Assembly (NCBI GenBank): GCA_900469475.1
Contig: UBXG01000005.1
Coordinates: forward strand, 62,001-126,000
Reading direction: 5' to 3'
Length of the DNA: 64,000 nucleotides
Origin: Hyphomicrobiales bacterium
GTDB taxonomy: Bacteria; Pseudomonadota; Alphaproteobacteria; Rhizobiales; Rhizobiaceae
Shown in pieces: positions 1-64,000 of the stretch; position 1 is the stretch's first letter, and each line of letters starts with the position of its first letter. Below the pieces are notes generated by a model. That model did not search any database. It was not told the origin of the DNA and saw nothing but the letters and a program-made list of their open reading frames with translations. The position numbers and the translations under genes were made by a program.

Positions 1-605
1 CGTGCCTTGGCCGTGTCCGGGATCTGCTTTTCCACAAGCGGGGTCAGGACGTAGCCAGGGCAAATGGCGTTCACCGTCACGCCGAATTCGGCAAGCTCGA
101 GCGCCGCCGTTTTGGTCAGGCCTAATATACCATGTTTTGCCGCGACATAGGCGGATTTGAAGGGCGAGGCGACCAAGCCATGCGCCGAGGCGATGTTAAT
201 GATGCGCCCGTATTTCTTCGCTTTCATCAGCGGAATGGCGGCGCGGATGGTGTGGAAGGAGCTGGAGAGATTGATCGCGATGATCTGATCCCATTTCTCG
301 ATCGGGAAATCCTCGATTTTCTCGACATGCTGGATACCGGCATTGTTGACGAGAACATCGACGCTGCCGAAGGTGGAGTTGGCGGTCGCGATCAGATCGG
401 CGATCTCGGCGGGCTTCGTCATGTCGGCCGGATGATAGATCACCTTGCCGCCGCCGGAGGCTTCGAGCTTCGTCTTGATCGCATCGATCTCCTCCGGCTT
501 TCCGAAGCCGTTGATGACGACGTTATCGCCCTTGGCGGCGAAGGCGGCCGCGATGGCGAGGCCGATACCGCTTGTGGAACCGGTGACGACAACTGTTCTT
601 GCCAT
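1..605 (-). CDS. bdhA: 3-hydroxybutyrate dehydrogenase (3' end outside window)
   Basis: Short-chain dehydrogenase that oxidises D-3-hydroxybutyrate to acetoacetate with NAD, the exit step of the poly-3-hydroxybutyrate cycle in rhizobia. The 201 residues present hold the cofactor motif TGSTSGIG near residue 8, NNAG near 87, the catalytic serine in NIASAHG (S140) and the YVAAK pair (Y153, K157), followed by the ICPGYVLTPLVEKQI stretch typical of this enzyme rather than of FabG. The family is about 258 residues long, so roughly 57 residues lie beyond the left edge. The ATG at 605 is preceded by a good AAGGAG ribosome site. It is divergent from glpK. The family is clear; the substrate assignment follows from overall resemblance. 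Confidence 0.9.
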   Translation of the reverse strand, partial: MARTVVVTGSTSGIGLAIAAAFAAKGDNVVINGFGKPEEIDAIKTKLEASGGGKVIYHPADMTKPAEIADLIATANSTFGSVDVLVNNAGIQHVEKIEDFPIEKWDQIIAINLSSSFHTIRAAIPLMKAKKYGRIINIASAHGLVASPFKSAYVAAKHGILGLTKTAALELAEFGVTVNAICPGYVLTPLVEKQIPDTAKA

Positions 606-752
606 GATCTTCTCCTTGGACAGCGCAGCTTCCTGCTGCAGTGCAAAACCGTTTCAGCCTAGTCCCAAACCCGCGGATATGGCAATCGTAATGCTGCCAG
701 CCCTTTGGCCACGATGCCGTGAACCGGAAAGTGTAGCCTTCAGCGAAAAAAT

Positions 753-785
753 TTCGTTTTGCTTTCTTTTCACATTCGTTTTGCT
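753..785. promoter_or_regulatory. Direct repeats upstream of glpK, possible DeoR-type (GlpR) operator
   Basis: TTCGTTTTGCT occurs twice, at 753-763 and 775-785, identical over 11 bases and spaced exactly 22 bp, two helical turns. The first copy is preceded by a short inverted CGAAA/TTTCG. Regulators of glycerol genes are DeoR-type proteins that often read repeated TTCG-containing sites, so an operator for a GlpR-like repressor is plausible. No glpR gene lies in the window. Confidence 0.45.
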
Positions 786-827
786 CGCGTATCTGTTGTT
801 TCGGGACGCAACAGGCGGGAGGAATGC

Positions 828-2330
828 ATGAGCGGTTATGTCTTGGCGATCGATCAGGGAACGACGTCGACGCGAGCCATCGTTTTCGACGGCAAAATGA
901 AGGTTGCCGGTGTCGGGCAGAAGGAATTCACCCAGCATTATCCGAAGCCAGGCTGGGTGGAGCACGATCCGGAGGAGATCTGGTCGTCCGTTCTTGTCAC
1001 CGTCCGCAAGGCGATCGAGGCTGCCGGCATCACCGCCAAGGATATTGCCGCACTTGGCATCACCAATCAGCGCGAGACCGTCGTCGTATGGGATCGCGAG
1101 ACGGGCAAGCCAATCCACAACGCCATCGTCTGGCAGGACCGCCGCACGGCGAGCTATTGTGAGAAACTGAAGCGTCAGGACCTGGAAAAGCTCTTTATCC
1201 GCCGTACCGGCCTGCTGCTCGATCCCTATTTTTCCGGCACCAAACTGTCCTGGCTGCTCTCCAACGTGAAGGGCGCGCGTGCCCGCGCCGCCAAGGGCGA
1301 GCTTTGCTTCGGCACCGTCGATACATTCCTGATCTGGCGTCTGACTGGCGGCAGGAGCTTCGTCACCGACGCCACCAATGCCTCGCGGACGCTGATGTAT
1401 AATATCGGCGCGAACGAATGGGATGAGGAGCTGCTCGATATCCTGCGCGTTCCTGCTGCCATGCTGCCTGAAGTGAAGGATTGTGCCGCTGATTTCGGCG
1501 TCACGGAGGTCACGCATTTCGGCGCTGAAATCCCAATCCTCGGCGTTGCCGGCGATCAGCAGGCGGCGACGATCGGCCAGGCCTGTTTCGAACGCGGCAT
1601 GATGAAATCCACCTATGGCACCGGCTGCTTCGCGCTGCTCAACACCGGCGCGGACATGGTGCGTTCGAAGAATCGCCTTTTGACCACCATCGCCTATCGG
1701 CTGAATGGCGAGACGACCTATGCCCTCGAAGGCTCGATCTTCATTGCTGGCGCCGCCGTACAATGGCTTCGCGATGGGCTGAAGGCCATCCAGCGCGCTT
1801 CAGATTCCGGCGAACTGGCGGCCAAAGCCGATCCGCTGCAGGAGGTCTATCTGGTGCCGGCCTTTACCGGCCTCGGCGCACCGCATTGGGACCCGGATGC
1901 GCGCGGCGCGATCTTCGGGCTGACGCGCAATACTGGACCTGAGGAAATCGTCCGAGCGGCGCTGGAGGCCGTCTGCTATCAGTCGCGCGATCTCTTGGAT
2001 GCCATGCATAGGGATTGGCGCAACGGCAACGGGGAAGGGACAGTATTGCGCGTCGACGGGGGCATGGTCGCCTCCGACTGGACCATGCAGCGGCTTGCCG
2101 ATCTGCTAGACGCACCGGTCGATCGCCCGACGATCCTCGAAACGACCGCGCTGGGTGCCGCCTGGCTTGCTGGCAGCCGCGCCGGCGTCTGGCCGGATCG
2201 CGCCGGTTTTGCCAAAGCCTGGGCACGCGACAAGCGCTTCGAGCCCGGCATGGATAACAAGACCCGAAACGCGAAGCTCAAAGGCTGGAAGAACGCGGTC
2301 TCGCGCACCTTGAGTACACGGCAGGGGTGA
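828..2330 (+). CDS. glpK: Glycerol kinase
   Basis: Cytoplasmic FGGY-family kinase that phosphorylates glycerol to glycerol-3-phosphate. The 500-residue product matches the usual length of about 500. It begins with the ATP-binding DQGTTSTR motif (residues 9-16), carries the KSTYGTGCF loop and [13 protein letters not shown], and ends with the conserved DGG and [11 protein letters not shown] segments. The reading frame is open from 759, but the ATG at 828 has the GGGAGG ribosome site just upstream and starts the conserved protein. It stands alone: no glpD, glpF or glpR is adjacent. The 11-bp direct repeats 43-75 bases upstream are the best candidate for control. Confidence 0.95.
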
Positions 2331-2508
2331 TCGGTACTCATCGACTGCTCACCCTAGGTTATGCCGTGTAAGATTTCTTTATTTTGCTTATATAAGTGCG
2401 CGCAGCGATACTCGTCTTGTTCGTGGCTCGGGGAAGATTGCGGGCCACGTTTCGCCGGACCGCGCCCTTTGAGGGCGGACGCCTTCTCAAGAGACGATAA
2501 AGCGAATA

Positions 2509-3312
2509 ATGGCTGCTCAATTTTCCGAACTGAAGAAACATTACTATCGGCAGATCAAATATCATCTGACCCGGCCGAAGCCGCCGATGCTGGCCGAGCG
2601 GTTCGATGGACCTGTTCTGGTCGTCGGCTCGGCGCCGGTTTCGAACAAGCCGGTGGATTTCGATGAAAGCTTCAAGGTCATCACGATCAACGGTTCGCAG
2701 ATGGTGACGAAGGCTTGGGGGATCGAGGCGCCCGATGTGACGCTCGTCCAGTTCAACCAGATCGAAGGCACGAACACCAATGCCGTCGAGGTGCGCCGCG
2801 TTCTGAACGGCGAACGGACCAAGATGCTCTACGTCCTGCTCTGGCGGAAAGAGCGTGAGCGGCTGGAAGAGGGGTTGCGGAAGTTCAATTACAGCTACGA
2901 CAAGCTGGAGATCGTCGATCGCTACAAGCGCATGGCGCTGCTTGACCGCGTCGGCGGGGTGAAATGCAGCGAGCTCGGTGCGGACGACAAATGCTCGAAC
3001 GGTATAAATGCCGTGCTCTTCGCGATCTATAACGGCGCGAGCGAAGTCATCATCACCGGCATCAATCCCGATTCCGGCGGGCACGTCTATAATCAGGAAA
3101 ATCTGGCGCGGCTGCATGTGCGCAAGGACCGCGAGGTTCTCGAGCGGCTTCTCGAGCGCGGCTATCCGGTATTTACAAGCGACCCAGCCGTGTCGCAATC
3201 GATCGGTCTACCTTTATGGAAGGGTAAGACGGAGGCCGGCCGGACAGTGGAAGCCGATGCCAAGGGTAAGCGGCCGGCACCGCTAACAGCTGCGGCCGTC
3301 ATCAATTCTTGA
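2509..3312 (+). CDS. Conserved protein of unknown function, possible glycosyltransferase-like fold
   Basis: 267 residues, no signal peptide or membrane segment. An N-terminal FDGPVLVVGSAPVSN segment, VITINGSQMVT near residue 62, and IITGINPDSGGHVYN near residue 183 are spaced like the nucleotide-sugar-binding and catalytic segments of sialyltransferase-like enzymes (GT29/GT42), which also read a VGNGP-type motif followed by N-rich loops. That resemblance is only by eye and is weak. The C-terminal 25 residues are low complexity. The gene follows glpK by 178 bp and precedes the LD-carboxypeptidase. I do not recognise it firmly; a surface-polysaccharide role is a guess. Confidence 0.6.
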   Translation: MAAQFSELKKHYYRQIKYHLTRPKPPMLAERFDGPVLVVGSAPVSNKPVDFDESFKVITINGSQMVTKAWGIEAPDVTLVQFNQIEGTNTNAVEVRRVLNGERTKMLYVLLWRKERERLEEGLRKFNYSYDKLEIVDRYKRMALLDRVGGVKCSELGADDKCSNGINAVLFAIYNGASEVIITGINPDSGGHVYNQENLARLHVRKDREVLERLLERGYPVFTSDPAVSQSIGLPLWKGKTEAGRTVEADAKGKRPAPLTAAAVINS

Positions 3313-3411
3313 GATAAGGGCTCGCCAACGCTCAATCTGCGGCTGACGCTGGTCGTGATTCCGTGCCAAGATCGCCGCATAGAATCACTCGATTGCGCAG
3401 AGGTCAGTCCA

Positions 3412-4326
3412 ATGCTGATGCCGCCGCCACTACGGCCGGGCGATAAGGTGCGCTTTGTGTCGCCCGCGAGTTCGCCCGACAGAGATATGGTTCTGAGGCA
3501 TGCCGAAATCCTGAAAGGCTGGGGGCTGAACGTCGATTTCGGCGAACATGCCTTTAGCAAGTGGAGTTATCTTGCCGGTACCGATGAGGAGCGGCTGGCG
3601 GATCTCAACGCTGCATTTCGCGATCCCGAAGTTCGGGCGATCTTCACCACGCGTGGCGGCAAAGGATCATACCGCATTGCTGATCAAGTAGATTTTGCTG
3701 CAGTTCGACGTGATCCGAAGTTCGTTATCGGCTTCAGCGACATCACAGCATTGCATTTGAGCCTGCTGAAACATTGTCATCAGGTCGGCATTCACGGCGC
3801 ATTTTCCATGGGGCCGAATGAAAATGGTGTCAGTTCCTATACGCATGACGCGTTGCGTCAGGCATTGATGACAACCGAGGATGTCGTCATCGCCACGCGC
3901 CCGGAAGAGCCGACATCGCGATTGACGACAAGCGGAACGACCGAGGGTCGGCTGATTGGCGGCAATCTCGATATGATGGCGGCGTCGGCCGGCTGGGCGT
4001 TGCCGGATATGCACGGTGCCATCCTGCTGCTTGAGGCCATCGGTCTGTACCCCGGCCAGGTGGATCGGCAGATGACCATGCTGCGAAAGGCGGGGCATCT
4101 GAACGGCCTGCTGGGGGTCGCAATCGGCCAGTTTACTAACTTCGAGTTCGATCGCTCTTATTCGGTGATCGATATCCTGCGCGAACATCTGGCCGAACTG
4201 AAGGTGCCAATCCTTGGCGGCTTGCCGCTCGGGCACGGCGATCGCCCGGCAAGCGCTTTTATCGGAGCCATTGCGGAGCTTGATGCCAAGGCCGGTATCC
4301 TGGCGATCCGGCGCGGAAACTCCTGA
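3412..4326 (+). CDS. LD-carboxypeptidase, peptidase family S66 (LdcA/MccF-like)
   Basis: Serine peptidase of the S66 family, which includes enzymes that cut the L,D bond of recycled murein tetrapeptides and MccF-type enzymes that inactivate microcin C. The start at 3412 has AGAGGT upstream and gives 304 residues, the normal length; the frame is open from 3355. The nucleophile lies in VIGFSDIT (S109), the GGNL turn follows near residue 182, the glutamate in LLLEAIG and the histidine in GLPLGHGDRP complete the expected Ser-Glu-His set. Signal peptide is absent, so cytoplasmic. Whether the substrate is murein peptide or a peptide antibiotic cannot be told from sequence. Confidence 0.88.
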   Translation: MLMPPPLRPGDKVRFVSPASSPDRDMVLRHAEILKGWGLNVDFGEHAFSKWSYLAGTDEERLADLNAAFRDPEVRAIFTTRGGKGSYRIADQVDFAAVRRDPKFVIGFSDITALHLSLLKHCHQVGIHGAFSMGPNENGVSSYTHDALRQALMTTEDVVIATRPEEPTSRLTTSGTTEGRLIGGNLDMMAASAGWALPDMHGAILLLEAIGLYPGQVDRQMTMLRKAGHLNGLLGVAIGQFTNFEFDRSYSVIDILREHLAELKVPILGGLPLGHGDRPASAFIGAIAELDAKAGILAIRRGNS

Positions 4327-4356
4327 CGCCCTCTTCCATATTTTTTTGACGTAGCC

Positions 4357-4383
4357 TGTCGGTGCAGGTGATATTCCTTCGTC
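4357..4383 (+). promoter_or_regulatory. Predicted ECF sigma-dependent promoter (TGTCGG-N17-CGTC)
   Basis: TGTCGG at 4357-4362 and CGTC at 4380-4383 are separated by 17 bases and lie just upstream of the YCII-sigma operon. The same two boxes with the same spacing occur again at 6056-6082. ECF42-family sigma factors are known to use TGTCG-like -35 elements. The sigma factor is encoded by the second gene of this operon, so autoregulation is inferred. Confidence 0.65.
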
Positions 4384-4406
4384 TTTAAAGGGAGAAGGGA
4401 ATCTCA

Positions 4407-4781
4407 ATGCTTTACGCGATCCTATGCTACAACGACGAAGACACCGTGTTTGCCTGGTCCAAGGAACAGGAAGACGCGACGATGGCACAGTTGATTGCCG
4501 TGCAGGAGCCGCTGGCAAAGGCTGGCAAGCTAGGGCCCGTGGCACGGCTGATGCCGACGACGGCAGCAACGACCCTGCGCAAGGGCAAGAACGAGCCGAT
4601 CGTCATTGACGGTCCCTTCGCTGAAACGAAGGAGCAGTTGCTCGGTTTCTACGTGGTCGATTTCGAAACTCTCGACGAAGCCATCGGTTTTTCGAAGGAG
4701 CTTGCCGCGGCCAATCCCGGTGCCGGCTCCTATGAAATCCGTCCGCTTTACGTCTTCCGGCCGGGAGCTGTTGCGACATGA
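4407..4781 (+). CDS. YCII-related (DGPF domain) protein
   Basis: Small cytoplasmic protein of 124 residues with the DGPF motif at residues 68-71 in IDGPFAETKEQLLGFYVVD, the mark of the YCII-like DGPF family. Function of these proteins is not settled; they are partners by genome context of ECF42 sigma factors. Here the stop overlaps the start of the sigma gene by four bases (ATGA at 4778-4781), so translation is coupled. A strong AAAGGGAGAAGG ribosome site precedes the ATG at 4407. The TGTCGG-N17-CGTC promoter sits 24-50 bases upstream. Confidence 0.88.
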   Translation: MLYAILCYNDEDTVFAWSKEQEDATMAQLIAVQEPLAKAGKLGPVARLMPTTAATTLRKGKNEPIVIDGPFAETKEQLLGFYVVDFETLDEAIGFSKELAAANPGAGSYEIRPLYVFRPGAVAT

Positions 4782-6034
4782 CCGACATTGCCTGGATCGA
4801 CATCGCGCTTACCAATGCCCGGCCACAGGTGATGGGCGCGCTCTTGCGCTATTTCCGCAATCTCGACACCGCCGAGGAGGCCTTTCAGGAGGCCTGCCTC
4901 AGGGCCTTGAAGACCTGGCCTGACAAGGGGCCGCCGCGCGATCCCATTGCCTGGCTGATTTTCGTCGGTCGCAACAGCGGCATAGATACCGTGCGAAAGC
5001 AGGCCAAATTGCAGAGCCTGCCGGATGAGGAGACGATCTCCGATACGAGCGATGCCGAAAGCGATCTCGCTGAGCGGCTCGATGGCTCCGGATATCGCGA
5101 TGATATTTTGCGATTGCTCTTCATCTGCTGCCATCCGGATCTGCCTGCGACGCAACAGATTGCGCTGGCGCTGCGCATCGTTTCCGGCCTTTCGGTGCAG
5201 CAGATTGCCCGCGCCTTCCTCGTCAGCGAAAGCGCAATGGAGCAGCGCATTACAAGGGCTAAGGCGCGCGTCGCCGCAGCGGGCGTTGCCTTTGAAACGC
5301 CGGGCGCGGTGGAGCGGAGCGAAAGGCTGGCGCTCGTCAGCGCCATGATCTACCTCATCTACAATGAGGGCTATTCGGCCGGCGGAACGCATCGCGAGGC
5401 GGCCGCCTTCGCCGACGAGGCGATCCGGCTTGGCCGGCTGCTGTTACGGATATTTCCCTCCGAGCCGGAGACCATGGCGCTGCTGGCGCTGATGCTCCTG
5501 CAGCAATCGCGCAAGGCAGCGCGGTTCGATGCCAATGGACAGATCATCCTTCTGGAAGATCAGGATCGTTCGCTCTGGGATCGCACGTCAATTGATGAGG
5601 CGCTGGCCCTCCTCGACAAGGCGATCCGCCATCGCCGGCCCGGCCCCTATCAGGTTCAGGCGGCAATCGCCGCGCTGCATTCCCGGGCAAAGCGGGCTGA
5701 GGATACGGACTGGGAAGAGATCGACCTTCTCTACCAGATGCTGGAGCGGCTGACGCCGTCACCCGTCGTCACGCTCAATCGCTCGGTTGCGCTCTCAAAG
5801 CTCAAGGGGCCGGAGGCCGCTCTGGCGCTGATTGCAACGCTGGAAGCACAGCTCGACAGCTATTTCTACTTTCATGGCGTCAGGGGTGGCCTGCTTGCAC
5901 AACTGGGCCGCTCGCAGGAGGCACGCGTCGCCTTCGACAGGGCGATCGCGCTCGCCCGTTCGCCCGCTGAAGCAGCCCATATTCGTTATCAGCTCGATCG
6001 TCTGAGCGCGGATGCTCTTGCGGCTGCAAAATAA
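4778..6034 (+). CDS. RNA polymerase sigma factor, ECF42-type with C-terminal extension
   Basis: Sigma factor of 418 residues, about twice the length of a plain ECF factor. Region 2 is seen at about residues 20-55 (LLRYFRNLDTAEEAFQEACL) and region 4 at about 130-170 (SGLSVQQIARAFLVSESAM). The remainder, about 180-418, holds the helical extension (YNEGYSAGG and the LNRSVALSKLKGPEAALALI repeat-like segment, TPR-like) that defines the ECF42 class. This class is usually paired with DGPF proteins and lacks a classical anti-sigma factor; none is seen here either. The extension is thought to control activity. The next operon, AHSA1-DoxX, has the same promoter motif and is a likely target. Confidence 0.92.
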   Translation: MTDIAWIDIALTNARPQVMGALLRYFRNLDTAEEAFQEACLRALKTWPDKGPPRDPIAWLIFVGRNSGIDTVRKQAKLQSLPDEETISDTSDAESDLAERLDGSGYRDDILRLLFICCHPDLPATQQIALALRIVSGLSVQQIARAFLVSESAMEQRITRAKARVAAAGVAFETPGAVERSERLALVSAMIYLIYNEGYSAGGTHREAAAFADEAIRLGRLLLRIFPSEPETMALLALMLLQQSRKAARFDANGQIILLEDQDRSLWDRTSIDEALALLDKAIRHRRPGPYQVQAAIAALHSRAKRAEDTDWEEIDLLYQMLERLTPSPVVTLNRSVALSKLKGPEAALALIATLEAQLDSYFYFHGVRGGLLAQLGRSQEARVAFDRAIALARSPAEAAHIRYQLDRLSADALAAAK

Positions 6035-6055
6035 TCAAAAAATTTACGTCTGTGC

Positions 6056-6082
6056 TGTCGGGAAACGGCAGTCTCGAACGTC
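6056..6082 (+). promoter_or_regulatory. Second predicted ECF sigma-dependent promoter (TGTCGG-N17-CGTC)
   Basis: TGTCGG at 6056-6061 and CGTC at 6079-6082, again 17 bases apart, in the 99-bp gap between the sigma factor gene and the AHSA1 gene. The bases flanking the boxes also agree with the first site (C before TGTCGG, TTAA shortly after CGTC). The rest of the spacer differs, so this is not a simple copy of the first promoter region. Confidence 0.65.
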
Positions 6083-6133
6083 ATTAAGGTATAGGCCGAA
6101 CAGGCCGCGTCAAACAGCAGAGAGAAACAAGAC

Positions 6134-6604
6134 ATGACTGAGCAGCCCCAGCGCCACGAGCTTTCCCTGACCCGCGTCATTGATGCGCCGCGCGAGAAGA
6201 TTTTCCGTTGTTGGACCGAAGTGGAGCTTCTGAAGCAATGGTTCGCGCCGCTGCCATGGACAGTGTCGGCCGCCAGCGTCGACGTTCGAGCCGGGGGCTC
6301 AAGTTCGATTACCATGCGCAGCCCCGAGGGGGAGGATTATCCGGGCAACGGCGTTTATCTGGAAGTCGTTCCGAATGAGCGGATCGTCTTCACCGATGCC
6401 TTCGCCAGCGCCTGGGTGCCGTCGGCCAAGCCTTTCATGGTGGTGACGATCCAACTCGACGATCTCGGTGGCGGCAAGACCCGTTACACCGCGACTGTCC
6501 TGCATTGGTCGGCTGAAGATCGCGAAGCGCATGAGAAGATGGGCTTCCATCAGGGATGGGGCCAGTGCGCCGAGCAGCTCGCGGCACTGGCAGCCAGAAT
6601 CTGA
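6134..6604 (+). CDS. SRPBCC / AHSA1-like domain protein
   Basis: 156-residue cytoplasmic protein of the START-like SRPBCC fold, subgroup related to the C-terminal domain of Aha1 (activator of Hsp90 ATPase). Typical segments are LTRVIDAPREKIFRCWTE at the start, LLKQWFAPLPWTV, GVYLEVVPNERIVFTDAF in the middle and the closing helix HEKMGFHQGWGQCAEQLAAL. Such proteins bind hydrophobic ligands; the ligand is unknown. AGAGAAACAAG precedes the ATG. It forms an operon with the DoxX-like gene 30 bp downstream and stands behind a predicted ECF-dependent promoter, so it is probably a target of the neighbouring sigma factor. Confidence 0.88.
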   Translation: MTEQPQRHELSLTRVIDAPREKIFRCWTEVELLKQWFAPLPWTVSAASVDVRAGGSSSITMRSPEGEDYPGNGVYLEVVPNERIVFTDAFASAWVPSAKPFMVVTIQLDDLGGGKTRYTATVLHWSAEDREAHEKMGFHQGWGQCAEQLAALAARI

Positions 6605-6634
6605 ATTTCCGATTCAATTCCGGGGGATACGACA

Positions 6635-7063
6635 ATGTCTTATGCAGTCGATTCATCCTTGCCTTCGGTTGCGCGGGCTCAGCGCGTGGCGGGCACGATC
6701 CTTAGCGGACTGGTCATTGCCTTCCTGCTGTTCGATGGCGTGATCAAGCTCGTTCCGCTGCCGGTGGTGACGGAGACGATGGCGGGGCTTGGTTATTCGG
6801 CCGATCCGGCGCTCGCCCGGCTGCTTGGCGTCATCACGCTCGGCTGCGCCATTCTCTATGCGATCCCGAGAACGTCGGTCCTCGGCGCAATCCTGCTGAC
6901 AGGTCTGCTCGGTGGGGCGATTGCGACGCATCTGAGGGTCGGCAGTCCGATCTTCTCGCATCTGCTGTTCGGCGTTTATCTCGGCATGATCGCCTGGGGC
7001 GGACTTTATCTTCGCTATGAAGCGGTTCGGAAAATGATTCCGCTCTTTCAGCGAAGCTTTTGA
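6635..7063 (+). CDS. DoxX-like family membrane protein
   Basis: 142 residues with four hydrophobic segments at about 20-38, 60-80, 83-102 and 110-128, as in the small DoxX-like membrane proteins. LFDGVIKLVPLP and the AIPRTSVLGAILLTGLLGGAIATHL segment fit the DoxX_2 subgroup. Role is unknown; members are often cotranscribed with AHSA1 and YCII proteins, as here. It lies 30 bp after the AHSA1 gene with a GGGGGA ribosome site, and has no promoter of its own that I can see. Confidence 0.85.
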   Translation: MSYAVDSSLPSVARAQRVAGTILSGLVIAFLLFDGVIKLVPLPVVTETMAGLGYSADPALARLLGVITLGCAILYAIPRTSVLGAILLTGLLGGAIATHLRVGSPIFSHLLFGVYLGMIAWGGLYLRYEAVRKMIPLFQRSF

Positions 7064-7114
7064 TTTCGGATTCGATTTGCTAAGGCTCGCTCCCGAACAA
7101 GGACGGAGCGAGCC

Positions 7115-7627
7115 ATGCCGCAAGTGATCATCGCGCCGGTCAGGCAATCGGATGCGGACGAGCTGATCGCCGCCAATATCGCCAGCCGTGCCCATCATGT
7201 GCCCTGGGCCTATCCGTTCCTCGATCGCGACGGTTTCGACGCATGGTTCGGCCAGACGGTGACAGGCCCGAATATAGGTCTCGTAGCGCGCGATCCGGGC
7301 TCCGGCGGGATTGTCGGCGTCGTCAATATCAGCCAGATGGTGTGGGGCGGCTTCCGCAGCGCCTTTCTCGGCTATCATGGCATGGTCGGATTTGCTGGCC
7401 AGGGTTTCATGACGGAGGCGGTTCGGCAGGCGGTCGCCCACGCCTTCGACGCGGTCGGCCTGCATCGGCTGGAGGCCAATATCCAGCCGGGCAATCATCC
7501 CTCGATCGCGCTGGTCAAGCGGCTAGGTTTCCGCAAGGAAGGGTTCTCGCCGAAATATCTGAAGATCGGCGGCGTCTGGTGCGACCACGAGCGCTGGGCA
7601 TTGCTGTCGGACGACCCGCGCCCCTGA
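7115..7627 (+). CDS. GNAT family N-acetyltransferase (RimJ/RimL-like)
   Basis: Acetyl-CoA-dependent N-acetyltransferase of 170 residues. The GNAT core is visible as GIVGVVNISQMV (beta 4 region), the acetyl-CoA-binding turn in LGYHGMVGFAGQGFMTEAV, and the HRLEANIQPGNHPSIALVKRLGF segment characteristic of the RimJ/RimL ribosomal-protein acetyltransferase group. Substrate cannot be deduced. GGACGGAGCGAG precedes the ATG. It sits between the DoxX gene and the methionine aminopeptidase, in the same direction, with no obvious functional tie. Confidence 0.88.
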   Translation: MPQVIIAPVRQSDADELIAANIASRAHHVPWAYPFLDRDGFDAWFGQTVTGPNIGLVARDPGSGGIVGVVNISQMVWGGFRSAFLGYHGMVGFAGQGFMTEAVRQAVAHAFDAVGLHRLEANIQPGNHPSIALVKRLGFRKEGFSPKYLKIGGVWCDHERWALLSDDPRP

Positions 7628-7776
7628 GCTCTTTCGGAATCGGAAAGCCACGCTATCTGGCAGAAAGCCTGAGAACGCCTCAGAAAAACGTTGACTGCCG
7701 GGAGGGAAGGGGCGAAAGCCACCTTGAGCCTCTCGCCGAACCGCTGCTGAGAGAGCGGGAGTGCCGGAAGCCGTAG

Positions 7777-8529
7777 ATGATCGTTTCGACCGAAGAAGAA
7801 CTGACCAAGCTCAAGGATATCGGGCGCATCTGCGCCAACGCGCTGCAGGCCATGGCCTCGGCCCTGGAGCCGGGCATCACCACGCTGGAGCTGGACGTTA
7901 TCGGCCGCAAGGTGCTGGAGGATGCCGGCGCGCAATCGGCGCCTGAACTGGTCTACAAGTTCCCCGGCGCGACCTGTATCAGCGTCAACGAAGAGGTGGC
8001 GCACGGTATTCCCGGCCCGCGCGTCATCAAGGCGGGGGATCTGGTCAATCTCGATGTATCGGCCGAGAAAGATGGCTTCTTCTCCGATACCGGCGCATCC
8101 TTTACCGTGCCGCCGGTCAAGCCGAAGATCGAGCGCCTGTGCCGGGACGGCAAGCGGGCACTCTGGGTCGGCCTTAATCAGGTGAAAAGCGGTGCGCCGC
8201 TTGCGAAGATCGGGCAGGCTGTCGGCGCCTTCGCGCAGAAAAACCGCTACACACTGATCGCCAATCTCGCCAGCCATGGCATCGGTCGCTCGCTGCACGA
8301 AGAGCCCGCCGAGGTTTCCACCTGGGCGGACCCTTCCGAGAGCCGGATCATTGAGGATGGGCTTGTCTTTACCGTCGAACCGTTTCTTTCACTCGGCGCG
8401 ATCTGGGCAGAGGGCGGCGATGATGCTTGGACACTCTACGCCGATCCGCAGGCGCCCACGGTTCAGTACGAGCACACGATCATTGCCACCCGCAACGGAC
8501 CTGTCATTCTGACATTGCCGGACAAGTGA
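7777..8529 (+). CDS. map: Type I methionine aminopeptidase
   Basis: Removes the initiator methionine from nascent proteins; cytoplasmic dinuclear-metal enzyme. The five metal ligands of the family are all found: D93 in NLDVS, D104 in FFSDTG, H167 in SHGIGRSLHEEP, E201 in VFTVEPF and E232 in YEHTII. At 250 residues it has the type I length and lacks the type II insertion. The gene is distant from the rpsB/secY clusters that hold the housekeeping copy in many bacteria, so it could be a second paralogue. It converges with padR, the stop codons lying ten bases apart. Confidence 0.93.
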   Translation: MIVSTEEELTKLKDIGRICANALQAMASALEPGITTLELDVIGRKVLEDAGAQSAPELVYKFPGATCISVNEEVAHGIPGPRVIKAGDLVNLDVSAEKDGFFSDTGASFTVPPVKPKIERLCRDGKRALWVGLNQVKSGAPLAKIGQAVGAFAQKNRYTLIANLASHGIGRSLHEEPAEVSTWADPSESRIIEDGLVFTVEPFLSLGAIWAEGGDDAWTLYADPQAPTVQYEHTIIATRNGPVILTLPDK

Positions 8530-8538
8530 GGTCCCGAC

Positions 8539-9234
8539 TTAGTCGTCGGCCTGTGTCTTGTCTTCGTTTTTCGTTTCGCCGCGGATAATGTCAGCGGCGG
8601 CGCGCTCGAGGATTGCCGCGATGCGGGCGCCTTCGGCCTTGCTCCAGGGGAACTTTGAGCGAAGCGCGGAACGCAGCAGGTGGCGAGCGCGATGAACGTC
8701 GCCGCTGCCATGGCGATCGAACGGATTGTCGCGACCGTCCTCATCCCCCCCGTCGAAGACCTCGCGAACGCGGGCCATTTTCTCGCCGATGGCGGTGAGC
8801 TTGGCGAGGGTCACCTCGACCAGATCACGATTGTCGTCGACACGCTTCTGGCCGCTTTCGGTGATACGGTAAAGCTTCTTCGTGCCGCTGACCTCGACTT
8901 CGGCCTGGCCGGTCTCCTCGAGATAGGTCAGCGCCGGGTAGATAACGCCGGGGCTCGGAACATAGAAGCCGCCGGAACGCTCCTCGAAGATCTTGATCAG
9001 TTCATAACCGTGGCGGGGCTGCTCGGAGAGCAAAGCAAGGATGATGAGCTGCAGGTCGGCCGCATCGAACTTGCGGCCGGTGCGAAACCCGCCGCCGAAC
9101 ATGCCGCCCTTGAAGCCTCTCATGAAGTCTCTCCTATGCTCGCCGCGTGATTCACGGCCCCGGCCATGTCGTAGGATATATGCCTCGACGATGTCAAAGC
9201 CATCTCCGAACATGCGATCTCTGAAACCTCTCAT
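8539..9234 (-). CDS. PadR family transcriptional regulator with duplicated N-terminus
   Basis: Winged-helix regulator. The PadR domain runs from FDAADLQLIILALL through RHGYELIKIFEERSGGFYVPSPGVIYPALTYLEE to KLYRITESGQK, with an acidic and helical C-terminal half. Two starts are possible: ATG at 9234 (231 residues) and ATG at 9123 (194 residues), each with its own ribosome site (AAGGAG and AGGAGA). The first residues after each start are alike (MRGFRDRMFGDGF and MRGFKGGMFGGGF), because the promoter-start region is duplicated in frame. The 9123 start gives the more usual length. PadR proteins usually control a neighbouring gene or themselves; autoregulation through the TCGTAAGATA repeats upstream is likely. 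Confidence 0.88.
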   Translation of the reverse strand: MRGFRDRMFGDGFDIVEAYILRHGRGRESRGEHRRDFMRGFKGGMFGGGFRTGRKFDAADLQLIILALLSEQPRHGYELIKIFEERSGGFYVPSPGVIYPALTYLEETGQAEVEVSGTKKLYRITESGQKRVDDNRDLVEVTLAKLTAIGEKMARVREVFDGGDEDGRDNPFDRHGSGDVHRARHLLRSALRSKFPWSKAEGARIAAILERAAADIIRGETKNEDKTQADD

Positions 9235-9294
9235 ATCGTTTCTCCTTGTGAAGTGTGAGATTTTATATCGTTAGTCATGTCGTAAGATATATAT
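9095..9294. repeat. 111-bp in-frame tandem duplication of the padR operator and start
   Basis: The segment at about 9095-9183 recurs at 9206-9294 with a constant offset of 111 bp and no gaps. Best conserved are CCGAACATG, the CCTCTCAT around each start codon, TCTCCT, and CATGTCGTA(A/G)GATATAT. The middle part has diverged. In the distal copy the TCGTAAGATA element is itself repeated at 9280-9289 and 9294-9303, a 14-bp period; the proximal copy has TCGTAGGATA at 9169-9178. These are candidate PadR operator elements. Because 111 is divisible by three, the frame stays open through both copies. Confidence 0.8.
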
Positions 9295-9546
9295 CGTAAG
9301 ATAGCATTCTGCAAGAGGCGGTTTGCGGATGAGATGGGCTGGAGGAGAAAGTGTGACCGTATGGGGGAAGGAGTTCATCCCATGGGTGAAATTTCGTTGC
9401 TGAACAACTGCATCACGATCATGGGATAAGCGATTACATCTACGTAAGAATAGGCTTCTGGCGGTTGCCGCTCCCGGCGAACTGTCCTAGGCTCGCGCAA
9501 ATTCACGCCATTGCGGTCGTTCGAACCAACAGGAAGCCTAACCGTC

Positions 9547-10812
9547 GTGTTTCATTCTTTCTTCCCTCAGCCGAAACTCTTCTTCACTTCGATGGTGGTC
9601 TGGACGCTACTCTGCATCGCGGCCTGGTATTCCGTCGTCTCCGACCTGGGAACGCATCTGGGTTTCATCATGCCGCCGGAAGGGCAGCAGCCTTACGACC
9701 TGAGCTATTTCCTGTTGTGGGGGAACCTCTGGTTCTATGCTTTTTTCTTTCTCTGCATCGTTCTTTTCTGCGGGACGTGGCACCTTCGCGCCCGGGAAAA
9801 TCCGTGGAAGCTCTGGTCGATATGGGGCTCTGCCTTTATCATTTTCGTCACCTTCTTCGGCGTGCAGATCTCGGTGGTAATCAACAATTGGCGCCGGCCG
9901 TTTGGGGATACGCTGCAGAACGCCTTGGCGAAGCAGGCGAATGTAACGGTCGGGGATTTCTATGGCCTGATGCTGACTTTCGTGCAGATCGTCTTTCTCA
10001 GCATGTTTGTCTCGATCCTGACGGACTTCTTCACCAGCCACTATATTTTCCGGTGGCGGACGGCGATGAACAATTTCTACATGTCGAAATGGGAGAAGCT
10101 GCGCCATATCGAAGGGGCGTCCCAGCGTGTTCAGGAAGACACCATGCGCTTTTCCACCGTGCTGGAGGGCCTGGGCATCAGCCTGATCAATTCGGTCATG
10201 ACGCTGATCGTATTCCTGCCGATCCTGTTAGCGCTTTCGACCTATGTCACGGAACTCCCTATCATCGGCAAGATTCCGCATTCGCTCTTCTGGCTGGCGC
10301 TGTTCTGGTCTGTTTTTGGCACGGTGTTGCTGGCAGTCGCCGGTATCAAGCTGCCCGGCCTAAACTTCAAGAACCAGCGTGTCGAAGCAGCTTACCGCAA
10401 AGAACTTGTTTACGGCGAGGATCATGAGGATCGTGCGCAGCCGGCAACCGTCAACGAGCTTTTCGCGAATGTGAGACGGAACTACTACCGCATCTACTTC
10501 CACTATCTTTATTTCAACGTTGCCCGCTATTTCTACCTTCAGGCCGACGTCCTGTTCGTTACCTTCATGCTGGTTCCGACCATCGTGGCTGGCGTGATCA
10601 CCTATGGTATATTTCAGCAGATATCGACAGCCTTCGGCCAAGTCAGCAACTCGTTCCAGTACCTCGTCAATTCCTGGACGACGATCATCGAACTCCTGTC
10701 GATCCATAAGCGTCTCAAGACCTTTGAGGCAGCGATCGATGACGAGCCGCTTCCGTCGATCGATCAGCGCTACCTGGAGCGCGAAGCAGGTGTCGTTCAC
10801 GCGGATGGTTGA
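9547..10812 (+). CDS. bacA: BacA/SbmA peptide transporter
   Basis: Inner-membrane peptide importer of the SbmA/BacA family, needed in rhizobia for survival of legume NCR peptides and for very-long-chain fatty acid modification of lipid A. The product has an ABC-transporter-like membrane domain without an ATPase. GTG at 9547 preceded by AGGAAG gives 421 residues, close to the 420 of the S. meliloti protein; an earlier TTG at 9511 is less likely. Landmarks: FHSFFPQPKLFF at the N-terminus, NNWRRPFGDTLQNAL, FTSHYIFRWRTAMN, RIEG-like RHIEGASQRVQEDTMRF, and ARYFYLQADVLFVTFMLVPTIVAG near the end. Several hydrophobic helices are evident. The gene is monocistronic. Confidence 0.93.
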   Translation: MFHSFFPQPKLFFTSMVVWTLLCIAAWYSVVSDLGTHLGFIMPPEGQQPYDLSYFLLWGNLWFYAFFFLCIVLFCGTWHLRARENPWKLWSIWGSAFIIFVTFFGVQISVVINNWRRPFGDTLQNALAKQANVTVGDFYGLMLTFVQIVFLSMFVSILTDFFTSHYIFRWRTAMNNFYMSKWEKLRHIEGASQRVQEDTMRFSTVLEGLGISLINSVMTLIVFLPILLALSTYVTELPIIGKIPHSLFWLALFWSVFGTVLLAVAGIKLPGLNFKNQRVEAAYRKELVYGEDHEDRAQPATVNELFANVRRNYYRIYFHYLYFNVARYFYLQADVLFVTFMLVPTIVAGVITYGIFQQISTAFGQVSNSFQYLVNSWTTIIELLSIHKRLKTFEAAIDDEPLPSIDQRYLEREAGVVHADG

Positions 10813-10855
10813 CGACAAAAAGTTGTGACCTTTTCATTGGTCAAAATATCCGGGC

Positions 10856-10989
10856 CATCCTCGCCCTTCGACAAGCTCAGGGTGAGGATGGGGCAGGTTG
10901 CCGCGTGAAGCCAGTTTAATAGCAGTCTTGCGCAGAGGGAGCTCTCATGGTGAGGAGACCCGAAGGACCGTCTCGAACCACGAGGGCGA
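10856..10989. repeat. Two intergenic palindromic repeat elements
   Basis: CATCCTCGCCCT at 10856-10867 is the near inverse of AGGGTGAGGATG at 10879-10890, enclosing TCGACAAGCTC. A second element at about 10943-10989 contains CATGGTGAGGAGACCCGAAG and later CCGTCTCGAACCACGAGG, again able to fold. Both wordings (CCCTTCGACAAGCTCAGGG and GTCTCGAACCACGAGG) are common dispersed intergenic repeats in rhizobia and other alphaproteobacteria. They lie between convergent bacA and the polysaccharide deacetylase gene and could act as transcript ends. Confidence 0.7.
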
Positions 10990-11049
10990 GTGGCGTATGG
11001 TGATACCTTCCTTCCAATCTCGAAAATCGAGCACGCTCCACCCGGCCGC

Positions 11050-12030
11050 TCACCCTTGCTGCGGCTTACCGCGCGCCGCAATCAATGGAATTGCCTCGGA
11101 ATAGCTGACGCAGGCGACATCCTGTTTGTGGCAGACATCGCTAACGAAACGGTCGAGGGCGCGCCAGTAGGCGCCGTCATTCATTTCGACGAAATGGAAG
11201 CCTAGCTGTAGCGGGATGCGCTCGCCATCGTACTGTTTGTTGAAAGCCGCCTCGAAGGCATCGAAGGTGCGGTCCTCATAGGTCTTGGCATTGGCCTTGT
11301 CTTCGACGCCCTTGGAATGGCGGACATAGAGATTGTAGTCCATGCCGATGACCGGGCGCTGCTGGGGGCCTTCTGGGATCAATGGTAGCCCGAAGCGATA
11401 GATACCGTCGATCACCTGCGGCAGGGCAGGGCCTTTGGTGACCAAGCTTGCATCATACTGAAAGCCCATCTCCTTTTCCGCCGGCATGAGACCGTCGCTG
11501 GTGGAAAGATAGGGTGCGCGAAATCCCTTGACGTCATTCGTGGCGAAGTCTTCCCAGCCCTGGGGCTCCTTGTCGGCGAGGCCGACATTCTTCCAGGCGT
11601 CGCGAAGCGCAATGCGGGCATTCATGAACTCCTGTTTCCAGTCGGAGGCACTCCAGCCCTTGCCGTCAAAATGGCCGCAGGCGTGACTTGAGATGTCGTG
11701 ACCTTCCTGGTGTGCACCCCAGATGTTGGCGATGCGCGTGCGCACATCGTCCTCGCTCTTGGCAAAGCCGACATTCGATTTACCCGGGCGCTGCTTCGGC
11801 CCCTGATAGGTCTTGGCCTCCGCCTTGTTCATCAGGAAGGTGCAGGAGAGGAAATAGGTGAAATGCGCGCCGTTTCGCGAAGCGATCTCGCGACTCCTGG
11901 TCCAGAGCGCATTGTCATGAGCGCCATCGAAGGAGATCATGACGAGTTGCTTGGGCTTGCCATCGGCCAGGGCGGCTGCGGGCAACCCTAAGGAAATGGC
12001 GAGGGAGAGACAGGTAGCTAAGCGAAACAT
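11050..12030 (-). CDS. Polysaccharide deacetylase family protein, exported
   Basis: Exported 326-residue protein with a clear signal peptide (MFRLATCLSLAISLGLPAAALADG). The carbohydrate esterase 4-like start VMISFDGAHDNALW supplies the catalytic aspartate of the FDG motif, and SSHACGHFDGKGWSASDW near residue 135 resembles the metal-binding HxxxH segment. FRAPYLSTSDGLM fits the next conserved motif. It would remove acetyl groups from a periplasmic or surface polysaccharide; substrate unknown. ATG at 12030 was preferred over an upstream GTG at 12036. No neighbour suggests a pathway. Confidence 0.82.
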   Translation of the reverse strand: MFRLATCLSLAISLGLPAAALADGKPKQLVMISFDGAHDNALWTRSREIASRNGAHFTYFLSCTFLMNKAEAKTYQGPKQRPGKSNVGFAKSEDDVRTRIANIWGAHQEGHDISSHACGHFDGKGWSASDWKQEFMNARIALRDAWKNVGLADKEPQGWEDFATNDVKGFRAPYLSTSDGLMPAEKEMGFQYDASLVTKGPALPQVIDGIYRFGLPLIPEGPQQRPVIGMDYNLYVRHSKGVEDKANAKTYEDRTFDAFEAAFNKQYDGERIPLQLGFHFVEMNDGAYWRALDRFVSDVCHKQDVACVSYSEAIPLIAARGKPQQG

Positions 12031-12209
12031 GGGCACCGAACACTGATTGGATCGAGCACGGCTTACGAGGGATCATCCGGCGATATCGGGTGGCGTGCTC
12101 CGGGTCGCTTCCTTCCTTTCGCGCAAATGCGGCGAAGCTGCGGTGACGCTGGCATTTTTTTACGGCAGCCGATAAGGATGTGACTACAAGACCATAAAGG
12201 ATTTCATCC

Positions 12210-12791
12210 ATGGCATTGCTCATTCTCGGCATTGTTCTTTTTCTCGGCCTCCATCTGATCCGCGTCGTGACACCCGGCTTGCGAACGTCATTGATTGCCA
12301 GCCTTGGCGAAGGCGGCTGGAAGGGTGCCTATTCGATCGCGAGCGTCATAGCTCTGGTCGTCCTGATTTACGGCTTCGGTCAGGCGCGTGACATGACGCC
12401 GGTCTGGTCGCCGCCGTTCTGGATGAGCCACATCACCATCCTGCTGATGCTGTTCGCTCTCATCTGTCTTGTCGCCTCGCTGCTGCCGGCGGGGCATATC
12501 GCGGTCAGGACCAAGCATCCGATGGTGCTTTCGGTAAAGATCTGGGCGCTGGCGCATCTTCTCTCCAATGGCGACGGTGCTGCCATATTGCTCTTTGCCG
12601 CCTTCCTCGCCTGGGGCGTGATCCTGCGCATTTCGTTCAAACGGCGAGAGCGGGCCGGCGAAATCACCGTGCGCCCCTTCGTCTCGGCGAAATACGATCT
12701 CTATGCTGTTGTCATCGGTGTGGTCGCCTGGGCCTTGATCATTTGGAAGCTTCATGCGTGGATTATCGGGGTTTCGCCGCTCGTTATATGA
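12210..12791 (+). CDS. NnrU family membrane protein
   Basis: 193-residue inner-membrane protein with about five or six hydrophobic segments: MALLILGIVLFLGLHLIRV, YSIASVIALVVLIYGFG, HITILLMLFALICLVASLLP, AAILLFAAFLAWGVIL and the last at YAVVIGVVAWALIIW. The HLIRVV and HPMVLSVKIWALAHLLSNGD segments are typical of NnrU, a protein linked to nitrite/nitric oxide reduction and related to the haem-handling isoprenylcysteine-methyltransferase-like fold. No denitrification gene is nearby, so a direct denitrification role is not supported by context. Single gene on the plus strand. Confidence 0.87.
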   Translation: MALLILGIVLFLGLHLIRVVTPGLRTSLIASLGEGGWKGAYSIASVIALVVLIYGFGQARDMTPVWSPPFWMSHITILLMLFALICLVASLLPAGHIAVRTKHPMVLSVKIWALAHLLSNGDGAAILLFAAFLAWGVILRISFKRRERAGEITVRPFVSAKYDLYAVVIGVVAWALIIWKLHAWIIGVSPLVI

Positions 12792-12888
12792 CGATTTCCA
12801 CCATTCCCCCTTACATAAGTCGCAAAATGGAGTAGAAGGCCCCACTAAACCTAAGCTTTGAACTATTTGGCCTGGGCCGGAGACAAGA

Positions 12889-13572
12889 ATGGCATTCAAT
12901 GACGATAGCTTCATCCGTGAGGTGAACGAGGAACTGCGCTCGGACCAGTTGCGGTTCATATGGCGCCGTTTCGGCAAGCTCATCATCGGTGCTGCGGTGC
13001 TCGTCGTTCTTGGTACCGCAGCCTACAGCGGCTATCGCTATTGGGCCGGCAATCAGGCTGGCAGCGGCGGTGATCAGTTCATTGCCGCGCTGACGCTGGC
13101 CGATCAGAACAAGACGGATGAGGCGCTCGCCGCATTCGCCGCCATCGAGAAAAACGGCCCTGGTTCCTATCCGGTGCTGGCGCGGCTGCGCGCCGCGACG
13201 CTGCAAGTGCAGAAGGGTGACAAGGCCGCGGCCATCGCCACCTTCTCGGCGATCGGCAAGCAGACGGACCTTCCGGTCGTTATCCGCGATGCGGCGCGCC
13301 TGCGGGCTGCCTATCTGCTCGTCGATACCGGCACCTATGACCAGGTCGCCGCCGAAGCGCAGGAGCTTGCCGTCCCGGCTGATGCCTTCCGGCATTCGGC
13401 GCGCGATGTTCTCGGCCTTGCTGCCTATAAGGCCGGCGATTTCGCCAAGGCCCGGCAGTGGTTCCAGGCAATCGTCGACGATCCGCAGAGCCCGCGCAAC
13501 GTTGCCAACCGTGCCCAGATGCTGCTCGATCTCATCACTGCATCCGGCAAGGCTCCGGTCGCAAAAGGCTGA
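12889..13572 (+). CDS. Tetratricopeptide-repeat membrane-anchored protein (YfgM-like)
   Basis: 227-residue protein of the YfgM-like family: a short cytoplasmic N-terminus ([19 protein letters not shown]), one transmembrane helix at about residues 27-47 and a periplasmic domain of tetratricopeptide-type helices, including [24 protein letters not shown] and [21 protein letters not shown]. YfgM acts with the SecYEG/PpiD translocon and periplasmic chaperones in enterics, and lies next to bamB-der there. Here der follows directly, 11 bp after the stop, the same gene order and probably an operon. The family assignment rests on layout and neighbours as much as on motifs. Confidence 0.85.
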
Positions 13573-13583
13573 AGGATCGCCCA

Positions 13584-15014
13584 ATGAGTTTTACGGTCGC
13601 GATCGTCGGTCGCCCGAATGTCGGTAAGTCCACGCTGTTCAACCGTCTGGTTGGCAAGAAACTGGCGCTCGTCGACGATACGCCGGGTGTCACGCGTGAC
13701 CGCCGCCCGGGTGAAGCCAAGCTGATCGATCTCCGCTTTCGCATCGTCGATACCGCCGGTCTCGAAGAAGCTGGCGAGGAGACGCTGGAGGGCCGCATGC
13801 GCGCCCAGACGGAAGCGGCGATCGATGAAGCCGATCTCACGCTCTTCGTTGTCGATGCCAAGATGGGCCTGACGCATGTCGACAAGACCTTGGCCGAAAT
13901 GCTGCGCAAGCGCGGCCGGCCTGTCGTGCTCGTCGCCAATAAATCTGAAGCGCGCGGCTCGGACAGCGGCTTCTACGATGCCTATACGTTGGGCCTTGGG
14001 GAGCCTTGCCCGATCTCGGCCGAACACGGCCAGGGCATGATGGATCTGCGCGACGCCATCGTCGAGGCCATCGGCCCCGAACGCGCCTTCCCGGAGGACG
14101 AAGACGAGGCGGAGACGAATGTCAGTATTCCGCGCTCGGAAGTCGGCGAAGATGGCGAGGAGATCGACGAAGAACCGGCCTATGACGACACGCGCCCGCT
14201 GCGCGTTGCGATCGTCGGCCGCCCGAATGCCGGCAAGTCGACGCTCATCAACCGCTTTCTCGGCGAAGACCGGCTGCTGACCGGCCCGGAAGCCGGGATT
14301 ACCCGCGATTCCATCTCCGTCGACTGGAGTTGGCGCGGTCGTACCGTCAAGATGTTCGATACCGCCGGTATGCGCCGCAAGGCGAAGGTCATCGAGAAGC
14401 TGGAGAAGCTTTCCGTCGCCGACACGCTGCGCGCGATCCGCTTCGCTGAAACCGTCGTCATCGTCTTCGACGCGACCATTCCCTTCGAGAAGCAGGATCT
14501 GCAGATCGTCGATCTCGTGATCCGCGAGGGGCGCGCCGCCGTGCTCGCCTTCAACAAGTGGGACATGATCGAGGATCGTCAGGCCGTGCTTGCCGATCTG
14601 CGCGAAAAGACCGACCGGCTGTTGCCGCAGGCACGCGGCATTCGCGCCATTCCGATTGCCGGCCAGACGGGCGAGGGGCTTGACCGCCTCATGCAGGCAA
14701 TCGTCGATACCGACAAAGTCTGGAACAAGCGCGTCTCGACCGCGCGCCTCAACCGCTGGCTCGAGACGCAGCAGGTTCAGCATCCGCCACCGGCCGTTTC
14801 CGGTCGCCGCATCAAGCTGAAATACATGACGCAGGTGAAGGCGCGGCCTCCGGCCTTCATGATCTCGTGTACTCGCTCGGATGCTCTGCCTGAGTCCTAT
14901 GTGCGTTATCTGATCAACGGTCTGCGCGCAGATTTCGCAATGCCCGGCGTACCGATCCGCATCCATTTCCGCACGTCGGAAAATCCTTACGAAAACAAGA
15001 AGAAGCGAACCTGA
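13584..15014 (+). CDS. der: Ribosome-associated GTPase Der (EngA)
   Basis: Essential double-GTPase that helps assemble the 50S subunit. Two consecutive G domains are plain: the first with GRPNVGKST at residues 8-16 and DTAGLEE, the second with GRPNAGKST near residue 212, [19 protein letters not shown] and NKWD. An acidic linker ([10 protein letters not shown]) joins them and the KH-like domain closes the protein at [14 protein letters not shown]. The frame is open from 13458, but ATG at 13584 with AAGGA upstream starts the conserved protein of 476 residues. It follows the TPR gene closely and probably shares its transcript. Confidence 0.97.
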
Positions 15015-15055
15015 CGCACCTTGCCCGACCGGATGGTCGGGGAGGGGGCATCCGA

Positions 15056-15496
15056 TCAGGCTGCGTTCCTGCTGAGCGCCTGGCGCAAAGCGGTGATTTC
15101 ACTCTTCAAGCGTGTCAGTTCGTCGGGCGTTTGCTCCGTGGCATCGAGAATGCAAGGGGGAACAGTTGCCGCCTTCTTCTTCAGCGCCTTGCCTTCGCCG
15201 GTCAGCTGAATCAACACCTGGCGCTCGTCTTCCTTGCTGCGGATGCGCTTGATAAAGCCAGCTGCCTCCAGACGCTTCAACAGCGGTGTCAGCGTGCTTG
15301 ATTCCAGGAACAGCTTTTCACCGATACCGCCGACGGTCTGTCCGTCTTCTTCCCATAGCGTCACCATGACGAGATATTGCGGATAGGTGAGATTGAGCGC
15401 GTCCAGCATGGGTTTATAGAGCCGGTTCATCGCATGGTTCGCCGAATAGAGCGCGAAGCAGATGAAGTTATCCAGCTTTAACAGGTCGTCGGTCAT
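15056..15496 (-). CDS. MarR-family peroxide-sensing regulator, 2-Cys OhrR type
   Basis: 146-residue winged-helix MarR repressor. [16 protein letters not shown] places a cysteine at residue 13, the position of the peroxidatic cysteine of OhrR; a second cysteine at 115 ([11 protein letters not shown]) would make it a 2-Cys OhrR as in Xanthomonas. The DNA-binding part is [23 protein letters not shown] followed by the wing [17 protein letters not shown] at 15496 with AGGGAG upstream is preferred to one at 15550. OhrR proteins repress ohr, a thiol peroxidase gene usually alongside; there is no ohr here. AATAATTGTAC at about 15540 could be a half operator. Confidence 0.85.
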
Positions 15497-15970
15497 CTCA
15501 AGAACTCCCTGAGAGGTCTTATGTAGGTCGTGCGATAAATAATTGTACACCCAAATTTATGCCCGGGCTATGGATTTCTTCTGCTTTAGGAAGTCAGCTC
15601 AGCGGACAATATCCCCATTGCTCTCGTGACGATCACCGATGTCCTGGAAATTTACTTTTCAAGAATGCGTTCTGCTGTGTGACATGCGAAAAGCAGGAAC
15701 GGCGAGCGACATCGGTAGGACCATAGTCGCTGCCTTTCTCCAGGATCCGGCCGTGCTGAGCCGACGATGAGACTGGCGTAGCGGTCAGGGACATGATCGA
15801 GGACGTATAGCGCCCCGTTTGGACGGAACGCGCCCATCTTTCCCCAAGGCAAAATTTATCCTTGTCAAACATAGGCTTAGATATCAATCTCGCGCCGGAA
15901 CCGAGCTTCCGGCCGGACTTGTTATCTATGAGACGGCCTTTTGTCTCTGTTGCCAAGAAGGAAACCGACT
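15497..15970. other. Intergenic stretch without a recognisable gene
   Basis: About 470 bases between the divergent ohrR-like and FkbM genes. The first 150 bases are AT-rich and should hold the ohrR promoter and operator. Short open frames exist on the minus strand (15652-15852 and 15633-15956), but neither has a ribosome site or recognisable domain. The base composition is lower in GC than the flanking genes. No repeats or strong hairpins were seen. Confidence 0.5.
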
Positions 15971-17167
15971 TTGTTCTACTCCGCGATCGGGCAGGTTGAG
16001 AAGGTACAAGGAAATGAACGCGTGTCCGTCAAGAAGGGACAGGCGGGATGGGTGCTTTACGGCCCCTACGTCACCCTGTCCCCAGGACGTTATGTTGTCG
16101 AATTTCATATCGATGCTGACCCCTCCGCGCCATCGGAAGAGGTCTGTTGTTCTATCGATGTCACTGCGGGTTTTGGCGCCCGTCAATTGATACGAAGGGA
16201 GCTAACGGGCGCGGATATAGTGCGGTCTGGTAAGAGTGTGACCTTGCAGTTCGACGTACCGGAAGAGGATGTTTTCGAGTTCCGGATCGATTCAACTGGG
16301 GTTGGAGCATTCGCCGCTTATGCCCATCGGCCCCTGAAAAGAATCGATCAAGAGAGCGGGCGCATGTCGGATGTCGCATTGCCTGACATTGCCAATCAAT
16401 TCTTCAATACACATGTCTATGATTTCAAGTTGCTCGAGAAAAACGGCTTCACTTTTCACGTCGGTGCGGAAGAGGTCATTGCCGAATTTTCAGGAACTCG
16501 GCTCTATGTCAACAATGCCGAAGATTTCCAGGTTCTAAGCGAAATTTTCATTCACAACGAATATAATTTCATCACCGGGCGCGACAAAATTATCATCGAT
16601 ATCGGCATGAATGCGGGTCTTGCGTCGCTCTTTTTGGCGAGAGACCCTTCGGTGCGGGAAATACATGCATTCGAGCCTTTCGCTCTACCCCATGCGCGAG
16701 CACTGAAGAATTTCGCACTAAATCCGAAGGTGGCGGCCAAGATCAAGCCAAACCAATTTGGGCTTGGCGAGAGAGACGAGCAGATGGAGGTCATGGTCCG
16801 CTCCGATGCAACGATCGGCATCTCCGTAAGGGGAGCAGATTCCGGCAAGCCGGAAACGATCCATATCAAGGAGGCAGCTGGCATCATCGCGCCGCTTGCG
16901 GAGCGTGCGCGGAGAGCGGGCATGGATCTGGTCATCAAAATGGATTGCGAGGGATCCGAGTTCGGGATTTTCGAGACCCTGGCGAGACACGGTCTCTTCG
17001 GATCGATCAATGCCATGGTCATCGAATGGCACAAATGGTGGTCCAAGGACAAGAACCAGATGACGCTTATCGCACCGTTACTGAATGCGGGTTTCATCGT
17101 GCTGGACAAGACCCAGCTATCCAACCCGCATGCTGGCTTATGCTATGCTGTAAGAGCAGCGCGCTGA
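15971..17167 (+). CDS. FkbM family methyltransferase with N-terminal beta-rich domain
   Basis: S-adenosylmethionine-dependent methyltransferase of the FkbM type, which O-methylates sugars or polyketides. The methyltransferase domain covers about the last 230 residues: IIIDIGMNAGLASLFLA is the SAM-binding motif, IHAFEPF motif II, and MDLVIKMDCEGSEFGIF motif III. The first ~120 residues (GWVLYGPYVTLSPGRYVVEFHI) look like a beta-sandwich, as in carbohydrate-binding modules. There is no in-frame ATG at the beginning: a stop at 15929 limits the start to TTG codons at 15941, 15950 or 15971. I chose 15971 because AAGAAGG lies just upstream, but the start is uncertain. Composition is less GC-rich than that of its neighbours, suggesting transfer. 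A surface-glycan role is inferred. Confidence 0.82.
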   Translation: MFYSAIGQVEKVQGNERVSVKKGQAGWVLYGPYVTLSPGRYVVEFHIDADPSAPSEEVCCSIDVTAGFGARQLIRRELTGADIVRSGKSVTLQFDVPEEDVFEFRIDSTGVGAFAAYAHRPLKRIDQESGRMSDVALPDIANQFFNTHVYDFKLLEKNGFTFHVGAEEVIAEFSGTRLYVNNAEDFQVLSEIFIHNEYNFITGRDKIIIDIGMNAGLASLFLARDPSVREIHAFEPFALPHARALKNFALNPKVAAKIKPNQFGLGERDEQMEVMVRSDATIGISVRGADSGKPETIHIKEAAGIIAPLAERARRAGMDLVIKMDCEGSEFGIFETLARHGLFGSINAMVIEWHKWWSKDKNQMTLIAPLLNAGFIVLDKTQLSNPHAGLCYAVRAAR

Positions 17168-17230
17168 TCTGCGAAGACACACGATTTGAGACGCGGTAAG
17201 CGAATTCCGGGTGGATCATCGGCCCGGAGT

Positions 17231-18337
17231 TCACTCCTTGTAGGCTTGTAATCGGCCCCGATGATTGGCAATGCGGACATTGCCGATAAATTGCGTTGTT
17301 GCCGCTTCCCAGGAGTAATTGAGTGCCAAGGAGCGCGCTGCCTCGCGTGAGCATGAGAGCGCGGCGAGGCAGGCGGTGGCCAGGTCCGCATCCACGACGC
17401 CAGCCGCCCTGTTTCCTCCCAGAATGTCCGCGGGGCCGGTAACCGGGTAGGCGGCGACCGGAACGCCGCTCGCCAGTGCTTCCAGAATGGCGTTGCCGAA
17501 AGTGTCGGTCTTGGACGGGAAGACGAACACGTCCGCCTGCGAATAGGCATGCGCCAATTCCTCGCCGAATTTCGCTCCCAGAAAATGGACATCCGGATAG
17601 AGTGTCTGCAACTCCGCCCGCGCGGGGCCATCGCCGACCACTACTTTCGATCCGGGCAGGTCGAGGTCGAGGAAAGCGGGCAGGTTCTTTTCCAGCGCCA
17701 CGCGACCTACAGTCATGAAAATCGGACGAGGCAGGTCGAAGGGTGCGTCGTCCTGGGCCTGCGGTCGAAACAGTGAGGAGTCGATGCCACGGCTCCAGGG
17801 CAGTAGGTTGCGGATGCCGCGTAGCTTGAGTTCTTTTGCGAGACTTGGTGTCGCCACCATGCAGCCGTAGCCCGCATTGTGAAACCATTTGACGAAGGCG
17901 TAGAGCCAGCTTTCCGGTATCGGCAGGCGCGCCGCGACATATTCGGGAAAGCGGGTGTGATAGCTCGTGGAAAAAGGCATGCAATTTCTCAGGCACCAGC
18001 GCCTTGCGGTAAGCCCGAGGGGACCTTCAGTGGCAATGTGGACATAAGTCGGCCGGAGCGCCTCTATTCTCGCTGCAATCTTGCGATAGCTGGCAATCGA
18101 AAGCCGGATCTCCGGGTAGGTCGGGCAGGGGATGTTGCGAAAGCCGTCCGGCGTGATCATCGAAACCTCGATGCCCATGCGCGTCAGTTCGCGGTTGGTG
18201 TTCTCGATGGAGCGAACGACACCGTTGACCTGCGGATGCCAGGCATCGCTGACGATAAGCAGTCGTTCAGGTACTGCGACAGGTGTCGCCGCCTGCGCCC
18301 AGGTGGTTTGATCGATGTCTGACAAGCGTTGCAACAT
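17231..18337 (-). CDS. GT4-type glycosyltransferase (mannosyltransferase-like)
   Basis: Retaining glycosyltransferase of the GT4/GT-B fold, 368 residues. The N-terminal acceptor domain begins RLLIVSDAWHPQVNGVVRSIENT, as in GDP-mannose-dependent alpha-mannosyltransferases of the MgtA/PimB kind; the C-terminal donor domain has FMTVGRVALEKNLPAFLDLD, GDGPARAEL and the E-x7-E motif in FPSKTDTFGNAILEALASGVPVAAYPV. These act in the cytoplasm on lipid acceptors. Donor and acceptor are unknown. Start taken as ATG 18337, since the earlier codon is TTG. It is convergent with the FkbM gene, so a joint polysaccharide role is possible but unproven. Confidence 0.87.
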   Translation of the reverse strand: MLQRLSDIDQTTWAQAATPVAVPERLLIVSDAWHPQVNGVVRSIENTNRELTRMGIEVSMITPDGFRNIPCPTYPEIRLSIASYRKIAARIEALRPTYVHIATEGPLGLTARRWCLRNCMPFSTSYHTRFPEYVAARLPIPESWLYAFVKWFHNAGYGCMVATPSLAKELKLRGIRNLLPWSRGIDSSLFRPQAQDDAPFDLPRPIFMTVGRVALEKNLPAFLDLDLPGSKVVVGDGPARAELQTLYPDVHFLGAKFGEELAHAYSQADVFVFPSKTDTFGNAILEALASGVPVAAYPVTGPADILGGNRAAGVVDADLATACLAALSCSREAARSLALNYSWEAATTQFIGNVRIANHRGRLQAYKE

Positions 18338-18460
18338 GCCCAAAACAGTCCATCAGCACCGCATCCTCATGATGACGGTGCCAGCGATTGCGGTGTTTCA
18401 AACATGATTCCCGCGCCCACTCTATTGTGGGGGGTGTCCATGATGGAAATATTACAGCGT

Positions 18461-19393
18461 TTAGCGGATGGCTTTCAGCTTCTCGGGCGAGACGAGCGCA
18501 CCGTATTCCTGAATGACCCTCGCCGCGATCTTGGCTGCGAAGCCGGCGGCGGTAACTGCATTTTTGTGCTGCAGATAGTGCGCCAGAAATGCACCGTTGA
18601 AACTGTCGCCGGCGCTGGTGGTGTCGATAACCTTGACGACCTTGACCGCCGGGACGAGCGTCTCCTGAACGCCGTCGCCAATGGTCGCGCCATCAGGGCC
18701 ATTCTTGACGATGACCATCACCGCTCCGTATTGCCGATAGCGGCGGATCGTGGCGGCAATCGAATCGTCACTGAAATGCGCGGCCTCATCATCGAAGCTC
18801 GGCATGACGAGCGTCGCTGCACGCGCTCCCTCGGCGATCATCGTATGCATCGCGTCCAGGCTGGACCAGAGGCGAGGGCGCAGATTGGGATCGAAGGCGA
18901 CCAGCTTGCCGGCAGCTTTGGCGCGGCGCAGTTCTGCGAGCAAGGTGAAGGCATCTTCGCGCGACAGGATTGCCAGGGTAATGCCCGAAAAATAAAGGAC
19001 GTCGGAGGCCTCGATTGCGGCACGCAGGGCATCGCCATCGGTCGCAAGCTGGCGGGCGGCAGAGCTGTCGCGCCAATAGCTGAAGGAGCGTTCGCCGTCT
19101 TTTAGATTGATCATGTAGAGGCCGGGCGTCTTGCCGCGAAGGCGGCGAATGCTCTGCGTGCCGATGCCGGCGCTGCCCATGAAGGCGATCATCTCGTCGG
19201 ACATGGCATCGTCGCCGAGCGCGGTGAAGTAATCGATCGCCCAGTCCTTAGGTAGGCAGGCGCGGGCATACCAGGCGGTGTTGAAGGTGTCGCCGGCAAA
19301 GCCTTTGCGCAGGTGTCCGTCATCGGCCTGCGACAGTTCCACCATGCATTCGCCGATCGATAGAAAACGCCCGCCCAAGACTGCCTCCTGCAT
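18461..19393 (-). CDS. kdgK: 2-dehydro-3-deoxygluconokinase (PfkB family)
   Basis: Ribokinase-fold sugar kinase of 310 residues that phosphorylates 2-keto-3-deoxygluconate in the Entner-Doudoroff and uronate pathways. The start FLSIGECMVELS and GFAGDTFNTAWYARACLP are characteristic of KdgK; the PfkB signature IDTTSAGDSFNGAFL near residue 255 holds the catalytic aspartate. An earlier in-frame methionine at 19501 exists, but the conserved protein begins at the ATG of 19393. It lies downstream of the peptide transporter operon, separated by a hairpin, and probably has its own transcript. KdgK is the best fit within PfkB kinases; other keto-sugar kinases cannot be excluded. Confidence 0.85.
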   Translation of the reverse strand: MQEAVLGGRFLSIGECMVELSQADDGHLRKGFAGDTFNTAWYARACLPKDWAIDYFTALGDDAMSDEMIAFMGSAGIGTQSIRRLRGKTPGLYMINLKDGERSFSYWRDSSAARQLATDGDALRAAIEASDVLYFSGITLAILSREDAFTLLAELRRAKAAGKLVAFDPNLRPRLWSSLDAMHTMIAEGARAATLVMPSFDDEAAHFSDDSIAATIRRYRQYGAVMVIVKNGPDGATIGDGVQETLVPAVKVVKVIDTTSAGDSFNGAFLAHYLQHKNAVTAAGFAAKIAARVIQEYGALVSPEKLKAIR

Positions 19394-19435
19394 TTGCCTT
19401 GGTGCTGCATACGCGGAAGCGGCGGCTGGGGCAAG

Positions 19436-19464
19436 GTGGACGGCGGCAGCCGCCGTCCACTTTT
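19436..19464. terminator. Hairpin after the peptide transporter operon
   Basis: GTGGACGGCGG (19436-19446), loop CAG, CCGCCGTCCAC (19450-19460): an 11-bp perfect stem. It lies 13-41 bases past the stop of the last ABC gene on the minus strand. The T run (TTTT, 19461-19464) is on the plus-strand side, so on the minus strand it is a stem without a U tract and may act as an mRNA 3' end stabiliser or weak terminator. Confidence 0.55.
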
Positions 19465-19476
19465 GCTGGCGCTGCT

Positions 19477-20463
19477 TTACGGCCGGTCCATGTGATAGCA
19501 AGCCGCCGTCTGGCCTGGGCGCACGTGCTCGGTCGGTGGCATCTTCGTGCGGCAGATATCCGTCGCCTTCCAGCAGCGGGGTGAGAAGACGCAGCCCGGC
19601 GGTGGATTGAGCGGCGAGGGCGGATCGCCCTGCAAGCGGATGCGCTCGCGGCCACGAGCCAGCTTCGGATCGGGGATCGGCGCGGCAGAGAACAGCGCCT
19701 GTGTATAGGGATGGGCCGGATGGTCGAAGACCGTCGCGGCTTCGCCCGCTTCCACCACCTTGCCGAGATAAAGCACCAGCACGTCGTCCGAGATCAGGCG
19801 CACGACCGAGAGGTCGTGGCTGATGAAGATCAAGGTGAGGCCGAACTCCTTGCGCAGGCGGCGCAGGAGCGTGATGACCTGCCCCTGGATCGAAACGTCG
19901 AGCGCCGAAACCGGTTCGTCGCAGATGATAAGCTTCGGCCGAGTGATGACGGCACGGGCAATGCCGATGCGCTGTGCCTGGCCGCCCGAAAACTCGTGCG
20001 GGTAGCGGTTGATCATCTCAGGCACCAGGCCGACTGCCGCCATGATCTCGCGTACGCGATCCTGCCGCTGCGCGCGGCTCAGTTTCGGTTCGAAGACGGT
20101 CAGCGGCTCGGCGATGATGTCGCCGACGGTCATGCGTGGGTCGAGCGAGGCGATCGGATCCTGGAAGATAATCTGCATATCGCGGCGGGCGGCGCGCATC
20201 TCCTCTTCGGTAAGGTCGAGCAGGTTGCCGCCTTGCCAGAGGATGCGGCCCTTCTGGGCCTTGATCAGCCGCAGGATGGAGCGACCGAGCGTGGACTTGC
20301 CGCAGCCCGATTCGCCGACGATGCCGAGCGTGCGACCGGTCTTCAGCTCGAAGCTGACATCGTTGACCGCGGTCAGGATCAGTGGCGGCTTGAAGAGGGA
20401 TTTCGACGGCAGTTCGAATTCGGTCGTCAGATGCTCGACCTTCAGAAGCGTTTGCTCAGCCAT
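19477..20463 (-). CDS. Peptide ABC transporter ATP-binding protein (OppF/DppF)
   Basis: Second ATPase of an oligo/dipeptide importer; 328 residues from the ATG at 20463. Walker A is GIVGESGCGKSTLG, the signature is FSGGQAQRIGIARAV, Walker B KLIICDEPVSALD, and the H-loop FISHDLSVV. The C-terminal oligopeptide-transporter extension with a cysteine pair (GCVFSPRCWKATDICRTKMPP) is present and normally binds an Fe-S cluster. The start overlaps the stop of the DppD-like gene by eight bases. Last gene of a five-gene operon (substrate-binding protein, two permeases, two ATPases). Confidence 0.92.
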   Translation of the reverse strand: MAEQTLLKVEHLTTEFELPSKSLFKPPLILTAVNDVSFELKTGRTLGIVGESGCGKSTLGRSILRLIKAQKGRILWQGGNLLDLTEEEMRAARRDMQIIFQDPIASLDPRMTVGDIIAEPLTVFEPKLSRAQRQDRVREIMAAVGLVPEMINRYPHEFSGGQAQRIGIARAVITRPKLIICDEPVSALDVSIQGQVITLLRRLRKEFGLTLIFISHDLSVVRLISDDVLVLYLGKVVEAGEAATVFDHPAHPYTQALFSAAPIPDPKLARGRERIRLQGDPPSPLNPPPGCVFSPRCWKATDICRTKMPPTEHVRPGQTAACYHMDRP

Positions 20464-21451
20464 GGACGAGGCTCCGTTCCTGATTAGCCGAAAGGGGGTG
20501 GAAGCAGGCTGCGCAACGGCGCGGCGCCAGCGGATCGAGCGGCGGTGCTGCATCCAGACAATCGTCCTGTACATGGGCGCAGCGCGGCGAGAAGGAGCAG
20601 CCGCGCGGCAGGTGCATCAGGTTCGGCGGCCGTCCGGGGATGACGGTGAGATCGTCGACATCCTGGTCCGGCCTCGGGATCGCCGAGTGAAGCGCCGCCG
20701 TATAAGGATGAGCCGGGCTTTCGAACAGCTCCTCGACCGGCGCTTCCTCAACGATACGGCCGGCATACATGACGGCAACGCGGTCGGCGAGGCCGGCGAC
20801 GACACCGAGGTCATGGGTGATCATGATGAGCGCCGTATGCATTTCCGCCGTCAGCTCATTGAAGAGATCGAGGATCTGCGCCTGGATCGTCACGTCGAGT
20901 GCCGTCGTCGGCTCATCGGCGATGAGGAGCTTCGGCTTGGTCAGCAGCGCCATGGCGATGACGATGCGCTGGCGCATGCCGCCCGAAAGCTCGTGCGGAT
21001 AGAGGTTGAAGCGGCGCGTCGGATCAGGGATGCCGACCCGCTTCAGCATATCGAGCGCCGTGGCCGAAGCCGCGCGCGCTGTCAGGCCGCCATGGACTTC
21101 CAGCTGCTCCGTCAGCTGCCGCGAGATGCGCAGCGACGGGTTAAGCGCGGTCATCGGGTCCTGGAAGACCATGGCCATGTCCTTGCCGCGCACATGGTCG
21201 AGCTCGCGCGGCTTCAGGGTCAGCAGATCCTTGCCGTCGAGTAGCGCCTGGCCGCTGGTGCGGCCGTTTTTGGCGAGCAGGCCCATCAGGCCGAGGAAGG
21301 TCTGGCTCTTGCCGGAGCCAGACTCGCCGACGACGGCGATACGTTCGCCGCGGCCGATCTTGAGGTTCATCTTCGACACCGCGGCCACTTCGCCTTCTGG
21401 CGTGCGGAAGGTGATCGAATAGTCTTTGAGTTCGAGAAGTGTTTCTGTCAT
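20456..21451 (-). CDS. Peptide ABC transporter ATP-binding protein (OppD/DppD)
   Basis: First ATPase of the importer, 331 residues. VVGESGSGKSQTFLGLMG is Walker A, with Q where many members have T after the serine; LSGGMRQRIVIAMALL the signature and KLLIADEPTTALDVTIQ Walker B. The C-terminus has the PRGCSFSPRCAHVQDDC cysteine motif of the Opp/Dpp ATPases. It sits between the permease DppC-like gene (one base apart) and the DppF-like gene (eight-base overlap), so the genes are cotranslated. Confidence 0.92.
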   Translation of the reverse strand: MTETLLELKDYSITFRTPEGEVAAVSKMNLKIGRGERIAVVGESGSGKSQTFLGLMGLLAKNGRTSGQALLDGKDLLTLKPRELDHVRGKDMAMVFQDPMTALNPSLRISRQLTEQLEVHGGLTARAASATALDMLKRVGIPDPTRRFNLYPHELSGGMRQRIVIAMALLTKPKLLIADEPTTALDVTIQAQILDLFNELTAEMHTALIMITHDLGVVAGLADRVAVMYAGRIVEEAPVEELFESPAHPYTAALHSAIPRPDQDVDDLTVIPGRPPNLMHLPRGCSFSPRCAHVQDDCLDAAPPLDPLAPRRCAACFHPLSANQERSLVHG

Positions 21452-21452
21452 G

Positions 21453-22370
21453 TCAGCGATCCTTCGGATCGAATGCGTCGCGCAGACCGTCGCCGATGAA
21501 GAGCAGGCTCATCAGCAGCGCGACCAGGAAACCGGCCGGGAAGAACAGCAGCCATGGCGTCGTCTCCATACCGGCCGAACCTTCGGCAATTAGGGTGCCG
21601 AGCGATGTCAGCGGCTCCTGAACGCCGAAACCGAGATAGGAGAGGAAGCTCTCGGTCGCGATGATTTCCGGGATGGTGAGCGTCGCGTAGATGACGACCG
21701 GGCCGACGAGGTTCGGCACGATGTGTTTCAGGATGATCTTGAACGATCGCTGCCCCGATGCACGGGCGGCCTCGATGAATTCCCGCTGCTTGATCGACAG
21801 GGTCTGGCCGCGCACGATACGGGCCATGGTGAGCCATTCGAGTGCGCCGATCGCCGCAAACAGCAGATAGACGTTGCGGCCGAAGATCACCATCAGCAGG
21901 ATGACGAAGAGGACGTAGGGCAGGGCGTACATGATATCGACGAAACGCATCATGATTGCATCGACGCGACCGCCGAAATAACCGGCAACGGCGCCGTAGA
22001 GCACGCCGATGACGACCGAGACGAGGGTGGCGACAAGTGCGACCGTCAGCGAGACGCGGGTGCCGTAGAGCGTACGCGCCAGCAGATCGCGGCCGTTGCC
22101 GTCGGTGCCGAAATAGTGGCCGGCGGCAAAATCCGGAGCGCCTCGGAAGGACGTCCAGTCCGGATCCTCATAGTTGAAGGGCAGGAAATACGGGCCGAAT
22201 ATGGCGACCAGAACCAGCACAGCCAGTATGACCAGCGAAAGTGCCGCTGCCTTGTTGCGCAGAAGACGACGCATTGCGTCGCCGGTGAGGGATCGCCCCT
22301 TGGGTGCGAGCCCCTCTGCCGAAAGCAATTCCGCTTCCAGCAATTCTCTCTTGGCGGAATTGAGGATCAT
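21453..22370 (-). CDS. Peptide ABC transporter permease (OppC/DppC)
   Basis: Inner-membrane permease of 305 residues. The N-terminal cytoplasmic part (residues 1-35) precedes a first helix AAALSLVILAVLVLVAIFGPYFLPF; further helices follow, with the OppC-type periplasmic loop (FGTDGNGRDLLARTLYGTRVSL). The ATPase-contact EAA loop reads IEAARASGQRSFKIILKHIVPN. The ATG overlaps the stop of the OppB gene by four bases (22367-22370). Confidence 0.92.
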   Translation of the reverse strand: MILNSAKRELLEAELLSAEGLAPKGRSLTGDAMRRLLRNKAAALSLVILAVLVLVAIFGPYFLPFNYEDPDWTSFRGAPDFAAGHYFGTDGNGRDLLARTLYGTRVSLTVALVATLVSVVIGVLYGAVAGYFGGRVDAIMMRFVDIMYALPYVLFVILLMVIFGRNVYLLFAAIGALEWLTMARIVRGQTLSIKQREFIEAARASGQRSFKIILKHIVPNLVGPVVIYATLTIPEIIATESFLSYLGFGVQEPLTSLGTLIAEGSAGMETTPWLLFFPAGFLVALLMSLLFIGDGLRDAFDPKDR

Positions 22371-23290
22371 CGCATTCTCACTTTCGGGTCGAGCCAGGCA
22401 TAGGCGATGTCGACCAGCAGGTTGAGGACCACGATCAGGACCATGTAGAAAACGACCGTGCCGAGGACCATGCCGTAATCGCGGTTGAGCGCTGCGCCGA
22501 CGAAGTAGCGGCCGACGCCGGGGAGGCCGAAGATGCTTTCGACCACCAGCGAGCCGGTGAGGAGGTAACTTGCCGCGGGTCCGAGATAGGAGACGACGGG
22601 CATCATGGCCGGCTTCAGCGCGTGGCGCATGATCGTCAGCCGCGGGCCGATGCCCTTGGCCTTGGCGGTGCGAATGAAGTTCTGGCCCATCACTTCGATC
22701 ATCGAGCCTCGCATCAGGCGAGAGATGCGAGCCGCGTGCGGCAGGGTCAGGACGATGATGGGCAGGATCAGGAACTTGATCGAGCCGTCGCCCCAGCCGC
22801 CGACCGGCAGCCAGCCGAGCGTATTGCCGAAGATGAGCTGAAGGATGGGGGCGATGAGGAAGCTTGGCATGACCAAGCCGATGAGGAGGCCGCCGCCCAG
22901 CCAGTAATCCGCTGCGCGATTCTGATAGAGCGCCCCGAGACAGCCTATGAAGACGCCGACGATAGTCGCGAGCACGAAGGCGGAGCCGCCGATGGTCAAC
23001 GTATAGGGGAAGCCCGACATGATCTGCTGGGTGACGGTGAAGTCCTGATTGGCGAAGGAGGGGCCAAGGTCGCCCTTCATGACATCGCCGACATAGATCA
23101 GGTATTGCTCAACCAAGGGCTTGTCGAGGTTGTAGTGAGCCGCGAGGTTGGCTTTGACTTCCGGCGGCAATGGCCTTTCGCCATCGAAGGGGCCGCCGGG
23201 AGCGAGGCGCAGAATGAAAAAACACACTGTCACGGCAATCCACAGAACGGGGATTGTCGACAGCAAACGACGGAGAGCGTAGCCAAACAT
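22367..23290 (-). CDS. Peptide ABC transporter permease (OppB/DppB)
   Basis: Inner-membrane permease of 307 residues with the OppB-type N-terminus MFGYALRRLLSTIPVLWIAVTVCFFILRLAPGGPF and the EAA loop FIRTAKAKGIGPRLTIMRHALKPA near residue 205. Start at 23290 fits the family; the frame is open from 23341. The only purine-rich ribosome-site candidate, GGGAGGGAG, lies in the arm of a 12-bp hairpin between this gene and the substrate-binding protein gene, so translation may depend on that stem opening. Confidence 0.92.
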   Translation of the reverse strand: MFGYALRRLLSTIPVLWIAVTVCFFILRLAPGGPFDGERPLPPEVKANLAAHYNLDKPLVEQYLIYVGDVMKGDLGPSFANQDFTVTQQIMSGFPYTLTIGGSAFVLATIVGVFIGCLGALYQNRAADYWLGGGLLIGLVMPSFLIAPILQLIFGNTLGWLPVGGWGDGSIKFLILPIIVLTLPHAARISRLMRGSMIEVMGQNFIRTAKAKGIGPRLTIMRHALKPAMMPVVSYLGPAASYLLTGSLVVESIFGLPGVGRYFVGAALNRDYGMVLGTVVFYMVLIVVLNLLVDIAYAWLDPKVRMR

Positions 23291-23300
23291 GATCTTAGAC

Positions 23301-23332
23301 GGCTCCCTCCCGGTTGTGTTCGGGAGGGAGCC
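23301..23332 (-). terminator. Intercistronic hairpin between substrate-binding protein and permease genes
   Basis: GGCTCCCTCCCG (23301-23312), an 8-base loop and CGGGAGGGAGCC (23321-23332): a perfect 12-bp stem. On the minus strand it follows the substrate-binding protein stop by nine bases and has no U tract. Stems at this place in binding-protein operons commonly protect the upstream mRNA and reduce permease expression. Confidence 0.65.
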
Positions 23333-23341
23333 TGTTCCCAA

Positions 23342-24922
23342 TTATTCTTTAACCGACAGCCAGCGCGTACGGTGGATGTCCTGGATGTTGTCGACGAAGC
23401 CCTGGACCTTCGGGGCGACGATGTTCTGGGAAACGTAGTAGTAGATCGGGATTGCGGCGCTGTCGTCGAGGGCCAGCTGCTCGGCCTTCTTGTAGATCTC
23501 GGCGCGCTTCTTCAGATCGATCTCTTCATTGCCCTGCTTGATCAGAGCATCGTAGTCCTTGTTGCTCCAGCGGCCGTAATTCATCTCGACGCCGGTGGAC
23601 AGCAGGTTCAGGAAGTTGATCGGATCGTTGTAGTCGGCGAGCCAGCCGGCACGGCCGATCTGCACCTCGCCGCGCTGCATTTCATCGTAATGCACCTTGG
23701 TTTCGGTGTTGTAGAGCTCGATATCGACGCCGAGCGGCTTCCACATGGCGGCGATCGCAACGGCGATGCGCTTGTGGTTGTCGTTGGTGTTGTAGCGCAG
23801 CTGAGCCTTCAGCGGGTGATCGGGACCGAAGCCGGCTTCCTTCAAGAGCTTCTTGGCTTCTTCGACCTTCTGCTTGTAGGGCTCGTCCTTCCAGCTGACA
23901 TAGGCCGGTTCACCGTAATTGGCGGTACCTGGCGGTACCCAGGAATAGGATGGCAGTTCGCCGGTGCCGAGAATCTTCGGGCCGATGACCTCGCGGTTGA
24001 CGGCCATGGAGAGAGCCTGGCGCACGCGCTTGTCGTTGAAAGGCGGCTTGGTAGAGTTCAGGACGTAGTAGTAGGTGCCAAGGAAGGGCACCACATGCGC
24101 CTGGCCGGGCAGGTTCTTCTGGATCCAGTCGAACTGGTCGGCCGGGAAGGAGGTCAGGATATCGAATTCGCCGGCGCGATAGCGCTTCAAGGCAGCGGCC
24201 TGATCTTCCAGCGTGTAATAGTTGACGTTGTCGATCTTGATGTCCTTGGCGTCGTAATACTGGTCACTCTTGACCATGCTGACGTGCGAACCGGGCACCC
24301 ATTCGGTGGGCTTGTACGGGCCGTTGGTGACGATGTTGCCGATCTTGACCCACTGGTCGCCCTTGGCTTCCACGACATGCTTCGGCAGCGGATAGGCCGT
24401 GTAGTGCATCAGGGCGTTGAGGAAGTAGGGTGTCGGGTTTTCAAGCGTGATTTCGAGCGTCTTGTCGTCGATCGCCTTGACGCCGAGCTGTGTCAGATCC
24501 TTGATCTCGCCCTTGTTGATCTTTTCCGCGTTCAGGATCGTGTACTGCAGATAGGCGTATTGCGCGGCGGTCTTCGGGTCCATCAGGCGCTGGAAGGCAA
24601 AGACGAAGTCCTGAGCCGTCACAGGTTGGCCATCGGACCACTTGATGCCGTCGCGAAGCTTGAAGGTATAGACCTTCTGGTCGGGCGAAATGGTCCAGCT
24701 TGCAGCCTGGCCGGGAATTGGGTTGTCCTTGGGATCTTCGGTCACCAGCCCTTCGAAGATATCGCCGTCGATACGGTTTTCCCAATCGCCGGAAATTTTT
24801 TGCGGATCGAGCGAAGTCGGGTCGCCGCCGTTGTGGATATTGAGGGTCGCGGCATGCGCGGAAACGCTCAATATCGTGCTGACGAAAGCCGCAGCGATAA
24901 ATTTTCTGGTGATATGCGCCAT
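23342..24922 (-). CDS. Peptide ABC transporter substrate-binding protein (OppA/DppA family)
   Basis: Periplasmic solute-binding protein, family 5, 526 residues. The signal peptide is MAHITRKFIAAAFVSTILSVSAHA, and the mature part starts ATLNIHNGGDPTSLDPQKISG, the usual SBP_bac_5 opening. YTFKLRDGIKWSDGQPVTAQDFVFAFQRLMDP is the conserved family signature; GRWSNKDYDALI closes the ligand lobe. ATG at 24922 follows AAGGTGGG and is preferred over the GTG at 24934. First gene of the operon; downstream hairpin separates it from the permease genes. Ligand is unknown; oligopeptides are likely, with murein peptides possible. Confidence 0.92.
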   Translation of the reverse strand: MAHITRKFIAAAFVSTILSVSAHAATLNIHNGGDPTSLDPQKISGDWENRIDGDIFEGLVTEDPKDNPIPGQAASWTISPDQKVYTFKLRDGIKWSDGQPVTAQDFVFAFQRLMDPKTAAQYAYLQYTILNAEKINKGEIKDLTQLGVKAIDDKTLEITLENPTPYFLNALMHYTAYPLPKHVVEAKGDQWVKIGNIVTNGPYKPTEWVPGSHVSMVKSDQYYDAKDIKIDNVNYYTLEDQAAALKRYRAGEFDILTSFPADQFDWIQKNLPGQAHVVPFLGTYYYVLNSTKPPFNDKRVRQALSMAVNREVIGPKILGTGELPSYSWVPPGTANYGEPAYVSWKDEPYKQKVEEAKKLLKEAGFGPDHPLKAQLRYNTNDNHKRIAVAIAAMWKPLGVDIELYNTETKVHYDEMQRGEVQIGRAGWLADYNDPINFLNLLSTGVEMNYGRWSNKDYDALIKQGNEEIDLKKRAEIYKKAEQLALDDSAAIPIYYYVSQNIVAPKVQGFVDNIQDIHRTRWLSVKE

Positions 24923-24984
24923 ATGTTTTCCCACCTTTCTGGAGTTCTTGTCCTTGTTTTACAAGGGTGTTTTTGATCCGCAGG

Positions 24985-25037
24985 TGACCTGTACGTGCAG
25001 GTCAATGCGCGAAGTTATCGAAAGCGACGTCGCTTTC
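24985..25037. promoter_or_regulatory. Two palindromes between the peptide transporter and the alpha-glucosidase
   Basis: TGACCTG (24985-24991), six bases, CAGGTCA (24998-25004) is a perfect 7-bp inverted repeat. Sixteen bases on, GAAAGCGACGTCGCTTTC (25020-25037) is a perfect 18-bp palindrome with a central CG, the form typical of LacI-family operators. Both lie in the shared divergent upstream region, so each may govern either gene. The T-rich context and short A run after the second fit a promoter region. Confidence 0.6.
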
Positions 25038-25213
25038 AAGTTAAAAAAAGTCGGGCATGCTTAGCGTGTGAACTTTCATATTGATAATTCGCTTAAATTG
25101 ATACTGCGAATTTATCCGCCGATGGTTGAGCTTTTCGGATGGCCGATTTGCGGCTTGCCGCCTGCGCACGAGTGTGCAAACTGGAAGGCCTTGTGCGATA
25201 TCGAGGCGGTTTG

Positions 25214-26860
25214 ATGAAATCGACGAATAAAGCGGCGGGAGCCGACTGGTGGCGCGGGGCCGTGATCTATCAGGTCTATCCGCGGTCGTTTCAGGACACG
25301 GATGCCAACGGACTGGGAGATATCAAGGGGATCACCCGGCGCCTGCCTCACATTGCTGCACTCGGGGTCGATGCGATCTGGCTGGCGCCGTTCTTCACCT
25401 CACCGATGGCCGATATGGGCTATGACGTTGCTGATTATCGCGATGTCGATCCGATTTTCGGCACGCTTGCCGATTTCGACGAGATGATGACGGCAGCACA
25501 CGACCTCGGGCTGAAGGTCATTATCGACCAGGTTATCTCGCACACCTCGGACCGGCATCCCTGGTTCGTGGAAAGCCGCGCGAGCCGCGACAATCCCAAG
25601 GCGGACTGGTATGTCTGGGCCGACCCGAAGCCGGATGGCACCGCGCCGAACAACTGGCTGTCGATTTTCGGCGGGCCGGGTTGGGAGTGGGATGGCGTAC
25701 GCCGGCAATATTACCAGCACAATTTTCTGACCTCGCAGCCGGACCTGAACTTCCATAATCTTGAGGTCCAGGATGCTGTGCTCTCGGCCGTCAAATTCTG
25801 GCTTGATCGCGGCGTAGACGGTTTTCGTCTGGATACGGTCAATTACTATTTCTGCGACAAGAAGCTTCGCGACAATCCGCCGGCGCTCGTCGCAACGGGC
25901 GGGCTCGATGCCCCTGAGAGCAATCCTTACGGGATGCAGAACCATCTCTACGACAAGACGCAGCCGGAGAATATCAGCTTCCTGCGGCGGTTCCGGGCAT
26001 TGCTCGACCAATATGAGGATCGCGCGACCGTCGGCGAAGTGGGGGATGGTGCGCGCTCGCTGCAGACCGTGGCCGCCTATACCAGCGGCGGCGACAAGCT
26101 GCATATGTGCTACACGTTCGACCTTTTGGGGCCTGATTTCACGCCGGCGCATTTCCGCCGTTGCGTCAGCGATTTTCAGGACAATGTCGTCGATGGCTGG
26201 GTCTGCTGGGCCTTTTCCAACCACGATGTCCAGCGGCATGTTAGCCGCTTTGCCAAAACGGAGGAGGAGCAGCCGCGCGTTGCAAAGCTCGCGATTTCGC
26301 TGCTTTCCACATTGCGCGGTTCGATCTGCCTCTATCAGGGCGAAGAACTCGGTTTGCCTGAGGCGGAGTTAGCCTTCGAGGATCTGCGCGATCCCTACGG
26401 AATTCGCTTCTGGCCGGCATTCAAGGGGCGTGACGGATGCCGCACGCCGATGCCCTGGGAAGCGGGCCGTGCTCATGCGGGCTTCACGACGGCCGACAAG
26501 TCATGGCTGCCAGTTCCCTACCAGCACGCGGCTCTGGCGGTGGACAAGCAGGAAGCGGATGAGCACTCCGTGCTGCATCACTACCGGCAGACGCTTGCTT
26601 TCCGTGCAGAACATGCGGTCCTGCGCGACGGCGATATGACCTTCCTCGACACGGAGGAAGACGTTCTCGCCTTCACGCGCTCCAAGGGTGACGAGACGCT
26701 GCTCTTCATCTTCAATCTCTCCCGCAAGCCGGTGAAAGTTGCTTTGCCCGAGGATATCAAGCTTGGCTTGACGGTCGCCATGCCAGGGTTTGGCACGGCT
26801 GATGCCGGGGCGACGGTGGCGCTTTCGGCGCTGGACGTTTATTGCGGCAAGCTTGCCTGA
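25214..26860 (+). CDS. Alpha-glucosidase, glycoside hydrolase family 13
   Basis: GH13 enzyme of 548 residues, cytoplasmic (no signal peptide), of the oligo-1,6-glucosidase/alpha-glucosidase type that also includes rhizobial AglA. Conserved regions: AVIYQVYPRSFQDTDANGLG at the start, nucleophile D207 in GFRLDTVN, acid/base E275 in TVGEVGD, and D338 in FSNHD. QGEELGLPEAEL and the MPW dipeptide follow. The frame is open from 25139 but ATG 25214, after GAGGCGG, begins the conserved part. Divergent from the peptide transporter and sharing its control region; the stop abuts that of the adenine deaminase gene on the other strand. The exact disaccharide is not determinable. Confidence 0.92.
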   Translation: MKSTNKAAGADWWRGAVIYQVYPRSFQDTDANGLGDIKGITRRLPHIAALGVDAIWLAPFFTSPMADMGYDVADYRDVDPIFGTLADFDEMMTAAHDLGLKVIIDQVISHTSDRHPWFVESRASRDNPKADWYVWADPKPDGTAPNNWLSIFGGPGWEWDGVRRQYYQHNFLTSQPDLNFHNLEVQDAVLSAVKFWLDRGVDGFRLDTVNYYFCDKKLRDNPPALVATGGLDAPESNPYGMQNHLYDKTQPENISFLRRFRALLDQYEDRATVGEVGDGARSLQTVAAYTSGGDKLHMCYTFDLLGPDFTPAHFRRCVSDFQDNVVDGWVCWAFSNHDVQRHVSRFAKTEEEQPRVAKLAISLLSTLRGSICLYQGEELGLPEAELAFEDLRDPYGIRFWPAFKGRDGCRTPMPWEAGRAHAGFTTADKSWLPVPYQHAALAVDKQEADEHSVLHHYRQTLAFRAEHAVLRDGDMTFLDTEEDVLAFTRSKGDETLLFIFNLSRKPVKVALPEDIKLGLTVAMPGFGTADAGATVALSALDVYCGKLA

Positions 26861-28558
26861 TCAGCCGATCAGCATGAACTTGTCGACATCGACCAGGCCC
26901 TTGTCCGATATCTTCAGATGCGGGATGACGGGCAGGGGCAGGAAGGCGAGCTGGAGGAAGGGTTCTTCCAGCGTTGCGCCGAGGGCATAGGCCGCCTGGC
27001 GCAGATGATGCAGCGCGTCGCGCACGCTTTCATAAGGCTCGAGGCTCATCAGGCCGGCGACGGGCAGGGCGATTTCACCTGTTACGACGCCACCCTCGAC
27101 GACAACAAAGCCGCCATTGATATCACTGAGGCGGTTGGCGGCGAGCGCCATGTCATCCTCATTGACGCCGACGACGCAGATATTGTGGCTGTCATGGCCG
27201 ACTGTGGAGGCGATCGCGCCTTTCTTCAAACCAAAACCTTGGACGAAGCCGTTGGCATGGTTGCCGTTCTTGCCATGCCGCTCGATGACGGCGACCTTGA
27301 TGATATCGTTGCCGAGGTCGATAGCGGTCTGGTTGCCCTTGGTCGGCAGGCGATAGCGGCGATGTTGAGTGATGATCTTGCCAGGCGTCACGCCAATGAC
27401 GGAGCTCTCGCCTTCTGCTACCGGCACACCGAAATCGGCGGCATTGATCGGGCGGGCCTTGACGCTGTCGAGGCCGACCGGCTCGACCGAACCGCGGGTC
27501 GCAAAGAGTTCGGCGGTAACGCGGCGGCCTGCGGAAAAGACCATCTCGGCCTTGCAGTTTTCCAGGCTATCGATGACGACGAGATCTGCGCGCCATCCAG
27601 GCGCCACGAGACCGCGATCCTGAAGGCCGAAGGCGCGGGCTGCGGAGATCGAGGAGGCGCGGTAGATCGCCAGCGGCTCGACGCCATGGGCAATCGCCGT
27701 GCGGATCATGTAATCGAGGTGGCCCTGTTCGGCGATATCGAGCGGATTTCGATCGTCTGTGCAGAGTGCGAGGTGGGGTGACAGGCGCTCGGTGATAATA
27801 GGCATCAGCGCGTGCAGATCCTTGGAGACGGAGCCCTCGCGCACGAGGATATGCATGCCTTTGCGGATCTTTTCCAGCGCCTCCTCTGATGTCGTCGATT
27901 CATGCTCGGTGCGGATGCCGGCCGCGAGATAGCCGTTGAGGTCATTGCCGCGCAAAAGCGGCGCATGGCCATCGATATGGCCGCCCTGGAAGGCCTCGAG
28001 CTTCGCCATGCAGACCGGATCCTTATGGACCACGCCGGGGAAATTCATGAATTCTGCAAGGCCGATGACTTTGGGATGATTGCGGAAGGGCAGGAGCTTC
28101 TCGATCGGCAGGTCAGCGCCGGAGGTTTCCAGATGCGTCGCCGGTACGCAGGAGGAAAGCTGGACGCGGATATCCATGATGGTTTCCAGCGAACAGTCGA
28201 GAAAGTAGCGGATGCCGTCCGTGCCGAGCACGTTGGCGATCTCATGCGGATCGCAGATGACGGTGGTAACGCCATAGGGCAGGACGCAGCGATCGAATTC
28301 GAGCGGGGTTACCAGCGAGGATTCGATGTGAAGATGGGTATCGATGAAGCCCGGCACGACGATGCGGCCGGCAATATCGATCTCTTCGCGTCCCCGATAA
28401 TCGCCGCAGGTGCCGACGATGCGATCGCCGCAAATGGCGATGTCCGAAGCGACCAGCTCGCCCGTCACCAAATCGAAGAACCGGCCGTTCTTCAGCACGA
28501 TATCCGCAGGCTCCCGGCCGACGCCCTGGTCGATATAGCGTTCGAGTTTGGTGGTCAT
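26861..28558 (-). CDS. ade: Adenine deaminase
   Basis: Amidohydrolase of 565 residues converting adenine to hypoxanthine and ammonia in purine salvage. The metal-binding [17 protein letters not shown] motif near residue 70 and the [21 protein letters not shown] segment are diagnostic for the bacterial Ade (YicP) type, as is the C-terminal [15 protein letters not shown] and the [10 protein letters not shown] end domain. ATG at 28558 is preceded by AGGAAAG. It is convergent and abutting with the alpha-glucosidase gene, leaving no room for a terminator between them. Confidence 0.94.
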
Positions 28559-28587
28559 GGCTTTCCTACCCGCTGTGATTCCGTATA

Positions 28588-28728
28588 GCCCCTCACCCTA
28601 GCCCTCTCCCCGTTCTACGGGGAGAGGGGATCTGTCCGAATTTGTTGATAGGGCAGTGTTTCTTACGGCCTGGCGAGAACTAAGACTCCCTCTCCCCGCG
28701 AGCGGGGAGAGGGCTGGGGTGAGGGGCT
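28588..28728. repeat. Pair of oppositely oriented palindromic repeats
   Basis: At 28588-28629 GCCCCTCACCCTA is followed by the hairpin CCCTCTCCCCG-TTCTA-CGGGGAGAGGG. At 28688-28728 the hairpin CCCTCTCCCCG-CGAG-CGGGGAGAGGG is followed by CTGGGGTGAGGGGC. The outer arms are thus inverse copies some 110 bp apart. This is the common rhizobial intergenic repeat with an asymmetric CCTCACCCTA tail. The second copy reaches into the stop codon of the DUF559 gene. Confidence 0.8.
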
Positions 28729-29131
28729 ATTTCGAACACGCTGCCGGAAGAAATTTGAAATCACGAGCCGCTACAGCTTCGGTCAACCTGCCTTCGCAGA
28801 TCGCTACGATGGTTTCGAGAACTGCCGGCATGGCTGTGAGGACATCAATGTTCCAGAAGCGTGCGACAGACCAGCCTTCAGCGGCCATGAATTCAGCGCG
28901 AATGGTATCGTGCTTGCTGTTGGCATGTTGACCGCCATCGATCTCGATGACTAGGGATCGCTCTCGGCAGGCAAAGTCAGCGAAATAAGGACCGATTGGA
29001 AACTGCCGAACGAATTTGACGCTGTTCAGCCGACGGCTGCGAAGTTCCGACCAAAGTTTTGCTTCCGCATCGTTGTCCGATTGCCGAAGCATTCTTGCGC
29101 GCTGTGTCGTTTTAGGTTCCGGACCGCGCAT
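28727..29131 (-). CDS. DUF559 domain protein (Vsr-like endonuclease fold)
   Basis: 134-residue protein of the DUF559 family, related to very-short-patch repair endonucleases of the restriction-enzyme fold. The core is visible: RMLRQSDNDAEAKLWSELRSRRL, FVRQFPIGPYFADFAC and the catalytic-type segment LVIEIDGGQHANSKHDTIRAEFMAAEGWSVARFWNIDV. The acidic residues D and E of the active centre (ADFAC and VIEIDGGQH) are kept. Role is unknown. It is enclosed by palindromic repeats on both sides, and its TAG stop lies in the edge of the left one, which suggests it moved or was trimmed together with them. Confidence 0.85.
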   Translation of the reverse strand: MRGPEPKTTQRARMLRQSDNDAEAKLWSELRSRRLNSVKFVRQFPIGPYFADFACRERSLVIEIDGGQHANSKHDTIRAEFMAAEGWSVARFWNIDVLTAMPAVLETIVAICEGRLTEAVAARDFKFLPAACSK

Positions 29132-29152
29132 CTCATTGTCCTCGTGAACGGC

Positions 29153-29190
29153 ACCTCACCCTAGCCTCTCCCCGCAGGCGGGGAGAGGGG
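29153..29190. repeat. Third copy of the CCTCACCCTA palindromic repeat
   Basis: ACCTCACCCTAGCCTCTCCCCGC and CGGGGAGAGGGG with a short loop, in the same orientation as the copy at 28588 and lying 22 bp before the DUF559 start on the other side. Together with the pair at 28588-28728 it brackets that gene. Confidence 0.75.
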
Positions 29191-29251
29191 ATACCTCGAA
29201 TGCGCCGATATCACTGTGCCTCATTGAGAAGAGGCAATGAGATATTTCGCC

Positions 29252-30580
29252 TCAGATATTATTTTGCAAGATCTCTCTCAGCTTGCCGAACAGCTCGTCG
29301 ATGTGATGTTTCTCGATGATCAGCGGCGGCGACAGCGCGATGATGTCGCCGGTGGTGCGGATCAGAAGGCCCTTCTCGTAGGCCTTCAGGAAGGCGGTGA
29401 AGGCGCGCTTGGTAGGTTCGCCGGCGATGGGATCGAGCTCGATGGCGCCGATCAGGCCGGTGTTTCTAATGTCGATGACGTTCGGGCAGTCTTTCAGGGA
29501 GTGCAGAGCGTCGGCCCAGTAGTCGGAGAGCTCGGCCGCGCGCGTCAGCAGGCCTTCTTCCTTGTAGGTGTCCAGCGTCGCCAATGCCGCGGCCGAGGCG
29601 ATCGGGTTGCCGGAATAGGTGTAGCCATGGAAGAACTCGATCATGTGCTCGGGTCCCTGCATGAAGGCGTCGTGGATCTCCGAGGTGACGAAGACCGCGC
29701 CCATCGGAATGACGCCGTTGGTCAGACCTTTGGCTGTCGTGATGATATCCGGCTTCACATCATAATATTGGGCGGCAAAGGGGGTGCCGAGGCGGCCGAA
29801 ACCGGTGATGACTTCGTCGAAGATCAGCAGGATGCCGTGCTTGGTGCAGATTTCGCGCAGCTTCTGCAGATAGCCCTTCGGTGGGATGAGCACACCGGTG
29901 GAGCCGGCGACCGGCTCGACGATGACGGCCGCGATCGTCGAGGCGTCATGCAGAGTGACGATACGCTCCAGTTCGCTGGCAATATCGCCGCCATGCTCCG
30001 GCTCGCCGCGCGTGAAGGCGTTCTTGCCGGGCACATGGGTGTGCGGCATGTGGTCGACACCAGTCAGCAGCGTGCCGAACATCTTGCGGTTGGTGACGAT
30101 GCCGCCGACGGAGATGCCGCCGAAATTGACGCCGTGATAGCCGCGCTCGCGGCCGATGAGGCGGAAGCGCGAGCCATTGCCCTTCACGCGATGATAGGCA
30201 AGCGCAACCTTGAGCGCGGTTTCGACCGATTCCGAACCGGAGTTGGTGTAAAGAACGTGGTCCATACCCTCAGGGGCAATATCGACCAGCCGGTTCGCCA
30301 GTTCGAAAGCCTTGGGGTGGCCGAGCTGGAAGGCGGGTGCGTAGTCGAGTTCGCCTGCCTGCTGGCGGATGGCCTCGGTGATCTTCGGGCGGCAGTGCCC
30401 GGCGTTTACGCACCACAGGCCCGCAGTTCCATCCAGCACCTGCCGACCATCATGGGTAGTGTAATACATATCCTTGGCGCTGACGAAGAGGCGCGGTTCC
30501 TTCTTGAACTGGCGGTTGGCCGTAAACGGCATCCAGAAGGCGCGCAAATCGTTGGGGGCGGCATTCAAACGGTCCGACAT
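29252..30580 (-). CDS. Omega-amino acid:pyruvate aminotransferase (class III)
   Basis: PLP-dependent class III aminotransferase, 442 residues. It matches the beta-alanine/omega-amino acid:pyruvate group: N-terminal FWMPFTANRQFKKEPRLF, GLWCVNAGH, NSGSESVETALKVALAYHR, YHGVNFGGISVGGI, and LIFDEVITGFGRLGTPFAAQ with the aspartate that contacts PLP. The catalytic lysine is in ITTAKGLTNGVIPMGAVF. ATG at 30580 follows GGAGAACAG; an upstream in-frame codon at 30592 is less fitting. Cytoplasmic. Preferred amino donor is not fixed by sequence. Single gene; upstream region 30581-30921 carries a terminator of the neighbouring regulator. Confidence 0.9.
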   Translation of the reverse strand: MSDRLNAAPNDLRAFWMPFTANRQFKKEPRLFVSAKDMYYTTHDGRQVLDGTAGLWCVNAGHCRPKITEAIRQQAGELDYAPAFQLGHPKAFELANRLVDIAPEGMDHVLYTNSGSESVETALKVALAYHRVKGNGSRFRLIGRERGYHGVNFGGISVGGIVTNRKMFGTLLTGVDHMPHTHVPGKNAFTRGEPEHGGDIASELERIVTLHDASTIAAVIVEPVAGSTGVLIPPKGYLQKLREICTKHGILLIFDEVITGFGRLGTPFAAQYYDVKPDIITTAKGLTNGVIPMGAVFVTSEIHDAFMQGPEHMIEFFHGYTYSGNPIASAAALATLDTYKEEGLLTRAAELSDYWADALHSLKDCPNVIDIRNTGLIGAIELDPIAGEPTKRAFTAFLKAYEKGLLIRTTGDIIALSPPLIIEKHHIDELFGKLREILQNNI

Positions 30581-30921
30581 GCTGTTCTCCAATGGCCAAT
30601 TCGGGGGGCCATTTCCCGGCCACGGCCTACGCCGCGCTATTATATTTACTGCTTGGTCAAATTATCAGCCGCCTTTTTGGCGTCAAGGCAAAGATGGCGG
30701 TGAAAGCGACAGGTTGAGCGTCGAAGAATGCGTGTCGACATGTCGGGGAGGAAAACGGACCACGAAGCACCGTGAGGTAGTCCCCATATGAAAAAACTGG
30801 CAAATCCAAGGATTTGCCAGTTAAAGCAGTAAAACACCTGGTAATGAAAGCAAGTCGATCTTTCGAGATTTAAATTGTCCCAAAAGATCATACGTCGACA
30901 GGCCGGGAGCTATCTTAGCTC
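30581..30921. other. Intergenic stretch between aminotransferase and NolR-like gene
   Basis: About 340 bases without a gene. It should hold the aminotransferase promoter (an AT-rich TATTATATTTA at about 30640) and, at 30791-30822, a terminator for the NolR-like gene. The regulator's mRNA would thus have a 3' untranslated tail of some 100 bases. No open frame with a convincing start was found. Confidence 0.5.
30791..30822 (-). terminator. Rho-independent terminator of the NolR-like gene
   Basis: AACTGGCAAATCC (30795-30807) and GGATTTGCCAGTT (30810-30822) form a perfect 13-bp stem with a minimal loop. On the minus strand it is followed by six Ts (the A run at 30791-30796), so it terminates minus-strand transcripts about 100 bases past the regulator's stop. 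Confidence 0.85.
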
Positions 30922-31239
30922 TTAGGCAGCCGATCTACTTTTTTCCGGCTCGCAATAAATGTCTTCCAGCGTTTCGAGAACACGGATCACGGATTCCGAT
31001 GTGCTGGAGTAGTAAATAGTTTGAGCATCACGACGCGTCTTGACCAGCTTTTGGGCGCGAAGCTTCGAAAGATGCTGGGAAAGTGCTGATTGGCTCAGTC
31101 CGACCTGATTGGCAAGAACGCCAACTGGAACTTCGCCTTTAACGAGACTGCAAAGGATCAAAAGACGCTTCGGGTTCGCCATTGCTGATAATAATGCTGC
31201 CGCAACATTAGAGTGTTCGGCCAAATCTCTTGTCTTCAT
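30922..31239 (-). CDS. NolR-like ArsR-family regulator
   Basis: 105-residue winged-helix regulator. AAALLSAMANPKRLLILCSLVKGEVPVGVLANQVGLSQSALSQHLSKLRAQKLVKTRRDAQTIYYSS closely follows NolR of Sinorhizobium and Rhizobium, the repressor of nod and other symbiosis genes; the recognition helix is QSALSQHLSKLRA. There are no metal-binding cysteines of the ArsR type. Whether this is nolR itself or a paralogue cannot be settled: the C-terminus (ETLEDIYCEPEKSRSAA) is not one I can match. A near-perfect palindrome at 31341-31359 lies about 100 bases upstream and may be its operator. Confidence 0.85.
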   Translation of the reverse strand: MKTRDLAEHSNVAAALLSAMANPKRLLILCSLVKGEVPVGVLANQVGLSQSALSQHLSKLRAQKLVKTRRDAQTIYYSSTSESVIRVLETLEDIYCEPEKSRSAA

Positions 31240-31605
31240 CTTTTAAACTTCCCAATGCGGAGCGAACATCAGAAATTGTGCTATTTCCAACCCGGTCCTT
31301 ACCGATATCTAACAATACCAAGAGCGGTCGAAGATTGTATATACCTAAATTTAAGGTATCGAGTATGCTGTTTTAGATATGTACGTATGATGCTCCGGCG
31401 ATGATGCAGGCGTCCCTAACGTCCCATCTAGGGGCTCGATTAGACCAAAATAGGTCGATTTTTATCGTTTCGGAGCAGCAAATATGCCAAATTTGGTCAC
31501 CGAAGATTTGCAACCCACCAATATCAGCCGTTTCTACTTCGAGCTGTCCGACTACTAATTCTCGCACTATTGTATGATTTATTGCCGGCGCGCTTTGTTT
31601 TCGGT
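31240..31605. other. AT-rich intergenic stretch with a palindrome
   Basis: About 365 bases of lower GC between two minus-strand genes. It contains a palindrome ATACCT-AAATTTA-AGGTAT (31341-31359, one mismatched pair), suited to a dimeric winged-helix regulator such as the adjacent NolR-like protein. Open frames across it lack ribosome sites and recognised domains. The part next to the flavin-split-barrel gene may hold its terminator, but no clear stem was seen. Confidence 0.5.
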
Positions 31606-32097
31606 TTAAAGCATCATCAGGTCCTGCGAAGACAAGATATAAGCCCTTCCGAAGCCGCCGTTCAGGCTGGCATCCAGAGGAACGAGGCGGAAGAAGCAGA
31701 AGTCCGGAAGGTCGATATAGAGCTTGGATTTCGGATGACGATCGAGAAAAAGCGTTCGGATGCGATTGTGAGCTTGGCTTTGCCGATCGATGCGCTCCGC
31801 GCTGCAACGTAGGGTCAGGCGAGGGTGGGCGAGAGGATCGCCCTTGCCAGGTTCGCCGAAGCGCGCCGAAGCGCGGCTGTCCTTCATCAAAGCCTTGGTA
31901 TGTGAGGAGAGGCCGGAGACCAGGATGACCGGAGTGCCATCAGCATCCATGGCAGTCAGGACGCGGCTAACGGATGGAAAGCCGGTGTCGGGATCGATGA
32001 CGGCCAAGGCTGCATGTGCGGCTTTGTGCATGAGGTCGCGCGCCTGAATGCGCGCATCCTCATCCGTTTCCCTCAACACCGATGGCTTGTCGTTCAT
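31606..32097 (-). CDS. Pyridoxamine 5'-phosphate oxidase-like (HugZ-type) flavin-binding protein
   Basis: 163-residue split-barrel protein of the PNPOx-like superfamily. AALAVIDPDTGFPSVSRVLTAMDADGTPVILVSGLSSHTKALMKDSRASARFGEPGKGDPLAHPRLTLRC is typical of the HugZ/haem-utilisation subgroup, where GEPGKGDPL is a fingerprint. The protein stops before the C-terminal DUF2470 helix-domain that longer HugZ proteins carry, so haem binding is not implied. ATG at 32097 with GGAGCAGG upstream is preferred to 32109. It lies 24 bp upstream of... the choV stop on the same strand, downstream in transcription of choXWV, and could be read from that operon. Confidence 0.8.
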   Translation of the reverse strand: MNDKPSVLRETDEDARIQARDLMHKAAHAALAVIDPDTGFPSVSRVLTAMDADGTPVILVSGLSSHTKALMKDSRASARFGEPGKGDPLAHPRLTLRCSAERIDRQSQAHNRIRTLFLDRHPKSKLYIDLPDFCFFRLVPLDASLNGGFGRAYILSSQDLMML

Positions 32098-32133
32098 TGC
32101 CTGCTCCATGAATTGAGGAGCAGTCGCGAACGA

Positions 32134-33183
32134 CTACTCCTTTCGCCGGTGGCTGGTGAGGCCCGACACCACGTCTTGCGCGGAGATCGTTCCGATAATC
32201 GTGCCATTGTCAACAACGCCGATATTGCCCGGCTGGCGCGTCAAGGCGTCAAGGATATCGATGAGCGGTGTCGCGGCGGTTGCCGTCGCGGTGACGGAAC
32301 CTGCACTGGCCGAATGTCCGACGCCCTGCTGCATGACATCCCGCGCCGTTAGCATGCTGATCGGGTTCATGTGCTGCACGAAGTCGGCAACATACTGATC
32401 GGCAGGGTTCTTGACGATCTCCTGTGGCGTTCCGCACTGGATGATGTGGCCGCTTTCCATGATGGCGATGCGGTTGCCGATGCGGAATGCCTCGTCCAGA
32501 TCGTGGCTGACGAACAGGATCGTGCGTTTCAGGCGGCGCTGGAACTCCAGAAGCTCGTCCTGCAAGCGGGTGCGGATCAGCGGGTCGAGCGCCGAGAACG
32601 GCTCGTCCATGAGCAGGATCGGCGCCCCGGTTGCAAAGGCACGGGCGAGACCGACGCGCTGCTGCATGCCACCCGAAAGCTCATTGACCTTGCGATTGGC
32701 CCATTGCGTGAGGTTCACGAGCTGTAGCTGCTCGTCGACCCGCTTCTTGCGCTCAACATCCGGCACGCCGGCAAGCTCGAGCCCGAAGCCGACATTGTCG
32801 GCAACCGTCCGCCAGGGCAGCAGCGCGAACTGCTGGAAGACCATGGAGACGGTGTGCATGCGCAGGTCGCGCAGGGCTTTTGGACTGCAGGAATAGGGGC
32901 TGACGGCGCCGTTCTTGGTGTTGACGGAGACCTCGCCACGCACCACAGGCGCAAGTCCGTTGACGGCGCGCAACAGCGTCGATTTGCCGGAGCCGGACAG
33001 GCCCATGAGCACGAGAATTTCGCCCTCTTCGATTTGCAGCGAGGCATTGGCTACACCGAGCACCATGCCGGTGGATTTACCGATCTCGTCGCGCGACTTG
33101 CCTCCGTCGACAAGTTTCAGGGCGGCATCTGGACGATCGCCGAAGATGATGCTGACATTTTTGAAATCGACGGCGACAGTCAT
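32134..33183 (-). CDS. choV: Choline ABC transporter ATP-binding protein
   Basis: ATPase of the high-affinity choline importer, 349 residues. Walker A is LMGLSGSGKSTLLRAVNGL, signature NELSGGMQQRVGLARAFATG, Walker B ILLMDEPFSALDPLIRTRLQDELLE, followed by FVSHDLDEAFRIGNRIAIMESG. The C-terminal ~80 residues hold a single region resembling a CBS domain (the GNIGVVDNGTIIGTISAQDVVSGL end), as in ProV/OpuAA transporters. The ATG overlaps the choW stop by four bases (33180-33183). Choline specificity comes from the matching substrate-binding protein choX. Confidence 0.9.
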   Translation of the reverse strand: MTVAVDFKNVSIIFGDRPDAALKLVDGGKSRDEIGKSTGMVLGVANASLQIEEGEILVLMGLSGSGKSTLLRAVNGLAPVVRGEVSVNTKNGAVSPYSCSPKALRDLRMHTVSMVFQQFALLPWRTVADNVGFGLELAGVPDVERKKRVDEQLQLVNLTQWANRKVNELSGGMQQRVGLARAFATGAPILLMDEPFSALDPLIRTRLQDELLEFQRRLKRTILFVSHDLDEAFRIGNRIAIMESGHIIQCGTPQEIVKNPADQYVADFVQHMNPISMLTARDVMQQGVGHSASAGSVTATATAATPLIDILDALTRQPGNIGVVDNGTIIGTISAQDVVSGLTSHRRKE

Positions 33184-34037
33184 GAGTGGTCTCCTTCGCC
33201 GGGCGCGCGGAACATACGGTCGAGAATGATCGCCAGGATGACGATGCAGGCGCCGGAATCGAAGCTCTTGGCGACATTTACGCTATTCAGTGCGCGCAGC
33301 ACCGGCACGCCGAGCCCGGGGGCGCCGACGAGTGCCGCGATCGAGACCATCGAGAGTGACAGCATGATGGTCTGCGTCAGGCCAGCCATGATCTGCGGCG
33401 TGGCAAAGGGCAGCTCGACCTTGCGCAGAACCTGGCGAGGCGTCGCACCGAAGGATTCAGCGGCCTCCACGAGCGAAGGGGGAGTGGAAATGATGCCGAG
33501 GCGGGTCATGCGGATCGGTGCAGGAAGAGCAAAGACGACGGTGGCAACCAGGCCCGGGACCATGCCGAGACCGAGCAGGATCATTGCCGGCACCAGATAC
33601 ACGAAGGTCGGGATGGTCTGCATCAGATCGAGTATCGGTCGCATGATGGCGTAAAGCCAGGGACGGCGGGCTGCCGCGATGCCGAGCGGCACGCCCACCA
33701 GCATGCACACGAAGGTGGAGGCCAATACCAGTGCCAGCGTTTCGGTCGTCTCTTTCCAATAGCCCTGGTTGATGGTGATCAGCAGGCCGATCAGCGTGAG
33801 GACCGTGATGGTGACGCTCCGGCGCATCCAATAGGCAAGTGCCGTGAAGGCGACGACGACGATCAGCGGATGCGGTGCCTGCAAGAGGAACAGCAGCCCT
33901 TTGATTCCGTGCGCGACCAGGAAGGAAAGGCCGTCGAAGAACCACGTGACGTTGCTCGTCAGCCAGTCGACGACGGCTTTGGCCCATGGCCCGATGGGGA
34001 TGCGGTAATCGGTTAACCAGTTCACATCTTTGCCCAC
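33180..34037 (-). CDS. choW: Choline ABC transporter permease
   Basis: Inner-membrane permease of 285 residues in the ProW/OpuAB group. Start region YRIPIGPWAKAVVDWLTSNVTWFFDGLSFLV is typical, and about six helices follow, with the ATPase-contact loop EAAESFGATPRQVLRKVELPFATPQIMAG. It is the middle gene of choX-choW-choV; a 172-bp gap with a hairpin separates it from choX and it overlaps choV by four bases. Confidence 0.9.
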   Translation of the reverse strand: MGKDVNWLTDYRIPIGPWAKAVVDWLTSNVTWFFDGLSFLVAHGIKGLLFLLQAPHPLIVVVAFTALAYWMRRSVTITVLTLIGLLITINQGYWKETTETLALVLASTFVCMLVGVPLGIAAARRPWLYAIMRPILDLMQTIPTFVYLVPAMILLGLGMVPGLVATVVFALPAPIRMTRLGIISTPPSLVEAAESFGATPRQVLRKVELPFATPQIMAGLTQTIMLSLSMVSIAALVGAPGLGVPVLRALNSVNVAKSFDSGACIVILAIILDRMFRAPGEGDHS

Positions 34038-34173
34038 GATTGGGGGCGGCGTTTCCGATTGTTGCGTATGATGCCGGAGATGCCGCCGTAGAATAACGGT
34101 CTGTCACGCCAGGCGGACCATTGTCCGAGTGATGGCGGGACGCGAAAGCAAGCAGTCCGTTCAAGGAAGAGAA

Positions 34174-34194
34174 AGGGGCGGTTTGGCCGCCCCT
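34174..34194 (-). terminator. Hairpin between choX and choW
   Basis: AGGGGCGG (34174-34181), a five-base loop and CCGCCCCT (34187-34194) form an 8-bp GC stem on the minus strand, followed by TTTC. It lies 16 bases past the choX stop. Partial termination would give more binding protein than permease. Confidence 0.7.
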
Positions 34195-34209
34195 CCATCC
34201 ATCCTCGTA

Positions 34210-35166
34210 TTACAGGCCGAGCTTGGCCTTGACCGCCGCCAGGCCGTCACCGCCATCCCTGGTGGTGACGCCGGCAAGCCAGGGCGTGACCGCCGACGGA
34301 TTGGCCTTCAGCCATTCGGTGGCAGCCGCTTCCGGCTCCTTGCTGTCGTTCAGGATCTTGCCCATGATTTCGTTTTCCATCGGCAGCGAGAAGACGAGAT
34401 TCTTGACGAAGGCGCCGACGTTCGGGCATTCCTGCAGGTAGCCGGCCCGGACGTTGGTATAGACCGTCGCGCCGCCGAAGTTCGGTCCGAACACATCGTC
34501 GCCGCCGGTGAGGTAGGTCATCTTGTAGGTGGTGTTCATCGGATGCGGCGCCCAACCGAGGAAGATGATCGGCTTGCCTTCCTTGTCGGCGCGGGACACC
34601 TGCGCCAGCATGCCCTGCTCGGAGGATTCGACCACTTCGAAGCCCTTGAGGCCGAAGGTGTTCTTGTCGACCATGTCGATCACCAGACGGTTGCCGTCGT
34701 TGCCCGGCTCGATGCCGTAGATTTTGCCGTCGAGATCGTCCTTATGAGCGGCGATATCCTTGAAGTCCTTGATGCCGAGCGCGGCACCCTTTTCGTTGGT
34801 CGCGAGCGTGTACTTGGCGCCTTCCAGGTTGGCGCGCACGGTTTCGACCGACTTGTCCGCGGCGAACGGCTTGATGTTCTCGGCCATGGAGGGCATCCAG
34901 TTGCCGAGGAAGACGTCGATGTCCTTGTTCTTAAGCGACTGGTAGGTCACCGGGACGGCGAGCACCTTGACGTCGGTGTCGTAGCCGAGTGCCTTCAGAA
35001 GAATGGAGGCGGTTGCCGTGGTGGAGGTGATATCGGTCCAGCCCACATCGGCAAAATGTACGGTGCCACAGCTTGCCGGTTCGGCTGCGGAGGCCGTGGT
35101 GGCTCCCAATGTCAATGCGGAGAGAGTTGAAGCGAAAGCGAATGCAGTAAGGGTCATTTTTATCAT
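34210..35166 (-). CDS. choX: Choline ABC transporter substrate-binding protein
   Basis: Periplasmic choline-binding protein, 318 residues with signal peptide MIKMTLTAFAFASTLSALTLGATTASA. Residues matching the aromatic box of S. meliloti ChoX are kept: tryptophan and aspartate in FADVGWTDI, tryptophan in LGNWMPS, tyrosine in GAKYTLAT, tryptophan in LGWAPHPM, and the asparagine in EPGNDGN. The ATG at 35166 has GGGAG upstream at proper spacing. First gene of choXWV. Choline feeds glycine betaine synthesis, an osmoprotectant and carbon/nitrogen source in rhizobia; no bet genes are in the window. Confidence 0.93.
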   Translation of the reverse strand: MIKMTLTAFAFASTLSALTLGATTASAAEPASCGTVHFADVGWTDITSTTATASILLKALGYDTDVKVLAVPVTYQSLKNKDIDVFLGNWMPSMAENIKPFAADKSVETVRANLEGAKYTLATNEKGAALGIKDFKDIAAHKDDLDGKIYGIEPGNDGNRLVIDMVDKNTFGLKGFEVVESSEQGMLAQVSRADKEGKPIIFLGWAPHPMNTTYKMTYLTGGDDVFGPNFGGATVYTNVRAGYLQECPNVGAFVKNLVFSLPMENEIMGKILNDSKEPEAAATEWLKANPSAVTPWLAGVTTRDGGDGLAAVKAKLGL

Positions 35167-35400
35167 TGCGTGACTCCCAGTCTAACGTTCCCAAGCAACC
35201 ATCAATAACTTACATTTTCAAGCGACCACAGTGTATTTGCGGCGGTTTGAGGGGGCTGAATGCGACGCCCGTCTTTTTATGTCCGCCGGTGGCCAAGGCT
35301 TTTGCGCCCTGGGCCATGCCCGTCTGAATCCTGTGGTTTTCGCCAAGACTATCTTTTCTTATCGTCGCGCAGCTCCCATGAAGCATTCAAGGAGAATGTC

Positions 35401-35982
35401 ATGGCCAAGCTCTACTTCCATTATTCGACGATGAATGCCGGCAAATCGACCATGCTGCTGCAGGCCGCCTATAATTATCAGGAGCGCGGCATGCGCACCG
35501 CAGCCTTCATCGCAGCCCTCGACGATCGCGCCGGTCGCGGCACGATCGCCTCGCGCATCGGATTGACGATGGATGCCTTGCCGTTCGAAACGAGCGACGA
35601 TCTCTATGCGATGGTCGATGAAATGCATGCAAAGGAGCCGCTTGCCTGCGTCTTCGTCGATGAGGCCCAATTTCTGACGCGCGAGCAGGTCTGGCAGCTT
35701 GCCCATATCGTCGATCGCCTCGATCTTCCGGTCATGACCTACGGGCTGCGCACGGATTTCCATGGACATCTGTTTCCGGGATCGCAGGAGCTGCTGACCA
35801 TCGCCGACGAGTTGCGCGAGGTGCGCACTATCTGCCATTGCGGGCGCAAGGCGACGATGGTGGTGCGCTTGGACGCTGCCGGCAATGTCGTCCGCGAAGG
35901 CGCGCAGATCGAGATCGGCGGCAGCGACAAATATGTCTCGCTCTGCCGTCGTCATTGGGAAGAGGCGATTACCTGCGAGTGA
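35401..35982 (+). CDS. tdk: Thymidine kinase
   Basis: Phosphorylates thymidine to dTMP (salvage), type II thymidine kinase fold, 193 residues. P-loop STMNAGKST at residues 9-17, the Walker B-like VFVDEAQFL with catalytic glutamate, lasso region YGLRTDFHGHLFPGS, and zinc-binding cysteines in CHCGRKA and SLCRRHW near the C-terminus. ATG at 35401 follows AAGGAGAATGTC; the longer open frame from 35260 has no conserved content. Single gene, divergent from choX. Confidence 0.94.
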   Translation: MAKLYFHYSTMNAGKSTMLLQAAYNYQERGMRTAAFIAALDDRAGRGTIASRIGLTMDALPFETSDDLYAMVDEMHAKEPLACVFVDEAQFLTREQVWQLAHIVDRLDLPVMTYGLRTDFHGHLFPGSQELLTIADELREVRTICHCGRKATMVVRLDAAGNVVREGAQIEIGGSDKYVSLCRRHWEEAITCE

Positions 35983-36071
35983 AGCAGCCGCTCGTGCAGG
36001 CTTTCGATAGCGGTTCTGACTATTTTCGGCACGTAATTGCCTATCGAAGTCGAGGCTGACGGGGAGAGACG

Positions 36072-36458
36072 ATGAAACTGCAATGTCTGGCATCGGCCGT
36101 CATCCTGTTCGCTTCGGCTTCCGCTGTGCTTGCGGACGGCGATGCAATTGCAGGTGCCGCCGTTTTCAAGAGATGCGGGGCATGTCACACGGCGACCGGC
36201 CCCGATAATCGCGTCGGTCCCTCGCTGATGGGGATCGTCGGACGAGCCGTCGCAAGCAAGCCGGATTACGCCTACTCGCCGGCGATGAGGGCATTCGGGG
36301 CTGACGGCAAGGTCTGGGATGGGGCGTTGCTGCGGAAATATCTGCCGGCGCCGCAATTCCTCGTCAAAGGCACCCGGATGGCGTTTCCAGGCCTGAAAAG
36401 CGACAAGGATCTCGACAATCTCATCGCCTATCTGAAGAACCCGGCCGCTGCTCAGTAG
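36072..36458 (+). CDS. Class I cytochrome c
   Basis: Periplasmic monohaem cytochrome c of 128 residues. Signal peptide MKLQCLASAVILFASASAVLA, haem attachment site C35-G-A-C38-H39 and the distal Met ligand M103 in TRMAFPGL. The RVGPSLMGIVGR and YSPAMRAFG segments match the cytochrome c2/c550 type. It is a small electron carrier, partner unknown. GGGGAGAG precedes the ATG. Single gene. Confidence 0.93.
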   Translation: MKLQCLASAVILFASASAVLADGDAIAGAAVFKRCGACHTATGPDNRVGPSLMGIVGRAVASKPDYAYSPAMRAFGADGKVWDGALLRKYLPAPQFLVKGTRMAFPGLKSDKDLDNLIAYLKNPAAAQ

Positions 36459-36527
36459 CTTTCGAGCATTTCCTTCGCCTCCGGAAGCAGCTAGTCTTGC
36501 GCCAAAGGTAGGGGAGGGAATGTTTTC

Positions 36528-37550
36528 ATGCTCAGGCCTCATTCCTTCGATGGCATGCTCGACAGGGCGCGCACGACGCTCGAAGACGCTATGAACGACG
36601 CGAATTCGGCAGTAGCGACGCTCGCCCGCCACGCCAGGGACAGCGAGCACGCCGCAGCCGTTAATTTTCCCGTCGAAGAGGCATTTGTTCGCGAAGCGGT
36701 CGAATTGCTCGACCGTTGGAAATCAGTCGCCCTGTCGCTCGTCAAAGAGCTGGATCATGCGACCGACGAGGCTGATCTGCAGCATCGGCGATTGTTCAAT
36801 GAGAAGATTGGCCTTGAAAATGCAGGCTTGCTCAGCCGGGTGTTTGCACGCAGACCCATGGGGCCGGATGAGATCATCGTCAATGTCGACGCGGCCCTTG
36901 CGGTATCGGCCGAACTCGATCTTCTTTTCAAGCAGGCGAGACCCATCTTCTCCCGGTGCTTTCGTGAATGCGAACTTCAACTCGAAGGCGTGATCGAGAG
37001 GCGGAGGAAGCTCGATTTCGAGATAGAGGAGGTGCAGCGCAGGGCCGACGTCCTGGCGGAAAAGCTCATGTATCAGAGGCGCAACCGCCCATCTTCACGC
37101 CATGCCGATCTGCAGTCCGAACTCGAAGCGGACTATCGCGCTCTGGTGACCGAGCAGGATGATATTCGGCGGCAAGAACAGGAGCTTCAATCCCGCCGCA
37201 CCGTGCGGCAGCGCCTCATAGACATTTACGAAGGGCTGGCGGCTGCCCTGAACAATCAGATCGCCGCCATCGGCGCGATGGCAGCCAAGCTGAGCGTCGA
37301 TATCGAGCAGCGGATCGCTCTGCTCAAGGCATTGGCGTCAGAAGTGGAGCCGGCATCGATTAGGGTTTCGCGAACGGGAGTGGTCGAGAGCCTGATCCAG
37401 GCCTTCGAGGCGAATGTGCTGGCGGGGCATGATCTTGCCGTGCGCAAGGCTCATGTAGATGCTGTCTTCAAACGACGGTTGGAGCCTCATCCGCTGCCCG
37501 CATCCTCAGATTCGAGCGAAGTGGCGGAAGAGACGCAACCTGAGGGTTGA
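36528..37550 (+). CDS. Coiled-coil protein of unknown function
   Basis: 340 residues, soluble, no signal peptide. Long helical, charged stretches dominate: residues about 140-240 (LEGVIERRRKLDFEIEEVQRRADVLAEKL, and the EQDDIRRQEQELQSRRTVRQ segment) should form coiled coil, and about 250-300 another helix (LNNQIAAIGAMAAKLSVDIEQRIALL). The segment VFARRPMGPDEIIVNVDAAL is the least helical. I recognise no domain. GGGGAGGG is nine bases before the ATG. A hairpin with T run follows the stop. Cell-architecture or scaffold roles are possible guesses only. Confidence 0.75.
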   Translation: MLRPHSFDGMLDRARTTLEDAMNDANSAVATLARHARDSEHAAAVNFPVEEAFVREAVELLDRWKSVALSLVKELDHATDEADLQHRRLFNEKIGLENAGLLSRVFARRPMGPDEIIVNVDAALAVSAELDLLFKQARPIFSRCFRECELQLEGVIERRRKLDFEIEEVQRRADVLAEKLMYQRRNRPSSRHADLQSELEADYRALVTEQDDIRRQEQELQSRRTVRQRLIDIYEGLAAALNNQIAAIGAMAAKLSVDIEQRIALLKALASEVEPASIRVSRTGVVESLIQAFEANVLAGHDLAVRKAHVDAVFKRRLEPHPLPASSDSSEVAEETQPEG

Positions 37551-37555
37551 TTGCT

Positions 37556-37595
37556 GTCCGTCACGGAAAATTCCGTTCGGACGGTTGTTGTTTTT
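37556..37595 (+). terminator. Rho-independent terminator
   Basis: GTCCG and inner ACGGAA pair with TTCCGT and CGGAC (37556-37582) around a short loop, followed after GGTTGTTG by TTTTT (about 37590-37595). It lies directly behind the coiled-coil protein gene. Confidence 0.65.
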
Positions 37596-37747
37596 CCCAA
37601 GAACACATATTTGCTGGAACGCGAGTGGCGATAAGGACTTAATGATCCGAGGACCGCGGCGATTTTCGCGGCGTCCATTGCGCAGGTTGGTGTGGTGCGT
37701 CCTTCGCGTGTCGGCAGGATGCGCGGTAGGGTTTAGGAGGCGTGTCC

Positions 37748-38887
37748 ATGCTTGGCTCGATCACGGCGTTCTTCAAGCGGATCTGGGCCGCTTTCGCGCG
37801 CTGGCTGGGATTGGTTTTCGTCGGGCTAAGCTGGCCATTTCTTGCCGCTCATGGCTGGTATCGGCAGCGCAACTGGCTGATCAAGCTGCCGCTTGCTGCC
37901 TTCGTGGCGTTGATGGCGCTGCTTTATGTCTATTTCGTTTGGCAAACGCAGGTCTGGACCGGGTTCAATCCGGCCTATCCGGACGTCTACAAATTCTCCG
38001 AGCGCAAATATTCCGCCGGACAGGAGCTGCCTGCGACGGATGGTCAGCAGGCGGCTGCCACAGCACCTAAAACCTGCCAAACCTCGGCTGTCGTCGACGT
38101 TGCCACCGATCTGACCGATTTCAACGTCAACCAGAATGCCTGGATTTCCTCGATGCTGCTCTACAAGCTCGGCTTCTTCGGCATTTCATGGGATGACACG
38201 CCCTTCCTCGACAACAAGGCTTCCTTCCAGCGGGGCATCAATTCGGTCGTTCGCCGCACCTCGGCGGAGTTGGTCGATACGCTCGGCCGCGTGCGCGGAA
38301 CATCCGGCATCAACAGCGATCTGCAGAAGGCGCGCGGCAACCTGCAGTTCGACGAGTCGAGCTGGTATTTCGGCCTGCATCCCTTCGGACCGAAGACGCC
38401 GAGCCCAAGCTATTACCGCGCTGCAATGAGCAATCTGCGCAGCTTCAACAGCGACCTCGGCAATTGCAAGGCGATTTTCGATGGACGTGCCGACAACCTC
38501 CTGCAGTTCGTCGACCATATTGCCAACGATCTCGGCAGCACGGCGGATATATTGGCCCGGAGGGCGGGGGATCACAGCTATGGCTGGCTGGATATGCGGG
38601 CTGACGATCGTTTCTGGTTTGCCTATGGGCAGCTTTACGCGAGCTACGGTATCCTGATGGCGGCCCGCTCGGATTTCCAGCAGGTGATCGCCGAACGTAA
38701 TGTCGCCACGCTCTGGGCCGATGTCACGACGCAGCTGCAGGCGGCTTTGCGCATTCAACCTTTCATCATTTCCAATGGGCCTGAAGACAGCTCCTTCATG
38801 CCGAGCCATCTTGCGACCATGGGCTTCCATATTCTGCGGGTGCGTTCGAGCCTCGTAGAAATCCGCACGGTTCTGGGCGGTCGCTAA
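37748..38887 (+). CDS. DUF2333 family membrane protein
   Basis: 379 residues. ATG at 37748 follows a perfect AGGAGG. N-terminal amphipathic part and one membrane helix (LPLAAFVALMALLYVYFVW, about residues 40-60), then a large domain facing the periplasm. Family landmarks are DFNVNQNAWISSMLLYKLGFFGISWDDTPFLDNKASFQRG and RVRGTSGINSDLQKARGNLQFDESSWYFGL. Role is unknown; family members are conserved in Proteobacteria. No neighbour points to a function. Confidence 0.82.
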   Translation: MLGSITAFFKRIWAAFARWLGLVFVGLSWPFLAAHGWYRQRNWLIKLPLAAFVALMALLYVYFVWQTQVWTGFNPAYPDVYKFSERKYSAGQELPATDGQQAAATAPKTCQTSAVVDVATDLTDFNVNQNAWISSMLLYKLGFFGISWDDTPFLDNKASFQRGINSVVRRTSAELVDTLGRVRGTSGINSDLQKARGNLQFDESSWYFGLHPFGPKTPSPSYYRAAMSNLRSFNSDLGNCKAIFDGRADNLLQFVDHIANDLGSTADILARRAGDHSYGWLDMRADDRFWFAYGQLYASYGILMAARSDFQQVIAERNVATLWADVTTQLQAALRIQPFIISNGPEDSSFMPSHLATMGFHILRVRSSLVEIRTVLGGR

Positions 38888-39023
38888 ACGAAGCCCAGCG
38901 AGCGGAGACCCCGTAGGCGGACCCCGACGCTGAGCCCGGCTGCCGAGCTCAGTTTTGCGTCCGGAACTGCGTAAGAACAAGAAGATAGAGCGTTTTCGCG
39001 ATTTGAAGAAAAGCGGAAAAGTT

Positions 39024-39755
39024 CTAGCTGATCAGCTTCAGGCGGATGGCTTTTGCGACGAGCTGGGTACGGTTGACGCAATCGAGCTTCTTGATCGCGT
39101 TCATCATATACGCGTTGACCGTATGGTCGGAGAGCGAAAGAATCTGGCCGATCTCGACCGAGGTCTTGCCTTGGGCCGTCCAGCGGACCACTTCCAGCTC
39201 GCGAGCGGAAAGCGAATGCGGCGCGGCACCACCGTTGCGCTTGAGGCAATTATAGGAATCGAGCGCCTGCAGCATGATCAGGGTGAGTTCGTTGATTTCA
39301 CTCTGGCCGAGGCTGTTGCGATTGCCCATGAACCAGAAAACGAGGCGCTGGCCATCCGGAGCATTAACCGGGATTATGACGCTCATCGGACAATTGTAGC
39401 TAATCAGGAGTGCTCGAAGCTCGCCCGGCACATCGGCGTCAGGTTCGGCATCTTTTTCCAGCAGATGCCACGCGCGCGGCATCACTGAATCACGCGTGCG
39501 CAGCAGCATAGGACAGCGGCGAACCAGATGATGTCGATCGAACTCACGCACGAACTGTGCAGGCACCGTCCCCTCGATAAGCAGCGGCGTCATCATCGTA
39601 TCATCGGGAACCGGGGCGTTCATCAGAGCCACATGGCTGAAGCCAAAAGCCGACCCCGTCCGTTCCAAGCCCATTGCAAACGCCGCCTGCGTCCGAGCGG
39701 CAGCCAACTCGGCAGAAAGCAGCAATTGTCTCTCGGCGGTAATGATATAGGACAT
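39024..39755 (-). CDS. LuxR-family regulator with atypical autoinducer-binding domain (LuxR solo)
   Basis: 243 residues. The C-terminal HTH is canonical (LSARELEVVRWTAQGKTSVEIGQILSLSDHTVNAYMMNAIKKL, about 175-225). The N-terminal part aligns with the acyl-homoserine-lactone domain (AFGFSHVALMNAP, QFVREFDRHHLVRRCPML, VMPRAWHLL), but the nearly invariant aspartate before proline is C81 (in RRCPM), and the tyrosine/tryptophan pair is F-type (F68, F72). The later tryptophan is kept (W96). No luxI homologue lies in the window. It likely senses a different signal or none. The ATG is preceded by an AT-rich region. Confidence 0.85.
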   Translation of the reverse strand: MSYIITAERQLLLSAELAAARTQAAFAMGLERTGSAFGFSHVALMNAPVPDDTMMTPLLIEGTVPAQFVREFDRHHLVRRCPMLLRTRDSVMPRAWHLLEKDAEPDADVPGELRALLISYNCPMSVIIPVNAPDGQRLVFWFMGNRNSLGQSEINELTLIMLQALDSYNCLKRNGGAAPHSLSARELEVVRWTAQGKTSVEIGQILSLSDHTVNAYMMNAIKKLDCVNRTQLVAKAIRLKLIS

Positions 39756-40320
39756 ATGAGTTAAGGTGTCCGCGGCGTGGTATCGATATCAAATACTCGA
39801 TTTATGAGTGAATGCTAGACGCAAAAATACCACACGGCCAGAAATAATTTTCATTTTCATATATTTTAATATTTAAACATACAATTCTCCCAGACTTCGC
39901 CCAAAATGGGCGATAAGTGCCCGCGACCACTCTTTTGTTGGCCGGATCTCGACGAGATCATACATTTGACGTCATCGCCAGGCCGATCGAAGGGGTCTGG
40001 TGACGCTTCCCCACTATGTCAAAATTAAGCCTGCATCCGAGGTTTTGAACTGGGTTCTGTGCTTTGGGCGGCGCTTCAGGAATGCCTGTTTTGTACCGTT
40101 CGCAGTTTATCGCCCACGGCATAAGCTGGCATGAGATCTCACGCTTTTGAGTTCGCCGGCAGCCAATTTTTGGAAACGTGCTTCTTTGCACGCGGGACAC
40201 TCCGTGAAGGTGGCCATGAGTTTTAATCAAATGATGCATCGCCGTGTTGGTGCGCCTTGCGGAGGCCCAAAGCGGTTGCTATCGGTCTTGCCAAGGTAAT
40301 CGCTTGCAGGCGTATAGCTT
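39756..40320. other. AT-rich intergenic stretch, no gene recognised
   Basis: 565 bases between the divergent LuxR and ClpP-like genes. The section at about 39825-39895 is strongly AT-rich, runs of T and A that could be a promoter UP element or a bent segment. The rest has open frames (e.g. 39958-40239 minus) without ribosome sites or domain content. No palindromes long enough to call an operator. Confidence 0.5.
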
Positions 40321-41286
40321 ATGAATTTTCGCTTCTTTCCGCAGCTTGGGGTGTGCTGTTATCAAACGCTGTTGTGGTTCGTCACCGGCGTTTCGCTTTT
40401 TCTGGTTTCGCCTGCGCTGGCTGAAGCTGCCGGCGCGGTCGGTGGCGCGCCGATGCAGTTTTTGCTCGTTCACGGTGAGATGGGCCAATGCCGAGCCGAT
40501 AGCACTTGCCCGGACTGGATCTCCGCCGAAGGGCAGATCATGGCGGATACACCGCGGAAGCTGCAGAAAATCCTGAAGCAGGTTGGCAACCGTAAACTGC
40601 CCGTCGTCGTCAGTTCGCCAGGGGGCGATGTCAAGGCAGCGATGGAGATGGCTCGCATCATTCGCAAGCAAAAGCTTTCGATCGCAGTCGGCCGCACCCG
40701 CTCGCGGGCGTGCCCCTATGCCGAGCCAATCTGCTCGGCTGCTTTTGCCAAGGACGGCTCGATCACAGGTCAGCCATTTTCCGACGGCGCAATCTGCTTT
40801 TCGGCCTGCCCGCTGTTTTTTGCAGGCGGCGTTCAGCGCGTTTCCAGCCCCTTCGCGCTGCTGGGCGTTCATCAGATCACCACCACCTACAGCGAGGTGC
40901 GCGTCCAGTACCGCACCGAATATGAGATGGTGGACGGCAGGCGCAAGATCATCTCCAAGAAGGAAATCGGCCGCAAATTCGTCGGTAAATACGATACGAC
41001 GAAGCTCGACAAGGCGCAGAGGACGAGGCTGGTGAGCTTCCTCGACAAAATGGGTGTGGACCGGGGACTTGTCGATCTGATGCTTGGAACCGACCCGAAC
41101 GGCATTCATTTGCTTTCGCAGATGGACGCGTTGAGGTTGAAGCTGACGACAGAGCTTGCCGATGCCGACGCGCTAGTCTCGGCGCGCAACTGCAAGGAAA
41201 ATCAGTCGATTTCCGATTGTGTCGCGCCGGCACCGTCAACGACCGCTGCGCCGATGACCAGCGCATCGGCAATGGCCGGCAAGTAG
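40321..41286 (+). CDS. Periplasmic ClpP-like (crotonase-fold) serine peptidase-like protein
   Basis: 321 residues with an N-terminal export signal (hydrophobic stretch LLWFVTGVSLFLVSPALAEA). The ClpP/crotonase fold shows as VVVSSPGGDVKAAMEMARIIRK (98-119), the nucleophile region AICFSACPLFFAGG with S161 and FALLGVHQI with H184, the order of a ClpP Ser-His pair. Extra cysteines (57, 63, 131, 138, 159, 163) would form disulfides in the periplasm. The C-terminal half is not like ClpP. Cytoplasmic ClpP itself has no export signal, so this is a distinct, exported family. Substrate unknown. It converges with the YqhA-family gene. Confidence 0.75.
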   Translation: MNFRFFPQLGVCCYQTLLWFVTGVSLFLVSPALAEAAGAVGGAPMQFLLVHGEMGQCRADSTCPDWISAEGQIMADTPRKLQKILKQVGNRKLPVVVSSPGGDVKAAMEMARIIRKQKLSIAVGRTRSRACPYAEPICSAAFAKDGSITGQPFSDGAICFSACPLFFAGGVQRVSSPFALLGVHQITTTYSEVRVQYRTEYEMVDGRRKIISKKEIGRKFVGKYDTTKLDKAQRTRLVSFLDKMGVDRGLVDLMLGTDPNGIHLLSQMDALRLKLTTELADADALVSARNCKENQSISDCVAPAPSTTAAPMTSASAMAGK

Positions 41287-41300
41287 CCGCTGAGTCGGTC

Positions 41301-41816
41301 TCAGCTATCCTTGGCTTTTGCTTTCGCCATGATCTTTTCCAGGAAGCCCAACAATAGCGCGGACACGACGAAGGCCAGGTGGATGATGGTGAACCACATC
41401 AGCTTGGCGTTGTCGTATTGAGTAGCGTTCAGGAAGATCTGCAGCAGGTGGATCGAGGAAATGGCGACGATCGAAGAGGCGACCTTGATCTTGAGGCTGC
41501 CTGAATCGAGCTTGCCGATGAAGGAAACCTCGCCTCCATTTTCGGCCTCGTCGAAGCGGCTGACGAAATTCTCGTAGCCCGAAATCATCACCATGACGAT
41601 GAGGCTTGCCACCAGGGCGGCGTCGATAAGGCCGAGAATGGCGAGGATCATGTCGGCTTCGTCATAGGCGAAGACGTTGATCGCCACCTTGTAGAACTTA
41701 TAGGCGAACGAAACGGCGTAGACGGCGAGCGAAGCGGCAAGGCCGAGATAGAAGATCACCAGGAGCCAGCGACTGGAGAGGATGATGCGCTCGACCAGCA
41801 ATTCCAGGGACTTCAT
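41301..41816 (-). CDS. YqhA family (TIGR00645) inner-membrane protein
   Basis: 171-residue protein with four hydrophobic helices (LLVIFYLGLAASLAVYAVSF, ILGLIDAALVASLIVMVMI, VASSIVAISSIHLLQIFL and LMWFTIIHLAFVVSALLLGFLEKI). MKSLELLVERIILSSRWLL and SGYENFVSRFDE are family marks. Function unknown. The frame is open to 41882, but ATG at 41816 begins the family pattern. It is divergent from fhs. Confidence 0.87.
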   Translation of the reverse strand: MKSLELLVERIILSSRWLLVIFYLGLAASLAVYAVSFAYKFYKVAINVFAYDEADMILAILGLIDAALVASLIVMVMISGYENFVSRFDEAENGGEVSFIGKLDSGSLKIKVASSIVAISSIHLLQIFLNATQYDNAKLMWFTIIHLAFVVSALLLGFLEKIMAKAKAKDS

Positions 41817-41984
41817 ATCTTCATCTTTCCTTCTCGGTTTGCATTGGACGCCGAAAATAGGCACGCCTGCGTCCTTAGACAAGGCGGTGCGTTTCGACTA
41901 GCAGAGTGCTTTGCCACTATTCACACCCGATAGATATTGGTTTATCCCGACAGGGAAATGACCGTACGTTCGGGGGCGAGACTT

Positions 41985-43667
<1,683 letters not shown>

Positions 43668-43827
43668 GTTCAGAATCCGATTCAACTTGTCTGTCGGGAA
43701 GTGCCGGTTCGGCGGTTGCGCCCAGGACTGTTGTCATCCGATCCCGTTACGATATCTAACGTATTGACCTTGGCGAAGGCCGAAAGAAATCGGCACGGTT
43801 CAAGCATCGTCAAGACGGAGACGGATC

Positions 43828-44667
43828 GTGACTGCTGATAGCCGTGCAAGTTTGGATGAGATACGGGACTTCCATGCGAAGATGATGGCAGCTGCCAGCA
43901 ATTCTTCGGATGAAAGGCTGGAGCAGGCCTTTCGCCTCGTTCGCCGTGAGGCCTTCATGGGGCCAGGGCCTTGGCGGATCGTGGTTAAGGGACGCCATCT
44001 CGAAACGCCAAGCAGTGATCCTGCCTTTCTCTATCAGAATGTTTTGGTCTCCCTGGACAAATCCAAGGGCATCAACAATGGCGAGCCGTTTCTCCATGCT
44101 GCTTTCTTAGGTGCCGTCGCGCCGCAGCCCGGTGAAACGGTCATCCAGATCGGCACGGGAACTGGATATTACACGGCCATTCTGTCGACGCTGGTGGCAC
44201 CGGGCGGCCATGTTCACGCCGTCGAGATCGATGAAGCATTGGCCAGCCGCACTCGCGATAATCTTGCCTCGTTCGAGAACGCCTCCGTCATCTGCGCCGA
44301 TGCGACCGAGCTGGAGCTTCCGCAAGCGGATCTGATCTACGTGAGTGCGGGGGTGGTGGCGCCGCCGATATCGTGGTTGCAGGCGCTGCGCCTCGGCGGC
44401 CGGATCATCGTGCCCTGGCAGGCGAATGATAAGGTCGGGCTTGCCGTCCTGATCACACGCGCAGAGCAGGGGTTCAGCGCCCGCGCCTTGATGCCCGCCT
44501 ATTTCATTCCCTGCATCGGAGCTTCCGATCCCATGCAAACCACGAAAACGCCAAGTGGAGGCGAGGCTCGCTCCATCCAGTCGGTTTGGCTCACCCAGGA
44601 TCGAGCGCCGGATGAAACGGCGGTTGCGATCTATAGAGACCTGTGGTTCTCGAATGCAGGTCTCTGA
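43828..44667 (+). CDS. Protein-L-isoaspartate O-methyltransferase-like protein
   Basis: 279 residues with GTG start at 43828 (an AGACGGAG run just upstream). The SAM-binding motif is VIQIGTGTGYYTAILSTL, with VHAVEID as motif II and ICADATEL as motif III, the order seen in PCMT (Pcm) proteins. The N-terminus (FAEAFRLVRREAF-like EQAFRLVRREAFMGPGPW) also resembles PCMT. The protein is longer by about 60 residues than typical Pcm and lacks the clear C-terminal motif, so it may methylate something else. Single gene. Confidence 0.75.
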   Translation: MTADSRASLDEIRDFHAKMMAAASNSSDERLEQAFRLVRREAFMGPGPWRIVVKGRHLETPSSDPAFLYQNVLVSLDKSKGINNGEPFLHAAFLGAVAPQPGETVIQIGTGTGYYTAILSTLVAPGGHVHAVEIDEALASRTRDNLASFENASVICADATELELPQADLIYVSAGVVAPPISWLQALRLGGRIIVPWQANDKVGLAVLITRAEQGFSARALMPAYFIPCIGASDPMQTTKTPSGGEARSIQSVWLTQDRAPDETAVAIYRDLWFSNAGL

Positions 44668-44718
44668 ATATGACGGAATTTAAAGATCAACGCCCCGTCG
44701 ATTCCCCGCGACGCATTT

Positions 44719-45564
44719 CTAGTGGCAATAGCGAAAGCCGCCATTCCTCTCGATGACGTCGAGATGGAAATGGCTTTCGTGCGCGGCATCGCTCTCCGGG
44801 TCCAGAACGGTCGTGAAATAAAGGCAGGCCGAGGCGCTGGCTGCGCGCTGGAATGCGCCTGTGAGCGTCGGATCTTCGCGCCGCGGCTCGATCGCGATGG
44901 TCTTGCCGTTTTCGAAGGTGAAGCTCGCGACATCTATGGCGTTGCCACGGGCATGCTCGGAGATCTTGCCGGTGGAAGCATTGTTGCGCAGCCGGCAGAC
45001 ATAGGTCGATGCTTGGTTGATCGTGACGATCTTGCCATTGTCCAATGCCGCGGCTGACGGAATGACACTTTCCTTCATCCATTGAGCCAAGGCGAGAGCG
45101 GCTTCGCAGCGCACTTGCCCTTCGGGCTTGAATTCTATGCCCGGCAGCAGGGAGCTCAGCGTGATCGGCTTGTCGATGCCGCAGCCATTGCCATCGTCGA
45201 TGCGGGCGATCTCCTTGAAGGTTGCTCCGATGGCGGTCAGCGCCTTCAGGCAGGCCTGGTGTTCGTCATCCGGTTCGGAAGCGATGGTCAAGGGTGGACG
45301 GGGAGGGCCTTGCATCTGTTGGCCGCTTGTTTGCTCCTCCGGCTGTGAAGCCGGCTTTTCCTCCGGTTGAGCCGTCGGTTTGCCCGCCGGAATGACGGGG
45401 CTGTTTGGTGATGTTGCGGGTTTTTCTGTAGGGATCGGCGCTTTGCCATCCGGCTGAACTTGTTCCTGATCCGGTTTTTGCTCAGGTATCGGGCCGGTCT
45501 GAGGGAGAGACGTGGCCATGAGAAGGACGGCGGCGGAGACTAATAAGATAATTCTAAACAGCAT
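44719..45564 (-). CDS. Extensin-like C-terminal domain protein, exported
   Basis: 281 residues. Hydrophobic N-terminal segment (LFRIILLVSAAVLLMATSL) followed by a long Pro/Glu/Lys-rich linker of about 80 residues (PEQKPDQEQVQPDGK, PAGKPTAQPEEKPASQ). The folded domain, about 95-281, has the zinc-peptidase-like pattern SEHARGNAIDVASF (H and D) and HESHFHLDV near the end, so it may be a D,D-peptidase-type wall enzyme. Extensin-like domains are widespread in Rhizobiales and poorly understood. An upstream TTG at 45567 is less likely than ATG 45564. Divergent from the haem receptor gene. Confidence 0.82.
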   Translation of the reverse strand: MLFRIILLVSAAVLLMATSLPQTGPIPEQKPDQEQVQPDGKAPIPTEKPATSPNSPVIPAGKPTAQPEEKPASQPEEQTSGQQMQGPPRPPLTIASEPDDEHQACLKALTAIGATFKEIARIDDGNGCGIDKPITLSSLLPGIEFKPEGQVRCEAALALAQWMKESVIPSAAALDNGKIVTINQASTYVCRLRNNASTGKISEHARGNAIDVASFTFENGKTIAIEPRREDPTLTGAFQRAASASACLYFTTVLDPESDAAHESHFHLDVIERNGGFRYCH

Positions 45565-45660
45565 CAAGTAATTCAGCCAATTCTAATGATGATGCCGATA
45601 GAACGCGCGAGGCTGTGATTTCGTTGCAATTCAGCAACGTTCATCTCTTGTCTTAAAAGG

Positions 45661-45712
45661 TGACAATTTTATTCATGATTATGCACTCCGAATATATTGA
45701 CAATAATACTCA
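45661..45712 (+). promoter_or_regulatory. Two tandem iron-responsive operators (TGA-N9-TCA) on the haem receptor promoter
   Basis: TGA-N9-TCA occurs at 45661-45675 (TGACAATTTTATTCA) and again at 45698-45712 (TGACAATAATACTCA). This is the RirA box form known in Rhizobiaceae. The second overlaps a TTGACA (-35, 45697-45702) with a 17-base spacer to TATGCG (45720-45725). Binding of RirA would block RNA polymerase. The sites are 37 bp apart from start to start. Confidence 0.75.
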
Positions 45713-45838
45713 TGTTTTTTATGCGGCAGAAAGAAGGCGGGATATTTCCGCCCGTTAACAAGATAACCTAGCCAGCCCCTTGCCTGCATTCGACGCAGCA
45801 ACCAGCCAGCCCGGTGAAGCAATTCGAAAGGAATGGTT

Positions 45839-48094
45839 ATGGTTGTCCGGCGATCCCGCTCGGTTCTATTGGCATGCACCGCGTTTCTCGCTCTCGGGCT
45901 GGCGACGACATCTCTTGCGCAGACCGCAGCCCCGAATGACGAGGCGACGGGCGAGGCGGCAAAGGGTGACCGCGTCACCAATCTGAAACCGATCGTCGTG
46001 AAGGGCAAAGGCAAGGCGAACAAGGACGTGCTTGCGGATTCCCCGACCGCCAGCGAGACGACGGCCAAGGAAATCGACGAGAACCAGATCACGCGTATCG
46101 AGGATCTCGGCCGCAGCACCGAGGTCGGCGTCGGCTTCAACCGCGCTACCGGCGGTGTTAATATTCGCGGCCTCGGTGATGACCGTGTGCTAACGACGGT
46201 CGACGGCATTCAAATTCCTTTCCTTCTCGATGCTTCACGCGGCAGCGCCAATGGCGCCAATAATGGTGGTAATGGCGGCGTCAACAGCTTTGATTTCAAC
46301 GCGCTTTCGAGCGTCGATATCGTGCGCGGCGCCGATTCCAGTCGTGCCGGTTCGGGCGCTCTCGGCGGCGCCTTCGTGCTGCGTACGCTGGAGCCGGAAG
46401 ATCTGATTGCGCCCGGTTCTACCTGGGGCGGTGTTTTCAAGTTCGGCTATAATGGCGACGACCGCAGCATCGGCGGTTCAGCCGCGGTTGCCAAGCGCAT
46501 CGACAACACCGCCGTTCTCTTCCAGGGCGGCTACACGCATGGTCATGAGCTTGAGAACAACGGCAATGTCGGCGGCTATTCGACCAAGCGTACCGAGGCT
46601 AACCCGGCTGACTACAATCAGAGAAGCGGCCTGTTCAAGATCCGTCAATATACCGACATCGGCACCTTCGGCATCACGGCCGAGCACTATAACAAGGACA
46701 AAACCACCGATCTCATGACCCTTCAGAGCCCGACTGGAAACTTCCGGCCCGGCAGCTATAGCGGGACAGACAATGTTGAGCGCAATCGCGTGTCGCTCGA
46801 TTACAAATATGAAGCCGAAAGTGCCGATTCGCTGCTCGATACCGCCAACGCCGTTTTCTACTGGCAGAATCTTCTGCGTGAAGGCGGTGTGGAAGGCTAT
46901 CGCTATACATCCGTCATCGGCGACTATTGGCGCCGTAATGAAATGGAAGATCGCAGCATCGGCTTCGCCGGCAATGTATCGAAGTCTTTCGATACCGGCA
47001 GCCTGCATCACCAAGTCACTTTTGGTCTCGATGTTGCCTTCGACAAGGTTCACCAGTACTCGGCCGGCGAGGATAGCTGTGCACTTCCTCGCTGGCGTGC
47101 TTCCTGCGCCTTCCTGCACACCAACCAGTCCGATATGCCCGATGTCGATGGCAAGCGCGTCGGCGTCTTCATCGACGACAAGATCGAATTGGGCTCCAGC
47201 AATTTCTATTTGACGCCGGGTCTTCGCTTCGACTGGTACGATTACTCGCCGAAGAACACGGCTGCCTATCGCGACAGCGCCAACTATAATGGCTTGCCCT
47301 CCGGGCAATCCGACAGCCGCTTCTCGCCGAAGCTGCGTGCCTCCTATCAGCCTCAGGACAATGTCGAGCTCTATGCGCAATGGGCGATGGCCTTCCGTGC
47401 GCCCAATGTTAGCGAACTCTACGTCAACTACGGCGTGCCGGGCGGTTATGTCACCTACGGCAATCCCGACCTGAAGCCGGAAACCAGCAACGGCGTCGAA
47501 ATCGGCACCAACCTCGGCGATGACGATTTCGGCGGCCATATCGGTGCGTTCTATAACAAGTACAAGAACTTCATCGACACGCTGAATTATCGCGATCCCA
47601 CAGGCACCTATCCGCTCGGGATTACCGAATACTTCAATCGCGCCAACGTCCGCATGTTCGGTGTCGAGGTCAACGCGCACAGGAAGTTCGACAACGGCAT
47701 CCACATCAAGGGCTCGGTCGCCTATGTGAACGGCAAGGACTCCGATACCGGACAATGGATCAATTCCGTCGCCCCGGCCAAGGCTGCCTTCACCGTCGGC
47801 TATGCGACCGAAGTCTGGGGAACGGATCTGACCTTCATCACCGCGGCTCGCGAGGCGAAGAAGACAGGCGACACGCTGCAGACCCCCGCCTACGGTATCT
47901 TCGACCTCACAGCATGGTGGGAACCGGAGCAGGTGAAGGGCCTCAGCATTCGCGGCGGCGTCTACAACATCTTCAACAAGACCTATTACGACGCGCTCAA
48001 CGCGCCGTCCTATAGCGGCACGCTAACCCAGCCAGCATCCTACTATTCCGAGCCTGGCCGAACCTTCAAGCTGACGCTGACGCAACGGTTCTAA
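45839..48094 (+). CDS. TonB-dependent haem/haemoglobin receptor
   Basis: Outer-membrane beta-barrel receptor, 751 residues. Signal peptide MVVRRSRSVLLACTAFLALGLATTSLAQ, plug domain (residues about 55-160, with VGFNRATGGVNIRGLGDDRVLTTVDGI), then the barrel to the terminal phenylalanine (LTQRF). FRAP and NPDL motifs typical of haem receptors are at AFRAPNVSELY and YGNPDLKPET. The histidine normally found between FRAP and NPNL is absent; that segment is tyrosine-rich. ATG 45839 has AAAGGA upstream. The two iron boxes upstream fit RirA control. Likely a homologue of HmuR/ShmR; no haem uptake genes follow. Confidence 0.88.
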   Translation: MVVRRSRSVLLACTAFLALGLATTSLAQTAAPNDEATGEAAKGDRVTNLKPIVVKGKGKANKDVLADSPTASETTAKEIDENQITRIEDLGRSTEVGVGFNRATGGVNIRGLGDDRVLTTVDGIQIPFLLDASRGSANGANNGGNGGVNSFDFNALSSVDIVRGADSSRAGSGALGGAFVLRTLEPEDLIAPGSTWGGVFKFGYNGDDRSIGGSAAVAKRIDNTAVLFQGGYTHGHELENNGNVGGYSTKRTEANPADYNQRSGLFKIRQYTDIGTFGITAEHYNKDKTTDLMTLQSPTGNFRPGSYSGTDNVERNRVSLDYKYEAESADSLLDTANAVFYWQNLLREGGVEGYRYTSVIGDYWRRNEMEDRSIGFAGNVSKSFDTGSLHHQVTFGLDVAFDKVHQYSAGEDSCALPRWRASCAFLHTNQSDMPDVDGKRVGVFIDDKIELGSSNFYLTPGLRFDWYDYSPKNTAAYRDSANYNGLPSGQSDSRFSPKLRASYQPQDNVELYAQWAMAFRAPNVSELYVNYGVPGGYVTYGNPDLKPETSNGVEIGTNLGDDDFGGHIGAFYNKYKNFIDTLNYRDPTGTYPLGITEYFNRANVRMFGVEVNAHRKFDNGIHIKGSVAYVNGKDSDTGQWINSVAPAKAAFTVGYATEVWGTDLTFITAAREAKKTGDTLQTPAYGIFDLTAWWEPEQVKGLSIRGGVYNIFNKTYYDALNAPSYSGTLTQPASYYSEPGRTFKLTLTQRF

Positions 48095-48120
48095 GCGGTT
48101 ACATCAATGCAGCAACCTTG

Positions 48121-48148
48121 GGCGATGCTTCGGCATCGCCTCTTTTTT
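48121..48148 (+). terminator. Rho-independent terminator of the haem receptor gene
   Basis: GGCGATGC (48121-48128), a TTCG tetraloop and GCATCGCC (48133-48140) followed by TCTTTTTT: a textbook hairpin with U run 27 bases past the stop. Confidence 0.93.
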
Positions 48149-48181
48149 GCCCTCATGCGTAGCGTCCCGTGGTTTGTGCAA

Positions 48182-48210
48182 TTGAAAATCGCAACGCTTG
48201 ATGCTATTCG
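48182..48210 (+). promoter_or_regulatory. Predicted promoter of the ABC-F leader transcript
   Basis: TTGAAA (48182-48187), 17-base spacer, TATTCG (48205-48210), 47 bases upstream of the leader ORF. It is beyond the previous gene's terminator, so the leader and ABC-F gene would start a new transcript here. Confidence 0.5.
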
Positions 48211-48256
48211 AGCGGCACAGTCTTAAACCCGTCGAGAGAAAAGAGAGGAGGACCGT

Positions 48257-48328
48257 ATGAGCAAGATAGTCTGGCATATTCGCCAGTTCGGTCCGACTCG
48301 TGCCCTGCAGATGCGTTTGCAGGGCTGA
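48257..48328 (+). CDS. Short leader ORF upstream of the ABC-F gene
   Basis: ATG at 48257 with GAGGAGG at ideal spacing, 23 sense codons and TGA at 48326-48328. The peptide starts MSKIVWHIRQ and ends RALQMRLQG. The last codons are inside a hairpin, GCCCTGCA and TGCAGGGC, with an eight-base loop. An ABC-F start codon follows 185 bases later. This is the layout of ribosome-mediated attenuation seen in leaders of antibiotic resistance genes, where an inhibitor stalls the ribosome on the leader. It is unusual in alphaproteobacteria. The peptide itself is not one I recognise. Confidence 0.6.
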   Translation: MSKIVWHIRQFGPTRALQMRLQG

Positions 48329-48513
48329 TCAGAGGCTGTTTCTCACTCATTCCTCCTGGTCTGCCCCTTGGGCGACGCGAGTTCACGCATCCGCGTGGCC
48401 GCGTCATGACATGTTTTCGAGCATTGGCCGATACGGCCATCGGCATCGATTTAGCGCGGCAAAAGGAGCCGCCGGCGATGCCTTGAGATGCTCGATCGAG
48501 ACCGGAAAAGACC
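48329..48513 (+). other. Structured leader RNA between the short ORF and the ABC-F gene
   Basis: Besides the hairpin at the leader's end there is a larger one at 48374-48405: GACGCG and CACGC pair with GCGTG and CGCGTC, enclosing ATCC, followed by TTTT some seven bases later (48413-48416). TCCTCC at about 48352 could pair with the leader's AGGAGG ribosome site. A tiny ATG frame (48488-48517) overlaps the ABC-F start. The pieces suit alternative folding, but no experiment-like test was possible. Confidence 0.5.
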
Positions 48514-50037
48514 ATGACTCTGATCAATCTCCGCAATCTGGGCGTCACCATGAGTGCGCCGCTGTTTTCCAATCTCAACTTCACCGTCGATGCCGGTGAC
48601 CGCGTCGGCATCGTCGCCGCGAATGGACGCGGGAAGACCACGCTGCTCAACTGCATCACGGGCAGGCAGGAGCCGACCATGGGCGAGATCACCCGCGCGC
48701 GAGGCTTGCGCGTCGGCTACGTCGAACAGAATGTGCCGGCGGATCTTATGGATGTCTCCTTTTATGACGCCGTTCTGCGCGCTTTGCCCAAAGAGCAGGT
48801 AGAGAGCGAGAGCTGGCGTGTCGATGTCACCCTTGATTCGCTCGATGTGCCAGAGGCGATGCGGGAGAGGACGTTGGCTCAGCTCAGCGGTGGCTGGCAG
48901 CGGCTTGCCATGCTTGCTCGCGTCTGGGTGACGGAGCCCGACCTGCTGCTGCTCGACGAGCCGACCAACCATCTCGATCTCGCCAAGATCGCGTTGCTGG
49001 AGGATTGGCTGAATGCCCTGCCGCGCGACGTGCCCGTCATCATCGCCAGCCACGACCGTGCCTTCCTCGACGCTGTCTGCAATCGAACCCTGTTCCTGCG
49101 CCAGGACCAGTCGCAAACCTATGCGCTGCCATATAGCCGGGCGCGTGCGGCGCTGGACGAGGTCGATGCTTCGGATGAACGCCGCTATCAGAAAGAGATG
49201 AAGACGGCACAGCAGCTGCGCAAGCAGGCGGCCAAGCTCTACAATCTCGGCGTCAACTCCGGCAGCGATCTCCTGACGGTGAAGACGAAGCAACTGAAGG
49301 CACGGGCCGAGAAGCTGGAGGACAGCGCGAGACCGGGCTACCGCGAGCGCTCTTCCGGCTCGATCAAGCTCGCCAATCGCGGCATTCACGCCAAGGTGCT
49401 TCTGACGCTGGAGGATGCATCGGTGACGACGCCAGACGGTACGCTGCTGTTCAAGACCGGCCAGCAGTGGATTTGCCAGGGCGATCGCATCGTGCTGCTC
49501 GGCCAGAACGGCGCGGGCAAGACGCGGTTCGTCGAGATGATCCGCAGGGCGATTGCCGATCAGGCCGTCGGCGGTACGATCAAGCCGACGCCGTCGCTTG
49601 TGCTCGGCTACAGCGATCAGGCGCTCTCCAATCTCGGCCAGAAGGACACGCCGCTCGGCATGATCACGCGCCTATTCGAGCTCGGCGAACAGCGTGCCCG
49701 CACGTTGTTGGTCGGTGTCGGCATCGGTATCGATATGCAGGGAAAAGAGATCGGCCGTCTGTCCGGCGGGCAGAAGGCGCGGCTTGCCATGCTGGCGCTG
49801 CGGCTGACCAATCCCAACTTCTACCTGCTCGATGAGCCGACAAACCATCTGGATATCGATGGGCAGGAGGCGCTGGAGGGCGAGCTGACGGCAAATGAGG
49901 CAAGCTGCCTTCTCGTCTCGCACGACCGCAGCTTCGTGCGATCTATCGGCAATCGCTTCTGGCTGATCGACCGGAAGCGACTGGTCGAGGTGGATGGTCC
50001 CGAGGAGTTCTTCGAAGCCGCCAGAGCGCAAGAGTAG
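48514..50037 (+). CDS. ABC-F family ATPase (ribosome-associated type)
   Basis: 507 residues, two ABC domains in one chain and no membrane part, thus ABC-F: ribosome-binding ATPases including antibiotic-resistance proteins and translation factors. Domain one: GIVAANGRGKTTLLN (A), TLAQLSGGWQRLAML (signature), LLLLDEPTNHLDLAK (B). The linker (about 210-290) has the Arg/Lys-rich helices typical of the P-site tRNA interaction motif. Domain two: LLGQNGAGKTRFVEM, RLSGGQKARLAMLAL, YLLDEPTNHLDIDG. Both Walker B glutamates are present. The upstream leader ORF suggests induction by ribosome stress. Antibiotic protection versus housekeeping cannot be told. Confidence 0.92.
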   Translation: MTLINLRNLGVTMSAPLFSNLNFTVDAGDRVGIVAANGRGKTTLLNCITGRQEPTMGEITRARGLRVGYVEQNVPADLMDVSFYDAVLRALPKEQVESESWRVDVTLDSLDVPEAMRERTLAQLSGGWQRLAMLARVWVTEPDLLLLDEPTNHLDLAKIALLEDWLNALPRDVPVIIASHDRAFLDAVCNRTLFLRQDQSQTYALPYSRARAALDEVDASDERRYQKEMKTAQQLRKQAAKLYNLGVNSGSDLLTVKTKQLKARAEKLEDSARPGYRERSSGSIKLANRGIHAKVLLTLEDASVTTPDGTLLFKTGQQWICQGDRIVLLGQNGAGKTRFVEMIRRAIADQAVGGTIKPTPSLVLGYSDQALSNLGQKDTPLGMITRLFELGEQRARTLLVGVGIGIDMQGKEIGRLSGGQKARLAMLALRLTNPNFYLLDEPTNHLDIDGQEALEGELTANEASCLLVSHDRSFVRSIGNRFWLIDRKRLVEVDGPEEFFEAARAQE

Positions 50038-50052
50038 ACGAGGGCAGAATCT

Positions 50053-50952
50053 TCAGGCGGCCAACTGACCCGAAAACAGATTGGCCGCCATGAAATCCAC
50101 GAAGATCCGTATTTTCGGAGAGAGATAGCGGCTTGTGGGCCACAATATGCGGAAGATGCCTGTCTTCGCGATATTGTCTTCGAGCAGTGGCAGAAGCCGG
50201 CCGTCGGCGATTTGTGCGCTGACGGCAAAGGGCGGCAGGCATGTGATGCCAAATCCGTTTTCGGCAAGATGGATGAGCGGTTCGATGGTGCTGGCGATCG
50301 TCGTCGTCGGCAAGGTGAGCCGCAACTCCTCCCCATTGCGCACCAGAGGCCACGGCTCCAGCTTGCCCGTGCTGGGATAGCGATGATGCAGGCATTTGTG
50401 CTGCAGCAGGTCTTCAGGTGCAATCGGGGTTCCTTCCGCTTTCAGATAGTTGGGTGCGGCGACGATTTGAAAGCGGAATGTGCCGAGCTTGCGGCTCATC
50501 AGCCTCGTGTCCTTGACGTCGCCGGTCCGGATGACGGCATCGAATCCCTCCTCGATCACATCGACCAGCCGGTCGGTAAAATCCAGATCCAGCGTGATAT
50601 CGGGATAGGTGCGCATGAAAGCCGATATCGCCGGCATCAGCAGCATTCCGGCCAGGGGGAGGCTGACGCGAAGATGACCGCGAGGAGCCGCGTGCGATTT
50701 CGAAAGCTCTGTCTGAGCCATATCCAGCTCAGAGATAATGCGCCGGCAGGTGTTGAGAAAGAAGCTGCCTTCTTCGGTCAGGGTCATGCTCCGGGTCGAG
50801 CGGTGAAAGAGGCGGACCCCCATCTCCTGTTCGAGGCGGGCGATCGCCTTGCCCACGGCGGAACTGGAGAGGCCAAGCCGTCGCGCGCCTGCGACGAAGC
50901 TGCCACCTTCCGCCGTCTGCACAAAGATGCCGAGCGTTCCAAGCCTATCCAT
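50053..50952 (-). CDS. LysR-family transcriptional regulator
   Basis: 299 residues: N-terminal HTH (LGTLGIFVQTAEGGSFVAGARRLGLSSSAVGKAIARLEQEMGVRLFHRSTRSMTLTEEG) and a substrate-binding regulatory domain (HLRVSLPLAGMLLMPAISAFMRTYPDITLDLDF). ATG at 50952 follows GGAG. It is divergent from the antibiotic biosynthesis monooxygenase-domain gene, which is the natural candidate target, with a 123-bp shared region. Inducer unknown. Confidence 0.92.
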   Translation of the reverse strand: MDRLGTLGIFVQTAEGGSFVAGARRLGLSSSAVGKAIARLEQEMGVRLFHRSTRSMTLTEEGSFFLNTCRRIISELDMAQTELSKSHAAPRGHLRVSLPLAGMLLMPAISAFMRTYPDITLDLDFTDRLVDVIEEGFDAVIRTGDVKDTRLMSRKLGTFRFQIVAAPNYLKAEGTPIAPEDLLQHKCLHHRYPSTGKLEPWPLVRNGEELRLTLPTTTIASTIEPLIHLAENGFGITCLPPFAVSAQIADGRLLPLLEDNIAKTGIFRILWPTSRYLSPKIRIFVDFMAANLFSGQLAA

Positions 50953-51075
50953 CGCCACTCCGATTGCGGAATATAATTCCGATCTTATGAGAATACCGGA
51001 TCATTTATCCGCTATCTCAACCTCGATATCCAGTGTCGGCGCGGCAATGACGCCGCTTTTCCAGAAGGAACCGCA

Positions 51076-51441
51076 ATGAATACGAATTCCGCACATTTCA
51101 TCGCCCAGCCGCAGCCGACCATCTTCATCGTCAATGTCATCCACGTTCATCCCGGCAAGCAGGAAGAAGCCTTCCGGGTGATCCAGGATGTCGTTCACTA
51201 TGTCGCCGAGCGGAAAGAAGGATTCCTCTGGAGCAACCTTGCCAAGAGCACGGACGGTCTGACGGTTGTGAATATCGAAGCCATCAAAGGCGCCGGCAAC
51301 GTCGACGAATTCTTCTCCGATCCGGTCTTTGTCGAGAAATTCCGCAGGCTCGACGAGGTTTCGACAAGCGAATTCCATACCTACACCGTTGGCGATCTGG
51401 TTTTGCCGAAGCTCCGCCATTCCGAAAGTGGTCGCGTCTAA
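51076..51441 (+). CDS. Antibiotic biosynthesis monooxygenase (ABM) domain protein
   Basis: 121 residues with one ABM ferredoxin-like domain: IFIVNVIHVHPGKQEEAFRVIQDVVHYVAERKEGFLWSNLAKSTDGLTVVNIEAI is the family core. Such small cofactor-free monooxygenases or quinone-handling proteins are usually dimers. AGAAGGAACCGCA precedes the ATG. It lies divergent from the LysR gene, and the nearest downstream gene is the trp leader on its own promoter. Substrate unknown. Confidence 0.85.
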   Translation: MNTNSAHFIAQPQPTIFIVNVIHVHPGKQEEAFRVIQDVVHYVAERKEGFLWSNLAKSTDGLTVVNIEAIKGAGNVDEFFSDPVFVEKFRRLDEVSTSEFHTYTVGDLVLPKLRHSESGRV

Positions 51442-51506
51442 CGAACCTTGATCGATCGCGGGCGGAAGCTGCTATCCCATGCCGGAAATTTCCTTCCATC
51501 TTCCGC

Positions 51507-51535
51507 TTGCGCATCGCAGCATCTCACGCTAACAA
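51507..51535 (+). promoter_or_regulatory. Predicted trpL promoter
   Basis: TTGCGC (51507-51512), 17-base spacer, TAACAA (51530-51535). The -10 ends eight bases before the leader ATG, so transcription should begin at or near the ATG (51544), meaning a leaderless start codon. S. meliloti trpL is leaderless in the same way. Confidence 0.65.
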
Positions 51536-51543
51536 TTCCTGCC

Positions 51544-51591
51544 ATGAACATGTCCTTGAACAACATCGCAGTTTGGTGGTGGGCTCGCTGA
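51544..51591 (+). CDS. trpL: trp leader peptide TrpL (WWW)
   Basis: Fifteen codons, MNMSLNNIAVWWWAR, with three tryptophan codons in a row just before the stop, as in the S. meliloti leader [14 protein letters not shown]. Tryptophan-starved ribosomes stall on the run and free the antiterminator fold. In S. meliloti the peptide also acts in trans on antibiotic-resistance mRNA. No ribosome site precedes the ATG, in line with a leaderless transcript. Confidence 0.92.
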   Translation: MNMSLNNIAVWWWAR

Positions 51592-51658
51592 GGCGGCCTC
51601 GACCAATCGTGTTCAAAGACGACGAGTGAGCCGCCCGAGATTTCGAGGCGGCTTTTTT
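51544..51658 (+). ncRNA. trp attenuator RNA (rnTrpL-like)
   Basis: From the predicted start at the trpL ATG to the terminator: GCCGCC (51630-51635) pairs with GGCGGC (51647-51652), inner CGA with TCG, followed by TTTTTT (51653-51658). The competing antiterminator uses GGCGGC at 51592-51597 against the same GCCGCC. Terminated transcripts would be about 115 nt, the size of the S. meliloti sRNA rnTrpL which is known to act in trans. Trans action here is inferred from that homology. Confidence 0.85.
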
Positions 51659-51706
51659 GTTATATTGGCCGCCTGTCATCCAGGCCCGATAACGGAGTGA
51701 GGAACA

Positions 51707-53896
51707 ATGGTAACGATCCTTCGGGATGACGGTGCGGAAATCTACGAGACGAAGGGCGGCATCACCGTCACCCGGCAGCGCCGGCCGACGCCCTATGCGG
51801 ATGCCGTGTCGTCCTATATCGACAAGCTCGACGAGCGCCGCGGTGCGGTCTTCTCATCGAACTACGAATATCCCGGCCGCTATACACGCTGGGACACCGC
51901 CATCGTCGACCCGCCGCTCGGTCTTTCCTGCAACGGGCGCGATGTCTGGATCGAAGCCTACAACGAACGCGGCGAGGTCATCCTCGGCTTCATCGCGGAG
52001 AAGCTGAAGACAGTTTCCGAAGTGGTGCTTGGCGCCTCGATGCCCCGCCGGCTCGATCTGACCGTAAAGACGCCGGATCGCGTCTTTACCGAGGAAGAGC
52101 GCTCGAAAATGCCGACGGTCTTCACCGTGCTGCGCGCCGTGACCGATCTCTTCTACTCGCAGGCGGATGCCAGCATCGGCTTCTACGGTGCCTTCGGCTA
52201 TGATCTCGCCTTCCAGTTCGACGCGATCGATCTGAAGCTCAAGCGCCCGGACGACCAGCGCGACATGGTGCTTTACCTGCCGGACGAAATCCTGGTGGTG
52301 GACAACTATTCCGCCAAGGCCTGGATCGATCGCTACGATTTCGCCAAAGGCGACGTTTCGACGGAAGGCAAGTCGGGCGAGATCGCGCCCGAGCCGTTCC
52401 GGCACACCGATGCCATTCCGCCGAAGAGCGATCATCGCGCCGGCGAATATGCCGAGCTGGTGGTCAAGGCGAAGGAGAGCTTCCGCAAGGGCGATCTTTT
52501 CGAAGTCGTGCCCGGCCAGAAGTTCATGGAGCGCTGCGAGAGCAAGCCATCGGATATTTCCAAGCGCCTGAAGGCGATCAATCCGTCTCCCTATTCTTTC
52601 TTCATCAATCTCGGCAATCAGGAATATCTCGTCGGCGCTTCGCCTGAGATGTTCGTGCGCGTTTCCGGCCGCCGCATCGAGACTTGCCCGATTTCGGGCA
52701 CGATCAAGCGCGGCGACGATCCGATCGCCGATAGCGAGCAGATCCTGAAGCTCTTGAACTCCAAGAAGGACGAATCCGAGCTGACCATGTGCTCCGACGT
52801 CGACCGCAACGACAAGAGCCGTGTCTGCGAGCCAGGCTCGGTCAAGGTCATCGGCCGCCGGCAGATCGAGATGTATTCGCGCCTCATCCACACGGTTGAT
52901 CATATCGAGGGCCGCCTGCGCGACGACATGGACGCCTTTGACGGTTTCCTCAGCCACGCCTGGGCCGTCACCGTCACCGGCGCGCCGAAGCTTTGGGCGA
53001 TGCGCTTCATCGAGAGCCATGAAAAGAGCCCGCGCGCATGGTATGGTGGCGCGATTGGCATGGTCGGTTTCAACGGCGACATGAACACCGGCCTGACGCT
53101 GCGCACCGTGCGCATCAAGGACGGCATTGCCGAAGTGCGGGCAGGCGCAACGCTGCTCAACGACTCGATCCCCGAGGAAGAAGAAGCCGAAACCGAATTG
53201 AAGGCCTCCGCCATGCTTTCCGCCATTCGTGACGCCAAGGCCGGCAATTCCGGCAAACAGCAACGGGACGTTGCTTCCGTCGGCAAGGGTGTGAAGATCC
53301 TGCTCGTCGACCATGAAGACAGCTTCGTCCACACGCTTGCCAATTACTTCCGCCAGACGGGCGCGACGGTTTCGACCGTGCGTACGCCGGTGCCGGAAGA
53401 CGTCTTCGACCGCCTCGATCCGGATCTCGTCGTGCTGTCGCCTGGTCCCGGCAATCCGAAGGATTTCGATTGCAAGGCGACGATCAAGAAGGCGAGGGCG
53501 CGTAACCTGCCGATCTTCGGCGTCTGCTTGGGCTTGCAGGCGCTAGCCGAAGCCTATGGCGGCGAGCTGCGCCATCTGGCGATCCCGATGCATGGGAAGC
53601 CCTCGCGCATCCGCGTGCTGGAGCCCGGTCTGGTCTTCTCCGGTCTTGGCCGCGAAGTGACCGTTGGTCGTTATCACTCGATCTTTGCCGATCCGTCGAG
53701 CCTGCCGCGCGACTTTATGATCACGGCCGAGAGCGAAGACGGCACGATCATGGGCATCGAGCATGTGAAGGAGCCGATCGCAGCTGTCCAGTTCCACCCG
53801 GAATCGATCATGACGCTTGGCGGCGATGCCGGCATGCGGATGATCGAGAATGTCGTGGCGCATCTGGCGCGGCGGGCGAAGACGAAGGCCGCCTGA
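51707..53896 (+). CDS. trpE(G): Fused anthranilate synthase TrpE(G)
   Basis: First committed step of tryptophan synthesis, chorismate plus glutamine to anthranilate. 729 residues, with both subunits in one chain as is typical for Rhizobiaceae. The TrpE part covers about 1-520 (chorismate-binding end with [40 protein letters not shown] and the [11 protein letters not shown] segment) and the TrpG glutamine amidotransferase about 525-725, with [13 protein letters not shown], the catalytic C607 in [12 protein letters not shown], and HFPE-type QFHPES near the end. GGAGTGAGG precedes the ATG. Feedback inhibition by tryptophan is likely, and attenuation is provided by the leader just upstream. Confidence 0.96.
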
Positions 53897-53924
53897 GGCC
53901 AGCGTTTGGAGCGCAGAATTTGCT

Positions 53925-53963
53925 AGCCCCATGCACTCGGAAAAAGTGCATGGGGCTATTTTT
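53925..53963 (+). terminator. Rho-independent terminator after trpE(G)
   Basis: AGCCCCATGCACT (53925-53937) and AGTGCATGGGGCT (53945-53957): a perfect 13-bp stem with a seven-base loop followed by ATTTTT. It ends the trpE(G) transcript. Confidence 0.93.
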
Positions 53964-54023
53964 ATGCCTTGAAAGAGCCAACAAACCGCTGAAAGAATTC
54001 AGTATTGCAGGGGCTTTCAGTCG

Positions 54024-54734
54024 GTGATCTCAAGGATATTCAAGGGCGTTTTCTTCGCCGTTCTTGCCGTCGTGCTCCTTGTGGGTCTAGGCATCGTCGT
54101 GCCACGACCGCTCTCGCATGACGGGCCGGCCGTCCGCACCGAACGCTCCCAGCAAATCCTGGTGCTCAGCAACCCCATCCATACGGACATTGCCATTCCC
54201 GTCGATAGCGATCTCCTCATTCGTTTCGCCTTCCTTCGAACGACCGGGCTCGATCTCGACAATCCCAACCTGCGCTATCTCATCTTCGGCTGGGGTGGCC
54301 GGAGCTTCTATACGGAGACGCGGACATGGGCCGATTTGAAGGCTGGTCCCGTGTTGAAGAGTTTCGCGCTGGACCGTTCCGTCATTCATGCGGAGCTGGG
54401 GGGCGATATCCCGCTGGATGCATCGGCTGTGACGGTCGTCGACATCGATGCCGAAGGGCTGGAGCGACTGAAGCAGTTCATCCTTGCCAGCTTTGATCGC
54501 TCCGACAGTGGCCCGATACCTCTGCCTGGCAGCAATTACGGGCCAAACGATGCGTTCTTCGAAGCGCAGGGTTATTTCAACGCGCTGATGGGATGCAACA
54601 CCTGGACGGCTGCCGCACTGAGGCAGGCTGGATTGACCTCCGGCTTTTGGACGTCATTGCCGTGGATGCTGCGAATGTCCCTGAGGCTGCATAATGACGA
54701 TAAACGCTTTGTAGCACGCCATGCTCTGCCTTGA
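54024..54734 (+). CDS. DUF2459 (TIGR02117) family membrane-anchored protein
   Basis: 236 residues with GTG start at 54024. One N-terminal helix (GVFFAVLAVVLLVGLGIVVP), then a domain reaching the periplasm. The family, found next to urease genes in some bacteria, has LSNPIHTDIAIPVD, YLIFGWGGRSFYTET and GCNTWTAAALRQAGL, all visible here. HTD and C-N-T residues suggest a peptidase-like (NlpC/P60-related) active site, unproven. AGGGG lies eleven bases before the GTG. No urease genes in the window. Confidence 0.85.
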   Translation: MISRIFKGVFFAVLAVVLLVGLGIVVPRPLSHDGPAVRTERSQQILVLSNPIHTDIAIPVDSDLLIRFAFLRTTGLDLDNPNLRYLIFGWGGRSFYTETRTWADLKAGPVLKSFALDRSVIHAELGGDIPLDASAVTVVDIDAEGLERLKQFILASFDRSDSGPIPLPGSNYGPNDAFFEAQGYFNALMGCNTWTAAALRQAGLTSGFWTSLPWMLRMSLRLHNDDKRFVARHALP

Positions 54735-54852
54735 GGCGGTTTGACTTGCTTCAGGTTGTATCCTAGTCTTTGCGTCGTTCCTGTGGGGCACATCGGCATC
54801 GGGCCGAAAGGGCTAGGCCTGCCCGCTGATATCATTCAGCAGGAGTCTGCCC

Positions 54853-55488
54853 ATGCCAACCCTCGATACCTATCGTAAACAAGCCAAGCTCTTGATGCGC
54901 TGGCACCGGGAGCGCGACTATTCCATTGGCGGAAGAGTCCGAATGCTCGATCGTTTCAAGGAGCTGACGGATCGCGAGATCCTGGCGATGGAATTCCCCC
55001 TATCGTTGGCGCAGGAGATCGTTGCGGTCGAAGCGGGCCACCGGAGCTGGGCGGAATTGAAGTCCGTCGCAGCGGATGCGCCAAAGATGCCAACCGCAGC
55101 AGCGGAACCGCCGGTTCTCAAGAGCATCGTTCCCATCCTTTTCGTGCGGGATGTCGCTGCGAGCGTGGCCTTCTTCAGGGAGAAGCTCGGTTTCTCTGAG
55201 GATTTCCTGCATGGGTCGCCGCCGTTCTACGGGGCGGTGTCGCGCGACGGCATCTGGATTCACCTGCGGCTCGTCTATGAGCCTTATTTTGCCGCGGCGG
55301 CTGAAAGGGAGAAGTCGCTGATCCTCGCGTCGATCGAGGTCTCGAATGTCCAGGGATTGTTCGAGGAGTTCAAGGCGAGGGACGTGGAGTTTGCACAGCT
55401 ACTCACCAAGCAGGCTTGGGGAGGCACCGATTTTCACGTCCGCGACCCGGATGGCAACGTGATCTCGTTTGTTGCGTTCAGGTCGTAA
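54853..55488 (+). CDS. VOC-family protein with N-terminal helical domain
   Basis: 211 residues. Residues about 1-75 (YRKQAKLLMRWHRERDYSIGGRVRMLDRFKELTDREILAMEFPLSLAQEIVAVEAGHRSWAELKS) form an alpha-helical part also seen in other VOC proteins that lack an obvious partner. Residues about 95-210 are a glyoxalase/bleomycin-resistance (VOC) domain: VPILFVRDVAASVAFFREKLGFSEDF and DFHVRDPDGNVISFV. The metal-binding residues cannot be fixed. AGGAG precedes the ATG. It converges with bluB. Confidence 0.85.
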   Translation: MPTLDTYRKQAKLLMRWHRERDYSIGGRVRMLDRFKELTDREILAMEFPLSLAQEIVAVEAGHRSWAELKSVAADAPKMPTAAAEPPVLKSIVPILFVRDVAASVAFFREKLGFSEDFLHGSPPFYGAVSRDGIWIHLRLVYEPYFAAAAEREKSLILASIEVSNVQGLFEEFKARDVEFAQLLTKQAWGGTDFHVRDPDGNVISFVAFRS

Positions 55489-55527
55489 CGCTTTGATCTA
55501 TAGAGGGTTTCTGCAGGGTTGCCACCC

Positions 55528-56672
<1,145 letters not shown>

Positions 56673-57587
56673 ATGAGCGCTCAAGGAAACGATACGATCA
56701 GGCGGCTCGCCCTTTGGGGCATTCCGCTGTCGCTCGGCGTCATGGGGCTGAAGATGCTGGCCTGGTGGCTGACGGGCTCCGTGGCGCTTCTGTCCGATGG
56801 ACTTGAATCGCTCGTCAATGTCGTTGCCGCCTTCATCGCCTTTTTCGTCATCCGTTACGCGCAGAAGCCGGCCGATCACGATCATCCCTTTGGTCATCAC
56901 AAGGCGGAATATCTTTCCGCCGTTACCGAAGGCGTGATGATTGTCGTTGCGGCGCTGATGATCGTGCAGGAAGCGGTCGGGCATCTCGGCAATCCGCAGC
57001 CGATGCAGGCCCCTTTGCTCGGCCTCGCCATCAACTCCGTCGCCGGCGTCATCAACGGTGCGTGGGCCTTGACGCTGATCCGCGCCGGAAGGACGCATCG
57101 CTCACCGGCTTTGACGGCGGACGGCCAGCACATCATGTCGGATGTCTATACCTCAATCGGCGTGCTCATCGGTCTGTTGCTGGCGCTCGGCACCGGCCAG
57201 CCGATCTTCGACCCCGTACTTGCCATTCTCGTTGCCATCAACATTCTCTACCAGGGCTGGAAGGTCATCTCCACTTCGATTGACGGATTGATGGACAAGG
57301 CCGTCCTGCCGGAAGAGGAGGAGACTATCAAGAATGCGATCGCGGGGAATGCCGAGGGTTCGCTTGGCGTGCACGATCTCAAGACGCGCAGGGCGGGGGC
57401 AGTGACCTTCGTCGATTTTCATATGGTCGTGCCTGCCGCCATGCCTGTGCGGGAGGCCCATCGAATCTGCGACCGCCTTGAAGATGCCATAAGGGCGATC
57501 CATGCGGGCGCCGAAATAACCATTCATGTGGAGCCGGAGGGCGAGAAGGCCCATGGTATCCGCGTCAAAGTAATCAAGGAGACCTGA
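56673..57587 (+). CDS. Cation diffusion facilitator family transporter
   Basis: 304 residues. Inner-membrane metal/H+ antiporter (Zn, Fe or similar). Helices: about 10-35, 40-65, 85-105, 115-135, 155-185. The metal site is made of HD-type residues in the second and fifth helices ([12 protein letters not shown] and [14 protein letters not shown]); [14 protein letters not shown] is the family loop. The C-terminal cytoplasmic metallochaperone-like domain runs about 210-304 ([21 protein letters not shown]). Metal unknown. RBS GGAGAAAGGC. It overlaps nothing but is followed after one base by queF, thus an operon. Confidence 0.92.
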
Positions 57588-57588
57588 G

Positions 57589-58053
57589 ATGCCAAAGACC
57601 GATGTGTCCGGCCTGTCGATGCTCGGCAACCAGACGGAAACGGCCAGCAATCCGGAAGAGGCCGTTCTGGAGAAGGTGCCGTCTGGCCATGCCGGCACCG
57701 ATTATGTAGTGCGCTTCACCGCGCCCGAATTCACCTCGCTCTGCCCGATGACGGGTCAGCCGGATTTCGCCCATATCGTCATCGACTACATTCCGAACGA
57801 ATGGCTGGTCGAATCGAAGTCGCTGAAGCTCTTCCTGCATTCCTTCCGCAATCATGGTGCTTTCCACGAGGATTGCTCGATCTACATCGCCAAGCGCCTG
57901 GTGGATCTGCTGCAACCGAAGTGGCTGCGCATCGGTGCCTACTGGTATCCGCGCGGCGGCATTCCGATCGACGTCTTCTGGCAGACCGGCAAGCCGCCAG
58001 AGGGTGTGTGGCTGCCGGATCAGGGTGTGCAGCCCTATCGCGGCCGAGGCTGA
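57589..58053 (+). CDS. queF: NADPH-dependent 7-cyano-7-deazaguanine reductase
   Basis: Last deazaguanine step before queuosine insertion: reduces preQ0 to preQ1. 154 residues, the single-domain type I length. Catalytic C52 in [15 protein letters not shown] and D59 in the same motif; [23 protein letters not shown] is the substrate-binding part. The start is one base after the CDF stop; the AAGGAG ribosome site lies inside the CDF's last codons. No preQ1 riboswitch visible, as it is read from the upstream gene. Confidence 0.95.
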
Positions 58054-58057
58054 ATGA

Positions 58058-58087
58058 AAAAGCCGTCATCCGGAGATGGCGGCTTTT
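58058..58087. terminator. Bidirectional terminator between queF and the DUF2076 gene
   Basis: AAAAGCCGTCATC (58058-58070), loop CGGA, GATGGCGGCTTTT (58075-58087): a 13-bp stem with one G-T pair and T/A runs on both sides, so it serves both convergent genes. Confidence 0.87.
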
Positions 58088-58112
58088 CTGCTAGATGCGA
58101 TGAGGTTGCGGC

Positions 58113-58919
58113 TCAGGCAAACGAGTTGTCGTCGCCATTGTCATAGGACGAGTCATCATAATCGTCGTCCTGAGCGTCTTGAGCAGCGTCCTGTGCGTAA
58201 TCGGCCGCGCTCTGATCATTCTGGTCGCTATTATCGTCATTGCCGAAATAGTTGTTGTTGATGATCGTTTCCTGCACCGGCTGTTCGGCTGCATTGGCCG
58301 CCGTTCCACCGAAAAGGCCGCTGCCGGCATTGCCGCCGAAGAGGCCGCCGCCAGTTCCGCCCAGATGCGGGCTAAAGAGGCTTGAGAGCGATTCCGCCAG
58401 CATGACGCCACCGGCGACGCCGGCGGCCGTGCCGAGCGCACCACGCAGAAAACTGCCGCCGGCCGAAGGCGCTGATGCCTGCTGGCTCCACGGGCCGGAT
58501 GGTTGCGGCTGGCCAGCCCATGGGCCGGGCTGAGGCGCATTGCGGGCATAATCGTCATAGAGGCGACCTTGCTGCTGTGGATTGCCACCCTGTGGTGCGG
58601 CGGCGCGCTGCTGCTGGCCGCCGCCGAAGAGCGAGCCAATTCCGCCCAGGAAACCGCCGCTCTGGCCTTGCGGATGATTGTCGGCGCCCTGCTGCTCGAG
58701 CTCGTGCACGCGGGCTTCGAGCTGCTGGATGCGATCGGCCGCAGCCTTCATGCCCTGTTCCTGCATGATGACGGCCTGCGCCAGGAAATAGGGCGCATAG
58801 GGCTGGTCGCGGACCGACTGGTTGATGAAGGCCTCTGCATCGGCGTCGCGGGGCGTGCTGGCGGCACCGCGCACGCGATCGAAGAGAGAAGCAAGCAATT
58901 GACGTTCTTCTGGCGACAT
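58113..58919 (-). CDS. DUF2076 domain protein
   Basis: 268 residues. The conserved N-terminus MSPEERQLLASLFDRVRGAASTPRDADAEAFINQSVRDQPYAPYFLAQAVIMQEQGMKAAADRIQQLEARVHELEQQG is the DUF2076 part. The rest is low complexity, rich in Gly, Gln and Pro, with SFLRGALGTAAGVAGGVMLAESL as a hydrophobic stretch and an acidic Asn/Asp-rich C-terminus (SDQNDQSAADYAQDAAQDA). A strong AAGGAGG precedes the ATG. Function unknown; DUF2076 proteins are thought to sit in the periplasm or membrane. Confidence 0.85.
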   Translation of the reverse strand: MSPEERQLLASLFDRVRGAASTPRDADAEAFINQSVRDQPYAPYFLAQAVIMQEQGMKAAADRIQQLEARVHELEQQGADNHPQGQSGGFLGGIGSLFGGGQQQRAAAPQGGNPQQQGRLYDDYARNAPQPGPWAGQPQPSGPWSQQASAPSAGGSFLRGALGTAAGVAGGVMLAESLSSLFSPHLGGTGGGLFGGNAGSGLFGGTAANAAEQPVQETIINNNYFGNDDNSDQNDQSAADYAQDAAQDAQDDDYDDSSYDNGDDNSFA

Positions 58920-59150
58920 GATGGCCTCCTTGGCTATCCGTGCTGCAAATTCGGCGCGCGATTTTTAACCGCGCTCACCTGACGTAGGATCAAATCTCGG
59001 CTTTTCAAAGCCATTCAAGTTACATTTCGGTAATCCGCAACCATAACACCATGTTGTCAGTCGCTATTCCCGCCTTGTCTTTTTCCGGCATTGTTTTACG
59101 CATTGAGTCGCACTATGTGCGGTGAACGACGCATCATGCTGGAGAGTTGA

Positions 59151-59738
59151 ATGAACGACGAAGACGAACAGGAAGACAAGAAGACCGAGCAGCCCTTGGG
59201 CAAGGACGCGGAGGCGAATCTTTTCAAGTCGCGTTCGATCTTCATCTATGGCGGCATCACGCAGGAACTGGCGCAGAAGGTCTGCTCGCAGCTCGTGGCG
59301 CTTTCGGCTGCCAGCGACGATGACATCCGCATCTATGTGAATTCGCCCGGCGGTCACGTCGAATCAGGCGATTCCATCCACGACATGATCAAGTTCATCA
59401 AGCCGAAGGTCTGGATGATCGGTACGGGCTGGGTCGCCTCCGCCGGAGCGCTGATCTATGTCTCCGCTCCCAAGGAGCGCCGTATTTGCCTTCCGAACAC
59501 GCGCTTCCTGCTGCACCAACCGTCGGGTGGCACGCGCGGCATGGCCTCGGATATCGAAATCCAGGCACGTGAGATCATCAAGATGAACGAGCGCCTGAAC
59601 AGGATCTTCTCGGAAGCCACCGGCCAGCCGATCGAAAAGATCGCCAAGGACACGGATCGCGACTACTGGCTCTCCGCCGAGGAAGCCAAGGCTTACGGCC
59701 TGGTCTCGCGCATCGTGACCTCGCAGGCAGAGATCTGA
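59151..59738 (+). CDS. ATP-dependent Clp protease proteolytic subunit (ClpP paralogue)
   Basis: 195 residues. Catalytic triad in place: S97 in [12 protein letters not shown]122 in FLLHQPSGG and D171 in the [19 protein letters not shown] stretch. The SP[GG] region [12 protein letters not shown] near residue 65 is standard. It is not next to clpX or lon, and the N-terminus ([21 protein letters not shown]) is acidic, unlike housekeeping ClpP. Rhizobia carry several ClpP paralogues; this is probably one of the accessory ones. It may form mixed barrels with the main ClpP. Confidence 0.9.
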
Positions 59739-59766
59739 TCTGACGGGTTTTCCCGATTGAATTGAG

Positions 59767-59802
59767 CGCCCTCGCTTGCCGGATGGCAGGCGGGGGCGTT
59801 TT
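59767..59802 (+). terminator. Rho-independent terminator of the clpP-like gene
   Basis: CGCCC...GCTTGCC and GGCAGGC...GGGCG (59767-59798) form a long stem with a GGAT loop, followed by TTTT. A second hairpin, GCTGGCGGC (59832-59840) and GCCGCCAGC (59851-59859), lies shortly after and may act for either strand. Confidence 0.8.
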
Positions 59803-59936
59803 GCGATGAATCAGTTTTGATAAAGCCCAAAGCTGGCGGCAGAAATCTCCGCCGCCAGCCTTCGCCACTCTGGAGGTTGCAACGTTTCCGGGGAGCGGCG
59901 AACTCGAAAGCTTAAGTTACGAGCGGAGTGCGCCTC

Positions 59937-60320
59937 CTAGATGGTGATCTCCACCGGTGTTCCCTCGGGCATGGTGATGACAGCCTCATAGAAGCCGTCG
60001 CCGGTGGTGCGCGGCGTTGATTTCAAGCAGTTATTCGTCTTGCATCGTTCAGCCAGCGCATCCACGGCAGCTTTGCTGCCGAGCGATATGGCAATGTGGT
60101 CCCAGCCGATGCGTTCACTTTGCGGGTCACAGGGAAGCCAGGGGCCGGTCATCAGTTCGATCTGGGCGTTGCTTTCCGGCAGGGAAATGAAGCGGGAGAC
60201 GAAGCCAGGCCGTCGCTGGCTTCGATAGGGTTCACCGACGGTCGCGCCGAAATAGGTCTCCCAGAAACTCGCGGCGGCATCGAGATCATGCGTCCATAGA
60301 GCGGTATGAGCGATCCGCAT
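59937..60320 (-). CDS. VOC-family (glyoxalase-like) protein
   Basis: 127 residues, one VOC domain: MRIAHTALWTHDLDAAASFWETYFGATVGEPY, FVSRFISLPESNAQIELMTGPW and the closing GDGFYEAVITMPEGTPVEIT. ATG at 60320 follows GGGAGAGACCA; the frame is open further upstream inside the MFS gene. It overlaps the 3' end of the MFS gene by 35 bases, so translation is probably coupled. Last gene of the DeoR-MFS-VOC operon; substrate unknown. Confidence 0.87.
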   Translation of the reverse strand: MRIAHTALWTHDLDAAASFWETYFGATVGEPYRSQRRPGFVSRFISLPESNAQIELMTGPWLPCDPQSERIGWDHIAISLGSKAAVDALAERCKTNNCLKSTPRTTGDGFYEAVITMPEGTPVEITI

Positions 60321-61482
60321 TGGTCTCTCCCTGTTCCTGTTCGTGATTGCGGGTGATGATGCCGGCGCAGAGAGGAGCGATGCAGAGCAACAGAGCGAGC
60401 ATCCAGAAGGCGCCGGGCAGGCCAAGATGATCCGCCGCAAAACCGACGCCGGCGGGGCCGACGAGCACGCCGGCATATCCCGTCATGGTGATGGCCGCGA
60501 CGGCTAGGCCCGGCGGCATGATCTTTTGCGCGCCGCCCTTGCGGAAGAGCACCGGGACGATGTTGGAGGCGCCAAGGCCGATCAGCAGGAAACCGCCCAT
60601 GGCGAGGATCGAAATCGGACTGAGAAGGAGGACGGCAAAGCCCGCGACTGCAATCACGCCGCCCCACAGCATGACCGCTCTGTCACCGACCCTTGCTGTA
60701 ATGGCATCGCCGCTCAACCGTCCGATCGTCATCGCAATGGCAAACAGCATGTAACCGAGGCCGCCATGGCTTGCGTCGACCCGGTCCTGCGTCGTGAGGA
60801 GCAAGGCGCTCCAGTCTAGGATCGCGCCTTCGACGAGGAAGGTGATTGCTGCCAGCGCGGCGAGCAGCAGGACGAAGCCGCGTGGCACAACGAAAAGCGG
60901 GGCATCTTCCGCGGGGACGGTCCGCAGCAGCCGGGGCCATGCGACGATCATGGCGACGACCATCACGGCCGCGCTTAGAAGCGTGGCGGCGAGAGGGCCG
61001 GCCTTGACGGACAGGAGCAGCGTGACGAGCAGGGAACCGATGAAGCCGCCGATGCTGAACAGCGCATGGAAGCCGGACATTAGTGGCCGGTCTGCGCCTT
61101 TCTCCACTTCGACGGCGTGAATGTTCATGGCGACATCGAGCGATCCGAGGCAGGCGCCGAAGGTCGCCAGCGCAATGCCGAGGGTGAATGGCGTGCTTGC
61201 CACGGCCAATGTCGGCAAAATGAGCGCGAGGCCGAGGCCGCTTGCGATGATGATCGGCTTGCTACCATAGCGGGTGCTGAGCATGCCGGTCGCCAGCATC
61301 GCCGCCACCGAGCCCAGGCCGAGGCAAAGCAGCAGCATGCCAAGCACGCCGTCATCGACCCCGAGACGAGCCTTGGCGAAGGGGACGAGTGGAGCCCAGC
61401 AGGCGAGGGCGAAGCCCCCGACCAGAAAAGCAAGTCGTGTTGCCAGCCGGGTTTCCGGCCGATCCGTGGATTGCATGGTCAT
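60286..61482 (-). CDS. Major facilitator superfamily transporter
   Basis: 398 residues, about 12 helices. The N-terminus LATRLAFLVGGFALACWAPLVPFAKARLG and the loop after helix 2 (GMLSTRYGSKPIIIASGLGLAL) are MFS-like; the layout resembles fucose/sugar permeases and small exporters. No substrate can be assigned. ATG at 61482 is 16 bases after the DeoR stop, giving the operon DeoR-MFS-VOC. Start could also be 61476. Confidence 0.87.
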   Translation of the reverse strand: MTMQSTDRPETRLATRLAFLVGGFALACWAPLVPFAKARLGVDDGVLGMLLLCLGLGSVAAMLATGMLSTRYGSKPIIIASGLGLALILPTLAVASTPFTLGIALATFGACLGSLDVAMNIHAVEVEKGADRPLMSGFHALFSIGGFIGSLLVTLLLSVKAGPLAATLLSAAVMVVAMIVAWPRLLRTVPAEDAPLFVVPRGFVLLLAALAAITFLVEGAILDWSALLLTTQDRVDASHGGLGYMLFAIAMTIGRLSGDAITARVGDRAVMLWGGVIAVAGFAVLLLSPISILAMGGFLLIGLGASNIVPVLFRKGGAQKIMPPGLAVAAITMTGYAGVLVGPAGVGFAADHLGLPGAFWMLALLLCIAPLCAGIITRNHEQEQGETNADRSYRSMDA

Positions 61483-61498
61483 TTCTTGTCTTTCGAAA

Positions 61499-62284
61499 TC
61501 AGGAGGATGACGTGACGTCGCTTGCTTTGACGAGCGAGAAGCCGGCGTCTGAGGCCGCCTTTTCGTCTGCGGCAGGCAAGTCATCCTCGACAACGAGCCA
61601 GTCGATATCGTCGGCGCCACCGATGCGGTGCGGTGCGCGTTCGTGAAATTTCTCCGAAGTAATCAATGCGATGCGGGCAGCGCTTCTCTTCAGTAGCGTC
61701 CGCTTGAAGATCGCATCTGCATGTTCGTACACGCTGATGCCGTTTCTTGCCGAAACGGCGCAGACGCCCAAAAAACAACGGTCGATGTTCATGGCCTCGA
61801 TGGCCGCAACGGCGGACGCATCGACGCTGCCGCCGACGACGGGATCGACTGCGCCGCCGATCAGGACAAGCGGGATATCGCCGCGCTTCATGATGGCGCT
61901 GGCGATATCAATGGAATTCGTCGCGATGGTCGCTTTCAGATCCTTCGGTAGAAGATCGACTATTGCGAGATTGGTGCTGCCGCTGTCGAAAAACAGGAAT
62001 TCGCCTGCCTCGATCATCGCAACGGCGGCTTTGGCCAAGGCTTTCTTGCGGCCTGATTCCTGTCCGACGCGGGTGGCCATGGGCTGCGATGGTGTCAGCA
62101 GGGGGAGCGCGCCGCCATAGACGCGGCGGCATTTACCCTCTGCGGCAAGCGCCCGCAGGTCGCGGCGCACGGCATCTTCGGACACGTTGAATTCGGCAGC
62201 CAGAGATGCAGCAACGATCTGCCGGCCCTCTGCGAGCCGCGCTTCGATAACGTCCCGGCGGGACAAGGGGAGTGGATTGCTCAT
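61499..62284 (-). CDS. DeoR-family transcriptional regulator
   Basis: 261 residues: N-terminal HTH (RRDVIEARLAEGRQIVAASLAAEFNVSEDAVRRDLRALAAEGKCRRVYGGAL) and a sugar-phosphate-binding domain (FLFFDSGSTNLAIVDLLP and IDRCFLGVCAVSARNGISVYE). It probably represses its own operon in the absence of a sugar phosphate. ATG choice between 62290 and 62284 is uncertain; no strong ribosome site. Direct repeats upstream (62291-62309) may be its operator. Confidence 0.9.
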   Translation of the reverse strand: MSNPLPLSRRDVIEARLAEGRQIVAASLAAEFNVSEDAVRRDLRALAAEGKCRRVYGGALPLLTPSQPMATRVGQESGRKKALAKAAVAMIEAGEFLFFDSGSTNLAIVDLLPKDLKATIATNSIDIASAIMKRGDIPLVLIGGAVDPVVGGSVDASAVAAIEAMNIDRCFLGVCAVSARNGISVYEHADAIFKRTLLKRSAARIALITSEKFHERAPHRIGGADDIDWLVVEDDLPAADEKAASDAGFSLVKASDVTSSS

Positions 62285-62290
62285 AATCAT

Positions 62291-62309
62291 GCATTAACGT
62301 GCATAAACG
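62291..62309. promoter_or_regulatory. Direct repeats at the DeoR start, possible operator
   Basis: GCATTAACG (62291-62299) and GCATAAACG (62301-62309), a ten-base period just upstream of the DeoR start codon; a third related GCAT follows at about 62321. DeoR proteins commonly bind such repeats close to the promoter. Confidence 0.5.
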
Positions 62310-62474
62310 AGAGAGTCAATTTGCATATTTGTACACGATTTGAATCATGCTTGATACAGACGGCGATCGACCGGCCTTCCCGCCGTCAGTTCGTCCAGAA
62401 CTGCACTTGCACGCCCGATGCTTGTGATGCTCCATGCGGTTTCAATCGATCATCGCCTCTGAGTCTCCGCCGCC

Positions 62475-63659
62475 ATGCTCAAAGATTTTTCCATCCAAAG
62501 CCTCTTCATGGGATGCCTTACGGCTTTCGTCGGCTTTGCCAGTTCCTTCGCCGTGGTCTTTCACGGCCTGCAGGTGGTAGGCGCCACGGATGCGCAGGCG
62601 GCTTCCGGTCTGACGGCGCTTTCCGTTGCGATGGGCCTCTGCGCGATTGTGCTCAGCATGGTGACGAGGCTTCCAATCAGCATTGCCTGGTCGACGCCGG
62701 GCGCGGCGCTGCTGGCGAGTGCAGGGGCGATCGAGGGCGGCTTCCCGGCAGCTGTCGGTGCATTTTTCGTTTGCGGCATATTGATCGTTATTGCCGGGCT
62801 TTTTCGGCCTTTCGGCCGGGCGGTCGCATCAATCCCGGCGCCGCTCGCCAATGCCATGCTGGCCGGTGTTCTGCTCGGCCTCTGCTTTGCGCCCGTCAAA
62901 GCGATTGCCTTTAATCCCGCCTTCGGTCTGCCGATCGTCCTTGCCTGGATCGTCGTTGGGTCTTTCAAGCGGCTATGGGCTGTGCCAGCGGCACTTGCCG
63001 CTTTCGCGCTGGTGCTGGCCTTCGGCGTGAAGATACCGGATGGTGCCTTTGCCTCGCTCGAACATTCGCTGCTGCCGACGGCCGAATTCGTGAAACCGGT
63101 CTTCACGCTTGCCGGCATCGTGTCCATAGCGCTGCCGCTATTCATCGTGACGATGGCGTCGCAGAATATTCCCGGCATCGCGGTGTTGAAGGTGCATGAT
63201 TACGATCCGAAGCCAGGTCCGCTGTTTGCCGTGACCGGCGTGTTCTCGCTGCTTGCCGCTCCCTTTGGAGGTCATGCCGTCAATCTGGCGGCGATCACCG
63301 CCGCCATGTGCGCCGGACAAGATGCGCATGCCGATCCCGCGCGGCGCTATTGGGCGGCGATTGTCGCCGGCATCGGCTATGTGATCCTCGGATTGCTGGC
63401 GAGTGCTGTGACGGCTTTCGTGGCACTGGCGCCGCCTGTTCTCATCGAGGCGGTGGCCGGCTTGGCGCTGGTCGGTGCGCTTTCGAATTCCGCCTTGAAC
63501 GCCTTCCAGCAGCCGGAATCACGCGAGGCCGCCGCCATCACTTTTCTGGTGACGGCATCGGGCGTTTCGTTCGGCGGGATTTCCGGAGCCTTCTGGGGGC
63601 TGATCGCAGGCGGATTGATGCTGGCGCTGTCGCGCGGCGTGCAGATGCTGAAGAAGTAG
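62475..63659 (+). CDS. BenE family benzoate/H+ symporter-like transporter
   Basis: 394 residues with about eleven helices, several of them glycine-rich. The N-terminus IQSLFMGCLTAFVGFASSFAVVFHGLQVVGA and the LLASAGAIEGGFPAAVGAFFVCGILIVIAG and FGGHAVNLAAITAAMCAGQDAHADP segments are diagnostic for BenE. Benzoate is the named substrate of the founding members; here it is unconfirmed, as no ben or pca genes are nearby. Divergent from the DeoR operon. Confidence 0.88.
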   Translation: MLKDFSIQSLFMGCLTAFVGFASSFAVVFHGLQVVGATDAQAASGLTALSVAMGLCAIVLSMVTRLPISIAWSTPGAALLASAGAIEGGFPAAVGAFFVCGILIVIAGLFRPFGRAVASIPAPLANAMLAGVLLGLCFAPVKAIAFNPAFGLPIVLAWIVVGSFKRLWAVPAALAAFALVLAFGVKIPDGAFASLEHSLLPTAEFVKPVFTLAGIVSIALPLFIVTMASQNIPGIAVLKVHDYDPKPGPLFAVTGVFSLLAAPFGGHAVNLAAITAAMCAGQDAHADPARRYWAAIVAGIGYVILGLLASAVTAFVALAPPVLIEAVAGLALVGALSNSALNAFQQPESREAAAITFLVTASGVSFGGISGAFWGLIAGGLMLALSRGVQMLKK

Positions 63660-63667
63660 GCGAGGGG

Positions 63668-63696
63668 TTGCTTCTTTTTGATCCGGCGGCTATAAG
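63668..63696 (+). promoter_or_regulatory. Predicted promoter of a leucine leader
   Basis: TTGCTT (63668-63673), 17-base spacer, TATAAG (63691-63696). The -10 ends seven bases before an ATG at 63704, as in the trpL promoter of the same window, so the transcript may be leaderless. Confidence 0.6.
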
Positions 63697-63703
63697 CGCG
63701 GCC

Positions 63704-63829
63704 ATGAAGCTGAATGGCGCAAAGATTTCCGAACAGATTGCACGTGGGCGCGTTGCCCTGCGTGACAATACGCGCGCCCTTACCTCGCTTCTCCTCCTCG
63801 GCCTTACGCGCGGTTGCCGGGTCCTTTGA
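63704..63829 (+). CDS. Leucine-rich leader peptide, probable leu attenuator
   Basis: 41 codons, with the segment ALTSLLLLGLTRG near the end (codons CTT CTC CTC CTC and two further CTT), as expected for leucine control. ATG lies right at the predicted transcription start, without ribosome site. GAGGAGCG just at the stop can pair either with the CTCCTC of the leucine codons or with CGCTCCTC at 63864, the alternative folding needed for attenuation. The next gene starts at 63988 and would be leuA if the parallel holds. It could also be a chance ORF. Confidence 0.6.
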   Translation: MKLNGAKISEQIARGRVALRDNTRALTSLLLLGLTRGCRVL

Positions 63830-63987
63830 GGAGCGCCCGGCGGCCGAAAAGCCCGCTGGCCATCGCTCCTCGCGACTTACCCTAAAATCGACAGCTTACC
63901 CGCAAAGGGTCCGCATTTGTCATCGCCAAGCCGCATCCGATCGGCTAAGACGCGGGACAAAATGACGGGAAAGGAAGAGACGAGACC
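63830..63987 (+). other. Structured leader RNA before the next gene
   Basis: GAGGAGCG (63828-63835) and CGCTCCTC (63864-63871) enclose a second stem, CCGGCGG against CCGCTGG, with a CGAAAAGC-like loop. AGCCG and CGGCT at about 63929-63947 make another small stem. I saw no U run, so if this is an attenuator it may act by Rho or on the ribosome site rather than as a simple terminator. Confidence 0.45.
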
Positions 63988-64000
63988 ATGGACGCGAACA
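63988..64000 (+). CDS. Start of next gene (only first codons in window)
   Basis: ATG at 63988 with AAGGAAG about eleven bases upstream; the first codons read M-D-A-N before the edge. A second ATG at 63962 is in another frame. Identity cannot be read. If the leader is a leucine attenuator, a leucine biosynthesis gene such as leuA is expected. Confidence 0.4.

Follow-up and report, generated by a model that had tools for sequence, protein, structure and literature searches.

What governs the synthesis of an alphaproteobacterial ABC-F ATPase is the question raised by a 64,000-nucleotide stretch of DNA (the window), in which a short leader ORF sits between the gene for a TonB-dependent receptor (45833–48094) and that for the ABC-F protein. 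A preliminary description, made from the letters of the DNA, had pointed to this leader and to folded RNA ahead of the ABC-F gene, with reference to ABC-F genes of Firmicutes that are induced by ribosome stalling on such leaders. A known design of this kind is ermC with its leader ermCL, a Gram-positive translational attenuator in which four RNA segments pair either as 1:2 and 3:4 or as 2:3. We use the same numbering for the elements of the present locus, which are as follows.

48120–48141, forward strand: terminator-like hairpin that follows the TonB-dependent receptor gene upstream and sets it apart from the leader; kept in Rhizobium lusitanum.
48242–48251, forward strand: Shine-Dalgarno stretch of the leader ORF, AGAGAGGAGG, read from the sequence; identical in R. 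lusitanum.
48257–48328, forward strand: leader ORF of 23 codons, ATG to TGA, MSKIVWHIRQFGPTRALQMRLQG; present in relatives.
48290–48295, forward strand: codons for Gly12 and Pro13, the proposed stall point; kept in relatives and marked by pN against pS.
48302–48309, forward strand: segment 1, GCCCTGCA, the 5′ arm of the leader hairpin; from covariation and folding.
48318–48334, forward strand: segment 2, TGCAGGGC plus TGATCAGAG, comprising the 3′ arm of the leader hairpin, the stop codon and the next bases; partner either segment 1 or segment 3.
48356–48366, forward strand: segment 3, CTGGTCTGCCC; about 31 nt past the leader stop in relatives.
48374–48405, forward strand: second hairpin of the preliminary description; local, between segments 3 and 4, and not conserved.
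48498–48513, forward strand: segment 4 region, GAGACCGGAAAAGACC, immediately 5′ of the ABC-F start; relatives have GACCAGAGA near −20, of which this is a diverged version.
48514–50037, forward strand: ABC-F ATPase gene, 507 amino acids; from domains and from profile and fold matches.

Most of the anatomy that had been described is there: the 23-codon frame, a strong ribosome site 5 nt ahead of it, an 8-bp perfect stem (48302–48325) overlapping its end, a terminator-like site upstream, after the receptor gene, and the ABC-F start downstream. The promoter ascribed to the leader was not recovered, there being no σ70-like site in 47950–48700, a result obtained with an E. coli-type consensus that is weak evidence either way. 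Among the matches listed, the closest named relative at the locus is R. lusitanum (L116; ABC-F identity 86%), in which the stretch 5′ of the leader ribosome site is kept only in part. The second hairpin exists, with a predicted energy of −18.5 kcal/mol, but as conserved machinery it failed, being altered already in R. lusitanum within a stretch variable in length and sequence; we rejected it as a conserved element. We likewise rejected membership of the leader in a known RNA family: Rfam at gathering score gave no match at the leader over the window, and between 48100 and 48600, with E up to 1, returned only a sub-threshold SorY match 5′ of the leader (48100–48148, E 0.081).

Beyond the ABC-F gene, a LysR-type regulator (50053–50958, reverse strand) is divergent from a small protein gene (51076–51441, forward strand), the product of which has a match to antibiotic biosynthesis monooxygenase (ABM) just below threshold. 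An Rfam match to the RcsR1 sRNA (51563–51658, 108.5 bits) lies upstream of a gene at 51707, which we take, by reading only, to be trpE(G). The sequence ahead of this gene holds an ORF ending in IAVWWWAR, presumably the counterpart of the S. meliloti trp leader peTrpL/rnTrpL.

The leader accompanies one ABC-F gene

We searched 297 genomes of the family with the ABC-F protein, accepting as orthologs those matches whose score was clearly apart from that of paralogs. Orthologs were found in 57 genomes, the window's own included, and all 57 have the leader. In 50 it was recognized by its peptide pattern, a canonical end GP-x-x-AL-x-x-x-LQG* or one near to it, and in seven by reading; six of these seven have a TAA stop inside the hairpin loop and the seventh (L059) stops directly after Ala-Leu. 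The conservation check on the short ORF that the preliminary description had put forward as a possible refutation was thereby run, and since the ORF is kept in relatives the refutation failed. A search of 289 genomes of the class gave ten ABC-F matches at E 1e-100 or better, the genome's own aside. The leader is present in seven of eight orthologs at 51–64% identity; in L096, an ortholog at 64% identity in an AT-rich genome, none was visible on reading the locus, which is a natural case of leader loss. Nor was the leader found for two class matches at 40% identity (L104 and L105), which are probably other ABC-Fs. Four orthologs (G145, G178, G217 and L073) are split into two pieces in different frames and are broken genes or assembly errors; the leader is still present at each.

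The linkage was also seen when approached from the DNA. In the 6.35-Mb genome from which the window comes there is a single match to the hairpin-plus-stop pattern; with at most one mismatch allowed, the pattern is present in 53 of 397 genomes of the order, as against three matches for a reversed control pattern. Among 30 order loci examined, 28 precede the same ABC-F gene, in seven families besides its own. Two leader matches without ABC-F (L080 and L092) both lie within other sequence and were rejected, one or both being likely chance. A scan of named genomes with the leader pattern matched at least 118 stretches, and among the matches listed an ABC-F gene of about 50–86% identity is downstream in 79 of 80 loci; the contig of the eightieth (L124) ends after 86 nt downstream and is not judgeable, giving 79 of 79 judgeable loci. 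These loci span Rhizobium, Mesorhizobium, Bradyrhizobium, Aminobacter, Ensifer, Devosia, Bosea, Rhodobacteraceae and Roseomonas, among others. Across all sets, a GGAGG, AGGAG or GAGG stretch is present within 75 nt 5′ of the hairpin at 147 of 157 loci. The locus thus has a conserved short ORF with a ribosome site ahead of the main gene, as an ermC-type attenuator does.

Selection on Gly-Pro at the protein level and on the stem at the RNA level

How the loci were chosen determines which residues can be read as conserved. The 50 family loci were picked by the peptide pattern at the leader end, by which their Ala-Leu and Leu-Gln-Gly residues are given, but neither the codons for these nor Gly-Pro; the 28 order loci were picked by hairpin DNA; and the 79 named loci were picked by hairpin DNA together with GGNCC, by which Gly-Pro is given there. 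Gly-Pro was scored in the first two sets, selected irrespective of it, where it stands two codons ahead of the stem at 77 of 78 loci. In the 50 family loci the Gly-Pro codons have a pN of 0.021 against a pS of 0.478, whereas pS falls to 0 for Ala-Leu and 0.039 for Leu-Gln-Gly in the stem and is 0.534 in the loop codons. Across the 78 loci, 50 of them picked by peptide alone, GCC CTG and CAG GGC TGA are invariant, and in the stretch His-Arg-x-Arg-Gly-Pro-Val 5′ of the stem synonymous positions vary freely. From this codon pattern and the contrast in pN and pS we conclude that selection preserves Gly-Pro for its amino acids and the stem for its RNA. Between the window and R. lusitanum the leader ORF has three differences in 72 nt, none synonymous.

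The terminal Met-Arg-Leu of the leader had been loosely likened to the RLR stall motif of ErmD-type leaders. Its loop codons vary freely among relatives (MR, AC, AS, SR, QQ, FS, HL and others) and are dispensable, being absent where the ORF stops early; we rejected a stall at the peptide end. Such early stops, ahead of the loop or within it, with the stem kept and LQG lost, occur at 12 loci (L051–L056, L059, L097, L123, L151, L158 and L166). Terminal MRL is thus not likely to be the stall site, and Gly-Pro, two codons before the stem, is the part of the peptide under selection. That the +X+ pattern is missing holds for the window, which has Arg-Gln-Phe ahead of Gly-Pro, but not for its relatives, where R-x-R often stands in that place (108 of 157 loci).

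Arg and His abound in many leaders (FRHHRQRGP), as would be expected if too little charged tRNA for Arg, His or Pro stalled the ribosome in the manner of classical amino-acid attenuation. We consider this very improbable, because other lineages have different residues in place of His and of most Arg, the constant codons comprise a single Pro and a single Gly, and the ABC-F gene is not biosynthetic.

Selection on the stem as RNA was also apparent from its pairing. In 63 distinct sequences 98.4% of hairpin cells are paired, compared with 94.0% after shuffling, and changes on both sides are seen at 6 of 10 pairs (24 cells), compared with 2.0 after shuffling; none of 500 shuffles reached either value. 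RNAalifold predicts the same stem unprompted. The hairpin ends of 14 variant loci were chosen by eye. Rewritten stems were found in L099 (GCCCCACGA/TCGTGGGGC), in L100 and L101 (GCCCCGCA/TGCGGGGC) and in L059 (GCCCTGTAAA/TTTACAGGGC), the stem in L099–L101 being rewritten within a different peptide. A 1:2 hairpin that overlaps the leader and shows compensatory change is again what an ermC-type attenuator has. Predicted folds of several relatives (L009, L020 and L033) pair the ribosome site of the leader (GGAGGGCTGCG) with its Arg-Gly-Pro codons (CGCGGCCC), and the leader (48242–48300 and its counterparts in relatives) may, on these predictions, fold on itself before translation too.

The same data bear on whether the product of the ORF is a small trans-acting protein, the hairpin being incidental. 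For this there is a precedent in S. meliloti, peTrpL, reported in PMC7298713 and in passages of PMC10117765. Here, however, compensatory changes preserve the stem where the end of the ORF is shortened or rewritten, and the ORF is never apart from the ABC-F gene at the 79 judgeable loci among the matches listed, and we give a trans-acting product hardly any credence.

Segments 3 and 4 and their predicted alternative pairings

Past the leader stop, the spacer holds two further conserved elements. Segment 3, CTGGTCTGCCC, is present in 118 of the 131 distinct spacers that are at least 100 nt long, on the criterion that no fewer than 9 of its 11 bases match. Segment 4, (CA)GACCAGAGA, lies near −20 of the ABC-F start in relatives; it and segment 2 (consensus GGGCTGACCAGAGA) are near-repeats, each complementary to segment 3. 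The 3:4 energy was −15.7 for a locus's own segments, −14.5 when these were permuted between loci (0 of 2,000 permutations as low; the relatedness of loci is still contained in this result) and −9.7 when shuffled, own pairings beating shuffled ones in 101 of 115 cases. In L083, GATCTG pairs with CAGATC where other loci pair GGTCTG with CAGACC.

We next consider folding of 110 loci, a set from which 13 spacers with fewer than 9 of 11 segment 3 bases were left out and in which duplicates were merged. With segment 1 masked, and before segment 4 exists, at least five 2:3 pairs were predicted in 110 of 110 loci, compared with 58 unmasked, the mean number of 2:3 pairs being 9.4 and 4.5, respectively. 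In the full transcript at least five 3:4 pairs formed in 85 loci unmasked and 43 masked. Shuffled spacers gave 2:3 in 47 of 220 and 3:4 in 5 of 220 with positions fixed, and in 80 and 13 of 220, respectively, with the motif re-chosen. In these 110 loci with their shuffled controls, folding thus predicts 2:3 and 3:4 to be mutually exclusive, with 3:4 at the main start, which is the arrangement of an ermC-type attenuator.

Two cruder tests were equivocal. Averaged over loci, the start region is no more open in the stalled state (unpairedness 0.39 versus 0.38); the energy needed to open it dropped by over 1 kcal/mol in 37 of 76 loci and went up in 13; and in whole-region duplex energies z was below −2 for 3:4 in 29 of 75 loci but for 2:3 in only 8 of 75. 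The window itself has a weak 3:4 pairing (−11.6 kcal/mol, a value reached by 24% of the other stretches in that spacer), which at equilibrium is not displaced by masking (6.2 pairs in both states), as is the case in L033, L116 and L134. Because 3:4 persists in the masked window at equilibrium, the switch model needs 2:3 to form first, during transcription.

In characterized ABC-F leaders the usual design is transcription attenuation, according to passages of PMC9226507, PMC10201436 and PMC10314930, and a stalled ribosome could here too avert premature termination, intrinsic or Rho-dependent, before the ABC-F gene, as in vmlR, msrD and cplR. The window has one weak terminator-like site (48394–48408), and Rho-dependent attenuation linked to a uORF is known in S. 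meliloti from part of PMC12218461. No consistent intrinsic terminator was found between leader and ABC-F, however, terminator-like sites being present in only 21 of 139 distinct spacers and in differing places, and segment 4 is at the ABC-F start, where action would be on translation. Transcription attenuation in place of a translational switch therefore seems to us rather improbable; Rho could act in addition to such a switch.

Model for control of the ABC-F gene

The alignments support a conserved ORF, selection on Gly-Pro, a compensated hairpin, fixed spacing and conserved segments 3 and 4, and folding calculations predict the mutually exclusive pairings. Together these suggest, with a confidence somewhat better than even, that an ermC-type translational attenuator controls the ABC-F gene and that a stall at Gly-Pro opens its start. 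By default, ribosomes would finish the leader, segments 1 and 2 would pair as the hairpin at the end of the ORF, and the free segment 3 would pair with segment 4 at the ABC-F ribosome-binding region, such that little ABC-F is made. On induction, a ribosome would stall once the conserved Gly-Pro has reached the peptidyl-transferase centre. Such a ribosome, its P site occupied by Pro, would cover segment 1, freeing segment 2 to pair with segment 3 once this is transcribed and leaving the ABC-F start open.

The position of the proposed stall would fit this scheme. Were Pro13 (48293–48295) in the P site, a downstream cover of about 16 nt would reach 48309, the last base of segment 1; coverage by a ribosome stalled at R-x-R alone would end short of the stem. 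This geometry would agree with Pro being universal and R-x-R frequent. The stall would probably be caused by a ribosome-targeting drug, and the induced ABC-F would then protect the ribosome. As a first guess, by analogy, the inducer might be an exit-tunnel drug, because R-x-R and X-Pro-X match +X+ and XPX, which are described as erythromycin arrest motifs in an excerpt of PMC13410324. The stalling-leader reading of the preliminary description is thus supported in part, namely in a conserved, translated-looking ORF and folded RNA with the anatomy of a ribosome-stalling attenuator ahead of an ABC-F gene, but not in its use of terminal MRL and the second hairpin.

The ABC-F protein and a drug-free alternative

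The protein has two ABC_tran domains (model pLDDT 90.1) joined by a helical linker, with no transmembrane part, and so has the architecture of an ABC-F. The linker helices are long (residues 207–249 and 252–272), and the tip near NSGSDLL is highly conserved. The best profile match in the PDB is VmlR2 (258.8 bits), followed by human ABCF1, YheS, YbiT and Uup. Fold matches were led by VgaL (Z 32.9), VmlR2 (32.6) and VgaA-LC (31.8), with human ABCF1 (31.7) and EttA (31.2) less than 2 Z units off the lead, so the comparison does not split resistance from housekeeping ABC-Fs. None of the NCBIfam cut-offs for resistance ABC-Fs was passed (NF000355, 305.7 bits against a cut-off of 380); the window's protein is the highest NF000355 scorer of 43 orthologs. 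Because the fold does not separate the two kinds and no cut-off was passed, we refer to an unnamed ABC-F group and have not filed it as a resistance protein.

This bears on a drug-free alternative, in which the RNA switch is unchanged but (R-x-R-)Gly-Pro is itself slow or arresting and the arrest is resolved by the ABC-F, such that the leader gauges ABC-F activity and the gene is autoregulated. MsrD represses its own leader-dependent induction, according to part of PMC10314930. Moreover, within the peptide only Gly-Pro is nearly universal, and in its fold the protein resembles EttA and human ABCF1 as closely as it does resistance ABC-Fs. Against these points, an intrinsic stall would tend toward constant expression, and nascent chains of 12–13 residues are short for known intrinsic arrest peptides. 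We regard such a gauge as unlikely, yet worth keeping in mind. Were it true, ABC-F synthesis would rise only in response to insufficient activity of the protein itself or to ribosome pausing on sequences of this kind, and this uncharacterized alphaproteobacterial ABC-F would be a new translation factor into which a sensor for its substrate is built.

Returning to the translational attenuator, the leader would hint at the function of the unnamed ABC-F group and predicts a stall position to the codon. If soil Alphaproteobacteria meet natural ribosome inhibitors, the leader may reveal which.

Comparison with known systems

Control of ABC-F genes by stalling uORFs is a Gram-positive theme in the literature that we found, and the present case is alphaproteobacterial. 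In the open-licence literature, which leaves subscription journals and preprints outside its scope and of which one listing comprised best matches only, we found no description of this leader ahead of an ABC-F gene. By search terms, an ABC-F with this leader was absent from the portions available of papers on S. meliloti small proteins, on tetracycline and on uORF4u (PMC10117765, PMC12218461 and PMC10219788). In conclusion, the leader is real and widely conserved and likely works as a leader-peptide attenuator, of which the lineage and the peptide are new and the general kind is known: a long selected peptide and what appears to be an ermC-like switch accompany one ABC-F through Rhizobium, Mesorhizobium, Bradyrhizobium, Devosia, Bosea, Roseomonas and Rhodobacteraceae.

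Among Gram-positive ABC-F genes, vmlR, vmlR2, cplR and lsaA resemble the present one in having a conserved uORF and alternative RNA structures ahead of the gene, as set out in passages of PMC9226507 and PMC10201436. Their uORFs have three or four codons (MIN, MK[L/Q], MR[I/M] or MAGN; PMC10201436, in part) and are coupled to an intrinsic terminator, vmlR combining attenuation of transcription and translation (PMC9226507, in part), whereas here there are about 23 codons, an internal Gly-Pro under selection and no consistent terminator. The leader msrDL likewise stands before an ABC-F gene, msrD, and the feedback of its product on leader stalling may be a further likeness to the present leader. 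It differs, in the account that parts of PMC10314930 give, in being the six-residue MYLIFM with a stall at the stop codon, in acting by transcription attenuation and in belonging to a streptococcal mobile element.

The anatomy is closest to ermC/ermCL, an attenuator also named in an excerpt of PMC12121999. The two share a leader peptide, segments 1 to 4, exclusive pairings (predicted here) and a main-gene start in segment 4; they differ in that the gene here encodes an ABC-F, not a methyltransferase, that hairpin 1:2 is integrated into the leader's final codons and its stop, that the peptide is unrelated and that the host belongs to the Alphaproteobacteria. Among Gram-negative bacteria, the drug-sensing uORF toiL of the E. 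coli topAI operon, as described in part of PMC12121999, similarly exposes the ribosome site of its main gene on stalling. Its main gene belongs to a toxin–antitoxin operon, and its pairing runs along the uORF such that a stall at any position works, whereas in the present leader one fixed position is under selection.
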